From Bacteroidia bacterium (GTDB taxonomy: Bacteria; Bacteroidota; Bacteroidia; UKL13-3), in contig JAGVLJ010000024.1 of assembly GCA_020049855.1 (NCBI GenBank), positions 1-50,271 of the forward strand: 50,271 nucleotides of DNA. Reading direction: 5' to 3'. Shown in pieces: positions 1 to 50,271 of this stretch. The notes beneath the pieces were generated by a model. It did not search any database and had not been told where the DNA came from. It worked only from the letters and a program-made list of their open reading frames with translations. The translations under genes and the position numbers were made by a program. Every line of letters starts with the position of its first letter. Position 1 is the stretch's first letter.

Positions 1-2
1 AA

Positions 3-2366
3 GGAGATTTAATGTGGCATGCCTACAACCACGGCAACGGAATCTTCCGGTATGCCGATATTTATTCCATGTCGAACCAAACCATAGGAAGTGTATTGTA
101 TAACGGGTTGTTCCAAAATAAAGTTTTGGGAATATCCTTATATAAATCAAGTTGGTTGTTAAAAACAGCAGTGGCCTGCCTTCCGGTAGATAATGCCCCC
201 GGTGGAATCAATACGATAAGTGGTGGGGCGATTGATGCTTTTATTGCACCGGCTGTTTCATTTGGCAATTACGGTTTTATTCCTACTAAAAGTTCATTAG
301 CGGTGTACAATCAGGGGTATTTGTACAATATCAACTCCAACACCTCGGAGTCGCCTTTTGTGGCTTTTATTTCTCCCGACCAAACCACTCCTTCAGGCGG
401 TATCTATAATCAGTTGCACGCAACATTCACTTCTGCAAATACCAAGGTTTTTGAGCACATGCTGCACTATATTCCATCTACCATTCCCAGCGGCTACAGC
501 TACAACTTTGCCGATACCAGCGGAGACAGGTTAGGCAGTGTAGAAGTAGAAGGAATTTTGGCTGTAAATGAAGGATACGCGATTGGCTATAGCCAGCAAC
601 TCACAAGCAATGCCCCGCCAACTGATACATATTTTGCTGCACAAACATTCAGAATTAATGCAGCCTGCGTAAGTAGTGCTCCCGAAATTACTATAAAAAA
701 TAACGGGCAATTGATTATTGGCGATGATGCCGCCAGCCGTACAGGTACGTTGGTGATTACCGAAGGAAGTACGCTGAAACTGGAAAGTGGCTCGGCTCTT
801 CGTATTCGCAAGAACTCATCTCTAAAAATTGAAAATGGAGCAGAATTAATCATAGAGCCAAATGTTACCATTGAATTGGCCGATGACGAATCGATGCTGG
901 ATATTGGCGGGCAATTAATTCTTACCGGAAACAATAACCACATGACGGTAACAAATCAAAATGGATTTATTCGTTTTTCTTTTCCATCAAACGGACTTAG
1001 CAATATTACCACCACCGGAACAAACAGTAGCATAGAGATTGAAGGAGACGCTATGACGGATAAGGTAGTGGAAGTAACATCGGGCACAGTATATCCAAGC
1101 AGTTTGGGGTTGTTTAAAATACATACAGGTACGGTAGAACTTGCGGCTGGCACCGTATTTAAACTGGAGAACTCGGTTGATTTTTATGGGGTAAAATTTA
1201 CAGGAAGTTCTTACGCTTACCCGCACAACGGCATTGTGCTTACCGGGCAATCAAATACCGAAACCATTGCTATTGAAAAATGTGTTTTTCAATTTACCAA
1301 TACGGCCATAAAAAAAGAATATTCATCTGATGTTGATATGCTTTATTTAAACGAGGTTGTGTTTAACAATTGTCTGGTAGGCGTACATACCATTTCCCAT
1401 TCAGCCAATTTATACAATACCCGATTTATTGATTGCTTAACCGGCTGGAAAGCCGAAGACATGGATAACCTGAGCGAGTTTAAAGGCTGGTGTACCGGTG
1501 ATGGTGAAACCGGAATTGATTTTTCAGGAAACAGCAGTTCGGAGTTATTTGTTTATTCTTCCCGTTTTAAAGACCAGAATTTGGCTTTAAGTATGGATGG
1601 TGCGGGAACCACATATATCAAATGCAGCACGTTTGAAAATAATGAGGTTTCTATTCATTCATCAGGCGGAAGTTTTATTTCCATGAGCCCCAATCAAACC
1701 ACAACACGATTAAACAGCAGTACCGGATATGGAAGCGACAACTTGTTTGACAGCAATACGAGAGATCTAGAATTTTATCAGGCAGCCGGATTTGATATAG
1801 AGGACGGCAATAACAGCTTTGTTTATGCATCTGCACCTCCTTCTCCTGCATTTTATGGTTCGGTAGGGATTTCAAGTGTTACGGTTGATGGCAACTATTG
1901 GGATTATTACTCTACGTATACAACCCTTAGTTCATACAATGTTTGGAATGTTACTACGCTTTCAACTGTTGGGTATGGAACTCCTACCGATTTAACCACT
2001 CAGCCAAGTAATTGCACCAATTGGGATGGTACTATAGATGGAATTATTTCAGGTGAATCCTATTCTAGGGTAATGCCTGATGATAAAAGTAGTGGCGTTA
2101 AAACGAAAACCGATGAGGCAAGCCGGATAATTATTTACCCTAATCCGGCCAGTGGGTATATCTCAATACAAAACAGACAACACAATTATCAGGTGGAAGC
2201 CATTGATATGACAGGAAGAATTATTTACCTGCAATCAACATCACGCAGCACCAACACCCAAAGTTTTGATGTATCAAATCTGGCAGCGGGGTTGTATCAG
2301 ATAATGGTAGAACAAGGTGGGGTGATATTGATATTGACTAAACAAAAAGTGGTGGTGAGGAGGTAA
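3..2366 (+). CDS. Large secreted beta-helix protein with T9SS sorting domain, 5'-truncated by window edge
   Basis: The frame is open to the left edge, and the first in-frame Met (base 12) is not followed by a signal peptide, so the true N-terminus very probably lies outside the window. The middle of the visible 784 residues (about 220-620) is a run of short beta-strand repeats rich in Asn, Gly and Ile, as in right-handed parallel beta-helix (pectate-lyase-like) proteins; this is an inference from the pattern. The last ~80 residues (IIIYPNPASGYISI, then DMTGRIIY and LAAGLYQIMV) are a classic type A T9SS C-terminal sorting domain, which directs export through the type IX system and attachment to or release from the cell surface. 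No catalytic motif was recognised. A strong terminator follows the stop codon, so this ends a transcription unit. Confidence 0.8.
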   Translation, partial: GDLMWHAYNHGNGIFRYADIYSMSNQTIGSVLYNGLFQNKVLGISLYKSSWLLKTAVACLPVDNAPGGINTISGGAIDAFIAPAVSFGNYGFIPTKSSLAVYNQGYLYNINSNTSESPFVAFISPDQTTPSGGIYNQLHATFTSANTKVFEHMLHYIPSTIPSGYSYNFADTSGDRLGSVEVEGILAVNEGYAIGYSQQLTSNAPPTDTYFAAQTFRINAACVSSAPEITIKNNGQLIIGDDAASRTGTLVITEGSTLKLESGSALRIRKNSSLKIENGAELIIEPNVTIELADDESMLDIGGQLILTGNNNHMTVTNQNGFIRFSFPSNGLSNITTTGTNSSIEIEGDAMTDKVVEVTSGTVYPSSLGLFKIHTGTVELAAGTVFKLENSVDFYGVKFTGSSYAYPHNGIVLTGQSNTETIAIEKCVFQFTNTAIKKEYSSDVDMLYLNEVVFNNCLVGVHTISHSANLYNTRFIDCLTGWKAEDMDNLSEFKGWCTGDGETGIDFSGNSSSELFVYSSRFKDQNLALSMDGAGTTYIKCSTFENNEVSIHSSGGSFISMSPNQTTTRLNSSTGYGSDNLFDSNTRDLEFYQAAGFDIEDGNNSFVYASAPPSPAFYGSVGISSVTVDGNYWDYYSTYTTLSSYNVWNVTTLSTVGYGTPTDLTTQPSNCTNWDGTIDGIISGESYSRVMPDDKSSGVKTKTDEASRIIIYPNPASGYISIQNRQHNYQVEAIDMTGRIIYLQSTSRSTNTQSFDVSNLAAGLYQIMVEQGGVILILTKQKVVVRR

Positions 2367-2383
2367 ATAGCTCATCTACTCAT

Positions 2384-2418
2384 AAAAAGCCCTTTCGCTA
2401 ACAGGAAAGGGCTTTTTT
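2384..2418 (+). terminator. Rho-independent terminator after the T9SS protein
   Basis: A perfect 13-bp stem (AAAAAGCCCTTTC at 2384-2396 with GAAAGGGCTTTTT at 2405-2417) encloses an 8-nt loop and ends in a T run. It lies 18 bp after the stop codon and separates this gene from valS. The A-rich 5' arm could make it partly bidirectional. Confidence 0.9.
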
Positions 2419-2421
2419 ATT

Positions 2422-2429
2422 TATTTTCG
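2422..2429 (+). promoter_or_regulatory. Candidate -7 promoter box of valS
   Basis: TATTTTCG matches the Bacteroidota -7 consensus TAnnTTTG at all but one position and ends 9 nt before the valS ATG, the same geometry as the exact boxes elsewhere in the window. It lies just past the preceding terminator. No clear -33 TTG was seen. Confidence 0.4.
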
Positions 2430-2438
2430 CAGCACAAT

Positions 2439-5114
2439 ATGGAACTGGCAACAAAATATACTCCGCAAAATATTGAGGACAAATGGTACAGCTACTGGAT
2501 GAAGAATCGGTATTTTCACTCGGAACCCGATAACAGGGAGTCCTTCACTATTGTCATTCCTCCTCCCAATGTTACGGGGGTGTTGCACATGGGGCATATG
2601 CTCAACAATACCATTCAGGATGTGCTCACCCGTAGAGCCCGCATGCAGGGTAAAAATGCCTGCTGGGTGCCGGGTACCGACCATGCCAGCATTGCCACCG
2701 AGGCCAAGGTGGTGCAGATGTTGCGTGAAAAAGGCATCAAAAAATCAGACCTTTCCCGCGAAGATTTTTTAAAGTATGCCTGGGAATGGAAAGAAAAATA
2801 CGGGGGCATTATTTTAAAACAATTGGAAAAATTGGGTGCCAGTTGCGACTGGGAGCGCACCCGTTTTACCATGGAACCCGAAATGAGTGATGCCGTTACC
2901 GATGTATTTATCGACCTGCATAAAAAAGGAATGATTTACCGTGGCCTGCGCATGGTGAACTGGGATCCGCAGGGCAAAACCGCATTAAGTGATGAAGAGG
3001 TTATTTACAAAGAAGTAAACAGCAAGCTGTATTATATTCAGTATAAACTTGCAGATGGCAGTGATGTAGTAACCATTGCTACCACGCGCCCCGAAACCAT
3101 TTTGGCCGATACTGCCATTTGTGTAAACCCCAATGACGAGCGCTTTAAACACCTGATTGGGAAAAAAGTACTGGTGCCTTTTATCAATAGGGAAATTCCC
3201 ATTATTGCCGATGAATACGTGGCTATGGATTTTGGTACCGGTTGTTTGAAAGTAACTCCTGCCCACGACCTGAACGACTATACACTGGGACAAAAACACG
3301 GACTGCCTGTGATTGATATTTTAACAGAAGAAGGTTTTTTAAACGAAAAGGCAGAAGACAAACGCTATATAGGAAAAGACCGCTTTGCCGTGCGTAAACA
3401 AATTGCCATTGACCTGGAAGAGGCCGGGCATATTGCCAAAATTGAAGAGTACAAAAATCAGGTGGGCACCAGTGAGCGTACGGGTGCAGTAATTGAACCA
3501 CGGCTGAGTTTGCAATGGTGGGTGGATATGAAAAAGTTTGTAGCCAAAAATCCGCAGGTGCTCGAGGCAGTGATGAGTGATGAGATTAAATTTCATCCGG
3601 CCAAAATGAAAAATACCTACAAACACTGGATAGATAATATTAAGGACTGGTGCATTTCGCGTCAATTGTGGTGGGGACAACGTATTCCGGTCTGGTATGA
3701 TGAGCAGGGAAATTATGTTGTAGCCAAAACAGCGGAAGAAGCTTTAGCAAAATTCAATAGTCAAAAGCCCACAAATGAAAGTGAGGGGGTTGCAATGAAC
3801 CATGCACCATTAACCATTGACCAAATACAACAAGACGAAGACGTAGTAGATACCTGGTTCAGTTCATGGTTGTGGCCTATCAGCGTTTTCAATGGATTTA
3901 AGGATAAAAACAACGAGGATATAAAATACTATTATCCTACCAATGATTTGGTAACCGCTCCTGAAATTATGTTTTTCTGGGTGGCGCGTATGATTATGGC
4001 AGGGTATGAGTGGATGGGACAAAAACCTTTCAGTAATGTGTATTACACAGGCATTGTTCGCGACAAACAGCGCAGAAAAATGAGCAAAAGTCTGGGTAAT
4101 TCTCCCGATCCGCTTGACTTGATTGCAGCCAACGGAGCCGATGCCGTGCGCATGGGCATGTTGTTGTGCTCTCCTGCCGGAAATGATATTCTTTTTGATG
4201 AAGCACTGATAGAACAGGGGCGAAATTTCAACAATAAAATATGGAACGCCTTCCGTTTGGTAAAAGGATGGGAAGTAAAAGCAGATGCAACATTTGATAG
4301 TGAACTTATCAAGTCAAATCAGCTTTCGGCCCAATGGTTTGCAGGGAGAATGAACGAAGCCATCCATGATATTGAAAGTAAATTATCAGACTACAAACTG
4401 AGCGAGGCTCTGATGGGCATTTACAAACTTATCTGGGATGATTTCTGTTCATGGTACCTGGAAATGGTGAAGCCCGCCTTTCAACAACCCATTGATCAGA
4501 CCACCTACAACAATACCATTTCCTTTTTTGACGAGTTGATGCGGTTGCTACATCCGTTTATGCCATTTATCACGGAAGAGATATGGCAGAGTATCATTGA
4601 AAGGAAGGAGGGCGAGAGCATTTGTACAGCTACCTATCCTCAAAACCAAAATATCAACCTACCTGACATGGCGCGTGTGTTTGAATGTATTACTCAGGTT
4701 CGCAACCTTCGCAATTCAAAAGGCATCAGCCCCAAGGAAGCATTTGCCATTGCTATCAAAACAACTCATCAGCAGGCTTACCTTCCTTATTTCTTCCTGA
4801 TTAAAAAACTGGCAAATGTATCCGGCATTTCTATGGTAAACGAGAAGCAGGAAAATGCCATCCTTTTGCCGGTGGATATAGATGAAGTGTATGTTTTTCT
4901 TGAACTTGCCATTGATGCAGATGCCGAAAAAGAAAAACTCGCTACGGAAATTGAATACCTGAGTGGTTTTCTTAAATTGGTAGAGGCCAAATTGGGCAAT
5001 GAGAAATTCGTGACCAATGCTAAGCCTGAACTGGTGGAAAAAGAGCGCCAGAAAAAGGCCGATACTGAAGCTAAAATGAAAGTGCTTGAGCAAAGTCTCG
5101 CTTCGCTTAAATAA
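2439..5114 (+). CDS. valS: Valine--tRNA ligase
   Basis: Cytoplasmic class Ia aminoacyl-tRNA synthetase that charges tRNA-Val with valine and edits mischarged threonine. The 891-residue length is normal. The class I signature appears as HMGH at residues 50-53 inside PPPNVTGVLHMGH, and KMSKS appears at 547-551 (RRKMSKSLGN). The CP1 editing domain (TTRPETILADTAI) is intact. The C-terminal ~70 residues are Glu/Lys-rich and predicted to be a coiled coil, the tRNA-binding arm characteristic of ValRS. The ATG is chosen because it starts the conserved N-terminus (KYTPQNIEDKWYSYW) and sits 9 nt after a -7-like box. It appears to be transcribed alone; recQ starts 50 bp downstream with a GTG. Confidence 0.98.
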   Translation: MELATKYTPQNIEDKWYSYWMKNRYFHSEPDNRESFTIVIPPPNVTGVLHMGHMLNNTIQDVLTRRARMQGKNACWVPGTDHASIATEAKVVQMLREKGIKKSDLSREDFLKYAWEWKEKYGGIILKQLEKLGASCDWERTRFTMEPEMSDAVTDVFIDLHKKGMIYRGLRMVNWDPQGKTALSDEEVIYKEVNSKLYYIQYKLADGSDVVTIATTRPETILADTAICVNPNDERFKHLIGKKVLVPFINREIPIIADEYVAMDFGTGCLKVTPAHDLNDYTLGQKHGLPVIDILTEEGFLNEKAEDKRYIGKDRFAVRKQIAIDLEEAGHIAKIEEYKNQVGTSERTGAVIEPRLSLQWWVDMKKFVAKNPQVLEAVMSDEIKFHPAKMKNTYKHWIDNIKDWCISRQLWWGQRIPVWYDEQGNYVVAKTAEEALAKFNSQKPTNESEGVAMNHAPLTIDQIQQDEDVVDTWFSSWLWPISVFNGFKDKNNEDIKYYYPTNDLVTAPEIMFFWVARMIMAGYEWMGQKPFSNVYYTGIVRDKQRRKMSKSLGNSPDPLDLIAANGADAVRMGMLLCSPAGNDILFDEALIEQGRNFNNKIWNAFRLVKGWEVKADATFDSELIKSNQLSAQWFAGRMNEAIHDIESKLSDYKLSEALMGIYKLIWDDFCSWYLEMVKPAFQQPIDQTTYNNTISFFDELMRLLHPFMPFITEEIWQSIIERKEGESICTATYPQNQNINLPDMARVFECITQVRNLRNSKGISPKEAFAIAIKTTHQQAYLPYFFLIKKLANVSGISMVNEKQENAILLPVDIDEVYVFLELAIDADAEKEKLATEIEYLSGFLKLVEAKLGNEKFVTNAKPELVEKERQKKADTEAKMKVLEQSLASLK

Positions 5115-5164
5115 GGTTCAGCAAAAAATAGTGTAATTTACGCGCTGGTAAAAATTATCAGTAA

Positions 5165-7075
5165 GTGAGTACTCCCGACATACATCAGGTTTTAAAACAA
5201 TATTGGGGATATGAGCGGTTTCGTCCGTTGCAGGAAGAAATTATTCAAGCGGTACTTGCGGGAAAAGATACGCTGGCATTGTTGCCCACCGGAGGCGGAA
5301 AATCGCTTTGCTTTCAGGTGCCGGCTTTAGTTTCCGGGGGTATTTGTGTAGTGGTTTCGCCACTCATCGCTTTAATGAAAGACCAGGTTGAAAATTTACG
5401 TTTGCGTGGTATAAAAGCCGAGGCGGTTTATTCCGGCATGTCATATCGGGAAATAGACCGCATACTCGATAACTGTGCTTACGGAGATATTCGTTTTCTC
5501 TACGTATCGCCTGAGCGGCTGGCAACCGATTTATTTAAGGTTCGTGTGCAAAAAATGAAGGTAAATCTGCTGGCCGTTGATGAGGCACATTGCATTTCGC
5601 AATGGGGATACGATTTCAGACCCGAGTATTTGCAAATTGCTGAAATACGGCCGTTGATGAAAGATATTCCGGTTTTAGCCTTAACAGCTAGTGCAACATC
5701 ACAGGTGGTTGAGGATATTCAGCAGCGCCTCCTGTTTCCTAAATTAAATGTTTTCCGCAAAAGTTTTGAACGCAAAAATCTTCACTATCATGTTCGGATC
5801 GTTGAAGATAAAAATACTAAAATGATTGACGTGTGCCGCAATGTAAAAGGTACGGGCATTGTGTATGTGCGAAACAGAAGGTCAACCAAAGAACTGGCTG
5901 CGTTACTTGGTAAAAATAAAATAAGTGCCGATTTTTATCATGCCGGACTGACTCATAAAGAACGCGAGCAAAAACAAAATAACTGGAAACAAAATAAAAC
6001 CAGGGTTATGGTTTGTACTAATGCCTTTGGGATGGGAATAGATAAACCTGATGTGCGTTTTGTGGTACATTATGAAATTCCGGATGGCCCGGAGGCTTAT
6101 TACCAGGAAGCAGGACGAGCAGGACGAGATGAAAAAAAAGCATTTGCCGTGTTACTCTACAATAAGGCTGATAAAATGGAAGCTGAATTGAAACTTAAAA
6201 ACAGCATACCTAAGGAAGAAGATATAAAGAGAGTGTATCATGCGCTGGGAGCCTACCTCAACATCGCCATTGGGTCAGGCTTCATGCAAACTTATCCGTT
6301 CGATTTGGCACAATTTGCACAACGCTTTAAAGTAGCTGGATCATTAGCTTACAACTCCCTTAAGGTTTTAGAGCAAGAAGGCTTTATTCGTCTTTCTGAC
6401 GCTATACACGAACCATCACGGGTGATGTTTACCGTAAACAATGCCGAACTTTACAGGTTTCAGGTGGCCCATGCACATTTCGATCCTTTTATAAGAATGA
6501 TTTTGCGTTTATATGGTGGGATGTTTGATGAGTATGTAATCATTCATGAAGAAGATATTGCCGCAAAGCTAAAAATACCTGCTACCGATGTGGTAAAATT
6601 TTTAGATCAGTTGAAGCAGTACAATCTGATTGAATACATAAAACAAACGGACAGTCCTAAAATCACTTTTGTCAAAGAACGATTTGACCTTTCAAATCTG
6701 CGCATAGATAGAAAACTTCTTCGTTTCAGAGAAGAGGTTCAAACCATACGATTAAAAGCGGTGATTGGATATGCCGAACAATATGCCGTGTGCAGAAGTC
6801 GTTACCTGCTACATTATTTTGATGAGGTGAATACGGGCGACTGTGGCGTGTGCGATGTGTGCCTGTTGAAAAATGAACTTGACTTGAACGATACGGAAAT
6901 AGAAGAAATTTTTGCGGCTATTCAAGTTGAACTTAACCACGAGCCATGTGATACAAAAATGCTGGTAAAAGCTTTACGTTTGCAGGATAAAAAAGTTTTA
7001 GCTGTTTTACAACTTGCATTGGAACATGACCTTGTTTATGCTGATACACGGGGAATGCTTAACTGGAGGAAATGA
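5165..7075 (+). CDS. recQ: ATP-dependent DNA helicase RecQ (short form, no HRDC domain)
   Basis: 3'-to-5' superfamily 2 helicase acting in recombination and replication-fork repair. Visible motifs are Walker A LPTGGGKSLCFQ, the DEAH box in VDEAHCISQWGYDFRPEY, motif III LTASAT, and motif VI YYQEAGRAGRD. The RQC zinc site is present as spaced cysteines around residues 540-567 (CRSRYLL, then DCGVCDVCL). After the winged-helix region the protein ends at 636 residues without the ~80-residue HRDC domain of E. coli RecQ; as I recall this shorter architecture is common among Bacteroidota homologues. The start is GTG at 5165; no ATG fits the conserved N-terminus. Its stop overlaps the next ATG by 4 bp (ATGA), so translational coupling to the glycosyltransferase is likely. 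Confidence 0.95.
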   Translation: MSTPDIHQVLKQYWGYERFRPLQEEIIQAVLAGKDTLALLPTGGGKSLCFQVPALVSGGICVVVSPLIALMKDQVENLRLRGIKAEAVYSGMSYREIDRILDNCAYGDIRFLYVSPERLATDLFKVRVQKMKVNLLAVDEAHCISQWGYDFRPEYLQIAEIRPLMKDIPVLALTASATSQVVEDIQQRLLFPKLNVFRKSFERKNLHYHVRIVEDKNTKMIDVCRNVKGTGIVYVRNRRSTKELAALLGKNKISADFYHAGLTHKEREQKQNNWKQNKTRVMVCTNAFGMGIDKPDVRFVVHYEIPDGPEAYYQEAGRAGRDEKKAFAVLLYNKADKMEAELKLKNSIPKEEDIKRVYHALGAYLNIAIGSGFMQTYPFDLAQFAQRFKVAGSLAYNSLKVLEQEGFIRLSDAIHEPSRVMFTVNNAELYRFQVAHAHFDPFIRMILRLYGGMFDEYVIIHEEDIAAKLKIPATDVVKFLDQLKQYNLIEYIKQTDSPKITFVKERFDLSNLRIDRKLLRFREEVQTIRLKAVIGYAEQYAVCRSRYLLHYFDEVNTGDCGVCDVCLLKNELDLNDTEIEEIFAAIQVELNHEPCDTKMLVKALRLQDKKVLAVLQLALEHDLVYADTRGMLNWRK

Positions 7076-8154
7076 AAACCATAATATTTACCGTAATCAA
7101 TGACCTTACTTATGACCAGCGGATGCAGAAAATATGCAGCACGCTGGCCAAGTCCGGATGGAAGGTTACCCTGGTGGGACGAAAACTGCCAACTTCTTTC
7201 ACGTTAGCTGAATGCACCTATTCTCAAAAAAGGCTTTCCTGCTTTTTTCACTATGGGAAGTTGTTCTATATAGAGTATACCATACGGTTGTTTTTTTATT
7301 TGTTGTTTATTAAAAGTTCAGTGATAAGTGCGGTAGATGCAGATACACTCGTCCCCTGTTTTCTGGTATCAAAAATCAAATCATGTAAGTTGGTTTTTGA
7401 TGCACATGAGTATTTTTCAGAGGTGCCTGAACTGGCAGAAAGACCTATTGCAAAAAAAGTGTGGCAGTGGGTGGAGCAAACTTTTATTCCGCGAGTAAAA
7501 AATAAATATACCGTAAGTAAAAGTTTGGCCGATGAATTTGCAAAAAAATTCAACACACCGTTTGATGTTGTACGCAATGTGCCGTTTAAGATTTTGGTTG
7601 AGCCTCAAATTTCAGGAGAAAAATTTATTCTTTATCAGGGGGCATTAAACCAAGGACGAGCACTGGAACAATTAATTTTGGCTATGCACCGTATCCCATT
7701 AACATTAAAAATTGCAGGAGAAGGAGATTTAAGCAAAATGTTACGAGAACTTGTGACGAAAGAAGGCCTTTTATCTAAAGTAGATTTTTTAGGTTTTGTA
7801 GCTCCGGAAAAATTGAGGCAGCTTACTTCGCAGGCTTATCTTGGTTATAATTTGTTAACCAATCAGGGCTTAAGTTATTATTATTCGCTTAGCAATAAAT
7901 TTTTCGATTACCTACAGGCCGGTATTCCATCCATGAACCCCAATTTCCCAGAGTACAGAAAGCTGATCGAACATAATAAAGTGGGCGTTATTTGCAATTC
8001 TGATTCGGATGCTATTGCTGAAGAAGTGAACCGTCTTTTGGCAAATGAACACATTTATTATAATTTGCAGGCTGAATGTATTCGCATGCGTCATAATTTT
8101 ACTTGGGAAAACGAAGCGAAAAAAATAATAGCATTGTATGAAACACTCAGGTGA
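7072..8154 (+). CDS. GT-B glycosyltransferase (family 4-like)
   Basis: A 360-residue cytoplasmic or membrane-associated glycosyltransferase, probably transferring a sugar from a nucleotide-sugar donor during surface polysaccharide or glycolipid synthesis (inference from the fold family). The N-terminal half has the acceptor-side motif FDAHEYFSEVPEL. The C-terminal half has the donor-side signature KFFDYLQAGIPS, then FPEYRKLI, where family 4 and family 1 enzymes bind the nucleotide. A hydrophobic stretch near residues 68-80 may contact the membrane. It overlaps recQ by 4 bp and the next glycosyltransferase by 17 bp, so the three genes form one translationally coupled unit. The substrate cannot be predicted. 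Confidence 0.85.
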   Translation: MKTIIFTVINDLTYDQRMQKICSTLAKSGWKVTLVGRKLPTSFTLAECTYSQKRLSCFFHYGKLFYIEYTIRLFFYLLFIKSSVISAVDADTLVPCFLVSKIKSCKLVFDAHEYFSEVPELAERPIAKKVWQWVEQTFIPRVKNKYTVSKSLADEFAKKFNTPFDVVRNVPFKILVEPQISGEKFILYQGALNQGRALEQLILAMHRIPLTLKIAGEGDLSKMLRELVTKEGLLSKVDFLGFVAPEKLRQLTSQAYLGYNLLTNQGLSYYYSLSNKFFDYLQAGIPSMNPNFPEYRKLIEHNKVGVICNSDSDAIAEEVNRLLANEHIYYNLQAECIRMRHNFTWENEAKKIIALYETLR

Positions 8155-9277
8155 GCATTTTCACCTCATTTCATTTGACGTTCCATTCCCGGCCGATTAC
8201 GGGGGAGTGATCGATGTATTTTATAAAATCAAAGCACTGCATGAGCTCGGAGTAAAAATCCATTTACACGCTTATCACTATGGCCGTAATGTGGCTCCTC
8301 AACTCGAAGAGTTATGCCATAAGGTTTATTACTACAAACGCAAAACATATAAGAACCCGTTTATAAGCCGGGTGCCTTACATTGTAAATAGCCGCAATGA
8401 TGATAATTTATTAAGAAATCTTTTGTACGATGATCACCCCATTATTTTTGAAGGACTTCACACCACTTATCATTTGTCAGATAAATTGCTCCGCAGGCGG
8501 TTAAAAATTGTGCGTATGCACAACATTGAACATCACTATTACGCAAAACTCGAGGAGGCGGAGAAAAATTTTTTTAAAAAATATTTCTTCAAAACAGAAT
8601 CCGAGAAATTACGAACTTATGAACGCGTATTAAACCAGGCTCAACTGATTGCAGCTATTTCTCCTGCCGATTTTGCATACTTTTTCAAAAAGTTTAAATC
8701 AGTTTTTTACCTACCCGTTTTTCATTCCAATCATCAGGTGATATTGACCGAGAAAAGTGAACCGTATGTGTTGTATCACGGTAATTTGGCTGTTGGTGAA
8801 AATGATGTGGCCGCCTTGTTTTTATTGCGGGAGGTGTTTAACGATATGCCCGATATAAAGTTGATTATTGCCGGTAATAATCCTTCAACTGAATTGTTGA
8901 ATCAGGTACAAGGGAGAAATAATGTAGAGTTAATCAGTTCCGTTTCCACCTCTCATATTGATCAGTTGATTTCCATGGCTCATATAAACCTACTTCCAAC
9001 TTTTCAGGATACGGGAATAAAACTGAAACTCATTAATGCGCTGTATAAGGGTAAGTTTTGTGTGGTAAACAGTATGATGGTTAAAGGCACGGGGCTCGAG
9101 AAATTATGTATTATAAAAGATAAACCCGAGCAAATAAAAAATGAGATTAGACGCTTACTGACGCAAATGTTTGATCTGAATCAGATTGCCAAGAGAAAGG
9201 AATTGTTGGAGGGTAATTTTTGCAATAAAAAAAATGCTGCTTTACTGGTAGCTGAAATAGCTAAACTCAAAACTTGA
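8138..9277 (+). CDS. Second glycosyltransferase, GT-B fold
   Basis: A 379-residue protein with glycosyltransferase features: an N-terminal Rossmann start (FHLISFDVPFPADYGGV), a mid-protein turn into the donor domain (EPYVLYHGNLAVGEND) and the C-terminal donor-site segment (TGIKLKLINALYKGKF). It overlaps the preceding glycosyltransferase by 17 bp and is read in the same operon, so the two enzymes may act in sequence on one glycan. The 3' end overlaps the convergent ftsE by 11 bp with no room for a hairpin, so transcripts from the two strands probably overlap. Donor and acceptor are unknown. Confidence 0.8.
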   Translation: MKHSGEHFHLISFDVPFPADYGGVIDVFYKIKALHELGVKIHLHAYHYGRNVAPQLEELCHKVYYYKRKTYKNPFISRVPYIVNSRNDDNLLRNLLYDDHPIIFEGLHTTYHLSDKLLRRRLKIVRMHNIEHHYYAKLEEAEKNFFKKYFFKTESEKLRTYERVLNQAQLIAAISPADFAYFFKKFKSVFYLPVFHSNHQVILTEKSEPYVLYHGNLAVGENDVAALFLLREVFNDMPDIKLIIAGNNPSTELLNQVQGRNNVELISSVSTSHIDQLISMAHINLLPTFQDTGIKLKLINALYKGKFCVVNSMMVKGTGLEKLCIIKDKPEQIKNEIRRLLTQMFDLNQIAKRKELLEGNFCNKKNAALLVAEIAKLKT

Positions 9278-9950
9278 AATTTTCTATCAGATGTCCGTTT
9301 TCACATTTAAGAATGCGGCTGTTAAATTTATCGATTAGCCGGTAATCATGCGTGGCCATGATAACGGCCGTTCCTCCCGATGCAATCTGGTGTAACAATT
9401 TCATAATTTCATCCGAGGTTTCGGGATCCAGATTTCCTGTTGGTTCATCAGCAAGTATTACTTCCGGAGTGTTGAGCATGGCCCGGGCAATCACTACCCG
9501 CTGTTGTTCCCCTCCCGAAAGTTCATGCGGCATTTTGAAATCCTTGGTTGCCAAACCAACTTTTTCAAGCACTTCTGCAGTACGGGTTTTAATTTCATCG
9601 TCTTTTTTCCATCCGGTGGCTTTAAGTACAAATTCCAGATTTTTAAAAACACTTCTGTCAGTAAGTAATTGAAAATCCTGAAAAACAATACCCAGTTTTC
9701 TTCTCAAAAAAGGGATATCTTTCTTTTTCAATTCATGGAGAGAGATTCCGGCAATGGTAGCTTCACCACTAGTTACCGGTAATTCGCCATACAAAGTTTT
9801 AAGTAATGATGATTTTCCGCTTCCTGTTTTCCCAATAAGGTAACAAAACTCTCCCTTAAACACTGAAAAAGTTACATCATCCAGAATCAGGTTCTTTTGT
9901 TGAAAGATATCTACTTTTTGAAAAGAAATAATTTGTGTTTTCTCAGTCAT
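9267..9950 (-). CDS. ftsE: Cell-division ABC transporter ATPase FtsE
   Basis: Cytoplasmic ATPase of the FtsEX complex, which in characterised bacteria couples ATP hydrolysis at the division septum to activation of periplasmic peptidoglycan hydrolases. The 227 residues contain Walker A GKTGSGKSSLL, Q-loop VFQDFQLL, ABC signature LSGGEQQR, Walker B VILADEPTGNLDPET and the switch histidine in MATHDY. The GNLDPET segment is typical of the FtsE/LolD branch. FtsX is not adjacent, so FtsE rather than a LolD-like protein is a judgement from sequence. It overlaps the upstream 69-codon gene by 8 bp and is presumably expressed from that gene's promoter. Confidence 0.85.
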   Translation of the reverse strand: MTEKTQIISFQKVDIFQQKNLILDDVTFSVFKGEFCYLIGKTGSGKSSLLKTLYGELPVTSGEATIAGISLHELKKKDIPFLRRKLGIVFQDFQLLTDRSVFKNLEFVLKATGWKKDDEIKTRTAEVLEKVGLATKDFKMPHELSGGEQQRVVIARAMLNTPEVILADEPTGNLDPETSDEIMKLLHQIASGGTAVIMATHDYRLIDKFNSRILKCENGHLIENFKF

Positions 9951-10152
9951 TCAAATTGATTTTGTGCATTTTGCCGAATGGAATTTTGGCTAACTCATCT
10001 AAAATAACCTGCTGTTTATGATCCAACCCACATTTAGCCAATGCCCGTTCCGGACGGTCGAGGCGAAAATAGGCAATCAACGTGAATTGTTCATCGCGTA
10101 GCTGAACGTAATCAGGAATCTTTGCTTTTCCTTTAATTTTAATTAGGTACAA
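9943..10152 (-). CDS. Small hypothetical protein coupled to ftsE
   Basis: A 69-residue basic protein, not recognised by name. It has no signal peptide or membrane segment. The sequence (IKIKGKAKIPDYVQLRD, then TLIAYFRLDRPERALAK) looks like a small folded soluble domain, not chance translation. The start is TTG at 10152 because no ATG fits and an exact -7 box (TAAATTTG on this strand, 10177-10184) lies upstream. It overlaps the ftsE start by 8 bp, so the two are probably translationally coupled. The position suggests, without proving, a role linked to FtsE. Confidence 0.65.
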   Translation of the reverse strand: MYLIKIKGKAKIPDYVQLRDEQFTLIAYFRLDRPERALAKCGLDHKQQVILDELAKIPFGKMHKINLND

Positions 10153-10165
10153 GGGGATTTTTTCT

Positions 10166-10184
10166 TAACTTCGCCACAAATTTA
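10166..10184. promoter_or_regulatory. Overlapping divergent promoters for the ftsE unit and the TPR lipoprotein
   Basis: On the minus strand TAAATTTG (10177-10184) is an exact TAnnTTTG box for the small gene and ftsE. On the plus strand TAACTTCG (10166-10173) is a one-mismatch box for the lipoprotein gene at 10214. The boxes are 3 bp apart, so RNA polymerase bound to one should exclude the other. Confidence 0.55.
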
Positions 10185-10213
10185 ATAGTTAACATCCAAT
10201 AATTTAATATTAT

Positions 10214-11980
10214 ATGAAATTCAGACAGACGTATTTAGCTGCGCTTATTACCTCAGGAATGGTGGTAGTGGCTGGTTGTAGCGTTAAGAACAACATGGGT
10301 AAGAACAGGTATCAGGTAGAACCTGAGGCGCTTGAGGTAAACGGAGACTCTGTTGCATTTACGATTACTGCTATTGTTCCCGAAAAATCAATTAATCCAA
10401 AAGCTAATATCCGATTTGAGCCGATGCTTAAAACGGATAAAGGTGAAACAGCCTTACGTTCGTTAACTGTAGGTGGCGAAAGTGCTGAAGGGGTTGATGT
10501 GAAAATTAATTCTAAAACAGGTGGAAAGGTTTCTTACACCACTAAGTTTAAGTACACTGGCGATATGCGTAAAGCCAAAGTAATGTCAGGCTTTAGCGTA
10601 AAAGTAAAAGAAGATTATAAATCACTAAACGAGTTGGAAGGTGTGGTAAAAGAGATTGCTCAGGGAACCATCACCACTTCCTACTTAGTTCGTACCAATA
10701 TAGCTCCTAAAGTTGCCGGAGATACTTATGCGGCTGAAATGTCAGGCAAATCGGTTGAAATTTATTTTCCTCAGGATAAGGCTAAATTTGATCTGGCCTT
10801 TGGAATAAAGAAATTAAAAATTACCAATAAGGCTCAAGTTGAAGAGTTGAAAAATATTCTTAAGAAGGATCCGAAATTTGTTCCGGCAAACATAAAACTT
10901 ACATCTTTTGCTTCGCCTGACGGAGAGTTGCAGCGCAATAGCGGACTGGCAAAAAATCGTTCGGAATCAAGTTATGCTTATTTTCAAAAAGAACTTAAAA
11001 AGTTAGGTTTTGCCCAAGCAAATGATTCGAATTTTACTATGGGCTATGAAGTAAGTGAAGACTGGGACGGAGTGAGAAAAGCCGTTGAAGCTTCAACACT
11101 TGCCGATAAAAATGAAATGCTGGTGATCATAAATAACAAAGGCATTAGCGATGATCAGCGCGAAGAATCTCTTCGTAACAATCACCGTAAATCATACGAC
11201 TGGTTAATCAGCGATGTGTTTCCAAAGTTGAGAAGGTCCTCCCTTACCGTTATGGGCTCAACTCCGCTACGTACCGAAGCTGAAATCATTGCTTTGGCCA
11301 AGGCAATGAAATTTGACAGCCTTAACGCTTCTGAGTTATACCATTTGGGATACATTATGCCGGATGCAGATATGAAATTAAGAATGGCTGATTATTACAT
11401 TAATCGTTTTCCGGAAGACTGGAGAGCATATAATGATAAAGCCGTATTATTAATGTATCAGGCCAAATGGAATGATGCCTTAACCGAGTTGGTAAAAGCC
11501 AATAAACTGGGAAGTGCCAATGAAGCGGTATTGCAACACAATGCCGGTATTTGTATGTTAAACATGGGCAACCGTGCCAAAGCAGAAGAGTTGTTTACCA
11601 AAGCAAATGCTTCTTACGGATTAGGGGTAATAGCTATTCAAAAAGGAAATTATGCCGATGCCATAAATTACTTCAACAAATCAGGAGTGAAGGACGGAAA
11701 CGTGGCTTTAGCTTATTTGCTCAACAAACAAATGAATGAGGCAAAATCAGTTATGGAGTCAATGAAGCCTGAACTGATGAATAGCTACTGCTATTACCTG
11801 ATGGCTATTGTAGGTGCCCGCAGCGGAAACGTAGATATGTGTACTACTAATCTTAGCCGCTCGTTAATGGAAGCAGGAAAAGAAGGAATCGATATGAATG
11901 CTGCAAAGAAATATGCAGCCGAAGATTTGGAGTTCCGTGCTTTCTTCAGCAATCCTAATTTTCAGGCTGCTGTTAAATAA
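10214..11980 (+). CDS. Large TPR lipoprotein with OmpA-like central region
   Basis: A 588-residue lipoprotein. The N-terminal signal ends in a lipobox (MVVVAGC|S, Cys22), so the protein is probably lipid-anchored in the periplasm or outer membrane. Residues ~25-160 form a beta-rich domain. Residues ~175-320 contain a stretch resembling an OmpA-like region (SVEIYFPQDKAKFD, then LTSFASPDGELQRNSGLAKNRS, the usual pattern of a peptidoglycan-binding helix). Residues ~380-560 are TPR-like helical repeats (LYHLGYIMPDADMKLRMADYY, shown only in part here, and EAVLQHNAGICMLNMGNRAKA). Similar lipoproteins are widespread in Bacteroidota; the cellular role is not known to me. The gene stands alone between a divergent promoter and a strong terminator. 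Confidence 0.8.
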   Translation: MKFRQTYLAALITSGMVVVAGCSVKNNMGKNRYQVEPEALEVNGDSVAFTITAIVPEKSINPKANIRFEPMLKTDKGETALRSLTVGGESAEGVDVKINSKTGGKVSYTTKFKYTGDMRKAKVMSGFSVKVKEDYKSLNELEGVVKEIAQGTITTSYLVRTNIAPKVAGDTYAAEMSGKSVEIYFPQDKAKFDLAFGIKKLKITNKAQVEELKNILKKDPKFVPANIKLTSFASPDGELQRNSGLAKNRSESSYAYFQKELKKLGFAQANDSNFTMGYEVSEDWDGVRKAVEASTLADKNEMLVIINNKGISDDQREESLRNNHRKSYDWLISDVFPKLRRSSLTVMGSTPLRTEAEIIALAKAMKFDSLNASELYHLGYIMPDADMKLRMADYYINRFPEDWRAYNDKAVLLMYQAKWNDALTELVKANKLGSANEAVLQHNAGICMLNMGNRAKAEELFTKANASYGLGVIAIQKGNYADAINYFNKSGVKDGNVALAYLLNKQMNEAKSVMESMKPELMNSYCYYLMAIVGARSGNVDMCTTNLSRSLMEAGKEGIDMNAAKKYAAEDLEFRAFFSNPNFQAAVK

Positions 11981-12004
11981 ATAGAATAATATCATACACT
12001 ACAT

Positions 12005-12034
12005 AAAAAGGTCACCCCCCGGGTGACCTTTTTT
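12005..12034 (+). terminator. Rho-independent terminator after the TPR lipoprotein gene
   Basis: A perfect 13-bp stem (AAAAAGGTCACCC, 12005-12017, with GGGTGACCTTTTT, 12021-12033) with a 3-nt loop and a T run, 24 bp after the stop. Symmetric A and T tracts suggest it could act in both directions. Confidence 0.92.
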
Positions 12035-12548
12035 AGTTAAGTCAGGTACCTGATTCATGTTGCGCTCTGTCCCCCTTGCATCGTTTGGCTGCTCAAGGTG
12101 GGGGGGCGGGGGATGACCCCTGCACCCATAAATCATTATTTAACCGATATGCCAAAGTTGATTGATTTAAAACAGGTCTACTCGTATTCCCCACATATTA
12201 TAGGATTTGTTATACGATACCGCATTGGTAGCTTGCTATTGATATGGGTTTGAAAAATATTACCAAAAATAGCAGGATGGCAAATGCTAAGTAAGTTCAT
12301 TCGGGAGATAATTAAGTAAACACGAGGCTGGAGTCTCGCGCTAGCGGGGTCATTTGATAGTTAGTTATCGTACCAAATTTTATATTCGAGCACTTTTTCG
12401 TGCCCCTTTGCCGTGTGTGGGGCGTGAAATAAATAACCTAAGTTTGTACCTTACAGTAATCAACCATCAGTCATATATGCAAAGTTGGGAACATCGTTAA
12501 CTACGAAAGGTTAATTCATATAGAAGACTTGCTTGTATTAGTGTAGGG
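12035..12548. other. Gene-free spacer with palindromic fragments
   Basis: No convincing reading frame on either strand. It holds a G-rich run (7 G, C, 5 G near 12100-12112) preceded by an imperfect inverted repeat (CCTTG at 12074 with CAAGG at 12094), and a small palindromic cluster at 12323-12346. The remainder looks like unconstrained sequence. Confidence 0.6.
12323..12346. repeat. REP-like palindromic cluster
   Basis: A short hairpin (CGAGG, loop CTGGAG, TCTCG, with one G-T pair) is followed directly by the perfect 8-bp palindrome CGCTAGCG (12339-12346). Short adjacent GC-rich palindromes in a gene-free spacer resemble bacterial REP elements. Only one copy lies in this window, so repetition in the genome is inferred. 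Confidence 0.35.
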
Positions 12549-12914
12549 TTACGATTGACTAACCTCCCTTTTCACCAACATATAATAACCTCCATCCAGT
12601 ATAAGGTATCCGTATTCATAGCAAAAATGGTAAGCATTGCCGGTTTTGGTTTGGTAAATATGGGTGTGGTAATAAAAGTTAAATCCTTTATCCTGCAATT
12701 TTTGGTGGCTTACCCGTATTTTTCCTTCGGTGGTCAGCAAGAGTTCTTTCATAATAAGCCGATTTTTGCGCAAAATATTATTCACGTTGCGCATGTGGGT
12801 GTCATCGGCCTTTAAACGGTTGTTATAAGCCGTGCGGCACTGGTCGTCACAAAATTTTTTGTCAATGCGGCCTTTTAATTCCGTTCCGCAATACTTACAG
12901 GTATTTGCTTTCAT
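12549..12914 (-). CDS. Zinc-ribbon hypothetical protein
   Basis: A 121-residue protein with an N-terminal four-cysteine zinc ribbon (CKYCG at residues 6-10, then FCDDQCRTAYNNR), then a basic helical stretch (NNILRKNRLIMKELL) and an aromatic-rich C-terminal beta region (FNFYYHTHIYQTKTG). The metal-binding head and basic middle suggest nucleic-acid binding, but no function is established to my knowledge. It is divergent from ssb across a 201-bp spacer with operator-like repeats, hinting at co-regulation. The ATG at 12914 puts the first Cys pair right at the N-terminus, as expected for this type. Confidence 0.75.
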   Translation of the reverse strand: MKANTCKYCGTELKGRIDKKFCDDQCRTAYNNRLKADDTHMRNVNNILRKNRLIMKELLLTTEGKIRVSHQKLQDKGFNFYYHTHIYQTKTGNAYHFCYEYGYLILDGGYYMLVKREVSQS

Positions 12915-12952
12915 ATCAGTTAATTTTAAGGCAATTTAGTGAAAAATAATTC

Positions 12953-12972
12953 CGTGTACAAACGTGTACAAA
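12953..12972. repeat. Tandem 10-bp direct repeat at the zinc-ribbon gene promoter
   Basis: CGTGTACAAA occurs twice head to tail (12953-12962 and 12963-12972), one helical turn apart. On the minus strand the copy nearer the zinc-ribbon gene supplies a TTG that lies 20 nt from a TAAATTGC box, so the repeat overlaps a possible -33 element. This is the arrangement of a regulator binding site. Confidence 0.45.
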
Positions 12973-13025
12973 CGGATTAGCCGATTCTAAACGGAAACTA
13001 TACGGCTAAGTTATTCAGCTCTCCT

Positions 13026-13049
13026 CACCTTTGTATCGTCAAATTTGAC
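13026..13049 (+). promoter_or_regulatory. ssb promoter box with a palindrome at the expected start of transcription
   Basis: CACCTTTG (13026-13033) differs from TAnnTTTG only at the first base. Five bases later lies a perfect 12-bp palindrome, GTCAAATTTGAC (13038-13049), covering the expected transcription start. A dimeric repressor could bind there; a chance palindrome in AT-rich DNA is also possible. Confidence 0.45.
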
Positions 13050-13115
13050 AACAAGGGGTAATCGCGAAGCCTCACACGTTAAACAAATTAATAAACAATT
13101 TTAAAAACACACGTT

Positions 13116-13460
13116 ATGAACAATTTACGAAACAGCGTTCGCCTTATTGGCAATTTAGGAATGGATCCCGAAGTGAAAGATTTAAACGGGGGCAAAAAAC
13201 TGGCAAAATTCTCGGTAGCTACCAAAGAAACTTACAAAGATGAACATGGAGATCGTGTTACCGAAACACAATGGCACAATCTGATAGTATGGGGCAAGCA
13301 GGCCGAGATAGCTTCTAAGTTCCTTAAAAAGGGCAGCGAAGTTGCCGTGGAGGGTAAACTCACAAGTCGCAGTTTTACCGATAAGGAGGGAGTAAAGCGT
13401 TATGTAACCGAGATTGTGGTGAATGAATTTTTGATGATGGGATCAAAGAAAGAAAATTAA
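13116..13460 (+). CDS. ssb: Single-stranded DNA-binding protein, short form without acidic tail
   Basis: A 114-residue OB-fold protein that coats single-stranded DNA. The N-terminus (NSVRLIGNLGMDPEVK) and the core (TQWHNLIVWGKQAE, FLKKGSEVAVEGKLTSR, TEIVVNEFLMMG) are typical of SSB. It stops shortly after the OB fold at GSKKEN and lacks the disordered linker and DDDIPF-like acidic tip with which housekeeping SSB recruits repair proteins. That makes it an accessory SSB; the chromosomal main copy is probably elsewhere. The promoter box lies ~80 nt upstream, giving a leader with a palindrome at its start. A hairpin follows the stop. Confidence 0.93.
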   Translation: MNNLRNSVRLIGNLGMDPEVKDLNGGKKLAKFSVATKETYKDEHGDRVTETQWHNLIVWGKQAEIASKFLKKGSEVAVEGKLTSRSFTDKEGVKRYVTEIVVNEFLMMGSKKEN

Positions 13461-13479
13461 GTTACTGTGATTTAAAAAG

Positions 13480-13516
13480 GCACCCTCATCCGGTCTTAAT
13501 TGATCGGGGAGGGTGC
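13480..13516 (+). terminator. Hairpin after ssb
   Basis: GCACCCTC (13480-13487) pairs with GAGGGTGC (13509-13516). An inner stem can form between CGGTC (13491-13495) and GATCG (13502-13506) with one G-T pair. No T run follows, so it may be a weak terminator or an mRNA 3'-end stabiliser. Confidence 0.5.
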
Positions 13517-13538
13517 TGATTTATGAAAACGGGAGAAG

Positions 13539-13628
13539 TTATTTGCGTAAGTAAAAGCGGATAAACTGCCAGAGGCAATAGGGCAAATAAATGAGTCCGA
13601 GGAATAAAATTACTGCCTTAAGTTTCAT
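13539..13628 (-). CDS. Possible 29-residue membrane peptide
   Basis: A short frame starting MKLKAVILFLGLIYLPY and ending with a basic tail (FYLRK) reads as a single transmembrane helix with charged ends, the usual form of bacterial small membrane proteins. A one-mismatch -7 box (TAAATGTG) lies just upstream on this strand. A longer in-frame extension has no signal or recognisable domain and is less credible. With so few codons, chance cannot be excluded. Confidence 0.25.
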   Translation of the reverse strand: MKLKAVILFLGLIYLPYCLWQFIRFYLRK

Positions 13629-14799
13629 GTTGCTTGCACATTTACAAGACCCTGCAACCCCAAAAAAGGTTGCATATACAACACAAAACGAGCTTAATGA
13701 ATTTACATTGCAGGTGCGAATAAATAAATAGGAGCGCGGCAAGAATATAGGTAGTGGCCTGAGCGCACAGTTCAAAATTGCCAATCCGTTATGGGGTTGT
13801 ACATTTTTCAGGAGCATGTAGAGGGAATTGATACACCTAATTGCTTAAAATGAAATACCCACGAAGATTCTTTATGATTACCTCAAAACGATTGTAAATG
13901 AGGATGGGGAGTCCGGAGATTGGAATGGGTTAATTTCTGAATCTTTATCATAGGTGATGGCGAGGTGTATTTACTGTTACGTACGCAATCTTCATCAATA
14001 TTGGGGCTATAGTGCAGGATTGTATTTTAAAGTAGCATGATTTCAAAGACCGATTCGCCCAAATTGCTTCGAGTATGGTTTAACAATGTTCGTATTCGGA
14101 GTCAGTATCTCTATCATTCAACACCGATTATTGCCAACATATGGAATGAAAGCGACAGCTTTTAGAAGTGTTTTACGAATACAAAAGTTCGGTTAGTATC
14201 GTATTACTAAAAATCAATTGGTTTTACGAGATATTGATGTATTGCCTGAAAAGGCTAAAGGGAATTTAACAGTTACTGTAATAAGTATAATCTCTTTAAA
14301 TGAAGATACTAGGTGAAATATGGGATCAAGAGAAGCGCAGGCTTAGTTTAATAGAACAATTTGGAGGCGAAAAATATACCTGTTGGGTGGGAATGGCATC
14401 CTAAGTAATCCTCAATATTAAAGTGCTTAAAAATTCCAGGGCAAGGGCAACATTCACTTAAAGTGCTTTTGTGCGGGTAAACTGAGGAGTTGCGGACTGG
14501 TTCAGAGTTAGGCTATCTAAAATTATTCCCCTACATCGAATTAAGGTGTTGCATCAAATTCAGGGTACTCATGGTGGTTGGGTTAAAGACAGCCAAAGAA
14601 TGAAACTATTAGGATCAAATAGCCGATATCATAGCCCATCTTTTCAAAATAGATAGAAATAAATAAGCCCAACCAGCATTCTCTGACCTTGATAAAAGCA
14701 AATTTAAACGACCATCAGGGAAGAGTCGGATCCATCTTTTTAAAAATTTAATTTCGATGAATATTGTTTATTAATGGTCAAATTAGCAAATATTTTAAT
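13629..14799. other. Long gene-free region, apparently decayed
   Basis: About 1.2 kb without an intact gene on either strand. Protein-like stretches of 30-40 codons occur in shifting frames (for example an open frame reading NEIPTKILYDYLKTIVNEDG near 13850-13910, ended by TAG at 13951), which suggests an old gene broken by stops and frameshifts. I could not assign a family. The last 100 bases become strongly AT-rich and lead into the pilus-cluster promoter. Confidence 0.5.
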
Positions 14800-14844
14800 A
14801 TTGCAAAATTAATTATTTGGTTTATAGATAATTAATTTTGCAAT
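14800..14844. repeat. 17-bp perfect inverted repeat upstream of the pilin-like operon
   Basis: ATTGCAAAATTAATTAT (14800-14816) is matched exactly by its reverse complement at 14828-14844, with an 11-nt spacer. It ends 27 bp before the -33 box of the operon. The position suits an activator or repressor site; an RNA hairpin is less likely because it lies upstream of the promoter. Confidence 0.75.
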
Positions 14845-14871
14845 TATTTTTAATATTTTAGACAAATAATT

Positions 14872-14899
14872 TTGTTTTATTAAAAAATAGATACATTTG
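14872..14899 (+). promoter_or_regulatory. Promoter of the chaperone/usher-like operon
   Basis: A TTG (14872-14874) and an exact -7 box TACATTTG (14892-14899) are separated by 17 nt, in the reported range for Bacteroidota sigma-70 promoters. About 130 bp of very AT-rich DNA lie upstream. Transcription should start near 14905, just before the 39-codon ORF. Confidence 0.75.
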
Positions 14900-14918
14900 T
14901 ACCGGAACAAATGAAAAT

Positions 14919-15038
14919 ATGAACGATAAACTTAACCAACTGATTATTTCCATCACAAATTACATAGATGAAGTAATAAGGCTATTGATACCGGGACAAA
15001 AGATGAGTTACCAATTTTATAAACCTTTTAAAAATTAA
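14919..15038 (+). CDS. 39-residue leader ORF of the pilin operon
   Basis: An ATG-initiated frame of 39 codons (MNDKLNQLIISITNYIDEVI, then a basic C-terminal half) fills the space between the promoter at 14872-14899 and the pilin-like gene, ending only 4 bp before its ATG. It resembles an amphipathic helix with no signal peptide. It could be a real small protein or a leader peptide whose translation controls the downstream gene. I do not recognise it. Its exact fit between promoter and gene is the main support. Confidence 0.5.
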   Translation: MNDKLNQLIISITNYIDEVIRLLIPGQKMSYQFYKPFKN

Positions 15039-15042
15039 TGTT

Positions 15043-15813
15043 ATGAAGACACTAAAAAAATTATCTCTGGCTGCACTTTTCTTTTCGGCACTTCCGTCAT
15101 TCGCCCAATTGCAGGACGAGAAAAATGTTACCATCACTATGGATCTTCAACCAATTCTTCAGTTGAACATGACCACTGCAGATCAGGTGAATTTTGTATT
15201 TGACGATATTGCCAGCTACTATGGCGGGCTTATTCGCTATGGAGCTACCACCTTAAAGGTATCAGCATCTGTTACTTGGGACTTGTATGCAGTAGGAACC
15301 TCAACTAATGGGGCAAGCTGGGACCAACAGGTAAAATACGGAACAGCAGCTAATCCCAATGCCATTGGCGCACTTCCTTTATCTGCACTTGAATTACATC
15401 AAAGAGGGGCTAACAACTATGACGCGAACGCAACCGGAGCCCAAACCGATTACAGTGCTCAGTTCTCTCCAGCACAAACAACTGCGGTAGGAGTAAACAG
15501 TATTTACACTAACGCAAATCCATATATTGCACCTACAGCAGCCGATAAATATATTCAAGGTCATAAAGGGACAGTTGCTTCTCAGGACGGAGCACCCGGT
15601 GGAAGTTATTTAACTGCTACCACATCGGCAGGTAGCGGCAATATAAGCGACTACATGTTCATTATTGATTACCGCATACTGCCCGGTTTACCGGCAGTAT
15701 TTCCTAATGCCGGTGATAATGCAGGAACATCTCAATCACTCACAGCGGGTCAGTATGCACAACCGGGTGTGTATACTATGAATGTAAAATATGTATTACT
15801 CGAGGATCAATAG
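15043..15813 (+). CDS. Pilin-like major subunit candidate of a chaperone/usher-like system
   Basis: A 256-residue exported protein with a clear signal peptide (residues 1-21, cleavage after SFA). The mature protein has no cysteine and is rich in Ala, Thr, Gly, Asn and Tyr, as in fibre subunits. It shares two motifs with the second pilin-like protein of the cluster: VNFVFDDIASYYGGLIRYGA (from residue 49) and a C-terminal FIIDYRILPGLP followed by VYTMNVKYVLLEDQ. Ending on a hydrophobic beta strand at the extreme C-terminus recalls donor-strand pilins. It is first in the cluster and is followed by a strong terminator, suggesting it is made in excess. The pilin role is inferred from context and fold pattern, not from a recognised family. 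Confidence 0.65.
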   Translation: MKTLKKLSLAALFFSALPSFAQLQDEKNVTITMDLQPILQLNMTTADQVNFVFDDIASYYGGLIRYGATTLKVSASVTWDLYAVGTSTNGASWDQQVKYGTAANPNAIGALPLSALELHQRGANNYDANATGAQTDYSAQFSPAQTTAVGVNSIYTNANPYIAPTAADKYIQGHKGTVASQDGAPGGSYLTATTSAGSGNISDYMFIIDYRILPGLPAVFPNAGDNAGTSQSLTAGQYAQPGVYTMNVKYVLLEDQ

Positions 15814-15838
15814 GTAGATTGTTTTTTATATGCACAAG

Positions 15839-15876
15839 TGCGTAGTCGATCCGAAGGGATCGGCTGCGTATTTTTA
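15839..15876 (+). terminator. Terminator/attenuator between pilin-like gene and chaperone gene
   Basis: A 12-bp stem with two G-T pairs (CGTAGTCGATCC at 15841-15852 with GGATCGGCTGCG at 15857-15868) has a 4-nt GAAG loop. Two more pairs extend it, and TATTTTTATT follows. It lies 25 bp after the stop. Partial read-through would give much more first-pilin mRNA than chaperone and usher mRNA. Confidence 0.8.
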
Positions 15877-15952
15877 TTCGGGTAATGAAATAATTACAAT
15901 GTAGCACAGTTGCAACAATCAAACTAAGTTCTTAAGGTTACACATTGGGCAA

Positions 15953-16831
15953 ATGAAAAATAACAAACCAAATTTATTCTTATTCTTGTTTTTGTTTGGA
16001 ATTGCCGATTTGCTGAAGGCTCAGGTAATTTCAACGGGAGATAAAAATGCCGATACTATTACAGTAGTTGACGAAGGAGTTGCTGTGACCCCGTCAAGTA
16101 TTCGCTTGTTTCTACGTCCGGGTGAAACCATTATTAAAGAAATAAAAGTTACCAATAAAACAAAAAGGGTCTATTCTTTTAGTGCTGCCTTTAATGATTT
16201 TAATATGGGCGAAAACGGAAAACCTCAACAAATGGACAGCTCTTTTCGCAAGTTTTCCTTATCTAAATGGGCAGTGGCATCACCTATGTTTTTCGAATTG
16301 CAGCCAGGCCAGATGCAAAAAGTGCAACTTACTGTAACCATTCCTTCTGATGAGTCTGGGAAGGTAGCTGCTTGGACAATCATGAGTATTGATCAAGTAG
16401 CTAAAAGAGAACAGGTGGTAACCGCGAGCAGCGATGCTAAATCAGTTGCTCTTGGCGTAATTCCCAGTTTCGGTTTTGGGATCTATGTATATCAAAATCC
16501 GCCCGATGCCGGAGTTCCAAGGCTTGAAATTGACAAATTTGAAAAAACCACCGATGGTAAGGATAAGGAGAAACGATTATTGCTTCATTTAAAATCTGAA
16601 GGCAATGCTATAGGTTTTTGCCATTCGTATATTGAACTCACTAATATTTCAACTGGAGAAATAATCAAATTACCTGTTCGTCATTTCACCATATTGCCGG
16701 GTTTTGAACGCACCATCTATTTTAGTTTACCCACAAAAATTTCAAAAGGAAAATATTCCGCTATGGCAGTAATTGATTACGGCAGCAAAGAAGATATAAA
16801 GGCGGCCGAACTCGAATTGCTGATTGAATGA
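15953..16831 (+). CDS. PapD-like periplasmic fimbrial chaperone
   Basis: A 292-residue exported protein (signal residues ~1-24, ending LLKAQ). The first mature domain has the pattern of a pilus-chaperone Ig domain: SIRLFLRPGETIIKEIKVTN, then KFSLSKWAVASP, then FFELQPGQMQKVQLTVTIPS. This matches the pilus-assembly chaperone layout in which strands after PG(E/Q)xxxxxxVxN cap a subunit. The C-terminal part (~190-292) is a second beta domain with LLLHLKSEGNAIGFCHSYIE. Such chaperones hold pilin subunits in the periplasm and deliver them to an outer-membrane usher. It lies between two pilin-like genes and before the usher-like gene, which strongly supports the assignment. No clear promoter was found after the upstream terminator, so read-through is likely. 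Confidence 0.7.
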   Translation: MKNNKPNLFLFLFLFGIADLLKAQVISTGDKNADTITVVDEGVAVTPSSIRLFLRPGETIIKEIKVTNKTKRVYSFSAAFNDFNMGENGKPQQMDSSFRKFSLSKWAVASPMFFELQPGQMQKVQLTVTIPSDESGKVAAWTIMSIDQVAKREQVVTASSDAKSVALGVIPSFGFGIYVYQNPPDAGVPRLEIDKFEKTTDGKDKEKRLLLHLKSEGNAIGFCHSYIELTNISTGEIIKLPVRHFTILPGFERTIYFSLPTKISKGKYSAMAVIDYGSKEDIKAAELELLIE

Positions 16832-16858
16832 TGTAAATACAATTTGCTTGCACTAAAA

Positions 16859-17500
16859 ATGGGTATAAAAAATGCATATTTAATCCTATGCTGTGCAACA
16901 GTATTCTTAGCTGTTACCATTAATGTAAATGCACAATGCGGCCCACCTACAGCAAGCAATTGTAAAGCGATTCCTGCCAGCAATATGTTTATTGCAGGAA
17001 ACACTAACCTCGACTTTATTTTCGACTCGTTTAGTAAGTATACCAGTGGCATTACAATTAGTGGAGCCACGCAATTACGTCTTACTGTTTTGCCTAATAA
17101 TGCTTCCTGTAAATGGAAATTACGTGTGTATATTGACAACAACCCGTCAGCACCCACACCGCTAAATGAGTGGGAGACGCTGAATAGCTATGGTGGTTCA
17201 GGAAATACCCCGCTAATAGATTTAATGGAGGTGAGGATTTATAACGGATGCAATACTCCGATTAATAGCGGAATCTATCAAAATTTTACACCAGTAAATG
17301 GTTCTTTTATTGATATCATTAACGATATTGTCCTTAATCCGGCCGGTGCATGTATTGCCAACGTAAATGGTTCGGGAAGTTACCTCACAAATTATAAAGA
17401 ATATAGTTTTACCATCGATTATCGGTTGCACCCGGGTTTACAGTACAAAGCCGGGGCCTACCAGTTGACTTTACGATTTTGTTTGGTAGAGGATGTATAG
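16859..17500 (+). CDS. Second pilin-like protein, cysteine-rich (possible tip or minor subunit)
   Basis: A 213-residue exported protein starting at the ATG at 16859; an upstream TTG adds five residues but spoils nothing else, and the ATG fits the signal peptide (residues 1-25, ending NVNA|Q). It is a paralogue of the first pilin-like protein: LDFIFDSFSKYTSGITISGA aligns with that protein's motif, and the C-terminus (FTIDYRLHPGLQ, AYQLTLRFCLVEDV) matches end to end. Unlike the first it carries six cysteines in the mature part, suggesting disulfide-stabilised structure as in tip adhesins. It overlaps the usher-like gene by 8 bp, so the two are coupled. The tip role is inference. Confidence 0.6.
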   Translation: MGIKNAYLILCCATVFLAVTINVNAQCGPPTASNCKAIPASNMFIAGNTNLDFIFDSFSKYTSGITISGATQLRLTVLPNNASCKWKLRVYIDNNPSAPTPLNEWETLNSYGGSGNTPLIDLMEVRIYNGCNTPINSGIYQNFTPVNGSFIDIINDIVLNPAGACIANVNGSGSYLTNYKEYSFTIDYRLHPGLQYKAGAYQLTLRFCLVEDV

Positions 17501-20444
17501 CACCAATTTTATATTAAGTTTGATGGAGGAATCCAAAGGTGAAGCCTTCGTTTGCAAGCAATCTTTTGTCTTGTTCTTTGTCTTGTTCAGCTTAGTAAGT
17601 TCTGCTCAAAATTTAGAGCAACGGTTCATTGTTTTTCCCCAACAAAAGGTAATTCGAATGGAGGAGATAAATATTGTGAGCAATGTGGTACTTATCAAGA
17701 ATAATGCAAATACGGAGGTGAGGTTTTCGCTTGATGCCACCATGCCTAAAGGGTGGAAGCTTCTTAGTGCGAAAGCAGTTTATACCATTAATGGGAACGA
17801 TTCGCTTTTTGTGCCAGTGCGTATTATTCCGGCCGGGCCTCTTAAAGGAAATACCGAGTATATTATTGACCTTATTGCTTACACTGCAAATAAGGTAAGA
17901 TTGGCTTCCACCTCGTTCTCGATACTTGTAATTAAAAAAACAAACTGGTCATTGAGTATTGAACCTGCAACGAAAATTTACTTTCTCAATAATTCAACAA
18001 AAACCAATTTCACAGTTCGCTATTCGAATAACGGGGATGACGATGAACCAGTGCTGACCACATTTAAGCAAACCGATAAAAAAATTTCGATTACCGATAG
18101 TTCGGGTAATGTAATTGAAAATTACAAAGATATTTTTACGCTACGGTCACGACAGGATACTCAGGTAACCTTTAATATATCCCTTGTTGAGAATACCCAC
18201 AATATTAAACGTGTTGATTTGGATAATCACTTGCCAAATTCTACTGATGAAGAAAAGAAATTTTTACTATTTCTCCAATCATCTGAGGCAAATAGCAATG
18301 ACAATAACACTACATTTAGGAAAAGTGAGAGAATTGAATTTATTAAACTGCCGAACAGGAAAAAAATTAATCCTTATGCATCAGATGCCTTGCCTTTGGT
18401 AGTAGAAAATAATATTTTTAATGTTATGGGCATACAGCCTATTATGTACTTAAATCTTAGGGGCAATACACTGCTTGAAAATAATGCCAATGTGTTTTAT
18501 TTCGCTCAAACAAGCTACTCCAGTTATTTTGCAACGCCCGATTATGCGCGAAATATTGCCTATTACACCGGCTATTTTCAGCAAAGGGGAGATATACAGA
18601 TTGGTGATATGAGTGGATCGGGTACGATTGGTTTTCAGAGTTTCGGTCGCGGAATTAAAGGAAGTTATAATTTTACAAAGCGACACAATGCAGGAGGTTT
18701 TTTACTAAAGTCGCCAAGGTTATCAGACCCAAACGGAAGCGTATCGTACGGTGCTAATTACAGGTTTTCATTCCACCGTTCTGATTATGCATCTGTGCAG
18801 GTAAGCAGGTCTGAGAATTTATTGTATCAAACTTCAACTAATTTTGTAACCGCAACAACCAGAGTAAATCTCTTTAAAAACCATGGAATAACATTAGGTG
18901 GAGGGATAAGTACACGAGGCCGTGCTAAAGGGAATCTGAAAAAAAACGGAACTTATCTTAACCTTAACTATTCCGGATTATTTCTCCAAAACCGACTTTC
19001 TTCAGTATTTCGCTTAAGTAATTTATCAAAATCATTTGGTGCAAGCGGTTCAGGGCGTTTTTATATTTATCACCAAACAGGGTTTACTGTTTCACGAAAA
19101 TTAGTACTTATGATGCAAAATAATTATACTGCCATGCACACATCCGACAACTCCGGGTACAATTATTTTAACAATCAGCTATTTTTTAATATTAGGCAAC
19201 AGCAGGGTGTGGTTGTGCCAAGTGTTTTGTTCAACACTCAAAATACATTCGGATTGAGGCGACATTTAAAGGGAGTTGGCTTTGATTACAATTATTACCA
19301 TATACTATCGAACATTAAGGTGTCTGCTTCGCTCAGAATGGGTTTTAATAAACTGATTGATTATCGAAATGTCCCTTCATTTTTTTCTGCAAATGCGAAT
19401 TTACTTACTCAATTCAGAACCCTTAGTTTTACCATGCGTTATTTTTATGGACCAACGGTTGTTAGAAATGCGGATGATATTAGAAATATACGAAGATACC
19501 CGCAAACTTTTTTTACTTCGCTACAGCATCAAATCATCTTTAGAAAGGAATATTTTGTGTGGCAAAATAGCCTTAATTATGCGTACTATAATCAGTTTTA
19601 CAGTCACTCATTAGGGTATTTTCCCGAAGTATATCTGTTTGCTCAAAACGGATGGCGTTTCAGAATGGGCATTGGGGTTTCAATGAATATAAGTAATCCC
19701 AAAAAGGCATTGGAAATGCAAAATCCGGGGCAACTTCAGGGCAGCGATGAAATCAATACCAATATTGTTACTACTAATTTAAATGTTCAGCTTGGGGTAC
19801 GTAAACAATTTGGAATTCCAGTACCACGTAAATTTACTCATACTAGGTCTGTAACAATTACCTACCTATGTTTCATGGATTTAAATGGCAATAGGGTTAA
19901 GGATAAAACAGAACCGGAACTTGAAAATATTGTCATCAGAACAGGAGACGAAGAAATAATGACGGATTTAAACGGGCAGGCTGAATTAACTAATCTGGAA
20001 GCCGGACGTTATAAAATTGGTATAATCAATCTTAGCGATTCGAAAACATGGTTTCCGGTAGTAGCCGATAGCATTTTAATGGATCGTTCTAAAATCATTT
20101 TGATTCCCTTTGTAAAGGGAGCCAAAATTACCGGACAGATCTACATGCAACGCGAAAGGCATGCAGTAGATGAGGAAACAAGCCTTGACTTATCGCGAAT
20201 TATAGTATCAGCCTTAGACTCGATGGGAAATATATACCGTACGCTGACACGAATGGATGGTACCTTTGAGTTGTATGTTCCCAATGCCCGCTATACCCTT
20301 AATTTGGATGCCGGAGTTTGGGGCGATCAGTTTACGGTGGTCAACAATAATCTGATTATTGAGTTGAATTTGAAAACTGATAATACCTTTGTTTCCTTTC
20401 AGGTAGTTGAGCGTCAACGGAAATTACAGATTAAAAAATTCTGA
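17493..20444 (+). CDS. Usher-like outer-membrane beta-barrel protein
   Basis: A 983-residue exported protein. Three Met codons are possible (17493, 17523, and internal); the signal peptide is SFVLFFVLFSLVSSAQ near residues 25-40, and the ATG at 17523 gives a more usual length. After the signal come two Ig-like segments (~40-300: RFSLDATMPKGWKLLSAKAV, WSLSIEPATKIYFLNN). Residues ~305-780 alternate aromatic and polar residues with many Tyr, Asn and Ser, as in a large outer-membrane barrel. At ~785-845 is an SdrD_B-like domain (CFMDLNGNRVKDKTEPE, with a calcium-type D-x-N-G loop), then a carboxypeptidase-regulatory-like domain (~875-965). Classical ushers also have a barrel followed by two small beta domains. 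No PapC/FimD N-terminal motif was recognised, so this is a divergent usher-like protein by architecture and context. Confidence 0.6.
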   Translation: MYSTNFILSLMEESKGEAFVCKQSFVLFFVLFSLVSSAQNLEQRFIVFPQQKVIRMEEINIVSNVVLIKNNANTEVRFSLDATMPKGWKLLSAKAVYTINGNDSLFVPVRIIPAGPLKGNTEYIIDLIAYTANKVRLASTSFSILVIKKTNWSLSIEPATKIYFLNNSTKTNFTVRYSNNGDDDEPVLTTFKQTDKKISITDSSGNVIENYKDIFTLRSRQDTQVTFNISLVENTHNIKRVDLDNHLPNSTDEEKKFLLFLQSSEANSNDNNTTFRKSERIEFIKLPNRKKINPYASDALPLVVENNIFNVMGIQPIMYLNLRGNTLLENNANVFYFAQTSYSSYFATPDYARNIAYYTGYFQQRGDIQIGDMSGSGTIGFQSFGRGIKGSYNFTKRHNAGGFLLKSPRLSDPNGSVSYGANYRFSFHRSDYASVQVSRSENLLYQTSTNFVTATTRVNLFKNHGITLGGGISTRGRAKGNLKKNGTYLNLNYSGLFLQNRLSSVFRLSNLSKSFGASGSGRFYIYHQTGFTVSRKLVLMMQNNYTAMHTSDNSGYNYFNNQLFFNIRQQQGVVVPSVLFNTQNTFGLRRHLKGVGFDYNYYHILSNIKVSASLRMGFNKLIDYRNVPSFFSANANLLTQFRTLSFTMRYFYGPTVVRNADDIRNIRRYPQTFFTSLQHQIIFRKEYFVWQNSLNYAYYNQFYSHSLGYFPEVYLFAQNGWRFRMGIGVSMNISNPKKALEMQNPGQLQGSDEINTNIVTTNLNVQLGVRKQFGIPVPRKFTHTRSVTITYLCFMDLNGNRVKDKTEPELENIVIRTGDEEIMTDLNGQAELTNLEAGRYKIGIINLSDSKTWFPVVADSILMDRSKIILIPFVKGAKITGQIYMQRERHAVDEETSLDLSRIIVSALDSMGNIYRTLTRMDGTFELYVPNARYTLNLDAGVWGDQFTVVNNNLIIELNLKTDNTFVSFQVVERQRKLQIKKF

Positions 20445-20615
20445 GCAGTTTTTTCATTTTAAGAGTCAGTGTCCCTTCGTTTTCACAAGTAGGTTGCAGG
20501 AATTCTTTATCAAAATTGTATAGTCCATGCGTCATATGTGGATGATATATTCAAGCAAATATTTTTAGAATCAATACTTTAACTTAAATTAGAAGAGTTA
20601 AAAAATAAAACTATT

Positions 20616-21020
20616 ATGAAAATAGAACACTTATTTCTACTGCTTGCATTTCTTTGCCTTCAGAAGGCAGAGGGGCAATCAACCTGGCAAAACCTTGATA
20701 CGGTAAAAGCTCCAACAGTGTATGATCATGTGTATTCGGTGAAGCTGTATGGTGATACATTGGTAACTAGTTTTTTGTTTTTTATTAAAGATGAAGTGAA
20801 AAATCATTTTCATGATGAGCACAGCGAGCATATTTACGTGCTGGCTGGCACCGCGATGATGACGCTTGACGGGAAAACATTTTCGATTAAAAAAGGCGAT
20901 TTCATTTTTGTGCCAATGCAAAAAAGACATAGTGTAAAGGTTACCTCAGCCGTGCCACTCAAAGTAATTTCCATTCAAGCCCCATGGTTTGACGGGAAAG
21001 ACCGATTGGTTGTGAAGTAA
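20616..21020 (+). CDS. Exported cupin-domain protein
   Basis: A 134-residue protein with a signal peptide (residues 1-20, ending AEG|Q) and one cupin domain. Motif 1 is present as HFHDEHSEHIYVLAGTAMM, with the metal-binding His-x-His and Glu, and motif 2 as GDFIFVPMQKRHSV, with the third His. The metal site is therefore complete, compatible with a small metalloenzyme or binding protein in the periplasm; the substrate is unknown. It lies 171 bp after the usher-like gene. No terminator is visible between them, but the spacer makes a separate promoter more likely than membership of the pilus cluster. Confidence 0.8.
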   Translation: MKIEHLFLLLAFLCLQKAEGQSTWQNLDTVKAPTVYDHVYSVKLYGDTLVTSFLFFIKDEVKNHFHDEHSEHIYVLAGTAMMTLDGKTFSIKKGDFIFVPMQKRHSVKVTSAVPLKVISIQAPWFDGKDRLVVK

Positions 21021-21123
21021 TTAATGAAATTGATGATTTTAATTGGGAGTCACAACTTCTCATTTGCCAGCAGAATGTGAAGAAATCAACAGATATCTAT
21101 TTTCATAGTTCGGCTTAACCTTT

Positions 21124-21131
21124 TACCTTTG
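21124..21131 (+). promoter_or_regulatory. -7 box of purQ
   Basis: An exact TACCTTTG ends 45 nt before the purQ ATG. The TTG within it is not a start codon of the gene, which supports beginning purQ at 21177. Confidence 0.6.
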
Positions 21132-21176
21132 TTTCCCGGAAACAGGTTTGTTTTCAGACAGCAATTTAAATTAACC

Positions 21177-21857
21177 ATGAAATTTGGCGTAGTTATTTTT
21201 CCAGGATCCAATTGTGATGAGGATGCCATAAATGTATTACAGGAATACAGCAACCAGCCTGTTGAAAAGCTTTGGCATAAGGATATCCACTTGAAACAAT
21301 GCGATTTTATATTGCTTCCAGGGGGATTTTCATATGGAGATTACCTGCGTTCAGGAGCTATTGCCTGTTTATCACCAATTATGCAAAGTGTTGTTGAATT
21401 TGCCGGCAAAGGCGGGTATGTTATGGGTATTTGCAATGGGTTCCAAATATTATGTGAAGCCGGATTATTGCCTGGTGCCTTATTGAGAAATGATCACACA
21501 CGTTTTTTATGCAGCAATGTTCATCTTAGATGTGAAAACTCTGATTTACTTATTACACGAAATATTGATGCCTCTAAGGCTCTTAAGGTTCCCATTGCAC
21601 ATGGAGAAGGCAGGTATTATGCCGATGAGCTTACCATAAAAAAACTGAATGAAAACCGTCAGGTTGTTTTTAGATATTGCGATGAAAACGGGAAAGTAAC
21701 GCCCGAAGCCAATCCCAATGGATCATTAGAAAGTATTGCCGGAGTATGTAATGAAGGTCGTAATGTATTCGGAATGATGCCACATCCTGAACGGGCCGCA
21801 TCAGATTTGCTCTATAATTTTGATGGGGCAGCCTTGTTTGAGAGTATTATCGCTTAA
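21177..21857 (+). CDS. purQ: Phosphoribosylformylglycinamidine synthase subunit PurQ
   Basis: Glutamine amidotransferase subunit of FGAM synthase, fourth step of de novo purine synthesis; it delivers ammonia from glutamine to PurL. The 226 residues start [16 protein letters not shown], the diagnostic N-terminus. The nucleophile cysteine is in [21 protein letters not shown] and the catalytic His and Glu are in MMPHPERA near the C-terminus. Length matches stand-alone PurQ rather than fused PurL. The ATG at 21177 is used because an upstream TTG (21129) falls inside the promoter. PurL and PurS are not in the window. No terminator was seen before gltX. Confidence 0.96.
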
Positions 21858-21956
21858 GTCACATACTTAATTTACGTACACGGTACTATATCTGCTAAGT
21901 GAAGGGATTATCGGGATAACTCCTGCTTTTTCATACCTAACATTCAACCATAATAT

Positions 21957-21964
21957 TATCTTTG
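21957..21964 (+). promoter_or_regulatory. -7 box of gltX
   Basis: An exact TATCTTTG ends 8 nt before the gltX ATG (21973). The GTG that would lengthen the gene lies at its edge and cannot be the start. The transcript should be nearly leaderless. Confidence 0.65.
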
Positions 21965-21972
21965 TGCCCGAT

Positions 21973-23511
21973 ATGACAGAAAGGAGAGTAAGAGTACGTT
22001 TTGCCCCAAGCCCCACAGGGCCATTGCATATTGGCGGGGTGCGTACTGCTTTGTATAATTATTTATTTGCCCGTAAACACGGAGGTGATTTTATTCTCCG
22101 TATTGAAGATACAGATCAAACCCGTTATGTGCCCGGAGCCGAAAATTACATTATTGAGGCACTTAAATGGTTAGGTATTGAGCCTAATGAAGGCGTTGGT
22201 TTTGGAGATGGGTCTCATGCCCCATACCGTCAAAGTGAGCGCAAACATTTATACCGGGAATATGCCGAAAAATTACTCGCTTCAGGTCATGCATATTATG
22301 CATTTGATACTACTGAAGAACTGGAAGCCATGCGTGAAAGGCTAAAAGCATCCAATATAGCTTCGCAGTATGATGCCATTACCAGAATGGCCATGAAAAA
22401 TTCGCTTACATTAAGTGAAGATGAAGTTATAAGGCGTATAGGCAGTGGAGAACCCTATGTTATCCGAATAAAGCTTCCTAAAAAAGAAGAAGTTAAGTTT
22501 CAGGATATGATACGCGGATGGGTAAGTGTAAGTACTTCCCAAATGGATGACAAGGTATTGTATAAAAGCGATGGAATGCCTACCTACCATTTGGCCAATG
22601 TGGTTGATGATTACCTCATGCAAACTACTCACGTTATTCGTGGAGAAGAGTGGTTACCAAGTGCCCCTTTGCATGTACTACTTTATCGCTATCTTGGATG
22701 GGAGGAGGTGATGCCTGAGTTTGCTCATTTGCCTCTTTTGCTTAAACCGGAAGGAAACGGTAAATTAAGTAAACGGGATGGAGATCGGTTAGGGTTCCCT
22801 GTCTTTCCCCTCGAATGGGAAGATCCATCAACCGGAGAAGTATCTTCCGGTTACCGTGAAACAGGTTATTTCAGCGAGGCGGTAGTAAACATGCTGGCTC
22901 TGTTAGGATGGAATGGAGGCACTACGCAGGAGGTGTTCACGAAAGAAGAACTTATTCAAGCATTTTCAATAGAGCGGGTAAGTAAACACGGGGCCAAATT
23001 CGATCAAAACAAAGCGCGCTGGTTTAATCAGCAATACCTTCGTCAGCGTGATGATACAGATATTGCCGAACGCCTTAAACCTGTTTTGGTGGCTAATCAG
23101 GTACATGCAAGTGATGATTACATTACCAAAGTTTGCGGGTTGATGAAAGAGAAGGTGCATTTCCCTAAGGAAATTTGGGACTTAGGATATTATTTCTTTA
23201 TTGAGCCGCTAAAATTTGATGCGGAAGTGGTAAAGAAAAGATGGAAAGATTTTGCACCTGCTTTTATAGGCAGTTTAAAAGATAAATTTAACCGATCAAC
23301 TATTTTTACAGCAGGCGAAATCGAGAAATTGTTTAACGAAGCACTGGCCGAACAAAACCTTCAAAGCAAAGATGTATTACAGGTTTTCAGATTAAGCGTT
23401 TCGGGGATGGGAGCGGGTGCCCCCATTTTTGAAACAGTAGAATTACTTGGAAAAGATAAGGTGGTGAACAGGATGGAACGTGCTTTAAACGAAATACATA
23501 CTTATGCGTAG
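21973..23511 (+). CDS. gltX: Glutamate--tRNA ligase
   Basis: Class I synthetase charging tRNA-Glu (512 residues from the ATG at 21973). The HIGH signature appears as PTGPLHIGGVRTALYNYLFAR, in part, and KMSKS as KLSKRDG near residue ~270. The catalytic core with EDTDQTRY and the conserved DGMPTYHLANVVDDYLM are intact. A Bacteroidota-type segment follows KLSKRDG (FPVFPLEWEDPSTGEV), which I recall from other members of the phylum. The start is chosen over GTG 21964 because that codon overlaps the promoter box. It overlaps the lipoprotein gene downstream by 8 bp and heads a three-gene operon. Confidence 0.97.
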   Translation: MTERRVRVRFAPSPTGPLHIGGVRTALYNYLFARKHGGDFILRIEDTDQTRYVPGAENYIIEALKWLGIEPNEGVGFGDGSHAPYRQSERKHLYREYAEKLLASGHAYYAFDTTEELEAMRERLKASNIASQYDAITRMAMKNSLTLSEDEVIRRIGSGEPYVIRIKLPKKEEVKFQDMIRGWVSVSTSQMDDKVLYKSDGMPTYHLANVVDDYLMQTTHVIRGEEWLPSAPLHVLLYRYLGWEEVMPEFAHLPLLLKPEGNGKLSKRDGDRLGFPVFPLEWEDPSTGEVSSGYRETGYFSEAVVNMLALLGWNGGTTQEVFTKEELIQAFSIERVSKHGAKFDQNKARWFNQQYLRQRDDTDIAERLKPVLVANQVHASDDYITKVCGLMKEKVHFPKEIWDLGYYFFIEPLKFDAEVVKKRWKDFAPAFIGSLKDKFNRSTIFTAGEIEKLFNEALAEQNLQSKDVLQVFRLSVSGMGAGAPIFETVELLGKDKVVNRMERALNEIHTYA

Positions 23512-24022
23512 CGGAGTATTGTTTTTGGTAACTCTGCTAAGTGCTTGCTCTCTGGCAAAATTTGATCGTTTCCCAGGCGTAAGGTCTAATGAAATTCCAG
23601 ACAAATTTCAAGGTTACTACAAACAAATTGTTTCTGAAAAACTATTGGATAAAGAAGATTCTACCGGGTTGCGTATAGGCAATATCTGGTGGGAAATTGT
23701 AAAACCTAGTGGGACTACCCGCACCTATATGGGCGATAGTGTTATTCTTAGTCAGTACAAAGGCCAATATTTTATTTCGGTCACCAATTCTTATGTTAAG
23801 TATTGGTATGTATTTGTTGCCGAACCTGACGAGAATGGAGCAATTACTAGCCGACCTATTGTAGCTAATGGCCGAAAATTTCCCTTGCGAAAATATTTAG
23901 AGCGACTGCATGTAAATGACAGTGCAATTATATATAAAATGAACGAGGAGCAATTACTCAAGTACTATGTGAAGGTTGTTCGTAAACATCCCGGCATTAA
24001 GATTAAAAAAGTAAGCGAATGA
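23504..24022 (+). CDS. Small lipoprotein of unknown function
   Basis: A 172-residue lipoprotein: the hydrophobic signal ([11 protein letters not shown]) ends in a consensus lipobox with Cys near residue 15. The remainder looks beta-rich and has no recognised domain. Features that can be seen are a central [20 protein letters not shown] segment and a basic C-terminal tail ([16 protein letters not shown]). It overlaps gltX by 8 bp and the B12-domain gene by 4 bp, so it is co-translated with both, although no functional link is evident. Confidence 0.75.
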
Positions 24023-24426
24023 ACCGACCTATACGTGTTTTAGTAGCCAAGGTAGGGCTCGATGGTCACGATCGCGGGGCAAAGGTGATAGCCACTGCGC
24101 TGCGCGATGCGGGAATGGAAGTCATTTATACCGGTTTACGGCAAACCCCTGAGATGGTAGTGAATGCTGCTTTGCAGGAAGATGTGGACGCTATTGGAAT
24201 CAGTATATTATCAGGGGCTCATAATACGGTTTTCCCCAAGGTGCTTGATTTAATGAAGCAAAAGCAATTGGATGGTGTTTTATTGACCGGAGGCGGAATT
24301 ATTCCGGACGAGGATATGGAACAATTAAGCAAAGCTGGTGTGGGTAAGTTGTTTGCCCCTGGAGCCAATACTCACGAAATAGCGGATTATATACGAGAAT
24401 GGGTGAATGTGCACAGAAAGTACTGA
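24019..24426 (+). CDS. Stand-alone cobalamin-binding domain (methylmalonyl-CoA mutase small-subunit type)
   Basis: A 135-residue Rossmann-like B12-binding domain. The lower-ligand motif DGHDRG (DxHxxG; its His replaces the dimethylbenzimidazole of cobalamin), the SILSG stretch (SxL) and the glycine turn LLTGGGIIP are all present, as in the C-terminal domain of methylmalonyl-CoA mutase. It carries only this domain, so it needs a partner such as the TIM-barrel subunit of an acyl-CoA mutase, encoded elsewhere. It overlaps the lipoprotein gene by an ATGA. An enoyl-CoA hydratase gene lies 65 bp downstream, so a role in acyl-CoA metabolism fits. The exact mutase is uncertain. Confidence 0.85.
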
Positions 24427-24455
24427 TTTTATTTTCTTTTTAAATGCGCTTGTTC

Positions 24456-24463
24456 TAAAGTTG
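24456..24463 (+). promoter_or_regulatory. Candidate -7 box for the enoyl-CoA hydratase gene
   Basis: TAAAGTTG matches TAnnTTTG with one mismatch and lies 28 nt before the ATG. The hydratase may also be transcribed from gltX. Confidence 0.35.
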
Positions 24464-24491
24464 CGCATATTTTTAACAAACTTTCATTCAA

Positions 24492-25283
24492 ATGAGCACA
24501 CAAAACATGTACGAAACAATTTTAACAGAAATCCGTAATCAAATCTTTTATGTTACCATTAACAGGGAAAGTCGGATGAATGCACTCAATATTCAAACTC
24601 TTTCCGATATAAAAAATGCGGTACTCAGTATTTACGACAATGCCGGGGTGAAAGGAGTTATTATTACCGGTGCCGGAGCTAAAGCATTTGCAGCGGGAGC
24701 CGATATTGCCGAGTTCGCTAATTTTACCGTTGAAGAAGGAACCCGCATGAGCGAAGAAGGCCATGCTGTTTTAAATGCTCTGGAGAATTGCCCTAAACCG
24801 GTAATTGCAGCAGTTAATGGATTTGCCTTGGGCGGGGGTTGTGAACTCGCTATGGCCTGTCATATGCGTATTGCATCAGAGAATGCCAAATTTGGGCAGC
24901 CTGAAGTAAATCTGGGCATAACTCCCGGCTATGCAGGTACACAACGCCTCACGCTATTAGTAGGCAAAGGTCGTGCTATGGAATTATTAATGACCGGAGA
25001 TATTATAGATGCCAAAGAAGCTCATCGTATCGGCTTAGTAAACCATGTGGTATCGTTGGATCAGCTAATGGCTAAAAGCGAGGAGATTATTACAAAAATA
25101 GCCGCAAAGGCTCCTTTAGCCATTTCCAGTGTAATTAAATGTGTTAATGCTTTTTTTGAAAAAAGGGTTGATGGAAATCATCTCGAGATAAATGAATTCG
25201 GACATTTTTTCGGGACACAGGATTTTATTGAAGGAACTACGGCATTTCTCGAAAAACGTAAGGCTGATTTTAAGGGGAAATAA
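24492..25283 (+). CDS. Enoyl-CoA hydratase/isomerase (crotonase family)
   Basis: A 263-residue crotonase, acting on 2-enoyl-CoA in fatty-acid or amino-acid degradation. The CoA-binding oxyanion-hole segment AFAAGADIAEF and the second one, NGFALGGGCELAMACH, are present. Both hydratase glutamates are visible, in GGCELA and in FGQPEVNLGITP, so true hydratase activity is expected and the typical isomerase or thioesterase changes are absent. The substrate range is not predictable. Start ATG 24492 was chosen; ATG 24507 (MYETILTE) is also possible. It ends in a strong shared terminator. Confidence 0.9.
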   Translation: MSTQNMYETILTEIRNQIFYVTINRESRMNALNIQTLSDIKNAVLSIYDNAGVKGVIITGAGAKAFAAGADIAEFANFTVEEGTRMSEEGHAVLNALENCPKPVIAAVNGFALGGGCELAMACHMRIASENAKFGQPEVNLGITPGYAGTQRLTLLVGKGRAMELLMTGDIIDAKEAHRIGLVNHVVSLDQLMAKSEEIITKIAAKAPLAISSVIKCVNAFFEKRVDGNHLEINEFGHFFGTQDFIEGTTAFLEKRKADFKGK

Positions 25284-25292
25284 ATATATTCG

Positions 25293-25349
25293 TTAATAAA
25301 ACCAAAGCAGCTTGACATTGATTTGTGCGGGCTGCTTTGGTTTTATTAA
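25293..25349. terminator. Bidirectional terminator between converging genes
   Basis: A perfect 19-bp inverted repeat (TTAATAAAACCAAAGCAGC at 25293-25311 with its complement at 25331-25349) with a 19-nt loop. Its ends are AT-rich on both sides, so it gives a T-rich 3' end on either strand. It lies 10 bp past the hydratase stop and 5 bp from the end of the flavin-reductase-like gene on the other strand. Confidence 0.9.
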
Positions 25350-25353
25350 GAAG

Positions 25354-26265
25354 TTATACTGCGAGTAAAATTTTCCAGGCTTCAGGCACTTTACCCTCAT
25401 CAAGGTATTTTTTGGCAAGAATATGGGCTCGTTGCTCAATTAATTCATTCGGTATTTGTTCTCTGAGCAACGAGGCTAGTTCAATGTTTATTTTTTTATA
25501 TATTTCAACATCATCCTGATCGGGCAATACCTCAACATTACCCAATTGTCCCAGATTATTTCCTGTTAAATAATGGCTATAACGTATCCGTTCTGGTATT
25601 TGGTCAACACCCATCCCTTTTGTTCGTAAGGGTTTTTCTACTTCAAACAAGGCAGGCCCTGAAGCACGGCAATACCAATCGCCACCTAAACGAGCCACCA
25701 GATCAATTTTATGCTGATTAATATGTCCTCGTTCATCCAATATGCTTTCGTTAATATGGAGACGCAACAGCTCGCAAATAATCAGGTTCCCGGCTCCGGG
25801 GGTATGCCCAAGTTCAATAATCTGTTTCACCTTACATTCCATTTGCACCGGAGATTCTTTAACCCGATATGGCTTTATCAATTCTGATGGCACGGGGGTG
25901 AGTCCGGCCTTTTCAAATTCGTTAACTCCTTTTTCATACTCGGTACTGCTCAATGAGCATTGTTGCACTAAATCATAGTTAACTACGTTAATCACTACCT
26001 CTGCCACTTCATATACATTCTCAAGTGTATGTTTAATGGTATTGTCTCGTACCCTGCGAGCAGGGGAAAAAACAAAAACAGGAGGGTTGGTGCTTACCAT
26101 ATTGAAAAAACTAAATGGGCTCAGGTTGGGAATCCCATTTTTATCAATGGTACTGGCAAAACAAATGGGTCGCGGAGCAATGGCCGTTTGCAGCAATAGT
26201 TGTAATTCGGCAACAGGAACTTCTTTGGGGTCAATGCTTCTTACTAATGTGTTTGGAGTCTCCAT
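25354..26265 (-). CDS. Flavin reductase-like (FMN-binding split-barrel) protein
   Basis: A 303-residue cytoplasmic protein of the flavoredoxin/flavin reductase-like family, which binds FMN and reduces it or uses it for electron transfer. The N-terminal half carries the family layout: LLQTAIAPRPICFASTIDKNG, then NLSPFSFFNMVSTNPPVFVF, then DNTIKHTLENVYEVAEVVIN. The last ~90 residues are an extra helical tail not needed for flavin binding. No reductase partner gene is adjacent. It is followed, in transcription order, by the shared terminator and preceded by tyrS with a 12-bp gap, so it may be in one unit with tyrS. Confidence 0.85.
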   Translation of the reverse strand: METPNTLVRSIDPKEVPVAELQLLLQTAIAPRPICFASTIDKNGIPNLSPFSFFNMVSTNPPVFVFSPARRVRDNTIKHTLENVYEVAEVVINVVNYDLVQQCSLSSTEYEKGVNEFEKAGLTPVPSELIKPYRVKESPVQMECKVKQIIELGHTPGAGNLIICELLRLHINESILDERGHINQHKIDLVARLGGDWYCRASGPALFEVEKPLRTKGMGVDQIPERIRYSHYLTGNNLGQLGNVEVLPDQDDVEIYKKINIELASLLREQIPNELIEQRAHILAKKYLDEGKVPEAWKILLAV

Positions 26266-26277
26266 AGGTATAGAATA

Positions 26278-27570
26278 TTATGATGCAGTAATCAGGAAAT
26301 AATTTTTTTTTCCTTTTTGTACAAGAAGGTATTTGCCCTGTATTAGCTGAGACGATTTTATATTCAAGTCAGTATCTTCTACCTTGAATTTATTAATGCT
26401 TACTCCGCCTCCCTGAATCATTTTCCGAGCCTCACCTTTAGATGAAAACACCTTTGTTCTTTCGGCAAGCAGGTCAATAACCGGAATGCCAGCCTCCATA
26501 GCCGACAATGATATATTAAATTGGGGTAACCCTTCAAATATTTCCAACAAGGTTGAATCATTAACAGCTTTTAATGATTCGGTAGTGGCATTGCCAAATA
26601 ATATATGTGAGGCTTCAACGGCTATTTTGTATTCGTGTTCCCCATGAACACGAATGGTAATCTCGGCCGCTAAAGATTTTTGCATGGTACGAAGGTGTGG
26701 AGCTATATCCTGCTCAGTTTCTATGGCTTCTATTTCTTCTTTCGATTTTAAGGAAAAAATACGCATATAAGTCTTTATATCGGCATCACTGGCATTGAGC
26801 CAAAACTGGTAGAATTTATACGGGGAGGTTTTTTTAGGGTCAAGCCATATATTGCCGTTTTCGGTTTTTCCGAATTTTGTTCCGTCAGCCTTTTTAATAA
26901 GTGGGGTGGTGAGTGCAAAGGCATCTTCACTGCTACTTTTTCGTCTAAGCAACTCGGTGCCGGTAACAATATTTCCCCATTGGTCACTTCCGCCCATTTG
27001 CAGCCTCACCCCATAGTGGTGATAAAGGTAATAAAAATCGTATCCCTGTACCAGTTGGTAGCTGAATTCGGTAAACGACATTCCGTTATCAAGCCTGTTT
27101 TTTACCGAATCTTTGGCGAGCATGTAGTTAATGGAAATATGCTTACCAACCTCCCTTATAAAGTCCAGAAATTTAAATTCTTTAAACCAGTCATAATTAT
27201 TTACAATAAGTGCAGCGTTTTCCCCACAGGTAAAATCCAGAAATTTTTCAAGTTGTTTTTTCTGAGACTGGAGGTTATGCTGAAGCAACTCTTCGGAAAG
27301 GAGGTTTCGTTCAATACTCTTGCCCGATGGGTCGCCCACCATTCCTGTAGCACCTCCTACCAAGGCTACTGGCTTATGTCCGGCCAGTTGAAAGCGAAGA
27401 AGGGTCATTATCTGAACAAGGTTTCCTACGCCCAGCGAATCGGACGTAGGGTCAAATCCTATATAGCCCGTACACATACCTTTATTAAGCATCTCTTCAG
27501 TGCCGGGTATCATATCGTGGAGCATCCCCCTCCAGCGTAATTCTTCTATGAAATTTTTCACCTTACTCAT
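26278..27570 (-). CDS. tyrS: Tyrosine--tRNA ligase with atypical HIGH motif
   Basis: Class I synthetase charging tRNA-Tyr (430 residues). The tyrosine-binding region [19 protein letters not shown] contains the KMSKS equivalent KFGKT, and the C-terminal S4-like RNA-binding domain ([20 protein letters not shown]) is intact. In the usual HIGH position the sequence reads SLGVGN, with Gly in place of the first His; the codons (GGC GTA GGA AAC) are unambiguous. A longer frame back to 27735 is rejected: the ATG at 27570 matches the family N-terminus ([15 protein letters not shown]) and lies 7 nt after an exact -7 box. Confidence 0.95.
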
Positions 27571-27577
27571 TACAGGG

Positions 27578-27585
27578 CAAAGATA
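27578..27585 (-). promoter_or_regulatory. -7 box of tyrS
   Basis: An exact TATCTTTG on the minus strand ends 7 nt before the tyrS ATG, implying a nearly leaderless mRNA. It fixes the start at 27570. Confidence 0.65.
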
Positions 27586-28646
27586 GGTTATTAACCTAAA
27601 CGCGATGAAATAGGAAGTGCACAATATTTCCGGTGTCTGTTTCTCAGCAACTATATAATTTAAGGGAATGGAAAAATTACCGCCTATTCGTTCTTCTCTA
27701 AATCCCGAAACTTGGGACTTACCCGATGCCACCACCTTATTACAGGTAACCTATCATCCCTGAAGTATACATTTAATATCATTATTTTCAGTAATGGAGT
27801 AAAATTTTACCCGTTTTTTAATAGGATTCCAACGGGTTTTGGCAAATGAATCCCTGCTTATTTTGGACTTGGGATTGGGAAATTTAGATACTCCGTATTT
27901 ATCCTTTACTCTGGGCAATCATAGCGGTAATGTAGTTGTATTGGGGAAAAACGGGGGATTAGGCTATATACCCACTATACTCCCTAATACAAGTTCGGTA
28001 ATAAGGTAAAATGGGCGGGTTTAATTTTATTCATGTTACCTGGCCATAGGGTTAAAAGTAACATGTTTTTCCCATATGAGGATTGGGCTTTACTATTATA
28101 CATATTTAGGTAAGGCATCCATTTTTCATTGTGAATTCTACCTTTACTACTCGGGGGATCGGTCTGTTTAAGCCGAATTTTCATTGCAGAAATAGAATCT
28201 TAACAGGATTTTCCATGTAGATAACTGGTGTTTTTAGAGCGAAAAGCGGCCACAAACGCAAAAAAAACTTTTTTAACGACCCGTTTGCGGATGCCCTCCA
28301 ATGGAAATTTTATCAATTGCAGCGATTTTACCAACGAAAAAAATACGCTTATAAAATGAAGTGAAATTTCTTTTAGGAGGCTACTCCATTTATTTTTATT
28401 GACTTGTTGAAACTATTGAAAACACAGGCTACTTCAATGATCTAGTAGTTTGCCTAAGTTTACTTTTTGTAGATATTTATCAATGAAAAACAGTGGCAAA
28501 AATATCTTTAAGCTGTGAAAACAGCCTTAATTAAACCTATTCTCATTGGATATTACAATAGGTGGGTGTACGATTTTAATAACATTTATTTTAAGAATTG
28601 TGGAAACTGTTTTGTTGCAACTGCTATGAAATATGCAATGAAGATG
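27586..28646. other. Gene-poor region of about 1.06 kb
   Basis: No intact gene recognised. Protein-like open stretches of 30-66 codons exist in unrelated frames: one from 27669 (starting [20 protein letters not shown]) and another open for ~66 codons ending near 28010 (containing LLILDLGLGNLDTPYLSF, faintly FG-GAP-like). These may be remnants of decayed genes. An 8-bp inverted repeat (CATGTTAC at 28032, GTAACATG at 28058) is also seen, with a T run after it. Confidence 0.5.
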
Positions 28647-28654
28647 TATTTTTG
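28647..28654 (+). promoter_or_regulatory. -7 box of the SWIB gene
   Basis: An exact TATTTTTG ends 33 nt before the ATG. TTG motifs lie farther upstream, at 28612-28617, beyond the usual spacing. Confidence 0.45.
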
Positions 28655-28687
28655 ACTATCAGATCAACTGAATAAAAGTTTAAACCC

Positions 28688-29086
28688 ATGGCAAAAAAAG
28701 TAGTAAAAGCAAAAAAAGCTGCTAAAAAAGCAGCTCCAAAAAAAGCTGCTAAAAAAGCGGCTCCAAAAAAAGCTGCTAAAAAAGCGGCTCCAAAAAAAGC
28801 TGCTAAAAAAGCGGCTCCAAAAAAGAAAACTGCAAGAAAACCAAACGCAGCTTTCATGGCTCCATTAACTCCAAGCGCAACGCTTGCTGATGTAATAGGA
28901 ACTAAAGCCCTTCCAAGAACTGAGATCGTTAAACAAATCTGGAACTACATTAAGAAGAACGGTCTTCAGGACAAGAAGAACAGAAGAATGATTAATGCTG
29001 ATGCAAAACTGAAACTTCTTTTCGGTGGCAAAGGGCAAATCTCTATGTTCGAACTCGCAAAGATTGTTTCTAAGCATGTAAAGTAA
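28688..29086 (+). CDS. SWIB-domain protein with histone-H1-like lysine/alanine tail
   Basis: A 132-residue basic DNA-binding protein. Residues 1-57 are a low-complexity tail of repeated AAKKAAPKK units (four near-identical 27-bp copies, 28718-28825), chemically like the tail of eukaryotic histone H1 and of bacterial Hc1/AlgP-type proteins. Residues ~58-132 form a SWIB/MDM2 domain (LADVIGTKALPRTEIVKQIW, NYIKKNGLQDKKNRRMINAD, and FELAKIVSKHVK). SWIB domains in bacteria occur alone or fused to topoisomerase I and are associated with chromatin-like functions; here a nucleoid-architecture role is inferred. The gene has its own promoter box and a strong terminator. Confidence 0.88.
   Translation: MAKKVVKAKKAAKKAAPKKAAKKAAPKKAAKKAAPKKAAKKAAPKKKTARKPNAAFMAPLTPSATLADVIGTKALPRTEIVKQIWNYIKKNGLQDKKNRRMINADAKLKLLFGGKGQISMFELAKIVSKHVK
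28718..28825 (+). repeat. Four tandem 27-bp repeats in the SWIB gene
   Basis: Units start at 28718, 28745, 28772 and 28799 with almost identical bases, each encoding AAKKAAPKK. Such perfect tandem repeats in frame are prone to copy-number change by slippage, which would lengthen or shorten the basic tail by 9 residues per step. Confidence 0.9.
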
Positions 29087-29101
29087 GTTAGCATTTCATG
29101 C

Positions 29102-29137
29102 AAATAAAGAAAGGGCAGTAATGCCCTTTCTTTATTT
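29102..29137 (+). terminator. Rho-independent terminator after the SWIB gene
   Basis: A perfect 16-bp stem (AAATAAAGAAAGGGCA with its complement) with a 4-nt loop GTAA and a T-rich end, 15 bp after the stop. The 5' arm is A-rich, so it may work in both directions. Confidence 0.92.
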
Positions 29138-29156
29138 AGCAGTTTACCTAAACGCC

Positions 29157-29164
29157 TATCTTTG
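29157..29164 (+). promoter_or_regulatory. -7 box of the ACP-phosphodiesterase-like gene
   Basis: An exact TATCTTTG ends 8 nt before the ATG at 29173, giving a nearly leaderless mRNA. It begins 19 nt past the preceding terminator. Confidence 0.65.
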
Positions 29165-29172
29165 CCTGATTC

Positions 29173-29847
29173 ATGAATTTTATTGCTCATTATCATTTTA
29201 CTCACAAGCCAGGTAATTCGTATCATAATTTGGGTATCGTGTTGCCCGACCTTATCCGAGGTTTTATCCCTTCTAAACGAATTAAACCGGATGTGCTTTA
29301 TCAGATACTTAGGTCAGAGCAGCACCGTCACTTGAATGAGGGAACAAGGCTGCACTACGCAACTGACAAATATTTCCATAATTCATCCTTTTTTATGAAT
29401 GGCTACGAATTTGTAAAAAGTTCCATCCATAATGCCCAATTTGATAACTCTTTCAGTCGCTTTTTTTTCCTCAATCATATTTTTCTCGAATTAATGCTTG
29501 ATAGATACCTTATTGGTCGCCACACCGCATCTATTGATGGATTTTATCAGTCATTAGCAGAGGTTAAAAATGAAATTTTGGGCAGCTATCTTGATTTAAA
29601 CCATATAAAAACCAAAGAGTTATTTTTTGAAAACTTTCATCAATTCAGAAAAATGCGATATTTGTATCATTATATTGATAATGAAAAGCTGATTTATTCG
29701 TTAAACCGAATAATGATGCGGGTTGGGTTATCCGGGCTTAGCGAGTATAATCAAAAGCAATTATTACCATGTATTGACGAAGTGGAGTTATGGATTGAAG
29801 CGGCTTTCCCGTCTTTGCAGCAGCAACTGAGAGAACATATATTATGA
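29173..29847 (+). CDS. ACP-phosphodiesterase-like protein (DUF479/AcpH type)
   Basis: A 224-residue soluble protein whose layout recalls the AcpH/DUF479 family, which cleaves the phosphopantetheine arm from acyl carrier protein. Matching elements are the N-terminus MNFIAHYHFTHKPGN, the LGIVLPDLIRGFIP turn (normally GNLLGDFVKG), histidines in SEQHRHLNEGTRLHYATDK (HR-x-D-like site, modified) and the FLNHIFLELMLDRYL helix. The match is by pattern only and the catalytic residues are not identical, so the activity is unproven. It overlaps the PorV-like gene by 4 bp and heads that unit. Confidence 0.55.
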   Translation: MNFIAHYHFTHKPGNSYHNLGIVLPDLIRGFIPSKRIKPDVLYQILRSEQHRHLNEGTRLHYATDKYFHNSSFFMNGYEFVKSSIHNAQFDNSFSRFFFLNHIFLELMLDRYLIGRHTASIDGFYQSLAEVKNEILGSYLDLNHIKTKELFFENFHQFRKMRYLYHYIDNEKLIYSLNRIMMRVGLSGLSEYNQKQLLPCIDEVELWIEAAFPSLQQQLREHIL

Positions 29848-30932
29848 TAAAAAGAAATATTTTTGCTTTTGTTTTGTTATTTATTGCTCAACTGGGGTAT
29901 GCCCAAAAATACAGCAATGAGTTTATGAACATAGGGGTAGGGGCAAGAGCCTTTGGGATGGGTGGAGCAGTAATTGCTACCACAAATGATGTAACCTCTG
30001 GGTATTGGAATCCGGCCGGTTTATTACAGATTAAGGATAATATTCAATTATCATTGATGCATGCAGCGTATTTTGCGGGTATTGCGAATTACGATTATGG
30101 GGCAATAGGGTTTAAAAACGGAGATAACAGTGCGATGGGGTTTTCTATTGTTCGTTTTGGAATAGATGATATTCCGAATACGATTGACTTATATAAAAAC
30201 GGACAGATTAATTACAATAATATTAAGAGTTTTTCAGCAGTTGACTACGCCCTTATCGGATCGTATGCACGTAAAATAAAAGTAGAAGGATTAGTATTAG
30301 CGGGGAATGCCAAAATTATCAGGCGAAAGGTTGGAACCTTTGCCAACGCTTGGGGATTCGGACTTGATTTTGGGGCGCAATACACTCGTAGGAATTGGCA
30401 TTTTGGCGCTATGTTGCGCGATGTAACCTCTACCTTTAATGCATGGACTTATTCTTTTACCGATGGTGAAAAACAAGTTCTTCAGGCTACCAGCAACGCC
30501 ATTCCTTCTAATACGTTAGAGGTAACACGTCCACGCATAATACTTGCGGCAGGACGAAAATTTAATGTTTATAAAAAGATATCCTGCCTTGCCGAAACCA
30601 ATTTTAACTTTACTACCGATGGACAGAGAAATGTACTGGTAAGCAGTAAAATCTTCAATATAGACCCAATAGCAGGAGTTGAGTTTGCTTGGGATAATTT
30701 TGTTTATTTAAGAGGGGGTGCCAGTAATTTCCAGTATCAAACCGATATTGATGCGAAACGCAAATTGCGCTTTCAGCCCAGTGTAGGAGTTGGTTTGCGT
30801 TTAAAGCGACTCACAATAGATTACGCGTTTACTACCATTACAGGCCAGTCAGCTGCCCTATATTCCAATGTATTCTCTCTTAAATTAGGGATAAATAAAT
30901 CATCAGTACCTGCTCCCAGCCTAGCACAGTAA
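29844..30932 (+). CDS. PorV/PorQ-family outer-membrane barrel protein
   Basis: A 362-residue exported protein (signal residues 1-20, ending GYAQ). The family signature is clear: GVGARAFGMGGAVIATTNDV followed by YWNPAGLLQIKDN. The rest alternates beta strands, ending in the barrel-type C-terminus (YSNVFSLKLGI). PorV and PorQ proteins are outer-membrane barrels of the type IX secretion system, where PorV shuttles cargo from the translocon to the attachment complex. Several T9SS substrates in this window make that reading plausible, but paralogues outside T9SS exist. It overlaps the upstream gene by 4 bp. Confidence 0.75.
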   Translation: MIKRNIFAFVLLFIAQLGYAQKYSNEFMNIGVGARAFGMGGAVIATTNDVTSGYWNPAGLLQIKDNIQLSLMHAAYFAGIANYDYGAIGFKNGDNSAMGFSIVRFGIDDIPNTIDLYKNGQINYNNIKSFSAVDYALIGSYARKIKVEGLVLAGNAKIIRRKVGTFANAWGFGLDFGAQYTRRNWHFGAMLRDVTSTFNAWTYSFTDGEKQVLQATSNAIPSNTLEVTRPRIILAAGRKFNVYKKISCLAETNFNFTTDGQRNVLVSSKIFNIDPIAGVEFAWDNFVYLRGGASNFQYQTDIDAKRKLRFQPSVGVGLRLKRLTIDYAFTTITGQSAALYSNVFSLKLGINKSSVPAPSLAQ

Positions 30933-30939
30933 TCTTTCG

Positions 30940-30947
30940 TATATTTG
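30940..30947 (+). promoter_or_regulatory. -7 box of metF
   Basis: An exact TATATTTG ends 6 nt before the metF ATG (30954). It contains the TTG that would otherwise extend the gene, ruling out that start. Confidence 0.65.
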
Positions 30948-30953
30948 CCCCGT

Positions 30954-31907
30954 ATGAAGGTTGTTGATATTATCCGAAACAGTAAAGGAACAGAGTTTTC
31001 ATTTGAAATTTTACCCCCCCTTAAAGGTAAGGGTATTAAATCTATTTTTGAAGGAATTGACCCATTGATGGAATTTAATCCACGGTTTATTGATGTAACC
31101 TATCATAGGGAAGAATATGTATTGCGTAAACGTGCGGACGGAGGTTTTGATAAGGTGTCAATCCGCAAGCGTCCGGGCACAGTAGCAATTTGTGCTGCCA
31201 TAATGAATAAATACAAGGTAGAAGCGGTTCCGCACCTTATTTGCGGTGGATTTACCAAGGAAGAAACCGAGAATGCCCTTATTGACTTAAACTTCCTTGG
31301 CATTCAAAATGTATTATTGTTGCGTGGCGACAGTATTAAATCTGAACCCTATTTTGCTCCAGAACCTGATGGCAACCGCAATTCACTTGATCTAATCCAT
31401 CAAGTAGTTAATCTTAATAACGGCATTTACCTTGACGAAGAACCCTCTGGTACAAATGCTACTGATTTTTGTATTGGGGTGGCTGCTTATCCCGAAAAAC
31501 ATTTTGAAGCACCGAATATGCTTTCAGATTTAAATTTTTTGAAGCGTAAGGTAGAATCTGGGGCTAATTACATTGTTACCCAAATGTTTTTTAACAACAG
31601 CAAATTCCTTGAGTTCACCGATCACTGTAAAAAAATGGGAATCACCATTCCAATAATTCCAGGTATAAAACCCATCACCAAAAAAAATCAACTAACAGTA
31701 TTGCCTAAAATTTTTCATATTGATATTCCATTTGAACTATCAGATGCTATTGAGAAGTGTACCGATGACAAAGCGGTTCGTCAGGTAGGAATTGAATGGG
31801 CTATTCAGCAATCAAAAGAGCTTAAAAATGCAGGAGTTCCGGTATTGCACTATTATACCATGGGCTTAAGCGAGGCTACCAAACAAATTGTAACCTCAGT
31901 TTTTTAA
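30954..31907 (+). CDS. metF: Methylenetetrahydrofolate reductase
   Basis: FAD enzyme reducing 5,10-methylene-THF to 5-methyl-THF, the methyl donor for methionine synthesis. The 317 residues show the TIM-barrel signatures: EFSFEILPPLKGKGI, FIDVTYHR (substrate pocket), the FAD-binding LLRGDSIK, and GANYIVTQMFFNNSKFLEF. Length is typical of bacterial MetF. An upstream TTG at 30945 is rejected because it lies inside the promoter box. The stop overlaps the next start by one base (TAATGG), so the two genes are coupled. Confidence 0.95.
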   Translation: MKVVDIIRNSKGTEFSFEILPPLKGKGIKSIFEGIDPLMEFNPRFIDVTYHREEYVLRKRADGGFDKVSIRKRPGTVAICAAIMNKYKVEAVPHLICGGFTKEETENALIDLNFLGIQNVLLLRGDSIKSEPYFAPEPDGNRNSLDLIHQVVNLNNGIYLDEEPSGTNATDFCIGVAAYPEKHFEAPNMLSDLNFLKRKVESGANYIVTQMFFNNSKFLEFTDHCKKMGITIPIIPGIKPITKKNQLTVLPKIFHIDIPFELSDAIEKCTDDKAVRQVGIEWAIQQSKELKNAGVPVLHYYTMGLSEATKQIVTSVF

Positions 31908-33184
31908 TGGAAACAATTGTATTCAAACTGAAACAATTTTTGCTCCTTCTTTTCAGTATATCATGGGTTGGTTTAAAGGCCAATTATGTTTTTATTCCTA
32001 TGGATGAGAGCCAGAGGAATCATCTAAAATCATATGGTGTGGCTTATTGGGTGCTGGGTAAAAATGCCGAGGTTGAATGGCTACTTAATTACCAGGGAGG
32101 AAGTTTTGCCTTTATTTATACACCGACTTTTGAAAAAGAATGTTTGGTTAGGGGCATTACTTATCAGATAATAAGCGATGGTAAAATGCAAAGCATTCGA
32201 AATGAAATTGCGCTTCCGGAAATAAATATGGAGGTGGTAAAACTGCAAAAGGCCCCTAAAATTGCGGTATACTCGCCTAAAACAAAGCAACCCTGGGACG
32301 ATGCTGTTACCCTGGTGTTAACCTATGCCGAAATTCCATACGAAGTGGTTTTTGATGATGAAGTACTTAGCGGTAAACTACCCACCTATGATTGGCTTCA
32401 TTTACACCACGAAGACTTTACAGGGCAATATGGAAAATTTTGGAGTGCTTTTCAAAATGCATCGTGGTATAAATCCGAAGTAAGAGAATTGGAAAGTATG
32501 GCAGCCAAATATGGTTTTACCAAAGTGTCGGAAATGAAACTGGCCGTTGCAAAAAAAATTAAAGAATTCACTATGGGTGGAGGATTTTTATTTGCCATGT
32601 GCTCAGCTACCGACACCTATGACATTGCGCTGGCAGCCGATGGAACTGATATTTGCGATGTACCTTTTGATAATGACCCCCCCGACCCCAATGCTCTGAG
32701 TAAACTTAACTACGAGAATTGTTTTGCTTTTAAAAATTTTGCTATTACTACCAACCCTTACGAATACGAACACTCTAATATTGATATGACTTACCAGCGA
32801 GGACTGGTAGGTGAGGAGAACGATATGTTTGTACTGTTTGATTTTTCGGCCAAGTGGGATGTGATACCTACCATGTTGTGTCAGGATCATACCCGAGTTG
32901 TAAAAGGATTTATGGGGCAAACTACCTCCTTCAATAAAAAGACCATTAAAAGTGAAGTTCTCATTATGGGCGAGAACAAAGGATTAGCAGAAGCCAGATA
33001 TATTCATGGGAGCTATGGCAAGGGCACCTGGACATTTTTTGGTGGACATGACCCTGAGGATTACGAACACCGTGTGGGTGAACCACCTACCGATTTGGCA
33101 CTTCATCCAAACTCTCCGGGGTATCGGTTAATCCTTAATAATATACTTTTTCCTTCAGCGAAAAAGAAAAAGTTAAAAACCTAA
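31907..33184 (+). CDS. Exported glutamine-amidotransferase-like hypothetical protein
   Basis: A 425-residue protein with an N-terminal signal sequence (residues ~8-25, ending GLKA). It belongs to a Bacteroidota-conserved group often labelled 'asparagine synthetase B' in databases, a name not supported by the domains I can see. The central part has a class I glutamine-amidotransferase-like fold (KIAVYSPKTKQPWDDAVTLV, FDDEVLSGKLPTYDWLHLHH) with a cysteine in the nucleophile-elbow position (GGFLFAMCSATDTYD) and a His-containing C-terminal turn (GTWTFFGGHDPEDY). Periplasmic location and unknown chemistry are the best statement. It is coupled to metF by a one-base overlap. Confidence 0.7.
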   Translation: METIVFKLKQFLLLLFSISWVGLKANYVFIPMDESQRNHLKSYGVAYWVLGKNAEVEWLLNYQGGSFAFIYTPTFEKECLVRGITYQIISDGKMQSIRNEIALPEINMEVVKLQKAPKIAVYSPKTKQPWDDAVTLVLTYAEIPYEVVFDDEVLSGKLPTYDWLHLHHEDFTGQYGKFWSAFQNASWYKSEVRELESMAAKYGFTKVSEMKLAVAKKIKEFTMGGGFLFAMCSATDTYDIALAADGTDICDVPFDNDPPDPNALSKLNYENCFAFKNFAITTNPYEYEHSNIDMTYQRGLVGEENDMFVLFDFSAKWDVIPTMLCQDHTRVVKGFMGQTTSFNKKTIKSEVLIMGENKGLAEARYIHGSYGKGTWTFFGGHDPEDYEHRVGEPPTDLALHPNSPGYRLILNNILFPSAKKKKLKT

Positions 33185-33462
33185 GGGGGGGGTGTAATGA
33201 ATGCCGCCCGTTTTAGTTCCCATTTACGAGCCGATTCAAGCATACCCATAATCTGTATGGATCTTTCTGTGCTTTTTACGCATCCCAGGTGTTAAGTATT
33301 GATGGAAAATATGTAGAAACGTAGCCATATAACCCCTCGATAGCTAAAATATTTGTGCATCGGTTGTTTGTATTAGAAACACCACAAGTACTTATCAATG
33401 TTAAATGCAATAAGGGAATAACTTTTGCTCATTTTTTGCAATGATAGGATTATATGTTAAAT

Positions 33463-35361
33463 TTAATCAAACATTCTCCAGCGAATACCCAAGCGAAAAG
33501 CGCGATACGGCAAAGGCTGGTGTGGGCTGCTGTAAGAATTGTTTCCTGATAAATCGGCATTGGCATGATCGAATTTAAAGAATAACACCGCCTGTTTGAT
33601 TTGCATATTAAAAAACAAATCAACTACCGGGTAGTTGCCAATTTTTACCTTATTCTGTAGTTGAAACTGTCGGGTAACCGGATTAAATTCTTTAGCATAA
33701 TACGCAGTATAGTATGAAACATCTATCCCCATTTGAGCCAGTAACACTTTTTTGAACAAACGTTTTTCATAGTAGAACCGTTCAAATAAACCAAACTCAG
33801 GCAAGCGCATAATCTGCTTGTTACTGGTGTGTTGATACCAAAGCTGGTTGTGCAGCCAAAAGTTGCCAAAATGAAGGGATTTGGAAAGAGAGGTGTTTAT
33901 GACTTGAATGGAATTGCCATATTGAACCGGAAGGCCATTAGAATTGAAATAGACAAAATTGCTCACTGTATTCAATGCTACCGACAAACTAAATCCGGTT
34001 TTTTTTATTTCCCTTGTATTAACCAGAAGGGAAGTGGTGGTTGTTTTCTTAAAACTATTTTCCCAAATATAGTTGTTAGATACAAAATGATTTATCAGGT
34101 AGTCCTGTTCTTTGGCTGCGGACGATGCCTCAATTGCGTAGTTGAATTTAGCGGAAATGTAATCAGCAAAAGTTTTTAACGAGTAATCGCCAGCGTTATA
34201 TCCCGATAGGCAATAGTAAGCGTCAATTCCCGGGAAAAATTTGTAGGGGGTGTTATGTAGCCTTGGTATAATCGCCCCATTTACGTACACATTCGAATAC
34301 TTGACATTGTTCACTCGTTGATATATTTCGATGTATTGATGTTTTACGGTCAAATAAGAAGTGAAATTTATATTTGTTGAATTCTTTTCTACTAAGTGTC
34401 GGTACAGGGTTACACTATTTTGAATCATAAACTGGTGTAACGAGTCATAAGTTTGGGTAGTATCGAAATAAAAGGTATGATAGAAATCTTTATTTAGCAA
34501 GGTTTTGTCTTTGTACAAAAAAGAGAGTCGTTCAATGTCAAGGGTGTGCCTAATGCCCGATTTGCGGATAATTTGACTAGAGGTATCCTCTCCATTTATA
34601 GGATTTTTATATTTTCCAAAATACCAAAATTGCGCGGTATGAAATGAGGTATTTCGGAAAAGATTTCGTGGACCGCCCGCGCCATTTAACCCATTTCCTT
34701 GCAAGTTTACACCCACTTGTTTGTTGGCTCCAGTTAATGCCTCGTATGTAGAGTCATCTATCAATCCGCCATTCATTTCTACGTACCCTTTATTCCAAAT
34801 AAGGTTATTGAGCAGGGCATACCTTTTGTTTTTCGATTGATAGGCACTAAATACCCTCGTGCTCCAAATACTTGACTTTTGATTTACGTAATACCCCAAA
34901 GAACTGATGCGTCTGAAATCGACACCAATATTCCAGCGTGTTGAAACATTTTTGGTAAGTAACAAATCCAGAAACAACAATTCTTTGCTTCCCTGTACAT
35001 ACTGAATGTCGGTATAAGGTTTTTTAGCAGTATAAAATCGGGAGTCTTCACTACGTTTAAAGTATTGTTGCATGGCCTCGGTACCTAATTGAAAGCCATT
35101 AGTTGGGGTTGGATTAAAAAGAAGCGATTGAGCCGGTGAACCTATGTTGCCGAGGTCTTGATATAATCGGTACTTTTTTATCATTGGGTTGTACAGTTCG
35201 GCTTCATACAGGCTGGTATCAATGGCCTTTTCTATGGAAGTGGAGGAAAAAAAAGCGATTTCGGTTTTATACGTGGGAGCTGCACGTCCGGCTAAACTAT
35301 CTTGGGCTAGCAGTGGAGTAGAACACCAAAAGAGGAAACAAATGAAAAATATGTTGCGCAT
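33463..35361 (-). CDS. Putative outer-membrane porin (Porin_10 family)
   Basis: A 632-residue exported protein (signal residues 1-19, ending LLAQ). Residues ~60-140 hold a conserved start seen in the Bacteroidota Porin_10 family (YRLYQDLGNIGSPAQSLLFNP, in part). The rest is a long series of amphipathic beta strands rich in Tyr, Asn and Ser, ending LGIRWRMFD, the usual aromatic last strand of an outer-membrane barrel. Substrate unknown. It lies 43 bp after the LVIVD gene on the same strand; a weak box (CATATTTG) sits just before the ATG. Confidence 0.75.
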   Translation of the reverse strand: MRNIFFICFLFWCSTPLLAQDSLAGRAAPTYKTEIAFFSSTSIEKAIDTSLYEAELYNPMIKKYRLYQDLGNIGSPAQSLLFNPTPTNGFQLGTEAMQQYFKRSEDSRFYTAKKPYTDIQYVQGSKELLFLDLLLTKNVSTRWNIGVDFRRISSLGYYVNQKSSIWSTRVFSAYQSKNKRYALLNNLIWNKGYVEMNGGLIDDSTYEALTGANKQVGVNLQGNGLNGAGGPRNLFRNTSFHTAQFWYFGKYKNPINGEDTSSQIIRKSGIRHTLDIERLSFLYKDKTLLNKDFYHTFYFDTTQTYDSLHQFMIQNSVTLYRHLVEKNSTNINFTSYLTVKHQYIEIYQRVNNVKYSNVYVNGAIIPRLHNTPYKFFPGIDAYYCLSGYNAGDYSLKTFADYISAKFNYAIEASSAAKEQDYLINHFVSNNYIWENSFKKTTTTSLLVNTREIKKTGFSLSVALNTVSNFVYFNSNGLPVQYGNSIQVINTSLSKSLHFGNFWLHNQLWYQHTSNKQIMRLPEFGLFERFYYEKRLFKKVLLAQMGIDVSYYTAYYAKEFNPVTRQFQLQNKVKIGNYPVVDLFFNMQIKQAVLFFKFDHANADLSGNNSYSSPHQPLPYRAFRLGIRWRMFD

Positions 35362-35404
35362 GCCTTTACCGCAAATATGCTGATAAAGGCTGAGACGAGA
35401 AAAT

Positions 35405-36763
35405 CTAACGTTTTATGAGTTTCAGGGTTTGGTTTCCGTTTTCATTTTCAATATGTAAAAAATAAAAACCTGAAAGGAGGAAATCTAAAGAGAGCAAGTT
35501 ATTATCTGCCAATTTACCAGCCGATTGATAAACCACTTGCCCGGAAATCGCAGTGATGGAAACAAATGAAGGGTTAAGGGTGTTTACCGTTATGTTATTG
35601 GTAAACGGATTTGGAAACACCTCAGTGGGTTGCCTGCTTGGTTCATTCACAGCAGTATTCGTATCAACTTTAAGAATGAATAAACCATTAGCCATATCCG
35701 AAGCCAACACGTTTCCTGACGGAAGGTAAGGATATATTCCCCAGCAACCGAAAAGGCCACTGTAGTCGCCATTATTGCTATAGGTATCAAACCAGGCAGC
35801 AACTTTTACTGAGTTGGGGTTGCTTATATCAAAAGCATACACTCCATCATGGTAATATGCTACCCAAAGAAACGGGTAGGTAAAATAAGGTTTGTGTGCT
35901 ACGGCCTGCGATGACGAGCGAAATATATCGGTTACTGTAAGGTTGGTTACATTTTTTATTGCCGCCATTTTTACGCCACTCCCCGAGCTTTCATCGGTAA
36001 AGCTCAACAGACGGTGCACAGGGTCGAATGCTGTTGAGTGATTAAATCCTTTTTCAGCATAATCTGCCAATGCCTTTATTAATACAGGGTTTGATACATT
36101 TTGGTAGTTAAAAATATAAAGTCCGCTGCTACCCGTGCTGCAATAAAGCGTATCGCGCCATGCAAAAGCATTATGCACGAAAGAAAAAGAAAGCGGTGGC
36201 GGTGAAAGGTCGCCCAGCCATTGGGGCACTTCGGGATTGTTTAATGAAAGAACGGTTGCCGCATACGATAGTATCTGATTTATACCAGTGCCCTTTCGAT
36301 CTGTATTACACAGGTAAAGTCTTGCCGAAAAGGTGTCAACACTTAAGGTATGTGAGCGAATACAAAGGCTGTCGTGGTCATATACCTTGTGAACCGAATC
36401 CGGGAGGTATTGCAAATCAAAAACCTGTAACGAAGAATTTCCCTGTCCTGCTGCGGAATAAGCATAATGGCTATAAGTTACTATATCGCGGTTTCGGCAA
36501 CCTGCCATTTTTCCTGCCTCGGCATCGCATATTATGGGCAACAACGGATTGGTAACATCTATGAAGTAAACTGAATCAATGCTGCAAAGCAATGCATATT
36601 CTTTATGTTTTACTGCATCGTAGTAGCCATACACCTCATTGTATTGCTGGTTTCCCTGCACATTCAGGTTATCGTTATCCCACCGGGCCAATTGCACCAT
36701 GCGAAATGATGATTGCCCGAAAAGACTTAAAGGAATAAATAAAAGTACCCAAATACGAATCAC
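35405..36763 (-). CDS. T9SS-sorted LVIVD-repeat (choice-of-anchor B type) protein
   Basis: A 452-residue exported protein: the signal (IWVLLFIPLSLFGQ) is short, and the start is GTG at 36763, since no ATG suits. Residues ~50-360 repeat blades of the LVIVD type (SIDSVYFIDVTNPLLP, SSGLYIFNYQNVSNPVLIK, HDGVYAFDISNPNSVKV), predicted to form a beta-propeller. The C-terminal ~75 residues (EVFPNPFTNNITVN, FYFLHIENENGNQTLKLIKR) form a T9SS sorting domain, so the protein is probably surface-attached or released. Function unknown. A TACCTTAG box lies a few bases before the GTG. Confidence 0.85.
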   Translation of the reverse strand: MIRIWVLLFIPLSLFGQSSFRMVQLARWDNDNLNVQGNQQYNEVYGYYDAVKHKEYALLCSIDSVYFIDVTNPLLPIICDAEAGKMAGCRNRDIVTYSHYAYSAAGQGNSSLQVFDLQYLPDSVHKVYDHDSLCIRSHTLSVDTFSARLYLCNTDRKGTGINQILSYAATVLSLNNPEVPQWLGDLSPPPLSFSFVHNAFAWRDTLYCSTGSSGLYIFNYQNVSNPVLIKALADYAEKGFNHSTAFDPVHRLLSFTDESSGSGVKMAAIKNVTNLTVTDIFRSSSQAVAHKPYFTYPFLWVAYYHDGVYAFDISNPNSVKVAAWFDTYSNNGDYSGLFGCWGIYPYLPSGNVLASDMANGLFILKVDTNTAVNEPSRQPTEVFPNPFTNNITVNTLNPSFVSITAISGQVVYQSAGKLADNNLLSLDFLLSGFYFLHIENENGNQTLKLIKR

Positions 36764-36860
36764 TACACTAAGGTACGGTTTTTTTCTGAAACTGTTTTAT
36801 AACCGGGATGAGCGGCTGGTAATTTGGAATTTAAGACCACCTGATTTTGCTTCAAAATAG

Positions 36861-36893
36861 TTGTGCGAAGTATTAAATCTTTTCGCACATTTG
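36861..36893 (+). promoter_or_regulatory. Promoter of the SET-domain gene
   Basis: TTG (36861-36863) and CACATTTG (36886-36893, one mismatch) are 22 nt apart. The box ends 9 nt before the ATG at 36903. The TTG serves as -33 box and not as a start codon for a longer frame. Confidence 0.5.
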
Positions 36894-36902
36894 CACCCGC
36901 AT

Positions 36903-37304
36903 ATGTTATACGTTAAAAAATCAAAAATACCTAAATCGGGTCAGGGTCTTTTTACTGATGCACTTATTAAACGCGGAGAAGTAGTGTGCGAGTATGAAGG
37001 TGAAAAACTCACGTGGAAAGAATGTGAGGCTCGCAATGCTACCATGCCGGGCAGGCAAAAGGGAGCTTACTATTTTTACATCAATAGCAAAAACTGTGTA
37101 GATGCCGCTGCAGCCATTGACACATTTGGCCGATATGCCAACGATGCTGCCGGCCCAAGCCGAATTGCTGGGATACGAAATAATGCCCGGTATGAAGTAA
37201 TAAAGGGCAAGCCATATATTGTTGCCAGCCGCACCATAAAGCCGGGCGAAGAAATTCTGGTTGGTTATGGGAAAGATTACTGGGAAACCATGCTTGAAAA
37301 TTAA
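36903..37304 (+). CDS. SET-domain protein lysine methyltransferase-like protein
   Basis: A 133-residue protein consisting of one SET domain, the S-adenosylmethionine-dependent lysine methyltransferase fold. Visible elements are KSGQGLFTDALIKRGEVVCEYEGE, shown in part, the FYINSKNCVDAA substrate channel and the C-terminal GEEILVGYGKDYW. The motif normally RFxNHSCxPN reads RYANDAAGPSR, so the usual His and Cys are missing; this occurs in small bacterial and viral SET proteins. The target is unknown. The ATG at 36903 follows a promoter box by 9 nt; a longer frame from 36861 would use the -33 TTG. Confidence 0.85.
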   Translation: MLYVKKSKIPKSGQGLFTDALIKRGEVVCEYEGEKLTWKECEARNATMPGRQKGAYYFYINSKNCVDAAAAIDTFGRYANDAAGPSRIAGIRNNARYEVIKGKPYIVASRTIKPGEEILVGYGKDYWETMLEN

Positions 37305-37978
37305 TTTCTTCTCACGAAAATTAGTAATTGGTTTTGTACTGCTGCTGTACAATTTGCTACGAGGATTTTAGTGCTAAGTAGCGCGGGTCAATCAACTGTC
37401 AGGGCTCAATGGGCAGCGCGACACATCAAACACCTGTTGTGCGGTGGGTTGGCAAACAGATGAAGACAGCATCGCTGGGAGCAGCTTGAGGATAAATTTA
37501 CTTCTGGATTGCTCAAATCTGTGAATAAAGTCGGTAGCAGGGGACATTAATCCTGCGGTATTATTAATTAAATTTTAGCTCCAACTTACTGCTATTTGGC
37601 ATGTCCGGATTGCCTACAGGCAGAATGTCTTCGGAATATGGTAACGAATACTTCAATTTTATTGGGGGTGGCTTGCATTCTTAAGAAGCCAGTTTACCTT
37701 TTTTCTATTTGTCGAGTGAGGTAATTCGGCTATTCAATTCCCTTAATTGTAAAAGTTTTAAATCCTGCACAGATAAAAGGGTAGCTTAGTTTTTACTAAA
37801 AAACAAACCTTACCTTTGTTGTGGATGTGATTGTTGAAAGTTGGCGAAAGATTATAGATGTGAGAGCAGTATTGTAAAATTTAATACTTACCCCTTAATC
37901 ATAATTTTGGCGTTGCAACAAAAAATTACGGTATAACCTGAACTTAAAATCATAGACGAAACAATAAAACAAAATTAA
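37305..37978. other. Gene-free spacer with a promoter near its end
   Basis: About 670 bp with no convincing gene; the sequence shows many stops in every frame. An exact TACCTTTG (37811-37818) lies 205 nt before the M1 peptidase start. The final 150 bp are AT-rich and form a possible long leader. Confidence 0.55.
37811..37818 (+). promoter_or_regulatory. Candidate -7 box for the M1 peptidase gene
   Basis: An exact TACCTTTG. If used, the mRNA would have a leader of ~200 nt, unlike the near-leaderless genes elsewhere, so post-transcriptional regulation is possible. Confidence 0.4.
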
Positions 37979-38023
37979 GTGAATAACCCAAAAGCATCAC
38001 CAAATTTAATTTTATCTGCATTA

Positions 38024-39949
38024 ATGAAGCTAAATTTGAGGTTTTTGCTGTACTTGATTCCATTTTCTATGCAGGCTCAAGTAGGTCAGCAACTCATTGA
38101 TCTAAGCGAAACAGAATCCAAGCAAGTAGTAAATGCTAATGTCTACAAAATCAGTTCAGTTTCGCAAAACTATGATGTATGTTATTATCGGCTTAACGTT
38201 TACCTCGATCCAAGAGTTTGGTACATCAGTGGAAATATGACCATGTATTTTGTTACCAAACAAACTCCGTTTCAGCAACTGGAGCTTGATTTTACATCAA
38301 CTATGCAGGTAGATTCCATACGCTACCATGGGGTGTTAGGTACGTTTACACATCAGGCTAACCATGTACTGAAAATCTTTCTTCCCTCGGTGTTAGGTTC
38401 AGGTATCTTAGATTCGGTTCAGGTATTTTATAGGGGAACTCCTGCCACTACCGGGTTGGGTTCGTTTGTGGCTGCCCCACACAGCAGCGGAGATGTGGTG
38501 TGGACTTTATCTCAGCCTTATGGCTCGCGTGAATGGTGGCCCAATAAAATGACCCTTGATGACAAGGCCGACTCATTGGATGTGTACATTACTTCTCCGC
38601 AACAATACAGGGGAGCCTCCAACGGATTGCTGGTACAGGATATAGTTACTGATACCCTACGTACTGTATATTGGAAACATCGCTACCCCATAGCTGCCTA
38701 TTTGATTGCCGTAGCAGTAAGCAATTACCATGTGTACCGCGACTACTGGATACATAACAACGACAGTGTGGAAATTCTCAATTATGTATATCCCCATTCG
38801 CTGGTGCAGGCGCAGCAGCAAACACCTTACACTGCCACTTGTATGGAGTTATACAACAACTTGTTTGAAGATTATCCTTTTCGCAGGGAAAAGTACGGGC
38901 ACGCACAGTTTGGTCGTGGAGGAGGAATGGAGCATCAAACCATGAGTTTTATGGGGGGGTTTGGCGAAGACCTTATTGCACATGAACTCGCCCATCAGTG
39001 GTTTGGCGATAAACTTACCTGTGGATCGTGGCGCGATATATGGCTAAATGAAGGATTTGCCACTTACCTTACCGGGCTTACCTACGAAAATTTTAAACAC
39101 GACAGTTTATTTTTGAAATGGAAGCGCACCGTGATAAACAATGTGTGCAGCGAAACCTATGGTTCGGTTTATCCGGTTGATACACTAACCCCATTTGTGT
39201 TATTTGACAGTCGGCTTACTTATAACAAAGGTGCATTTGTGTTGCACATGCTGCGGCAAAATCTGGGCGATGTGGCCTTTTTTACCGGGGTGAAAAATTA
39301 TTTGAAAGATACCGTGATGGCCTATGGGTTCAGCTCTACAGCACGGTTTAAACAGCATATGGAGCTGGCAGGCGGTACAAACCTCACAACTTTTTTTAAT
39401 CAGTGGTATTACAACCAGGGATACCCTTCGTACACCACTACCTGGCTCCAGGCCGATGGTAAAGTTTACCTGAAGGCAGATCAGGTTACTTCGCATCCAT
39501 CGGTGTCCTTTTTTACGGCTCAGCTACAATACCTGTTGATAGGTGAGCAGGATACCCTGCTGGTTACCGCGCAGCATACAGGAAATAATCAGGTGTTTTC
39601 GTTTACCGTACCCTTTGTGGTTGATACGGTAGTTTTTGATCCCTTTCTCAATATCCTCTCCAAAGGCAATAAGGTAATAAGTAAAACGGCTTTAACGGCA
39701 CAAGCCGGTGGGTTGCTGGTATACCCCAATCCTGCCCGCAACAGTGTGCGCATTATGTTTAGAAATGTACGGGTAAATCAACCCCTGCTTGAGTTGATAG
39801 ATGCCACCGGAAAACAAGTGCTGATGGTGCAACTCAACAATGCCCCGCTGGCGTACGACTGGGATGTGCACACCCTGGCTGCCGGATATTATACCTTGCG
39901 CGTAACAGCCGAAGGGCAGGTGCAATTGCTGCCGCTGGTGAAACAATAA
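38024..39949 (+). CDS. T9SS-sorted M1-family metallopeptidase
   Basis: A 641-residue secreted zinc aminopeptidase-like protein. The signal (MKLNLRFLLYLIPFSMQAQ) starts at ATG 38024; a GTG at 37979 would add 15 residues with no signal role and is not preferred. The N-terminal beta domain is followed by the zinc site HELAHQWFGD (HExxH) with the third ligand in NEGFATYL 19 residues later. The usual GAMEN exopeptidase motif reads GRGGGMEHQT, with His for the Asn, which could alter specificity. A T9SS sorting domain ends the protein (LVYPNPARNSVRIMF, LAAGYYTLRV). The gene is alone, with no clear downstream terminator. Confidence 0.92.
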   Translation: MKLNLRFLLYLIPFSMQAQVGQQLIDLSETESKQVVNANVYKISSVSQNYDVCYYRLNVYLDPRVWYISGNMTMYFVTKQTPFQQLELDFTSTMQVDSIRYHGVLGTFTHQANHVLKIFLPSVLGSGILDSVQVFYRGTPATTGLGSFVAAPHSSGDVVWTLSQPYGSREWWPNKMTLDDKADSLDVYITSPQQYRGASNGLLVQDIVTDTLRTVYWKHRYPIAAYLIAVAVSNYHVYRDYWIHNNDSVEILNYVYPHSLVQAQQQTPYTATCMELYNNLFEDYPFRREKYGHAQFGRGGGMEHQTMSFMGGFGEDLIAHELAHQWFGDKLTCGSWRDIWLNEGFATYLTGLTYENFKHDSLFLKWKRTVINNVCSETYGSVYPVDTLTPFVLFDSRLTYNKGAFVLHMLRQNLGDVAFFTGVKNYLKDTVMAYGFSSTARFKQHMELAGGTNLTTFFNQWYYNQGYPSYTTTWLQADGKVYLKADQVTSHPSVSFFTAQLQYLLIGEQDTLLVTAQHTGNNQVFSFTVPFVVDTVVFDPFLNILSKGNKVISKTALTAQAGGLLVYPNPARNSVRIMFRNVRVNQPLLELIDATGKQVLMVQLNNAPLAYDWDVHTLAAGYYTLRVTAEGQVQLLPLVKQ

Positions 39950-40129
39950 AACGCTCAGTTGCATCAAGCAATTAAAGTTATCTTTAAGTAAATGGGTAAA
40001 GGAACGAGCTTCTATATATTTGCTTTTCCCAATTTTTTTTACCAGTTTTACCCTGCTTAATGTGTATGAGTTTTTGCGAGGCTATAATGTTACAGGCAAG
40101 TTTAAACGACACCATAAAATGATTATTGA

Positions 40130-40984
40130 ATGAAAAAAATTTCGATAGTATTTTTAATTTGCCTGACTGCGTTTTTTGTACAGGCGCAGGAACTTTATAG
40201 AGATGCAACGGGTAAATACGGTTATAAAGACACTAAGGGCAACATCGTCATTCAACCTAAATATGACAAAGCTGAAGCGTTTTCTAACGGATTGGCAGCA
40301 GTGAACATTGGCGCAAAATATAACGAAGACGGAGAAGCCATCAAAGAAGGTAAATGGGGCTATATAGATAGCAACGGTAAAGAAGTGGTAGCACCGAAAT
40401 ATGATCTTGTGGAAAGCTTTGACCGCTATGGGTTTGCAGTGGTAATAAATTCGTATGAAGATACCACACTTCATTTGAAATATGGTGTGATTGACCAAAC
40501 GGGTAAGGAAGTTGTGCCATTAAAATACAATTATATTGATGATTGGGGAATCGTACAAATGCAAACCCCACAAGGCGTTAAAAAAGGATATCTGGATCCA
40601 ACCTCCTATAAGGAAATTATTCCAACAATATATGACGACATACACCTTTACCAATGTGGAATTGCAACAGTAATGCTAAACGGTAAATATGGTTTCGTTG
40701 ACCAACTAACAGGAAAAGAACTTGTGCCTCCCAAGTATGATACCGACCAAAACAATTCCTTTTCAGAAGGCTTAGCAAAAGTAAGTTTGAATGAGAAATA
40801 TTTTTACATAGACAAATACGGGAATGAGTTCGATGCGGATGATTATTACAGCTCCTATCCTATACGCGGATATACATTTGTTCAATTAAAATCGCAATCA
40901 TTCTTCGTTGACTCCACAGGTAAAAAATATAGTATGAATAAAAACGTTGGCAGGTGTTATGATATTTTTGAAAACGTTGCCTAG
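40130..40984 (+). CDS. WG-repeat protein, N-terminal part ending at an in-frame TAG
   Basis: A 284-residue exported protein (signal residues 1-19, ending VQAQ) made of WG (KWG) repeats: GKYGYKDTKGNIVIQPKYDKA, shown in part, GKWGYIDSNGKEVVAPKYD, LKYGVIDQTGKEVVPLKYN and GKYGFVDQLTGKELVPPKYD. These form tandem beta units. It ends at TAG (40982-40984); the same frame then continues without interruption into the next WG-repeat CDS at 41006. The best reading is one ~535-residue gene broken by a nonsense mutation, with the first part possibly still functional because WG repeats are modular. Confidence 0.8.
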   Translation: MKKISIVFLICLTAFFVQAQELYRDATGKYGYKDTKGNIVIQPKYDKAEAFSNGLAAVNIGAKYNEDGEAIKEGKWGYIDSNGKEVVAPKYDLVESFDRYGFAVVINSYEDTTLHLKYGVIDQTGKEVVPLKYNYIDDWGIVQMQTPQGVKKGYLDPTSYKEIIPTIYDDIHLYQCGIATVMLNGKYGFVDQLTGKELVPPKYDTDQNNSFSEGLAKVSLNEKYFYIDKYGNEFDADDYYSSYPIRGYTFVQLKSQSFFVDSTGKKYSMNKNVGRCYDIFENVA

Positions 40985-41005
40985 GTTGATTTTACAGCAG
41001 GTGGA

Positions 41006-41734
41006 ATGGGTATTACAGACATTATAACCGGAAAAGAAATCTATAAGTGTAATAATTGTGATGTAGGTTCAGGATATTTTTCCGCTGACGGGCTTATGAT
41101 GCTTGCTTATCCTGAACCCAGGTACGTGGACAAAAACGGGAAAGAATGCTACGACACATATGCTGATGGCACAACCATAAAAAATTCTTTAATAGCGTTT
41201 CAAAGCGATAAGGGGAAATATGGCTTCTATAAATACACTTTGTCTAAATATGGAAACGGTTTGTACGAACGGGAAATAATACCTGCAAAGTACGATACCG
41301 CTTATCAAACTTTTTACGATGATCTGGGCACTGAAATTTTTATAAAGGGATATTTTGTAGCAGAAATTTCCGGTAAAAAAGGACTTGTTGACTCTTTGGG
41401 AAATGAAGTTACCCCCATTAAATACGATTGGATTGACTGCAGTTTTTTGGGAAGTGAGTATGTAAAAGTAAAAGTAAATGGTCAATTCGGCTTTTTAGAT
41501 AAATCGGGAAAAGAAGTGGTGGCACCTGCCTATTATGAAGTTGGAAATTTTTCTGAAGGTCTTGCCCGGGTGCAGCTAAAACAAACTGGCAATTTTGGGT
41601 ATATTGATAAAACAGGTGTAACAATCATTCCCTTGAAGTATACTTTAGCCGAAGATTTTATAAATGGGAAAGCCAAAATACAACTTGACAATAGAGAATT
41701 TTACATTGACACCAACGGTAAGGAAGTAGAATAA
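41006..41734 (+). CDS. WG-repeat protein, C-terminal part in the same frame after a TAG
   Basis: A 242-codon frame, exactly in phase with the preceding WG-repeat CDS and separated only by TAG and seven sense codons (VDFTAGG). It carries more WG repeats (GKKGLVDSLGNEVTPIKYD, GQFGFLDKSGKEVVAPAYYE, GNFGYIDKTGVTIIPLKYT) but has no signal peptide. As an independent gene it would be cytoplasmic; as a broken tail it is not translated unless the stop is read through. I regard it as the 3' part of a disrupted gene. Tandem hairpins follow. Confidence 0.6.
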   Translation: MGITDIITGKEIYKCNNCDVGSGYFSADGLMMLAYPEPRYVDKNGKECYDTYADGTTIKNSLIAFQSDKGKYGFYKYTLSKYGNGLYEREIIPAKYDTAYQTFYDDLGTEIFIKGYFVAEISGKKGLVDSLGNEVTPIKYDWIDCSFLGSEYVKVKVNGQFGFLDKSGKEVVAPAYYEVGNFSEGLARVQLKQTGNFGYIDKTGVTIIPLKYTLAEDFINGKAKIQLDNREFYIDTNGKEVE

Positions 41735-41751
41735 CGGAAAGCAGCTCCTTG

Positions 41752-41814
41752 TTCCAACAAGCATCCACGCTTGTTGGAATATTAAAGTCACCTTTAAGCG
41801 TGGACGCTTAAAGG
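41752..41814. repeat. Two adjacent hairpins with complementary loops
   Basis: Hairpin 1: TTCCAACAAGC (41752-41762), 6-nt loop, GCTTGTTGGAA (41769-41779). Hairpin 2: CCTTTAAGCG (41791-41800), 4-nt loop TGGA, CGCTTAAAGG (41805-41814). GCATCCACGC across hairpin 1's loop (41761-41770) can pair, with one mismatch, with GCGTGGACGC across hairpin 2's loop (41798-41807). The pair lies between converging genes and may act as a terminator or be a REP-type repeat. Confidence 0.75.
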
Positions 41815-41827
41815 AACTGGTGTTTTT

Positions 41828-42640
41828 TTACAGCGAGCGAATTAATTCTTTAATGATAAGGGTCATGTTTGGTTCGGCTTTTTTGGCCGCGTTTATCACA
41901 TCTTCCAAACTTACCACTTTCACCAGTTCCGGTATGCCCATATCGGTAATTACGGAGATAGCAAAGCACGGAATACCCATATGGCGGGCAACAATAATCT
42001 CGGGTACGGTTGACATGCCCACCACATCGGCCCCAATGGTTCGGATGTAGCGGTACTCGGCTTTGGTTTCAAGTGTAGGACCCTGCACGGCTGCATACAC
42101 CCCTTCATGGCAACTTATGTTGTTGGCTTTGGCTATGGCAAGGGCTTTATCAATCAGTTTAGCATCGTAGGGTGCACTCATGTCGGGGAAACGCGGGCCC
42201 AGTTCTTCTACATTTCTTCCTCTAAGCGGATGTTCGGGAAGCAGATTAATATGATCGTTCAGCACCATTAAATCGGTTACCTTATAATCGGGGTTCAAAC
42301 CGCCACAGGCATTGGATACAAACAGTTTTTCAACACCTAAACTTTTTATTACCCGCACCGGAAAGGTTATTTCTTTCATATTATACCCTTCGTAGTAATG
42401 AAAACGCCCCTGCATGGCTACAATATTTTTACCGCCAAGTTTTCCAAATATGAGTTTGCCTGCATGGCTCTCCACGGTAGAAACGGGAAAATTAGGAATG
42501 CCACGGTAGTTGAGTGTGTGGGTTATTTCAATCTCGTCAACCAGTCCGCCAAGTCCGGTTCCAAGTATAATTCCGAATTGAGGTTTTTCGGTTACACGTG
42601 CGTTAATAAAATCAGTAGTCTCTTTTATTTGATCTAACAT
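41828..42640 (-). CDS. Purine nucleoside phosphorylase
   Basis: A 270-residue enzyme converting purine nucleosides plus phosphate to base and ribose-1-phosphate in salvage. Hallmarks are the phosphate-binding GIILGTGLGG near the N-terminus, GRFHYYEGY, the FVSNACGGLNPDY turn, and the active-site AAVQGPTLETKAEYRYI plus GMSTVPEIIVARHMG. Length and motifs fit the trimeric (mammalian-like, PunA) class rather than the hexameric DeoD class. It overlaps lpxK by 29 bp on the same strand and is the downstream gene of that pair. Confidence 0.93.
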   Translation of the reverse strand: MLDQIKETTDFINARVTEKPQFGIILGTGLGGLVDEIEITHTLNYRGIPNFPVSTVESHAGKLIFGKLGGKNIVAMQGRFHYYEGYNMKEITFPVRVIKSLGVEKLFVSNACGGLNPDYKVTDLMVLNDHINLLPEHPLRGRNVEELGPRFPDMSAPYDAKLIDKALAIAKANNISCHEGVYAAVQGPTLETKAEYRYIRTIGADVVGMSTVPEIIVARHMGIPCFAISVITDMGIPELVKVVSLEDVINAAKKAEPNMTLIIKELIRSL

Positions 42641-43664
42641 AATTCTTTACTTGCTTGTTAAATAGTTCCTCCTTTTCCAAAAAGCGAATGGAAATGGGAA
42701 TATAGTACAACGGTAAGTTTTTTACATAAGGTTGCAGTGTTTTTGCCTGAAGCCTCATAGCATCTTTTTCTGTGGTAAGAATAAATTTTTCGGTTCCCTG
42801 CATTGAATCCAGTTTCTTCCGGATATTCTTCAGGTCATATTTGTTGAACGCGTGGTGATCGCGAAAACCATAATGCAACACTTCTTTAAATTGATTTTTA
42901 CATTCCTTAATCAACGAAGCAGGATTGGCAATACCGGTTACCACCAAACACGAAGCACCCGCTGAAGGTAATAACATGGGGGATGAGTAAAGCGGAGTTA
43001 ATTTGCCATACACAAGGGTGGTAAAATAAACCTGCTGCTTAGGCAAAGGCTGCAATTGTGTGATGATATTTGTTTTGTCCGCTTCGTTCACTTCCTGCGG
43101 GCATTTGCTTACAATAATCAGGTCGGCCCGTTTGGCTCCGGTGGCCGGCTCACGTAAATTCCCTGCCGGCAATAAGTGGTCGTTTACATACAAATTTTCA
43201 TACGATGTAAGGAGAATATTCAGACCAGCTTTCACATACCGATGCTGAAAGGCATCATCCAGTAAAACTACCTCTGTATCTTTTTCGGTAATCAATCGGG
43301 CAATGCCCAGCAGCCTGTCCGCATCAACTGCCACGGCAATATCCGGAAACTTTTTGGTAAATTGCAATGGTTCATCTCCTATATCGGCTGCTTCACTATC
43401 TAGGGTAGCTAGTTGAAACCCTTTTGATTTTCGTTTATATCCTCGGCTTAGGATACCGATTTTAAACTCATCCTTTAACAAAGCGATCAGGTATTCGATA
43501 TGAGGAGTTTTACCTTCACCGCCAATCCTTAAATTCCCAACACAAATAACGGGGGTATCATACAAAACCGATTTTAGCAGGGATAAATCAAAAAGTTTAT
43601 TGCGAAGCCACACCCCTGCACCATATAGCCACGAAATCGGAAATAACAATCTGCGCCAATTCAT
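42612..43664 (-). CDS. lpxK: Tetraacyldisaccharide 4'-kinase LpxK
   Basis: Inner-membrane kinase that phosphorylates lipid A precursor at the 4' position using ATP, the sixth step of lipid A synthesis. Visible are the Walker A GNLRIGGEGKTPHIEYL, the N-terminal membrane-association stretch (LFPISWLYGAGVWLRN), GILSRGYKRKSKGF, DIGDEPLQF and the Walker B-like VVLLDDAFQHRYV. The length (350) is usual. It overlaps punA by 29 bp, an unusually long same-strand overlap, and is divergent from the Nif3-family gene across 31 bp. The ATG at 43664 fits. Confidence 0.96.
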   Translation of the reverse strand: MNWRRLLFPISWLYGAGVWLRNKLFDLSLLKSVLYDTPVICVGNLRIGGEGKTPHIEYLIALLKDEFKIGILSRGYKRKSKGFQLATLDSEAADIGDEPLQFTKKFPDIAVAVDADRLLGIARLITEKDTEVVLLDDAFQHRYVKAGLNILLTSYENLYVNDHLLPAGNLREPATGAKRADLIIVSKCPQEVNEADKTNIITQLQPLPKQQVYFTTLVYGKLTPLYSSPMLLPSAGASCLVVTGIANPASLIKECKNQFKEVLHYGFRDHHAFNKYDLKNIRKKLDSMQGTEKFILTTEKDAMRLQAKTLQPYVKNLPLYYIPISIRFLEKEELFNKQVKNYVRSNKRDY

Positions 43665-43695
43665 CTTATATTGCGGCTAAATTACTGCGATCGTT

Positions 43696-44793
43696 ATGAA
43701 AATAAAAACGGTTATCGATGCCCTTGAGTTATTTGCCCCCCTTTCTTGGCAGGAATCGTTTGATAATGCAGGGCTTATAACCGGGAATAAAGAATGGGAA
43801 CTTACGGGTGCACTGCTTTGTCTCGATTCGGTGGAGGCTGTGGTAGATGAAGCCATTGCTAAAAAATGCAACCTCATTGTAGCCCATCATCCCATTGTGT
43901 TTTCAGGGTTAAAAAAAATCAGCAATAACACTTACGTTGAGCGTACCCTAATTAAGGCCATTAAAAACGATATAGCTATTTATGCCATTCATACCAATCT
44001 GGATAATGTGTATGAAGGGGTAAATCGTAAAATTGCCGAAAAAATCGGATTGGCCAATACGTCTGTGCTTTTGCCCAAATCAGGGACATTAAAAAAATTA
44101 GTTACTTTTTGTCCGACAGCGCAGGCCGAAACCGTACGAATGGCTTTATGCAATGCTGGAGCCGGCACTATTGGTAATTACGACCAATGCAGTTTTTACA
44201 CGGAAGGAATCGGAACCTTTAAAGCCGGAGAAGCAAGTAATCCATTTGCAGGAACTATTGGGGAACTGCACAAAGAAAATGAAACACGCATTGAGGTTAT
44301 TTTTCCCTCAACAATGCAAAAAAGTTTGTTGATGGCTCTTCGTTCTGCACATCCGTACGAAGAAGTTGCGTATGATATTTATACACTTGAAAATACTAAT
44401 CCGATGGTGGGGGCAGGCCTGATTGGTGAATTGGAACAACCTCTTGAGGCTGGTGAGTTTTTAAAATACCTTAAAAAAACCCTCAACCTTTCCTGTATCA
44501 GGCATACTTCGTTAAACTTCCAGACGGTGAAGCGCGTAGCAGTATGCGGAGGGGCAGGAAGTTTTTTACTTACCGATGCCATACGAGCCAAAGCCCAGTT
44601 TTTTATAACAGCCGATTTTAAATATCATCAATTCTTTGATGCTGATAACAAAATAGTTATAGCAGATATAGGGCACTATGAAAGTGAAATATACACCGTA
44701 GAACTTATGGCTCAACTTATTCAGAAAAAAATACCTACTTTTGTACCCGTTTTTTCCGAAACGAATACGAATCCTGTAAATTACTATTGCTGA
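43696..44793 (+). CDS. Nif3-like dinuclear metal-centre protein
   Basis: A 365-residue protein of the NIF3/YbgI/YqfO family, which forms toroidal hexamers with a dimetal site. Metal-ligand motifs are clear: IVAHHPIVFSGL, AIHTNLDNV and ADIGHYESEIYTVEL. Compared with the short form it has a PII-like insert (residues ~130-235), as in YqfO-type proteins. Biochemical function is debated. It begins a unit with the zinc-ribbon coiled-coil gene 3 bp downstream, a pairing I recall as conserved in the phylum. Confidence 0.9.
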   Translation: MKIKTVIDALELFAPLSWQESFDNAGLITGNKEWELTGALLCLDSVEAVVDEAIAKKCNLIVAHHPIVFSGLKKISNNTYVERTLIKAIKNDIAIYAIHTNLDNVYEGVNRKIAEKIGLANTSVLLPKSGTLKKLVTFCPTAQAETVRMALCNAGAGTIGNYDQCSFYTEGIGTFKAGEASNPFAGTIGELHKENETRIEVIFPSTMQKSLLMALRSAHPYEEVAYDIYTLENTNPMVGAGLIGELEQPLEAGEFLKYLKKTLNLSCIRHTSLNFQTVKRVAVCGGAGSFLLTDAIRAKAQFFITADFKYHQFFDADNKIVIADIGHYESEIYTVELMAQLIQKKIPTFVPVFSETNTNPVNYYC

Positions 44794-44796
44794 TAT

Positions 44797-45543
44797 ATGG
44801 AAGTAACTATAGAACAAAAACTGAAAGCGCTGTACAATCTTCAACGAATTGATACAGCCATCAATCAATTAAAATCGGTTAGAGGAGAACTTCCTATGGA
44901 AGTTTCTGATTTGGAAGATGAAATTGCCGGATTAGAAACCCGCCTGCAGAAGATGAATGATGAGGTGAAAGAGTATCAGACTGAGATAAGCGATAATAAA
45001 ATTCGCATTAAAGAGGCCCAAAGTCAGATTAAAAAATATGATGCTCAGCTTTCGAATGTAAAAAACAACCGGGAGTATGACGCGCTTACCAAGGAAATGG
45101 AATTGCAAAATCTCGAAATTCAGGCTGCTGAAAAACGGATTAAAGAATACAATTGGGAAATTGATCAGAAATTGAAATCAATTGAAGTGGCCAAAGTGGA
45201 ACTGGACGGACGCAAGCAGGATTTGGCTAATAAAAATGCCGAGCTTGCCGTGATTATAGAAGAAACCGAAAAGGAAGAAGCCGGGCTAAATAAAGAACGT
45301 GGCAAAGCGGTAAAAATAATTGAAGAACGTTTATTGTTCTCTTACAATAAAATTCGCACCAACGTAAAAAATGGGATTGCCGTAGCTGGTATCCTGCGCG
45401 ATGCATGCGGAGGTTGTTTTGCTAAAATTCCTCCTCAGCGTCAGGCCGATATTCGTCAGCGTAAAAAGATTCTGGTATGCGAGCATTGCGGTCGTATTCT
45501 AACTGATGCCGAAATGGCCAATGAGCAAGCAGTTACTGCCTAA
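44797..45543 (+). CDS. C4 zinc-ribbon coiled-coil protein
   Basis: A 248-residue soluble protein. Residues ~1-180 are Glu/Lys/Leu-rich with heptad pattern, giving a long antiparallel coiled coil. The C-terminal ~60 residues bind zinc through two Cys pairs (ACGGCF, CEHCG), preceded by a conserved NGIAVAGILRDACGGC. This matches the zf-RING_7/CdsZ group, thought to act in RNA or nucleic-acid handling. The gene starts 3 bp after the Nif3-like gene. It has no terminator before the TPR gene and may share its transcript. Confidence 0.88.
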   Translation: MEVTIEQKLKALYNLQRIDTAINQLKSVRGELPMEVSDLEDEIAGLETRLQKMNDEVKEYQTEISDNKIRIKEAQSQIKKYDAQLSNVKNNREYDALTKEMELQNLEIQAAEKRIKEYNWEIDQKLKSIEVAKVELDGRKQDLANKNAELAVIIEETEKEEAGLNKERGKAVKIIEERLLFSYNKIRTNVKNGIAVAGILRDACGGCFAKIPPQRQADIRQRKKILVCEHCGRILTDAEMANEQAVTA

Positions 45544-45578
45544 GTAAATTGTTGTTGCTTTCACTTAACTTAGTGCCA

Positions 45579-47072
45579 ATGAAAAAGTTCTTTTCATTGG
45601 CACTTTTGTTTTTACTACCGGCAGGTAATTTATTTGCCCATTACACCTTTACGCCTAATCTGATAAAAGCACAACAGGCCGTTTTTGAATTACGGTTGTA
45701 TGAAGCGTACACACTTATTCAGGCCGAGCGTAAGGCCGACCCCGATAACCGCCTGCTCGATTTGGTTGAAACCTATGCCGACTGCGCTAAACTGTCAATT
45801 GATGAAAATCGCACCGAATACAAAAGCCTTTTAGCAAAAAGAGAACAGTGGGACGACAATGAAGCAGGGCTGGATTTAAAATCTCCCTACCATTTATTTG
45901 TAAAAGGTGAAATTGCTATGCAATGGGCATTGGTTAAATTAAAATATCAGGATTATGTGAGTGCGGTGTTTGATGTGCGTTTGGCCTACAACAGTTTGGA
46001 TGAGAATATGGAGTTGTTTCCTAAATTCAGTTACAACATCAAAACTATGGGAGCTCTTAAAACCATTATTGGCACGATACCCGATCAGTACCATTGGGTA
46101 ATAAGAATGGTGGGACTTGCAGGGAGCATTGAAGAAGGTACTGCCTTATTGCAACAATTTATCAATGCAAATCTGAGCGAAACGGTTTATCCTTTGTTTC
46201 GCACAAATGCAAAAATGCAGTATGCGTATATTACGTATTTCATTCTCAAAAATAAATCCGAGTGCTGGAAACAGGTAGATGAACTGACAAAAGATTATAA
46301 GACCAATTTATTTCATGCCTGGAATCGCGCTGCGTTTGCAATGAAATGCGGGCATACCGATGAGGCTATTGAAACCCTACAACAGGCGCCCGATCAAAAA
46401 AAATATTATCGTTTTGATTACCTTACCTACCTGCTGGGATTGGCCAAGTTACATCGCTTGGATGCCGATGCCGATATATACCTTAAAAAATATGTAGCCG
46501 AATTTAAAGGAGAAAATTATTTAAAAGATGCCTGCTTTAAATTATACTGGTTTTACGTGATTCATGGAAATGCCACACAGGCTGCGGCATTTAAAACAAT
46601 GATTTCCTCTATTGGCAAAGCATATTTGGACGAAGATAAACACGCCCTGAAAGCGACCAGCGAAGAACAGGATATTACTTTATTGCGGTCGAGGCTTTTG
46701 TTTGATGGCGGCTATTATGACAGGGCACTAAAGGAGCTTAGAACAAAACGCTCTAAAGATTTTACTTCGGCCAAACTAAAAACCGAATTTGAGTATCGTT
46801 TTGCACGTATTATGCACGAGAAAGGCGATTTTCAAAAAGCTATTCCTGTTTACCTGAATTGCATACTTATGGGAGAAAAACTACCTTATTATTATGCGGC
46901 TAACTCATGCCTGCAGTTAGGGTATATTTACGAGCAGCAGAATGATTATCCAAAGGCGGTGTATTATTATAAAAAATGCATAACCTACACTAATCACGAG
47001 TATAAAAACTCGCTGGCGCAAAAAGCTAAAACAGGATTAAAGAGGATAGAAGAGAAGAAGAAGGGTAACTAA
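45579..47072 (+). CDS. Exported TPR-repeat protein
   Basis: A 497-residue exported protein starting at ATG 45579, where the signal peptide begins (MKKFFSLALLFLLPAGNLFA). An upstream TTG frame start adds only ten residues. The mature part is nearly all alpha-helical with TPR-like helices at both ends: AQQAVFELRLYEAYTLIQAE near residue 40, and FARIMHEKGDFQKAIPVYLN, then LGYIYEQQNDYPKAVYYYKK, near the C-terminus. It probably scaffolds protein contacts in the periplasm or on a membrane. Partner unknown. The gap to the zinc-ribbon gene is 35 bp, so they may be co-transcribed. Confidence 0.75.
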   Translation: MKKFFSLALLFLLPAGNLFAHYTFTPNLIKAQQAVFELRLYEAYTLIQAERKADPDNRLLDLVETYADCAKLSIDENRTEYKSLLAKREQWDDNEAGLDLKSPYHLFVKGEIAMQWALVKLKYQDYVSAVFDVRLAYNSLDENMELFPKFSYNIKTMGALKTIIGTIPDQYHWVIRMVGLAGSIEEGTALLQQFINANLSETVYPLFRTNAKMQYAYITYFILKNKSECWKQVDELTKDYKTNLFHAWNRAAFAMKCGHTDEAIETLQQAPDQKKYYRFDYLTYLLGLAKLHRLDADADIYLKKYVAEFKGENYLKDACFKLYWFYVIHGNATQAAAFKTMISSIGKAYLDEDKHALKATSEEQDITLLRSRLLFDGGYYDRALKELRTKRSKDFTSAKLKTEFEYRFARIMHEKGDFQKAIPVYLNCILMGEKLPYYYAANSCLQLGYIYEQQNDYPKAVYYYKKCITYTNHEYKNSLAQKAKTGLKRIEEKKKGN

Positions 47073-47093
47073 AACCTGTTCTTTATCATTTTT

Positions 47094-47120
47094 TTGTTTT
47101 TGGGAGAATACAGACCTTTG
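47094..47120 (+). promoter_or_regulatory. Promoter of the CoA-transferase gene
   Basis: TTG (47094-47096) and GACCTTTG (47113-47120, one mismatch at the first base) are 16 nt apart. The box ends 8 nt before the ATG. Confidence 0.5.
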
Positions 47121-47128
47121 TCTCTGTA

Positions 47129-48427
47129 ATGAAAAAGACACTTAATTATATTTCTGCCGAAGAAGCAGTAAGTAATGTTCGTTCCGGACATAAGGTATTC
47201 TTACATGGCAGTGCGGCCACACCGGTGCATCTTATAAAAAAACTGATTGAGCGAAAAGAATCGCTTGAACGAGTGGAACTGATGAGCATTAGCCTGTATG
47301 GAATTGATTTGAATGACCCGGCACTGCAAGATCATTTTTTTATGAACACGTTGTTTGTGTCGGCCAATGTACGGCAGGCGGTGAATAACGGGAGAGGGGA
47401 TTATGTACCGGTTTTTCTGAGTGAGATTCCTAAGCTTTTTAAAGAGGAGATTTTACCTGTTGATGTAGCTATTATTCACGTATCTGAGCCTGATCGTCAC
47501 GGATATTGTTCGCTGGGTACTTCGGTGGATGTGGCGCGTGCAGCTGTTAGCAAAGCAAAATATGTCATTGCTCAGGTAAATCCACGAATGCCCCGCTTGC
47601 ACGGTGACGGTTTTGTGCACGTAAGCGAAATTGATGCAGCGGTGTTAATCAACGAGCAATTACCCGAGTTGAGTTATGCCTCAGAATGTACTCCGGTAAC
47701 AGATAAAATTGGAGCACAGGTGGCCGAACTGGTAGAGGATGGCAGTACCCTGCAACTGGGAATAGGGTGTATCCCTGATTCGGTTGTTTCTAAACTGGGG
47801 CATTTAAAAAATCTTGGGTTACACTCCGAAATGTTTTCTGACGGGGTAATTCCGTTGATAGAAAGCGGAGTGATTAATAACTCGCTAAAGAAGGTAATAC
47901 CGGGTTATTGTGTAACGGGATTTTTACTTGGCACTCGCAAATTGTACGAATTTGTTGATGATAACCCCATGATTAAGGGATTAGGGATTGATCAGGTAAA
48001 CGACCCGCGCCTTATAAGTAAAAATCCGAAGGTAACAGCGATTAACAGTGCTATTGAAGTTGATTTAACCGGACAGGTGTGTTCTGATTCTATTGGTACA
48101 TACCAATTTTCGGGTATTGGAGGGCAAATGGACTTTATCCGGGGGGCGTCACTCTCTGCCGGTGGCAAACCCATTATTGCCATTCCATCCACTACTAAAA
48201 AAGGAATTTCACGTATTGTTCCCTACTTAAATAAGGGGGCAGGAGTGGTTACCACCAGAGGCGATATTCATTGGGTAGTGACCGAATATGGCCGCGTGAA
48301 TTTGTATGGCATGAATATGAACCAACGGGCACATGCACTTATTTCCATTGCTCACCCCGACCATCGCGAAGAGTTGGATCGTAGACTGTATGAACGCGGA
48401 AAAATGAAAGTCACCGCTAAGGAATAA
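47129..48427 (+). CDS. Acetyl-CoA hydrolase/4-hydroxybutyrate-type CoA-transferase
   Basis: A 432-residue class I CoA-transferase-like enzyme of the acetyl-CoA hydrolase/transferase family, moving CoA between carboxylic acids. The N-terminal lobe has GHKVFLHGSAATPVHLIKKL and HVSEPDRHGYCSLGTSVD. The C-terminal lobe holds the catalytic Glu in TAINSAIEVDLTGQVCSD and the oxyanion-site SGIGGQMDFIRGA. The family includes 4-hydroxybutyrate, succinate, propionate and acetate CoA-transferases; the donor and acceptor cannot be told from this sequence. The stop (48427) abuts the converging dcd stop, with no terminator between. Confidence 0.88.
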   Translation: MKKTLNYISAEEAVSNVRSGHKVFLHGSAATPVHLIKKLIERKESLERVELMSISLYGIDLNDPALQDHFFMNTLFVSANVRQAVNNGRGDYVPVFLSEIPKLFKEEILPVDVAIIHVSEPDRHGYCSLGTSVDVARAAVSKAKYVIAQVNPRMPRLHGDGFVHVSEIDAAVLINEQLPELSYASECTPVTDKIGAQVAELVEDGSTLQLGIGCIPDSVVSKLGHLKNLGLHSEMFSDGVIPLIESGVINNSLKKVIPGYCVTGFLLGTRKLYEFVDDNPMIKGLGIDQVNDPRLISKNPKVTAINSAIEVDLTGQVCSDSIGTYQFSGIGGQMDFIRGASLSAGGKPIIAIPSTTKKGISRIVPYLNKGAGVVTTRGDIHWVVTEYGRVNLYGMNMNQRAHALISIAHPDHREELDRRLYERGKMKVTAKE

Positions 48428-48964
48428 TCAGAATTTATTCTTCCACATCATGCTCTCTACGGGCTTTAATGTGCGCTTGTTGTATTTGGCGTTTTTCTTG
48501 GTATTGTACAAGGTTTCCACCTCACCTTCCACCATAAAGTAGATAAGTTGGCCAATGGGCATTCCAAAGTAAACCCTTACCGGTTGTGCTACGGAAATTT
48601 CCAGAGTCCAGGTATTGCAAAATCCTACGTCTCCTTTTCCGGCTGTAGCATGTATGTCAATTCCCAGCCGCCCGGTACTGCTTTTCCCTTCCAGAAAAGG
48701 AACATGCTTATGGGTTTCGGTATATTCTTCCGTAACCCCAAGGTAAAGGGTGCCTGGGTGCAGCACAAACCCATCTATCGGAATTTCAAACGTGTCAATT
48801 TTATTGTGTGCACGGGCGTCCAGTATCCGGTCTCGGTAAGTGGCCAGGTAACGGCCCAGATGCACATCGTAACTGTTGGTTCCTAAACAATCTTTTCGGA
48901 ACGGCTCAATAAGAATACTTCCTTGTTCTATTTCTTCAAGAATACGTTTGTCGGATAAAATCAT
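48428..48964 (-). CDS. dcd: dCTP deaminase
   Basis: A 178-residue trimeric dUTPase-fold enzyme deaminating dCTP to dUTP, supplying dUMP for thymidylate synthesis. Diagnostic segments are GTNSYDVHLGRYLA, FLEGKSSTGRLGIDIHATAG, GFCNTWTLEI and the C-terminal lid (YFMVEGEVETLYN, then AKYNKRTLKP). The active-site Glu for deamination is in NTWTLEI. Bifunctional DCD-DUT members exist; I take this one to be the mono-functional type by length. Converges with the CoA-transferase gene with zero spacing. Confidence 0.95.
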   Translation of the reverse strand: MILSDKRILEEIEQGSILIEPFRKDCLGTNSYDVHLGRYLATYRDRILDARAHNKIDTFEIPIDGFVLHPGTLYLGVTEEYTETHKHVPFLEGKSSTGRLGIDIHATAGKGDVGFCNTWTLEISVAQPVRVYFGMPIGQLIYFMVEGEVETLYNTKKNAKYNKRTLKPVESMMWKNKF

Positions 48965-49059
48965 GAATTGTTTTTGTTACGTCTATGAAAAATCAAATTA
49001 AAGCGGAGCAATGCTATCAGGCAAGTTAAAAATGTCCAAGTTTTGCACAGCAGTTGTAA

Positions 49060-49983
49060 TTATTTTTCGTTTAGTTCCAATTGCCACAATATGGCACTCC
49101 GGTCGTCACTGCAGGTTATCAGGTGCATGTTATCCAACCACACTATTTTATTTATACTGCTATGGTGTCCGTTGTGGCGGGCAAGGTCAATCACTTTCAG
49201 TAGTTCAAAATTTGCGGCATCCCAAATCTTAAGGGTTTTATCCATGCTCACAGTGGCAAACAGATTTCCGTCAGGATTATAGGAAATGTATTTTATATGC
49301 AGCAAATGGGCATTGATATACTTGAACAAAGTGGCGGGTTGGGTATTGTTCCAAATAGCGAGAATAGCATCCATTCCACCTGATAGGATAAATCTATTAT
49401 CAGGCGAGTAGCTTAACCCAAAAACAGAACTTTTGTGAGCCTCCCATTCATTACGCAGGTTCAGGTCAGGTAAGCTCCATTCCCGTATAGATTGATCGCT
49501 GTATCCGGCCGCAAATTGAGTTTCATCGGAATTTACGGCCAGTATGCGTACATTTTTTTCCGAGGCGGCTAATGAGCGAAGTAGTGTAAAGTCATTTCGG
49601 TTCCACATTTTTATTTGTCCGTCACCACCACAAGTAAGCAGCAGTTCATGTTTTTGCAGGTAATGGATATGATAAACACCGTGGGTGTGAGCCTCAATAT
49701 TTCTGATTTCCTTGCTCAAGGCAAGATCAATTACATGCAAATTTCCTTTCGAGGTTCCGGCAAGCAACCATAAATGCTGCGGGTGAACTGCCAGAAAATA
49801 TACCGGGGAATTTACTTTGGCTATCAGTTGTCCTTCTGACGGATTTGTAGTATCCCATTCCACAATCATTCCATCGGCACCCGAGGTGTAAAAACGGTTA
49901 GGATGAAGGGCAGGACATAAGGCAAATAAGGCATCACTGTGGCCGGTAAAATGGGCTATGCGCTGAACGTGGATTTTTTTCAT
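49060..49983 (-). CDS. WD40-repeat protein
   Basis: A 307-residue protein starting at ATG 49983 (MKKIHVQRIAHFTGHSDALF); an 18-residue upstream extension is rejected because it would cover the promoter. It has about seven WD-type blades: GADGMIVEWDTTN, GKGDGQIKMWN-like CGGDGQIKMWNRNDF, SDQSIREWSLPDL, GGMDAILAIWNNT, SMDKTLKIWDAAN and SDDRSAILWQLEL. It is predicted to be a single cytoplasmic beta-propeller, as there is no signal peptide. Function is unknown; such propellers serve as protein-interaction platforms. Its start is 23 bp from the divergent start at 50007. Confidence 0.88.
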   Translation of the reverse strand: MKKIHVQRIAHFTGHSDALFALCPALHPNRFYTSGADGMIVEWDTTNPSEGQLIAKVNSPVYFLAVHPQHLWLLAGTSKGNLHVIDLALSKEIRNIEAHTHGVYHIHYLQKHELLLTCGGDGQIKMWNRNDFTLLRSLAASEKNVRILAVNSDETQFAAGYSDQSIREWSLPDLNLRNEWEAHKSSVFGLSYSPDNRFILSGGMDAILAIWNNTQPATLFKYINAHLLHIKYISYNPDGNLFATVSMDKTLKIWDAANFELLKVIDLARHNGHHSSINKIVWLDNMHLITCSDDRSAILWQLELNEK

Positions 49984-50000
49984 GAACTTTGGCGAAATTA
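49984..50000. promoter_or_regulatory. Overlapping divergent -7 boxes for the WD40 and PPTase-like genes
   Basis: TAATTTCG on the minus strand (49993-50000) ends 9 nt before the WD40 ATG; GAACTTTG on the plus strand (49984-49991) ends 15 nt before the ATG at 50007. Both have one mismatch to TAnnTTTG. The boxes are 1 bp apart, so the promoters should compete. Confidence 0.4.
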
Positions 50001-50006
50001 ACTCAA

Positions 50007-50271
50007 ATGCCGCTATTCCTCGAACTCCTTTTACCAAACGAATGCAAACTGGCTGTATGGCAGATAACTGAAAGTGCTAATGAATTGAAGGCTCACCTTC
50101 CGGAATTTGTGGAGGAGGTAGATTTGCGGGAGCCAATACCTAATGAATTACTTTTCCGTCAACGGTTAGCATCGCGTATGTTACTTAGCCGGATATTGCA
50201 CGTTGATTCAATTAAGTTGGGAAGGATAGGGATTAAACGAACCATTCTTTTGGAGCCGCAAGCCGAGTTGA
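50007..50271 (+). CDS. 4'-phosphopantetheinyl transferase-like protein, 3'-truncated by window edge
   Basis: An ATG frame open through the right edge (88 codons visible). The N-terminal pattern (CKLAVWQITESANELKAHL, then FRQRLASRMLLSRIL) matches the start of Sfp-type phosphopantetheinyl transferases in Bacteroidota, which activate acyl-carrier and peptidyl-carrier proteins. The magnesium-binding motifs lie farther along and are outside the window, so the family call rests on the first domain. It is divergent from the WD40 gene with 23 bp between start codons. Confidence 0.6.
   Translation, partial: MPLFLELLLPNECKLAVWQITESANELKAHLPEFVEEVDLREPIPNELLFRQRLASRMLLSRILHVDSIKLGRIGIKRTILLEPQAEL

Follow-up and report, generated by a model that had tools for sequence, protein, structure and literature searches.

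A widespread Bacteroidota operon that very probably encodes a divergent chaperone-usher-type system for TLP-like pili

Organization of the locus

The window (the whole stretch of 50,271 nucleotides that was analysed) was found to carry, at 15043-20444 of the forward strand, four genes encoding in turn an exported subunit termed sub1, a chaperone with two Ig-like domains, another exported subunit (sub2) and an outer-membrane-type protein (OMP) of 983 amino acids. These ORFs, which had been described in an earlier reading made from the letters without database searches (hereafter the sequence-only reading), were all present on that strand and in the order then given. The following features were identified:

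14871..14899 (+): promoter-like box TTTG ... TACATTTG, 5' of sub1, conserved in the alignment with the closest relative, G047
14919-15038 (+): 39-codon ORF, 5' of sub1
15043..15813 (+): sub1, putative major fibre subunit and homologue of TLP-1/TLP-2 (PDB sequence match; motif in 33/33; alignment A3)
Residues 29-41 of sub1: conserved N-terminal strand VTITMDLQPILQL (motif in 33/33)
About 15836..15873 (+): hairpin with a U-rich tail, terminator or attenuator (RNA fold)
15953..16831 (+): PapD-like periplasmic chaperone with two Ig-like domains (hhalign to K-12 chaperones; alignment A2; relation to WxLIP)
16859..17500 (+): sub2, Cys-containing, without an N-terminal donor strand, predicted tip or initiator (alignment A4; donor motif in 0/33)
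17493..20444 (+): OMP, putative usher-equivalent (alignment A1; partial Pfam/PDB matches; strand scan; C-terminal module)
Predicted OMP layout: an Ig-like region at the N-terminus (about 40-290), followed by a barrel (about 291-790) and a pair of C-terminal domains (791-983)

Signal peptides were visible on all four large products, and the genes for the OMP, the chaperone and sub1 were each found as a single copy in the source genome. The ORF of sub2 opens with a TTG at 16844, with the ATG at 16859 being better backed by the orthologue in G047, and the ATG of the OMP lies inside the end of sub2, giving an overlap of 8 nt. Searches of the window proteins against Pfam and NCBIfam returned nothing above cut-off. 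The earlier statement that the subunits match no pilin family was thus found to hold for these two collections, but not for the PDB, where entries 9ikk and 9ikj match sub1 (see below).

The box upstream of sub1 (TTTG...TAnnTTTG) was conserved between the window and G047 and is presumably a promoter of the Bacteroidota type, its consensus being taken from general knowledge; a scan for sigma-70-type promoters at the locus was not informative. In the sequence-only reading this promoter had been listed together with the 39-codon ORF, and the latter was rejected as a gene, as in G047, the closest genome, a 1-nt deletion joins it to the sub1 frame with no stop codon between them, and the other loci compared gave no match to it.

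Just 3' of sub1, RNA folding identified a strong hairpin (-27.9 kcal/mol, z -4.6) with a U-rich tail behind it, a feature absent from the earlier account. Owing to such an element, sub1 transcripts would exceed those of the downstream genes, as is needed for a shaft subunit.

Conservation of the cassette and relatives of its products

The OMP and the chaperone are strictly co-inherited: among 64 genomes of the home family the OMP was found in 16 and the chaperone in 14, every one of them among those 16, with the locus lying on short contigs in the two genomes that possess an OMP and no chaperone. The four genes were adjacent in the home-family loci opened. Complete cassettes numbered 29, spread over 13 families of Bacteroidota (a count made up of the window, the home family, L076 and the loci found with the TLP-2 query described below), bearing out the expectation that the gene set would recur in relatives. 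The commonest order was chaperone-sub1-sub2-OMP, which is retained in G046, a member of the same genus as the window and G047; sub1 stands first in the latter two. The sequences gathered in this way comprised about 30 chaperones, 33 each of sub1 and sub2, and 32 close and 15 distant OMPs. No relatives were found on viral contigs, and no plasmid records were found for two distant relatives.

Between the window and G047, sub1 was 97% identical and was under stronger constraint than any other gene at the locus (dN/dS 0.018; OMP, 0.090; neighbouring genes, 0.027-0.108), these ratios being rough because dS is near saturation. Antigenically varying pilins usually show the reverse of such strong constraint.

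Comparison of a sub1 profile to the sequences of the PDB gave two strong matches, 9ikk ('TLP-2', E 5.8e-59) and 9ikj ('TLP-1', E 5.1e-57), with 16 chains each. The TLP names fit the pond-water fibres of the CryoSeek study (PNAS 2024, doi 10.1073/pnas.2417046121, cited in PMC12689565). Sub1 of the window alone matched TLP in the PDB with an E-value of 6.9e-45 over residues 24-254 (42% identity); the homology of sub1 to the TLP subunits covers the full mature length, and TLP-1 and TLP-2 share with it the same type of N-terminal strand (VTVTMDLQP) and the C-terminal zipper. The fibres of the CryoSeek study are reportedly helical, each protomer having its Ig-like fold completed by the N-terminal strand of another protomer, and the study is said to suggest that they are uncharacterised bacterial pili; the TLP assemblies are taken here to be donor-strand-exchanged fibres.

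With the TLP-2 sequence as query, homologues with up to 50% identity were identified in 31 of 395 genomes of the class, belonging to 22 of its 197 sampled genera. Twenty of these loci were opened, revealing 15 complete cassettes, three cassettes cut by contig ends and two stand-alone copies of sub1, in both cases in a genome carrying a cassette elsewhere. Retrieval of the cassette by the TLP-2 query links the TLP family with the operon independently. Whereas the database supplies the subunit only, the chaperone, OMP, sub2 and host clade are added by the present analysis.

Sub1 and sub2 were found to be homologous over their mature parts (E 1.6e-15). An alternating N-terminal strand (VTITMDLQP, of the type VTITMDLQPILQL) was identified in all 33 sub1 proteins (29 with the strict pattern and four with conservative changes), while a donor-like strand was found in 0/33 of sub2, which matches TLP-2 weakly in an alignment starting at chain residue 16, past the donor strand. 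Judged by this motif, sub1 appears to be a shaft subunit carrying an N-terminal donor strand. Because such a strand is present in sub1 and missing from sub2, the simplest reading is that sub1 would polymerise and that sub2, accepting but not donating a strand, would be the tip.

At the C-terminus, a Gly at about -15 was found together with an alternating hydrophobic zipper in 66/66 subunits (sub1 and sub2); in the home-family set this Gly occupies -15 in 28/28, with aromatics near -7 and -13. Among K-12 pilins (the fimbrial proteins having been picked from E. coli K-12 by coordinates), Gly is at -14 in 9/10 and an aromatic at -2 in 8/10. Of 19 small pilins from more distant Bacteroidota, 12 have their Gly at -14, compared to 9 of 121 background ORFs. 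The Gly of sub1 and sub2 departs from the classical pilin rule by one residue (-15 vs -14), and a penultimate aromatic was absent from their C-termini, which counts against a chaperone-usher reading.

The chaperone family profile, with signal regions removed, matched ten PapD-type chaperones of K-12 with an E-value of 4.6e-7 over 205 columns, compared to 0.045-0.7 for unrelated-domain controls, and since pairwise hhalign E-values are uncalibrated it is the contrast with these controls that carries the argument. By this comparison the protein, described as PapD-like in the sequence-only reading, is assigned to the PapD family of periplasmic chaperones. Distant relatives of the window chaperone gave an E-value of 1.1e-7 against the K-12 chaperones; its own subfamily alone gave 1.5e-4, which counts against the best explanation, and no match to Pfam PapD_N was found for the window chaperone itself.

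The outer-membrane protein and the question of an usher

No match to the usher family PF00577 was found anywhere in the source genome, and Pfam and NCBIfam yielded for the OMP only sub-threshold matches to CarboxypepD_reg/SdrD_B near its C-terminus. Comparison of the OMP by hhalign to TonB receptors, BamA and LptD gave E-values of 0.09 or worse and thus revealed no similarity, a check that the proposal of the sequence-only reading withstands. Without its C-terminal module, the OMP family gave E-values of mostly 0.004-0.2 against ushers of the phylum and of K-12 (the best being 7e-4 over 27 columns), and slices for the NTD, plug and barrel were at noise level against ushers. The C-terminal module matched ushers of the phylum (E 4e-8 to 3e-13) and was at noise level against K-12 ushers; this kind of module also matches NOMO2. 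An early hhalign link of the OMP family to ushers (about 1e-9) was lost on removal of the C-terminal domains, and full-length usher homology was therefore given up. The sequence comparisons therefore do not place the OMP in PF00577 as a protein with NTD, plug and barrel. Because membership of the usher family was tested and not found, 'usher' is used here as a functional inference, and an usher role is the best inference from the linkage, size and layout of the OMP.

A crude scan identified about 24 amphipathic strands in residues 291-790 with no 80-residue gap, a weak count given that FimD yields 18 by this method. Comparison of the OMP N-terminus to the chaperone without signal peptide gave E-values of 1.9e-3 (window group) and 1.9e-4 (distant relatives); the apparent resemblance, which is partly that of the signal peptide, is suggestive only. 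AlphaFold2 models of the chaperone with sub2 (as one chain, with TGA read as W) and of the OMP, built on an input alignment of window and L017 sequences, had pLDDT values of 38 and 27 and were unusable.

The OMP family was found to extend full-length to proteins of about 930 amino acids in other families (hhalign 9e-63, 893 columns), the clusters of which contain a related chaperone, one to five small pilins and often a protein of tip size (340-480 amino acids). In lineages of the phylum that include Chlorobia-like ones, the lineage names being a guess, clusters of another kind were identified, which combine DUF4402 pilins with a related chaperone and with ushers related to those of E. coli (about 1e-8). 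They resemble the present locus in the related chaperone and in the C-terminal module common to both outer-membrane proteins, but the DUF4402 pilins and E. coli-type ushers belong to them and not to the present locus.

It is conceivable, although we lean against it, that the OMP is an independent platform rather than a diverged usher, namely a barrel that lacks a plug and has Ig-like domains in the periplasm instead of the usher NTD; it would then share with true ushers its C-terminal module alone. If this were true, there would be a second way of assembling donor-strand fibres in Bacteroidota, consisting of a PapD-type chaperone and a non-usher gate.

Proposed assembly route and its alternatives

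The locus is likely to be a Bacteroidota pilus operon of a divergent chaperone-usher type, producing TLP-1/TLP-2-like fibres by donor-strand exchange with the OMP as usher. A distinct fibre system of this type had been proposed in the sequence-only reading, and the evidence for it is now stronger because sub1 matches solved fibre subunits. In the proposed route, sub1 and sub2 would be exported to the periplasm as Ig-like folds short of one strand and capped by the PapD-like chaperone, which would lend a strand beside their hydrophobic C-terminal strand. The resulting complexes would dock on the OMP, with its periplasmic domains as the assembly platform, and each incoming sub1 would insert its N-terminal strand (VTITMDLQP) in place of the chaperone strand in the subunit already in the chain, the fibre being extruded at the OMP. 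Sub2, a strand acceptor with no donor, would begin the chain and end at the tip, with sub1 forming the shaft.

A TLP-like fibre could also be made with the help of the chaperone while the OMP acts as a surface anchor or receptor, another machine exporting the fibre across the outer membrane. This is considered unlikely, given that the OMP is strictly co-inherited with the chaperone and always adjoins the subunit genes, that its size and layout fit an usher, and that the cassette has no other regularly present OMP gene; on the other side stand the lack of detectable similarity to ushers outside the C-terminal module and the SPOR-like or extra C-terminal domains of some OMP-family members, which are unusual for ushers. 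Less probable by some distance is a surface coat instead of a pilus, in which the 'chaperone' would be a permanent partner of the subunits, like WxLIP with WxL in Gram-positives. EfmWxLIP1 of Enterococcus (9i25) is the best PDB match of the chaperone profile (E 1.3e-4), PF06030 matches 13/21 members of the chaperone family, and WxLIP, which has two Ig domains, is predicted to insert a strand that completes the WxL fold (PMC10599100). Against a coat stand the homology of sub1 to subunits that form 16-chain assemblies in the PDB, the constant linkage of an OMP gene, and two properties of the chaperone: no membrane anchor is visible in it, and its matches include chaperones of the PapD type. Although the WxL/WxLIP clusters share with the present locus a two-Ig partner protein with predicted strand insertion, theirs is membrane-anchored, and they have no outer membrane gate and form a surface coat and not a fibre.

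Type V (FimA/Mfa) fimbriae are likewise surface fibres of Bacteroidota, with lipoprotein subunits and no chaperone or usher genes. Neither a lipobox at the cleavage site nor a fimbrillin match was found for sub1, and the earlier separation of the system from this type was upheld. The pilus operon favoured here is similar to the classical, alternative and archaic chaperone-usher pathways in its PapD-type chaperone, in an OMP encoded in the same operon and in subunits with an N-terminal donor-like strand and C-terminal zipper. It differs from them in an OMP without recognisable usher NTD, plug and barrel, and in subunits with Gly at -15 instead of -14 and no penultimate aromatic. Bacteroidota are not among the phyla listed for archaic chaperone-usher systems (PMC4654587), and the literature searched, most subscription papers being outside its reach, gave no account of a chaperone-usher system in this phylum; an earlier discovery of the operon is possible.

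The operon is real, widespread and co-inherited, and very probably encodes a divergent chaperone-usher-type system for TLP-like pili, the outer-membrane gate of which may be a new kind of usher. Fibre subunits apparently known only from deposited structures now gain a gene cluster, a host clade and a probable way of assembly, which makes their maker and function testable. Chaperone-usher-type assembly is thereby extended to a phylum missing from the list in PMC4654587, and an assembly gate is offered that current models (PF00577) do not see. With TLP-2 homologues in 31/395 genomes and 22/197 genera, a TLP-like fibre may be common on environmental Bacteroidota.

Sequences upstream of the first subunit gene

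Three features of the window precede sub1, which encodes the first fibre subunit:

14800-14844, perfect 17-bp inverted repeat (ATTGCAAAATTAATTAT / ATAATTAATTTTGCAAT, 11-nt spacer)
14871-14899 (+), Bacteroidota-type promoter box
14919-15038, 39-codon ORF

The inverted repeat is situated immediately 5' of the promoter box and was not found to be conserved on comparison of the window with its closest relative, G047. In G047, the frame of the 39-codon ORF was found to continue into sub1 without a stop, due to a 1-nt deletion. With the frame fused to sub1 in this relative, a separate gene was rejected as improbable, the ORF probably not being a gene of its own.

Genes surrounding the cassette and additional sub1 copies

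Genes adjoining the cassette, or following the gene of its putative usher-equivalent outer-membrane protein (OMP), included:

window 20616-21020, small exported cupin-like ORF, 3' of the OMP gene
L197:3282-4844, protein containing four prolyl isomerase domains of the FKBP type, adjoining the cassette
L020:527-3553 and L024:7532-10597, M1-family peptidase-like proteins, after the OMP gene

The cupin-like ORF is shared downstream of the OMP gene by the window, G047 and the same-genus genome G046, despite the remaining flanks of G046 being unlike. ORFs resembling the FKBP-type protein, recognised by their ends, occur at L196, L198, L199 and L206. The peptidase-like gene follows the OMP gene at several loci of the home family. 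Additional stand-alone sub1 copies (L204:8557-9348, L209:8937-9740) lack a chaperone or OMP, with the cassette located elsewhere in these genomes.

OMP extensions and related chaperone systems

Some OMPs were identified to be 1140-1325 aa in length, with C-terminal extensions:

L211:10403-14380, SPOR-like extension
L214:10418-14068, SPOR-like extension
L028-L031, extensions that are perhaps SPOR-like too

Such a SPOR-like extension would link the gate to peptidoglycan.

At L086, L130-L136 and L140, a related chaperone is linked to DUF4402 or DUF4402-like pilins, as is an usher that can be recognised as such, with a score below the PF00577 cut-off. These loci constitute a second chaperone-usher lineage in Bacteroidota, likewise unannotated.

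The cassette's chaperone family (window 15953-16831, +; alignment A5) is intermediate in sequence between PapD and the Gram-positive WxL-interacting protein, a placement hinting that the strand-complementing partners of both envelope types may share a common origin.
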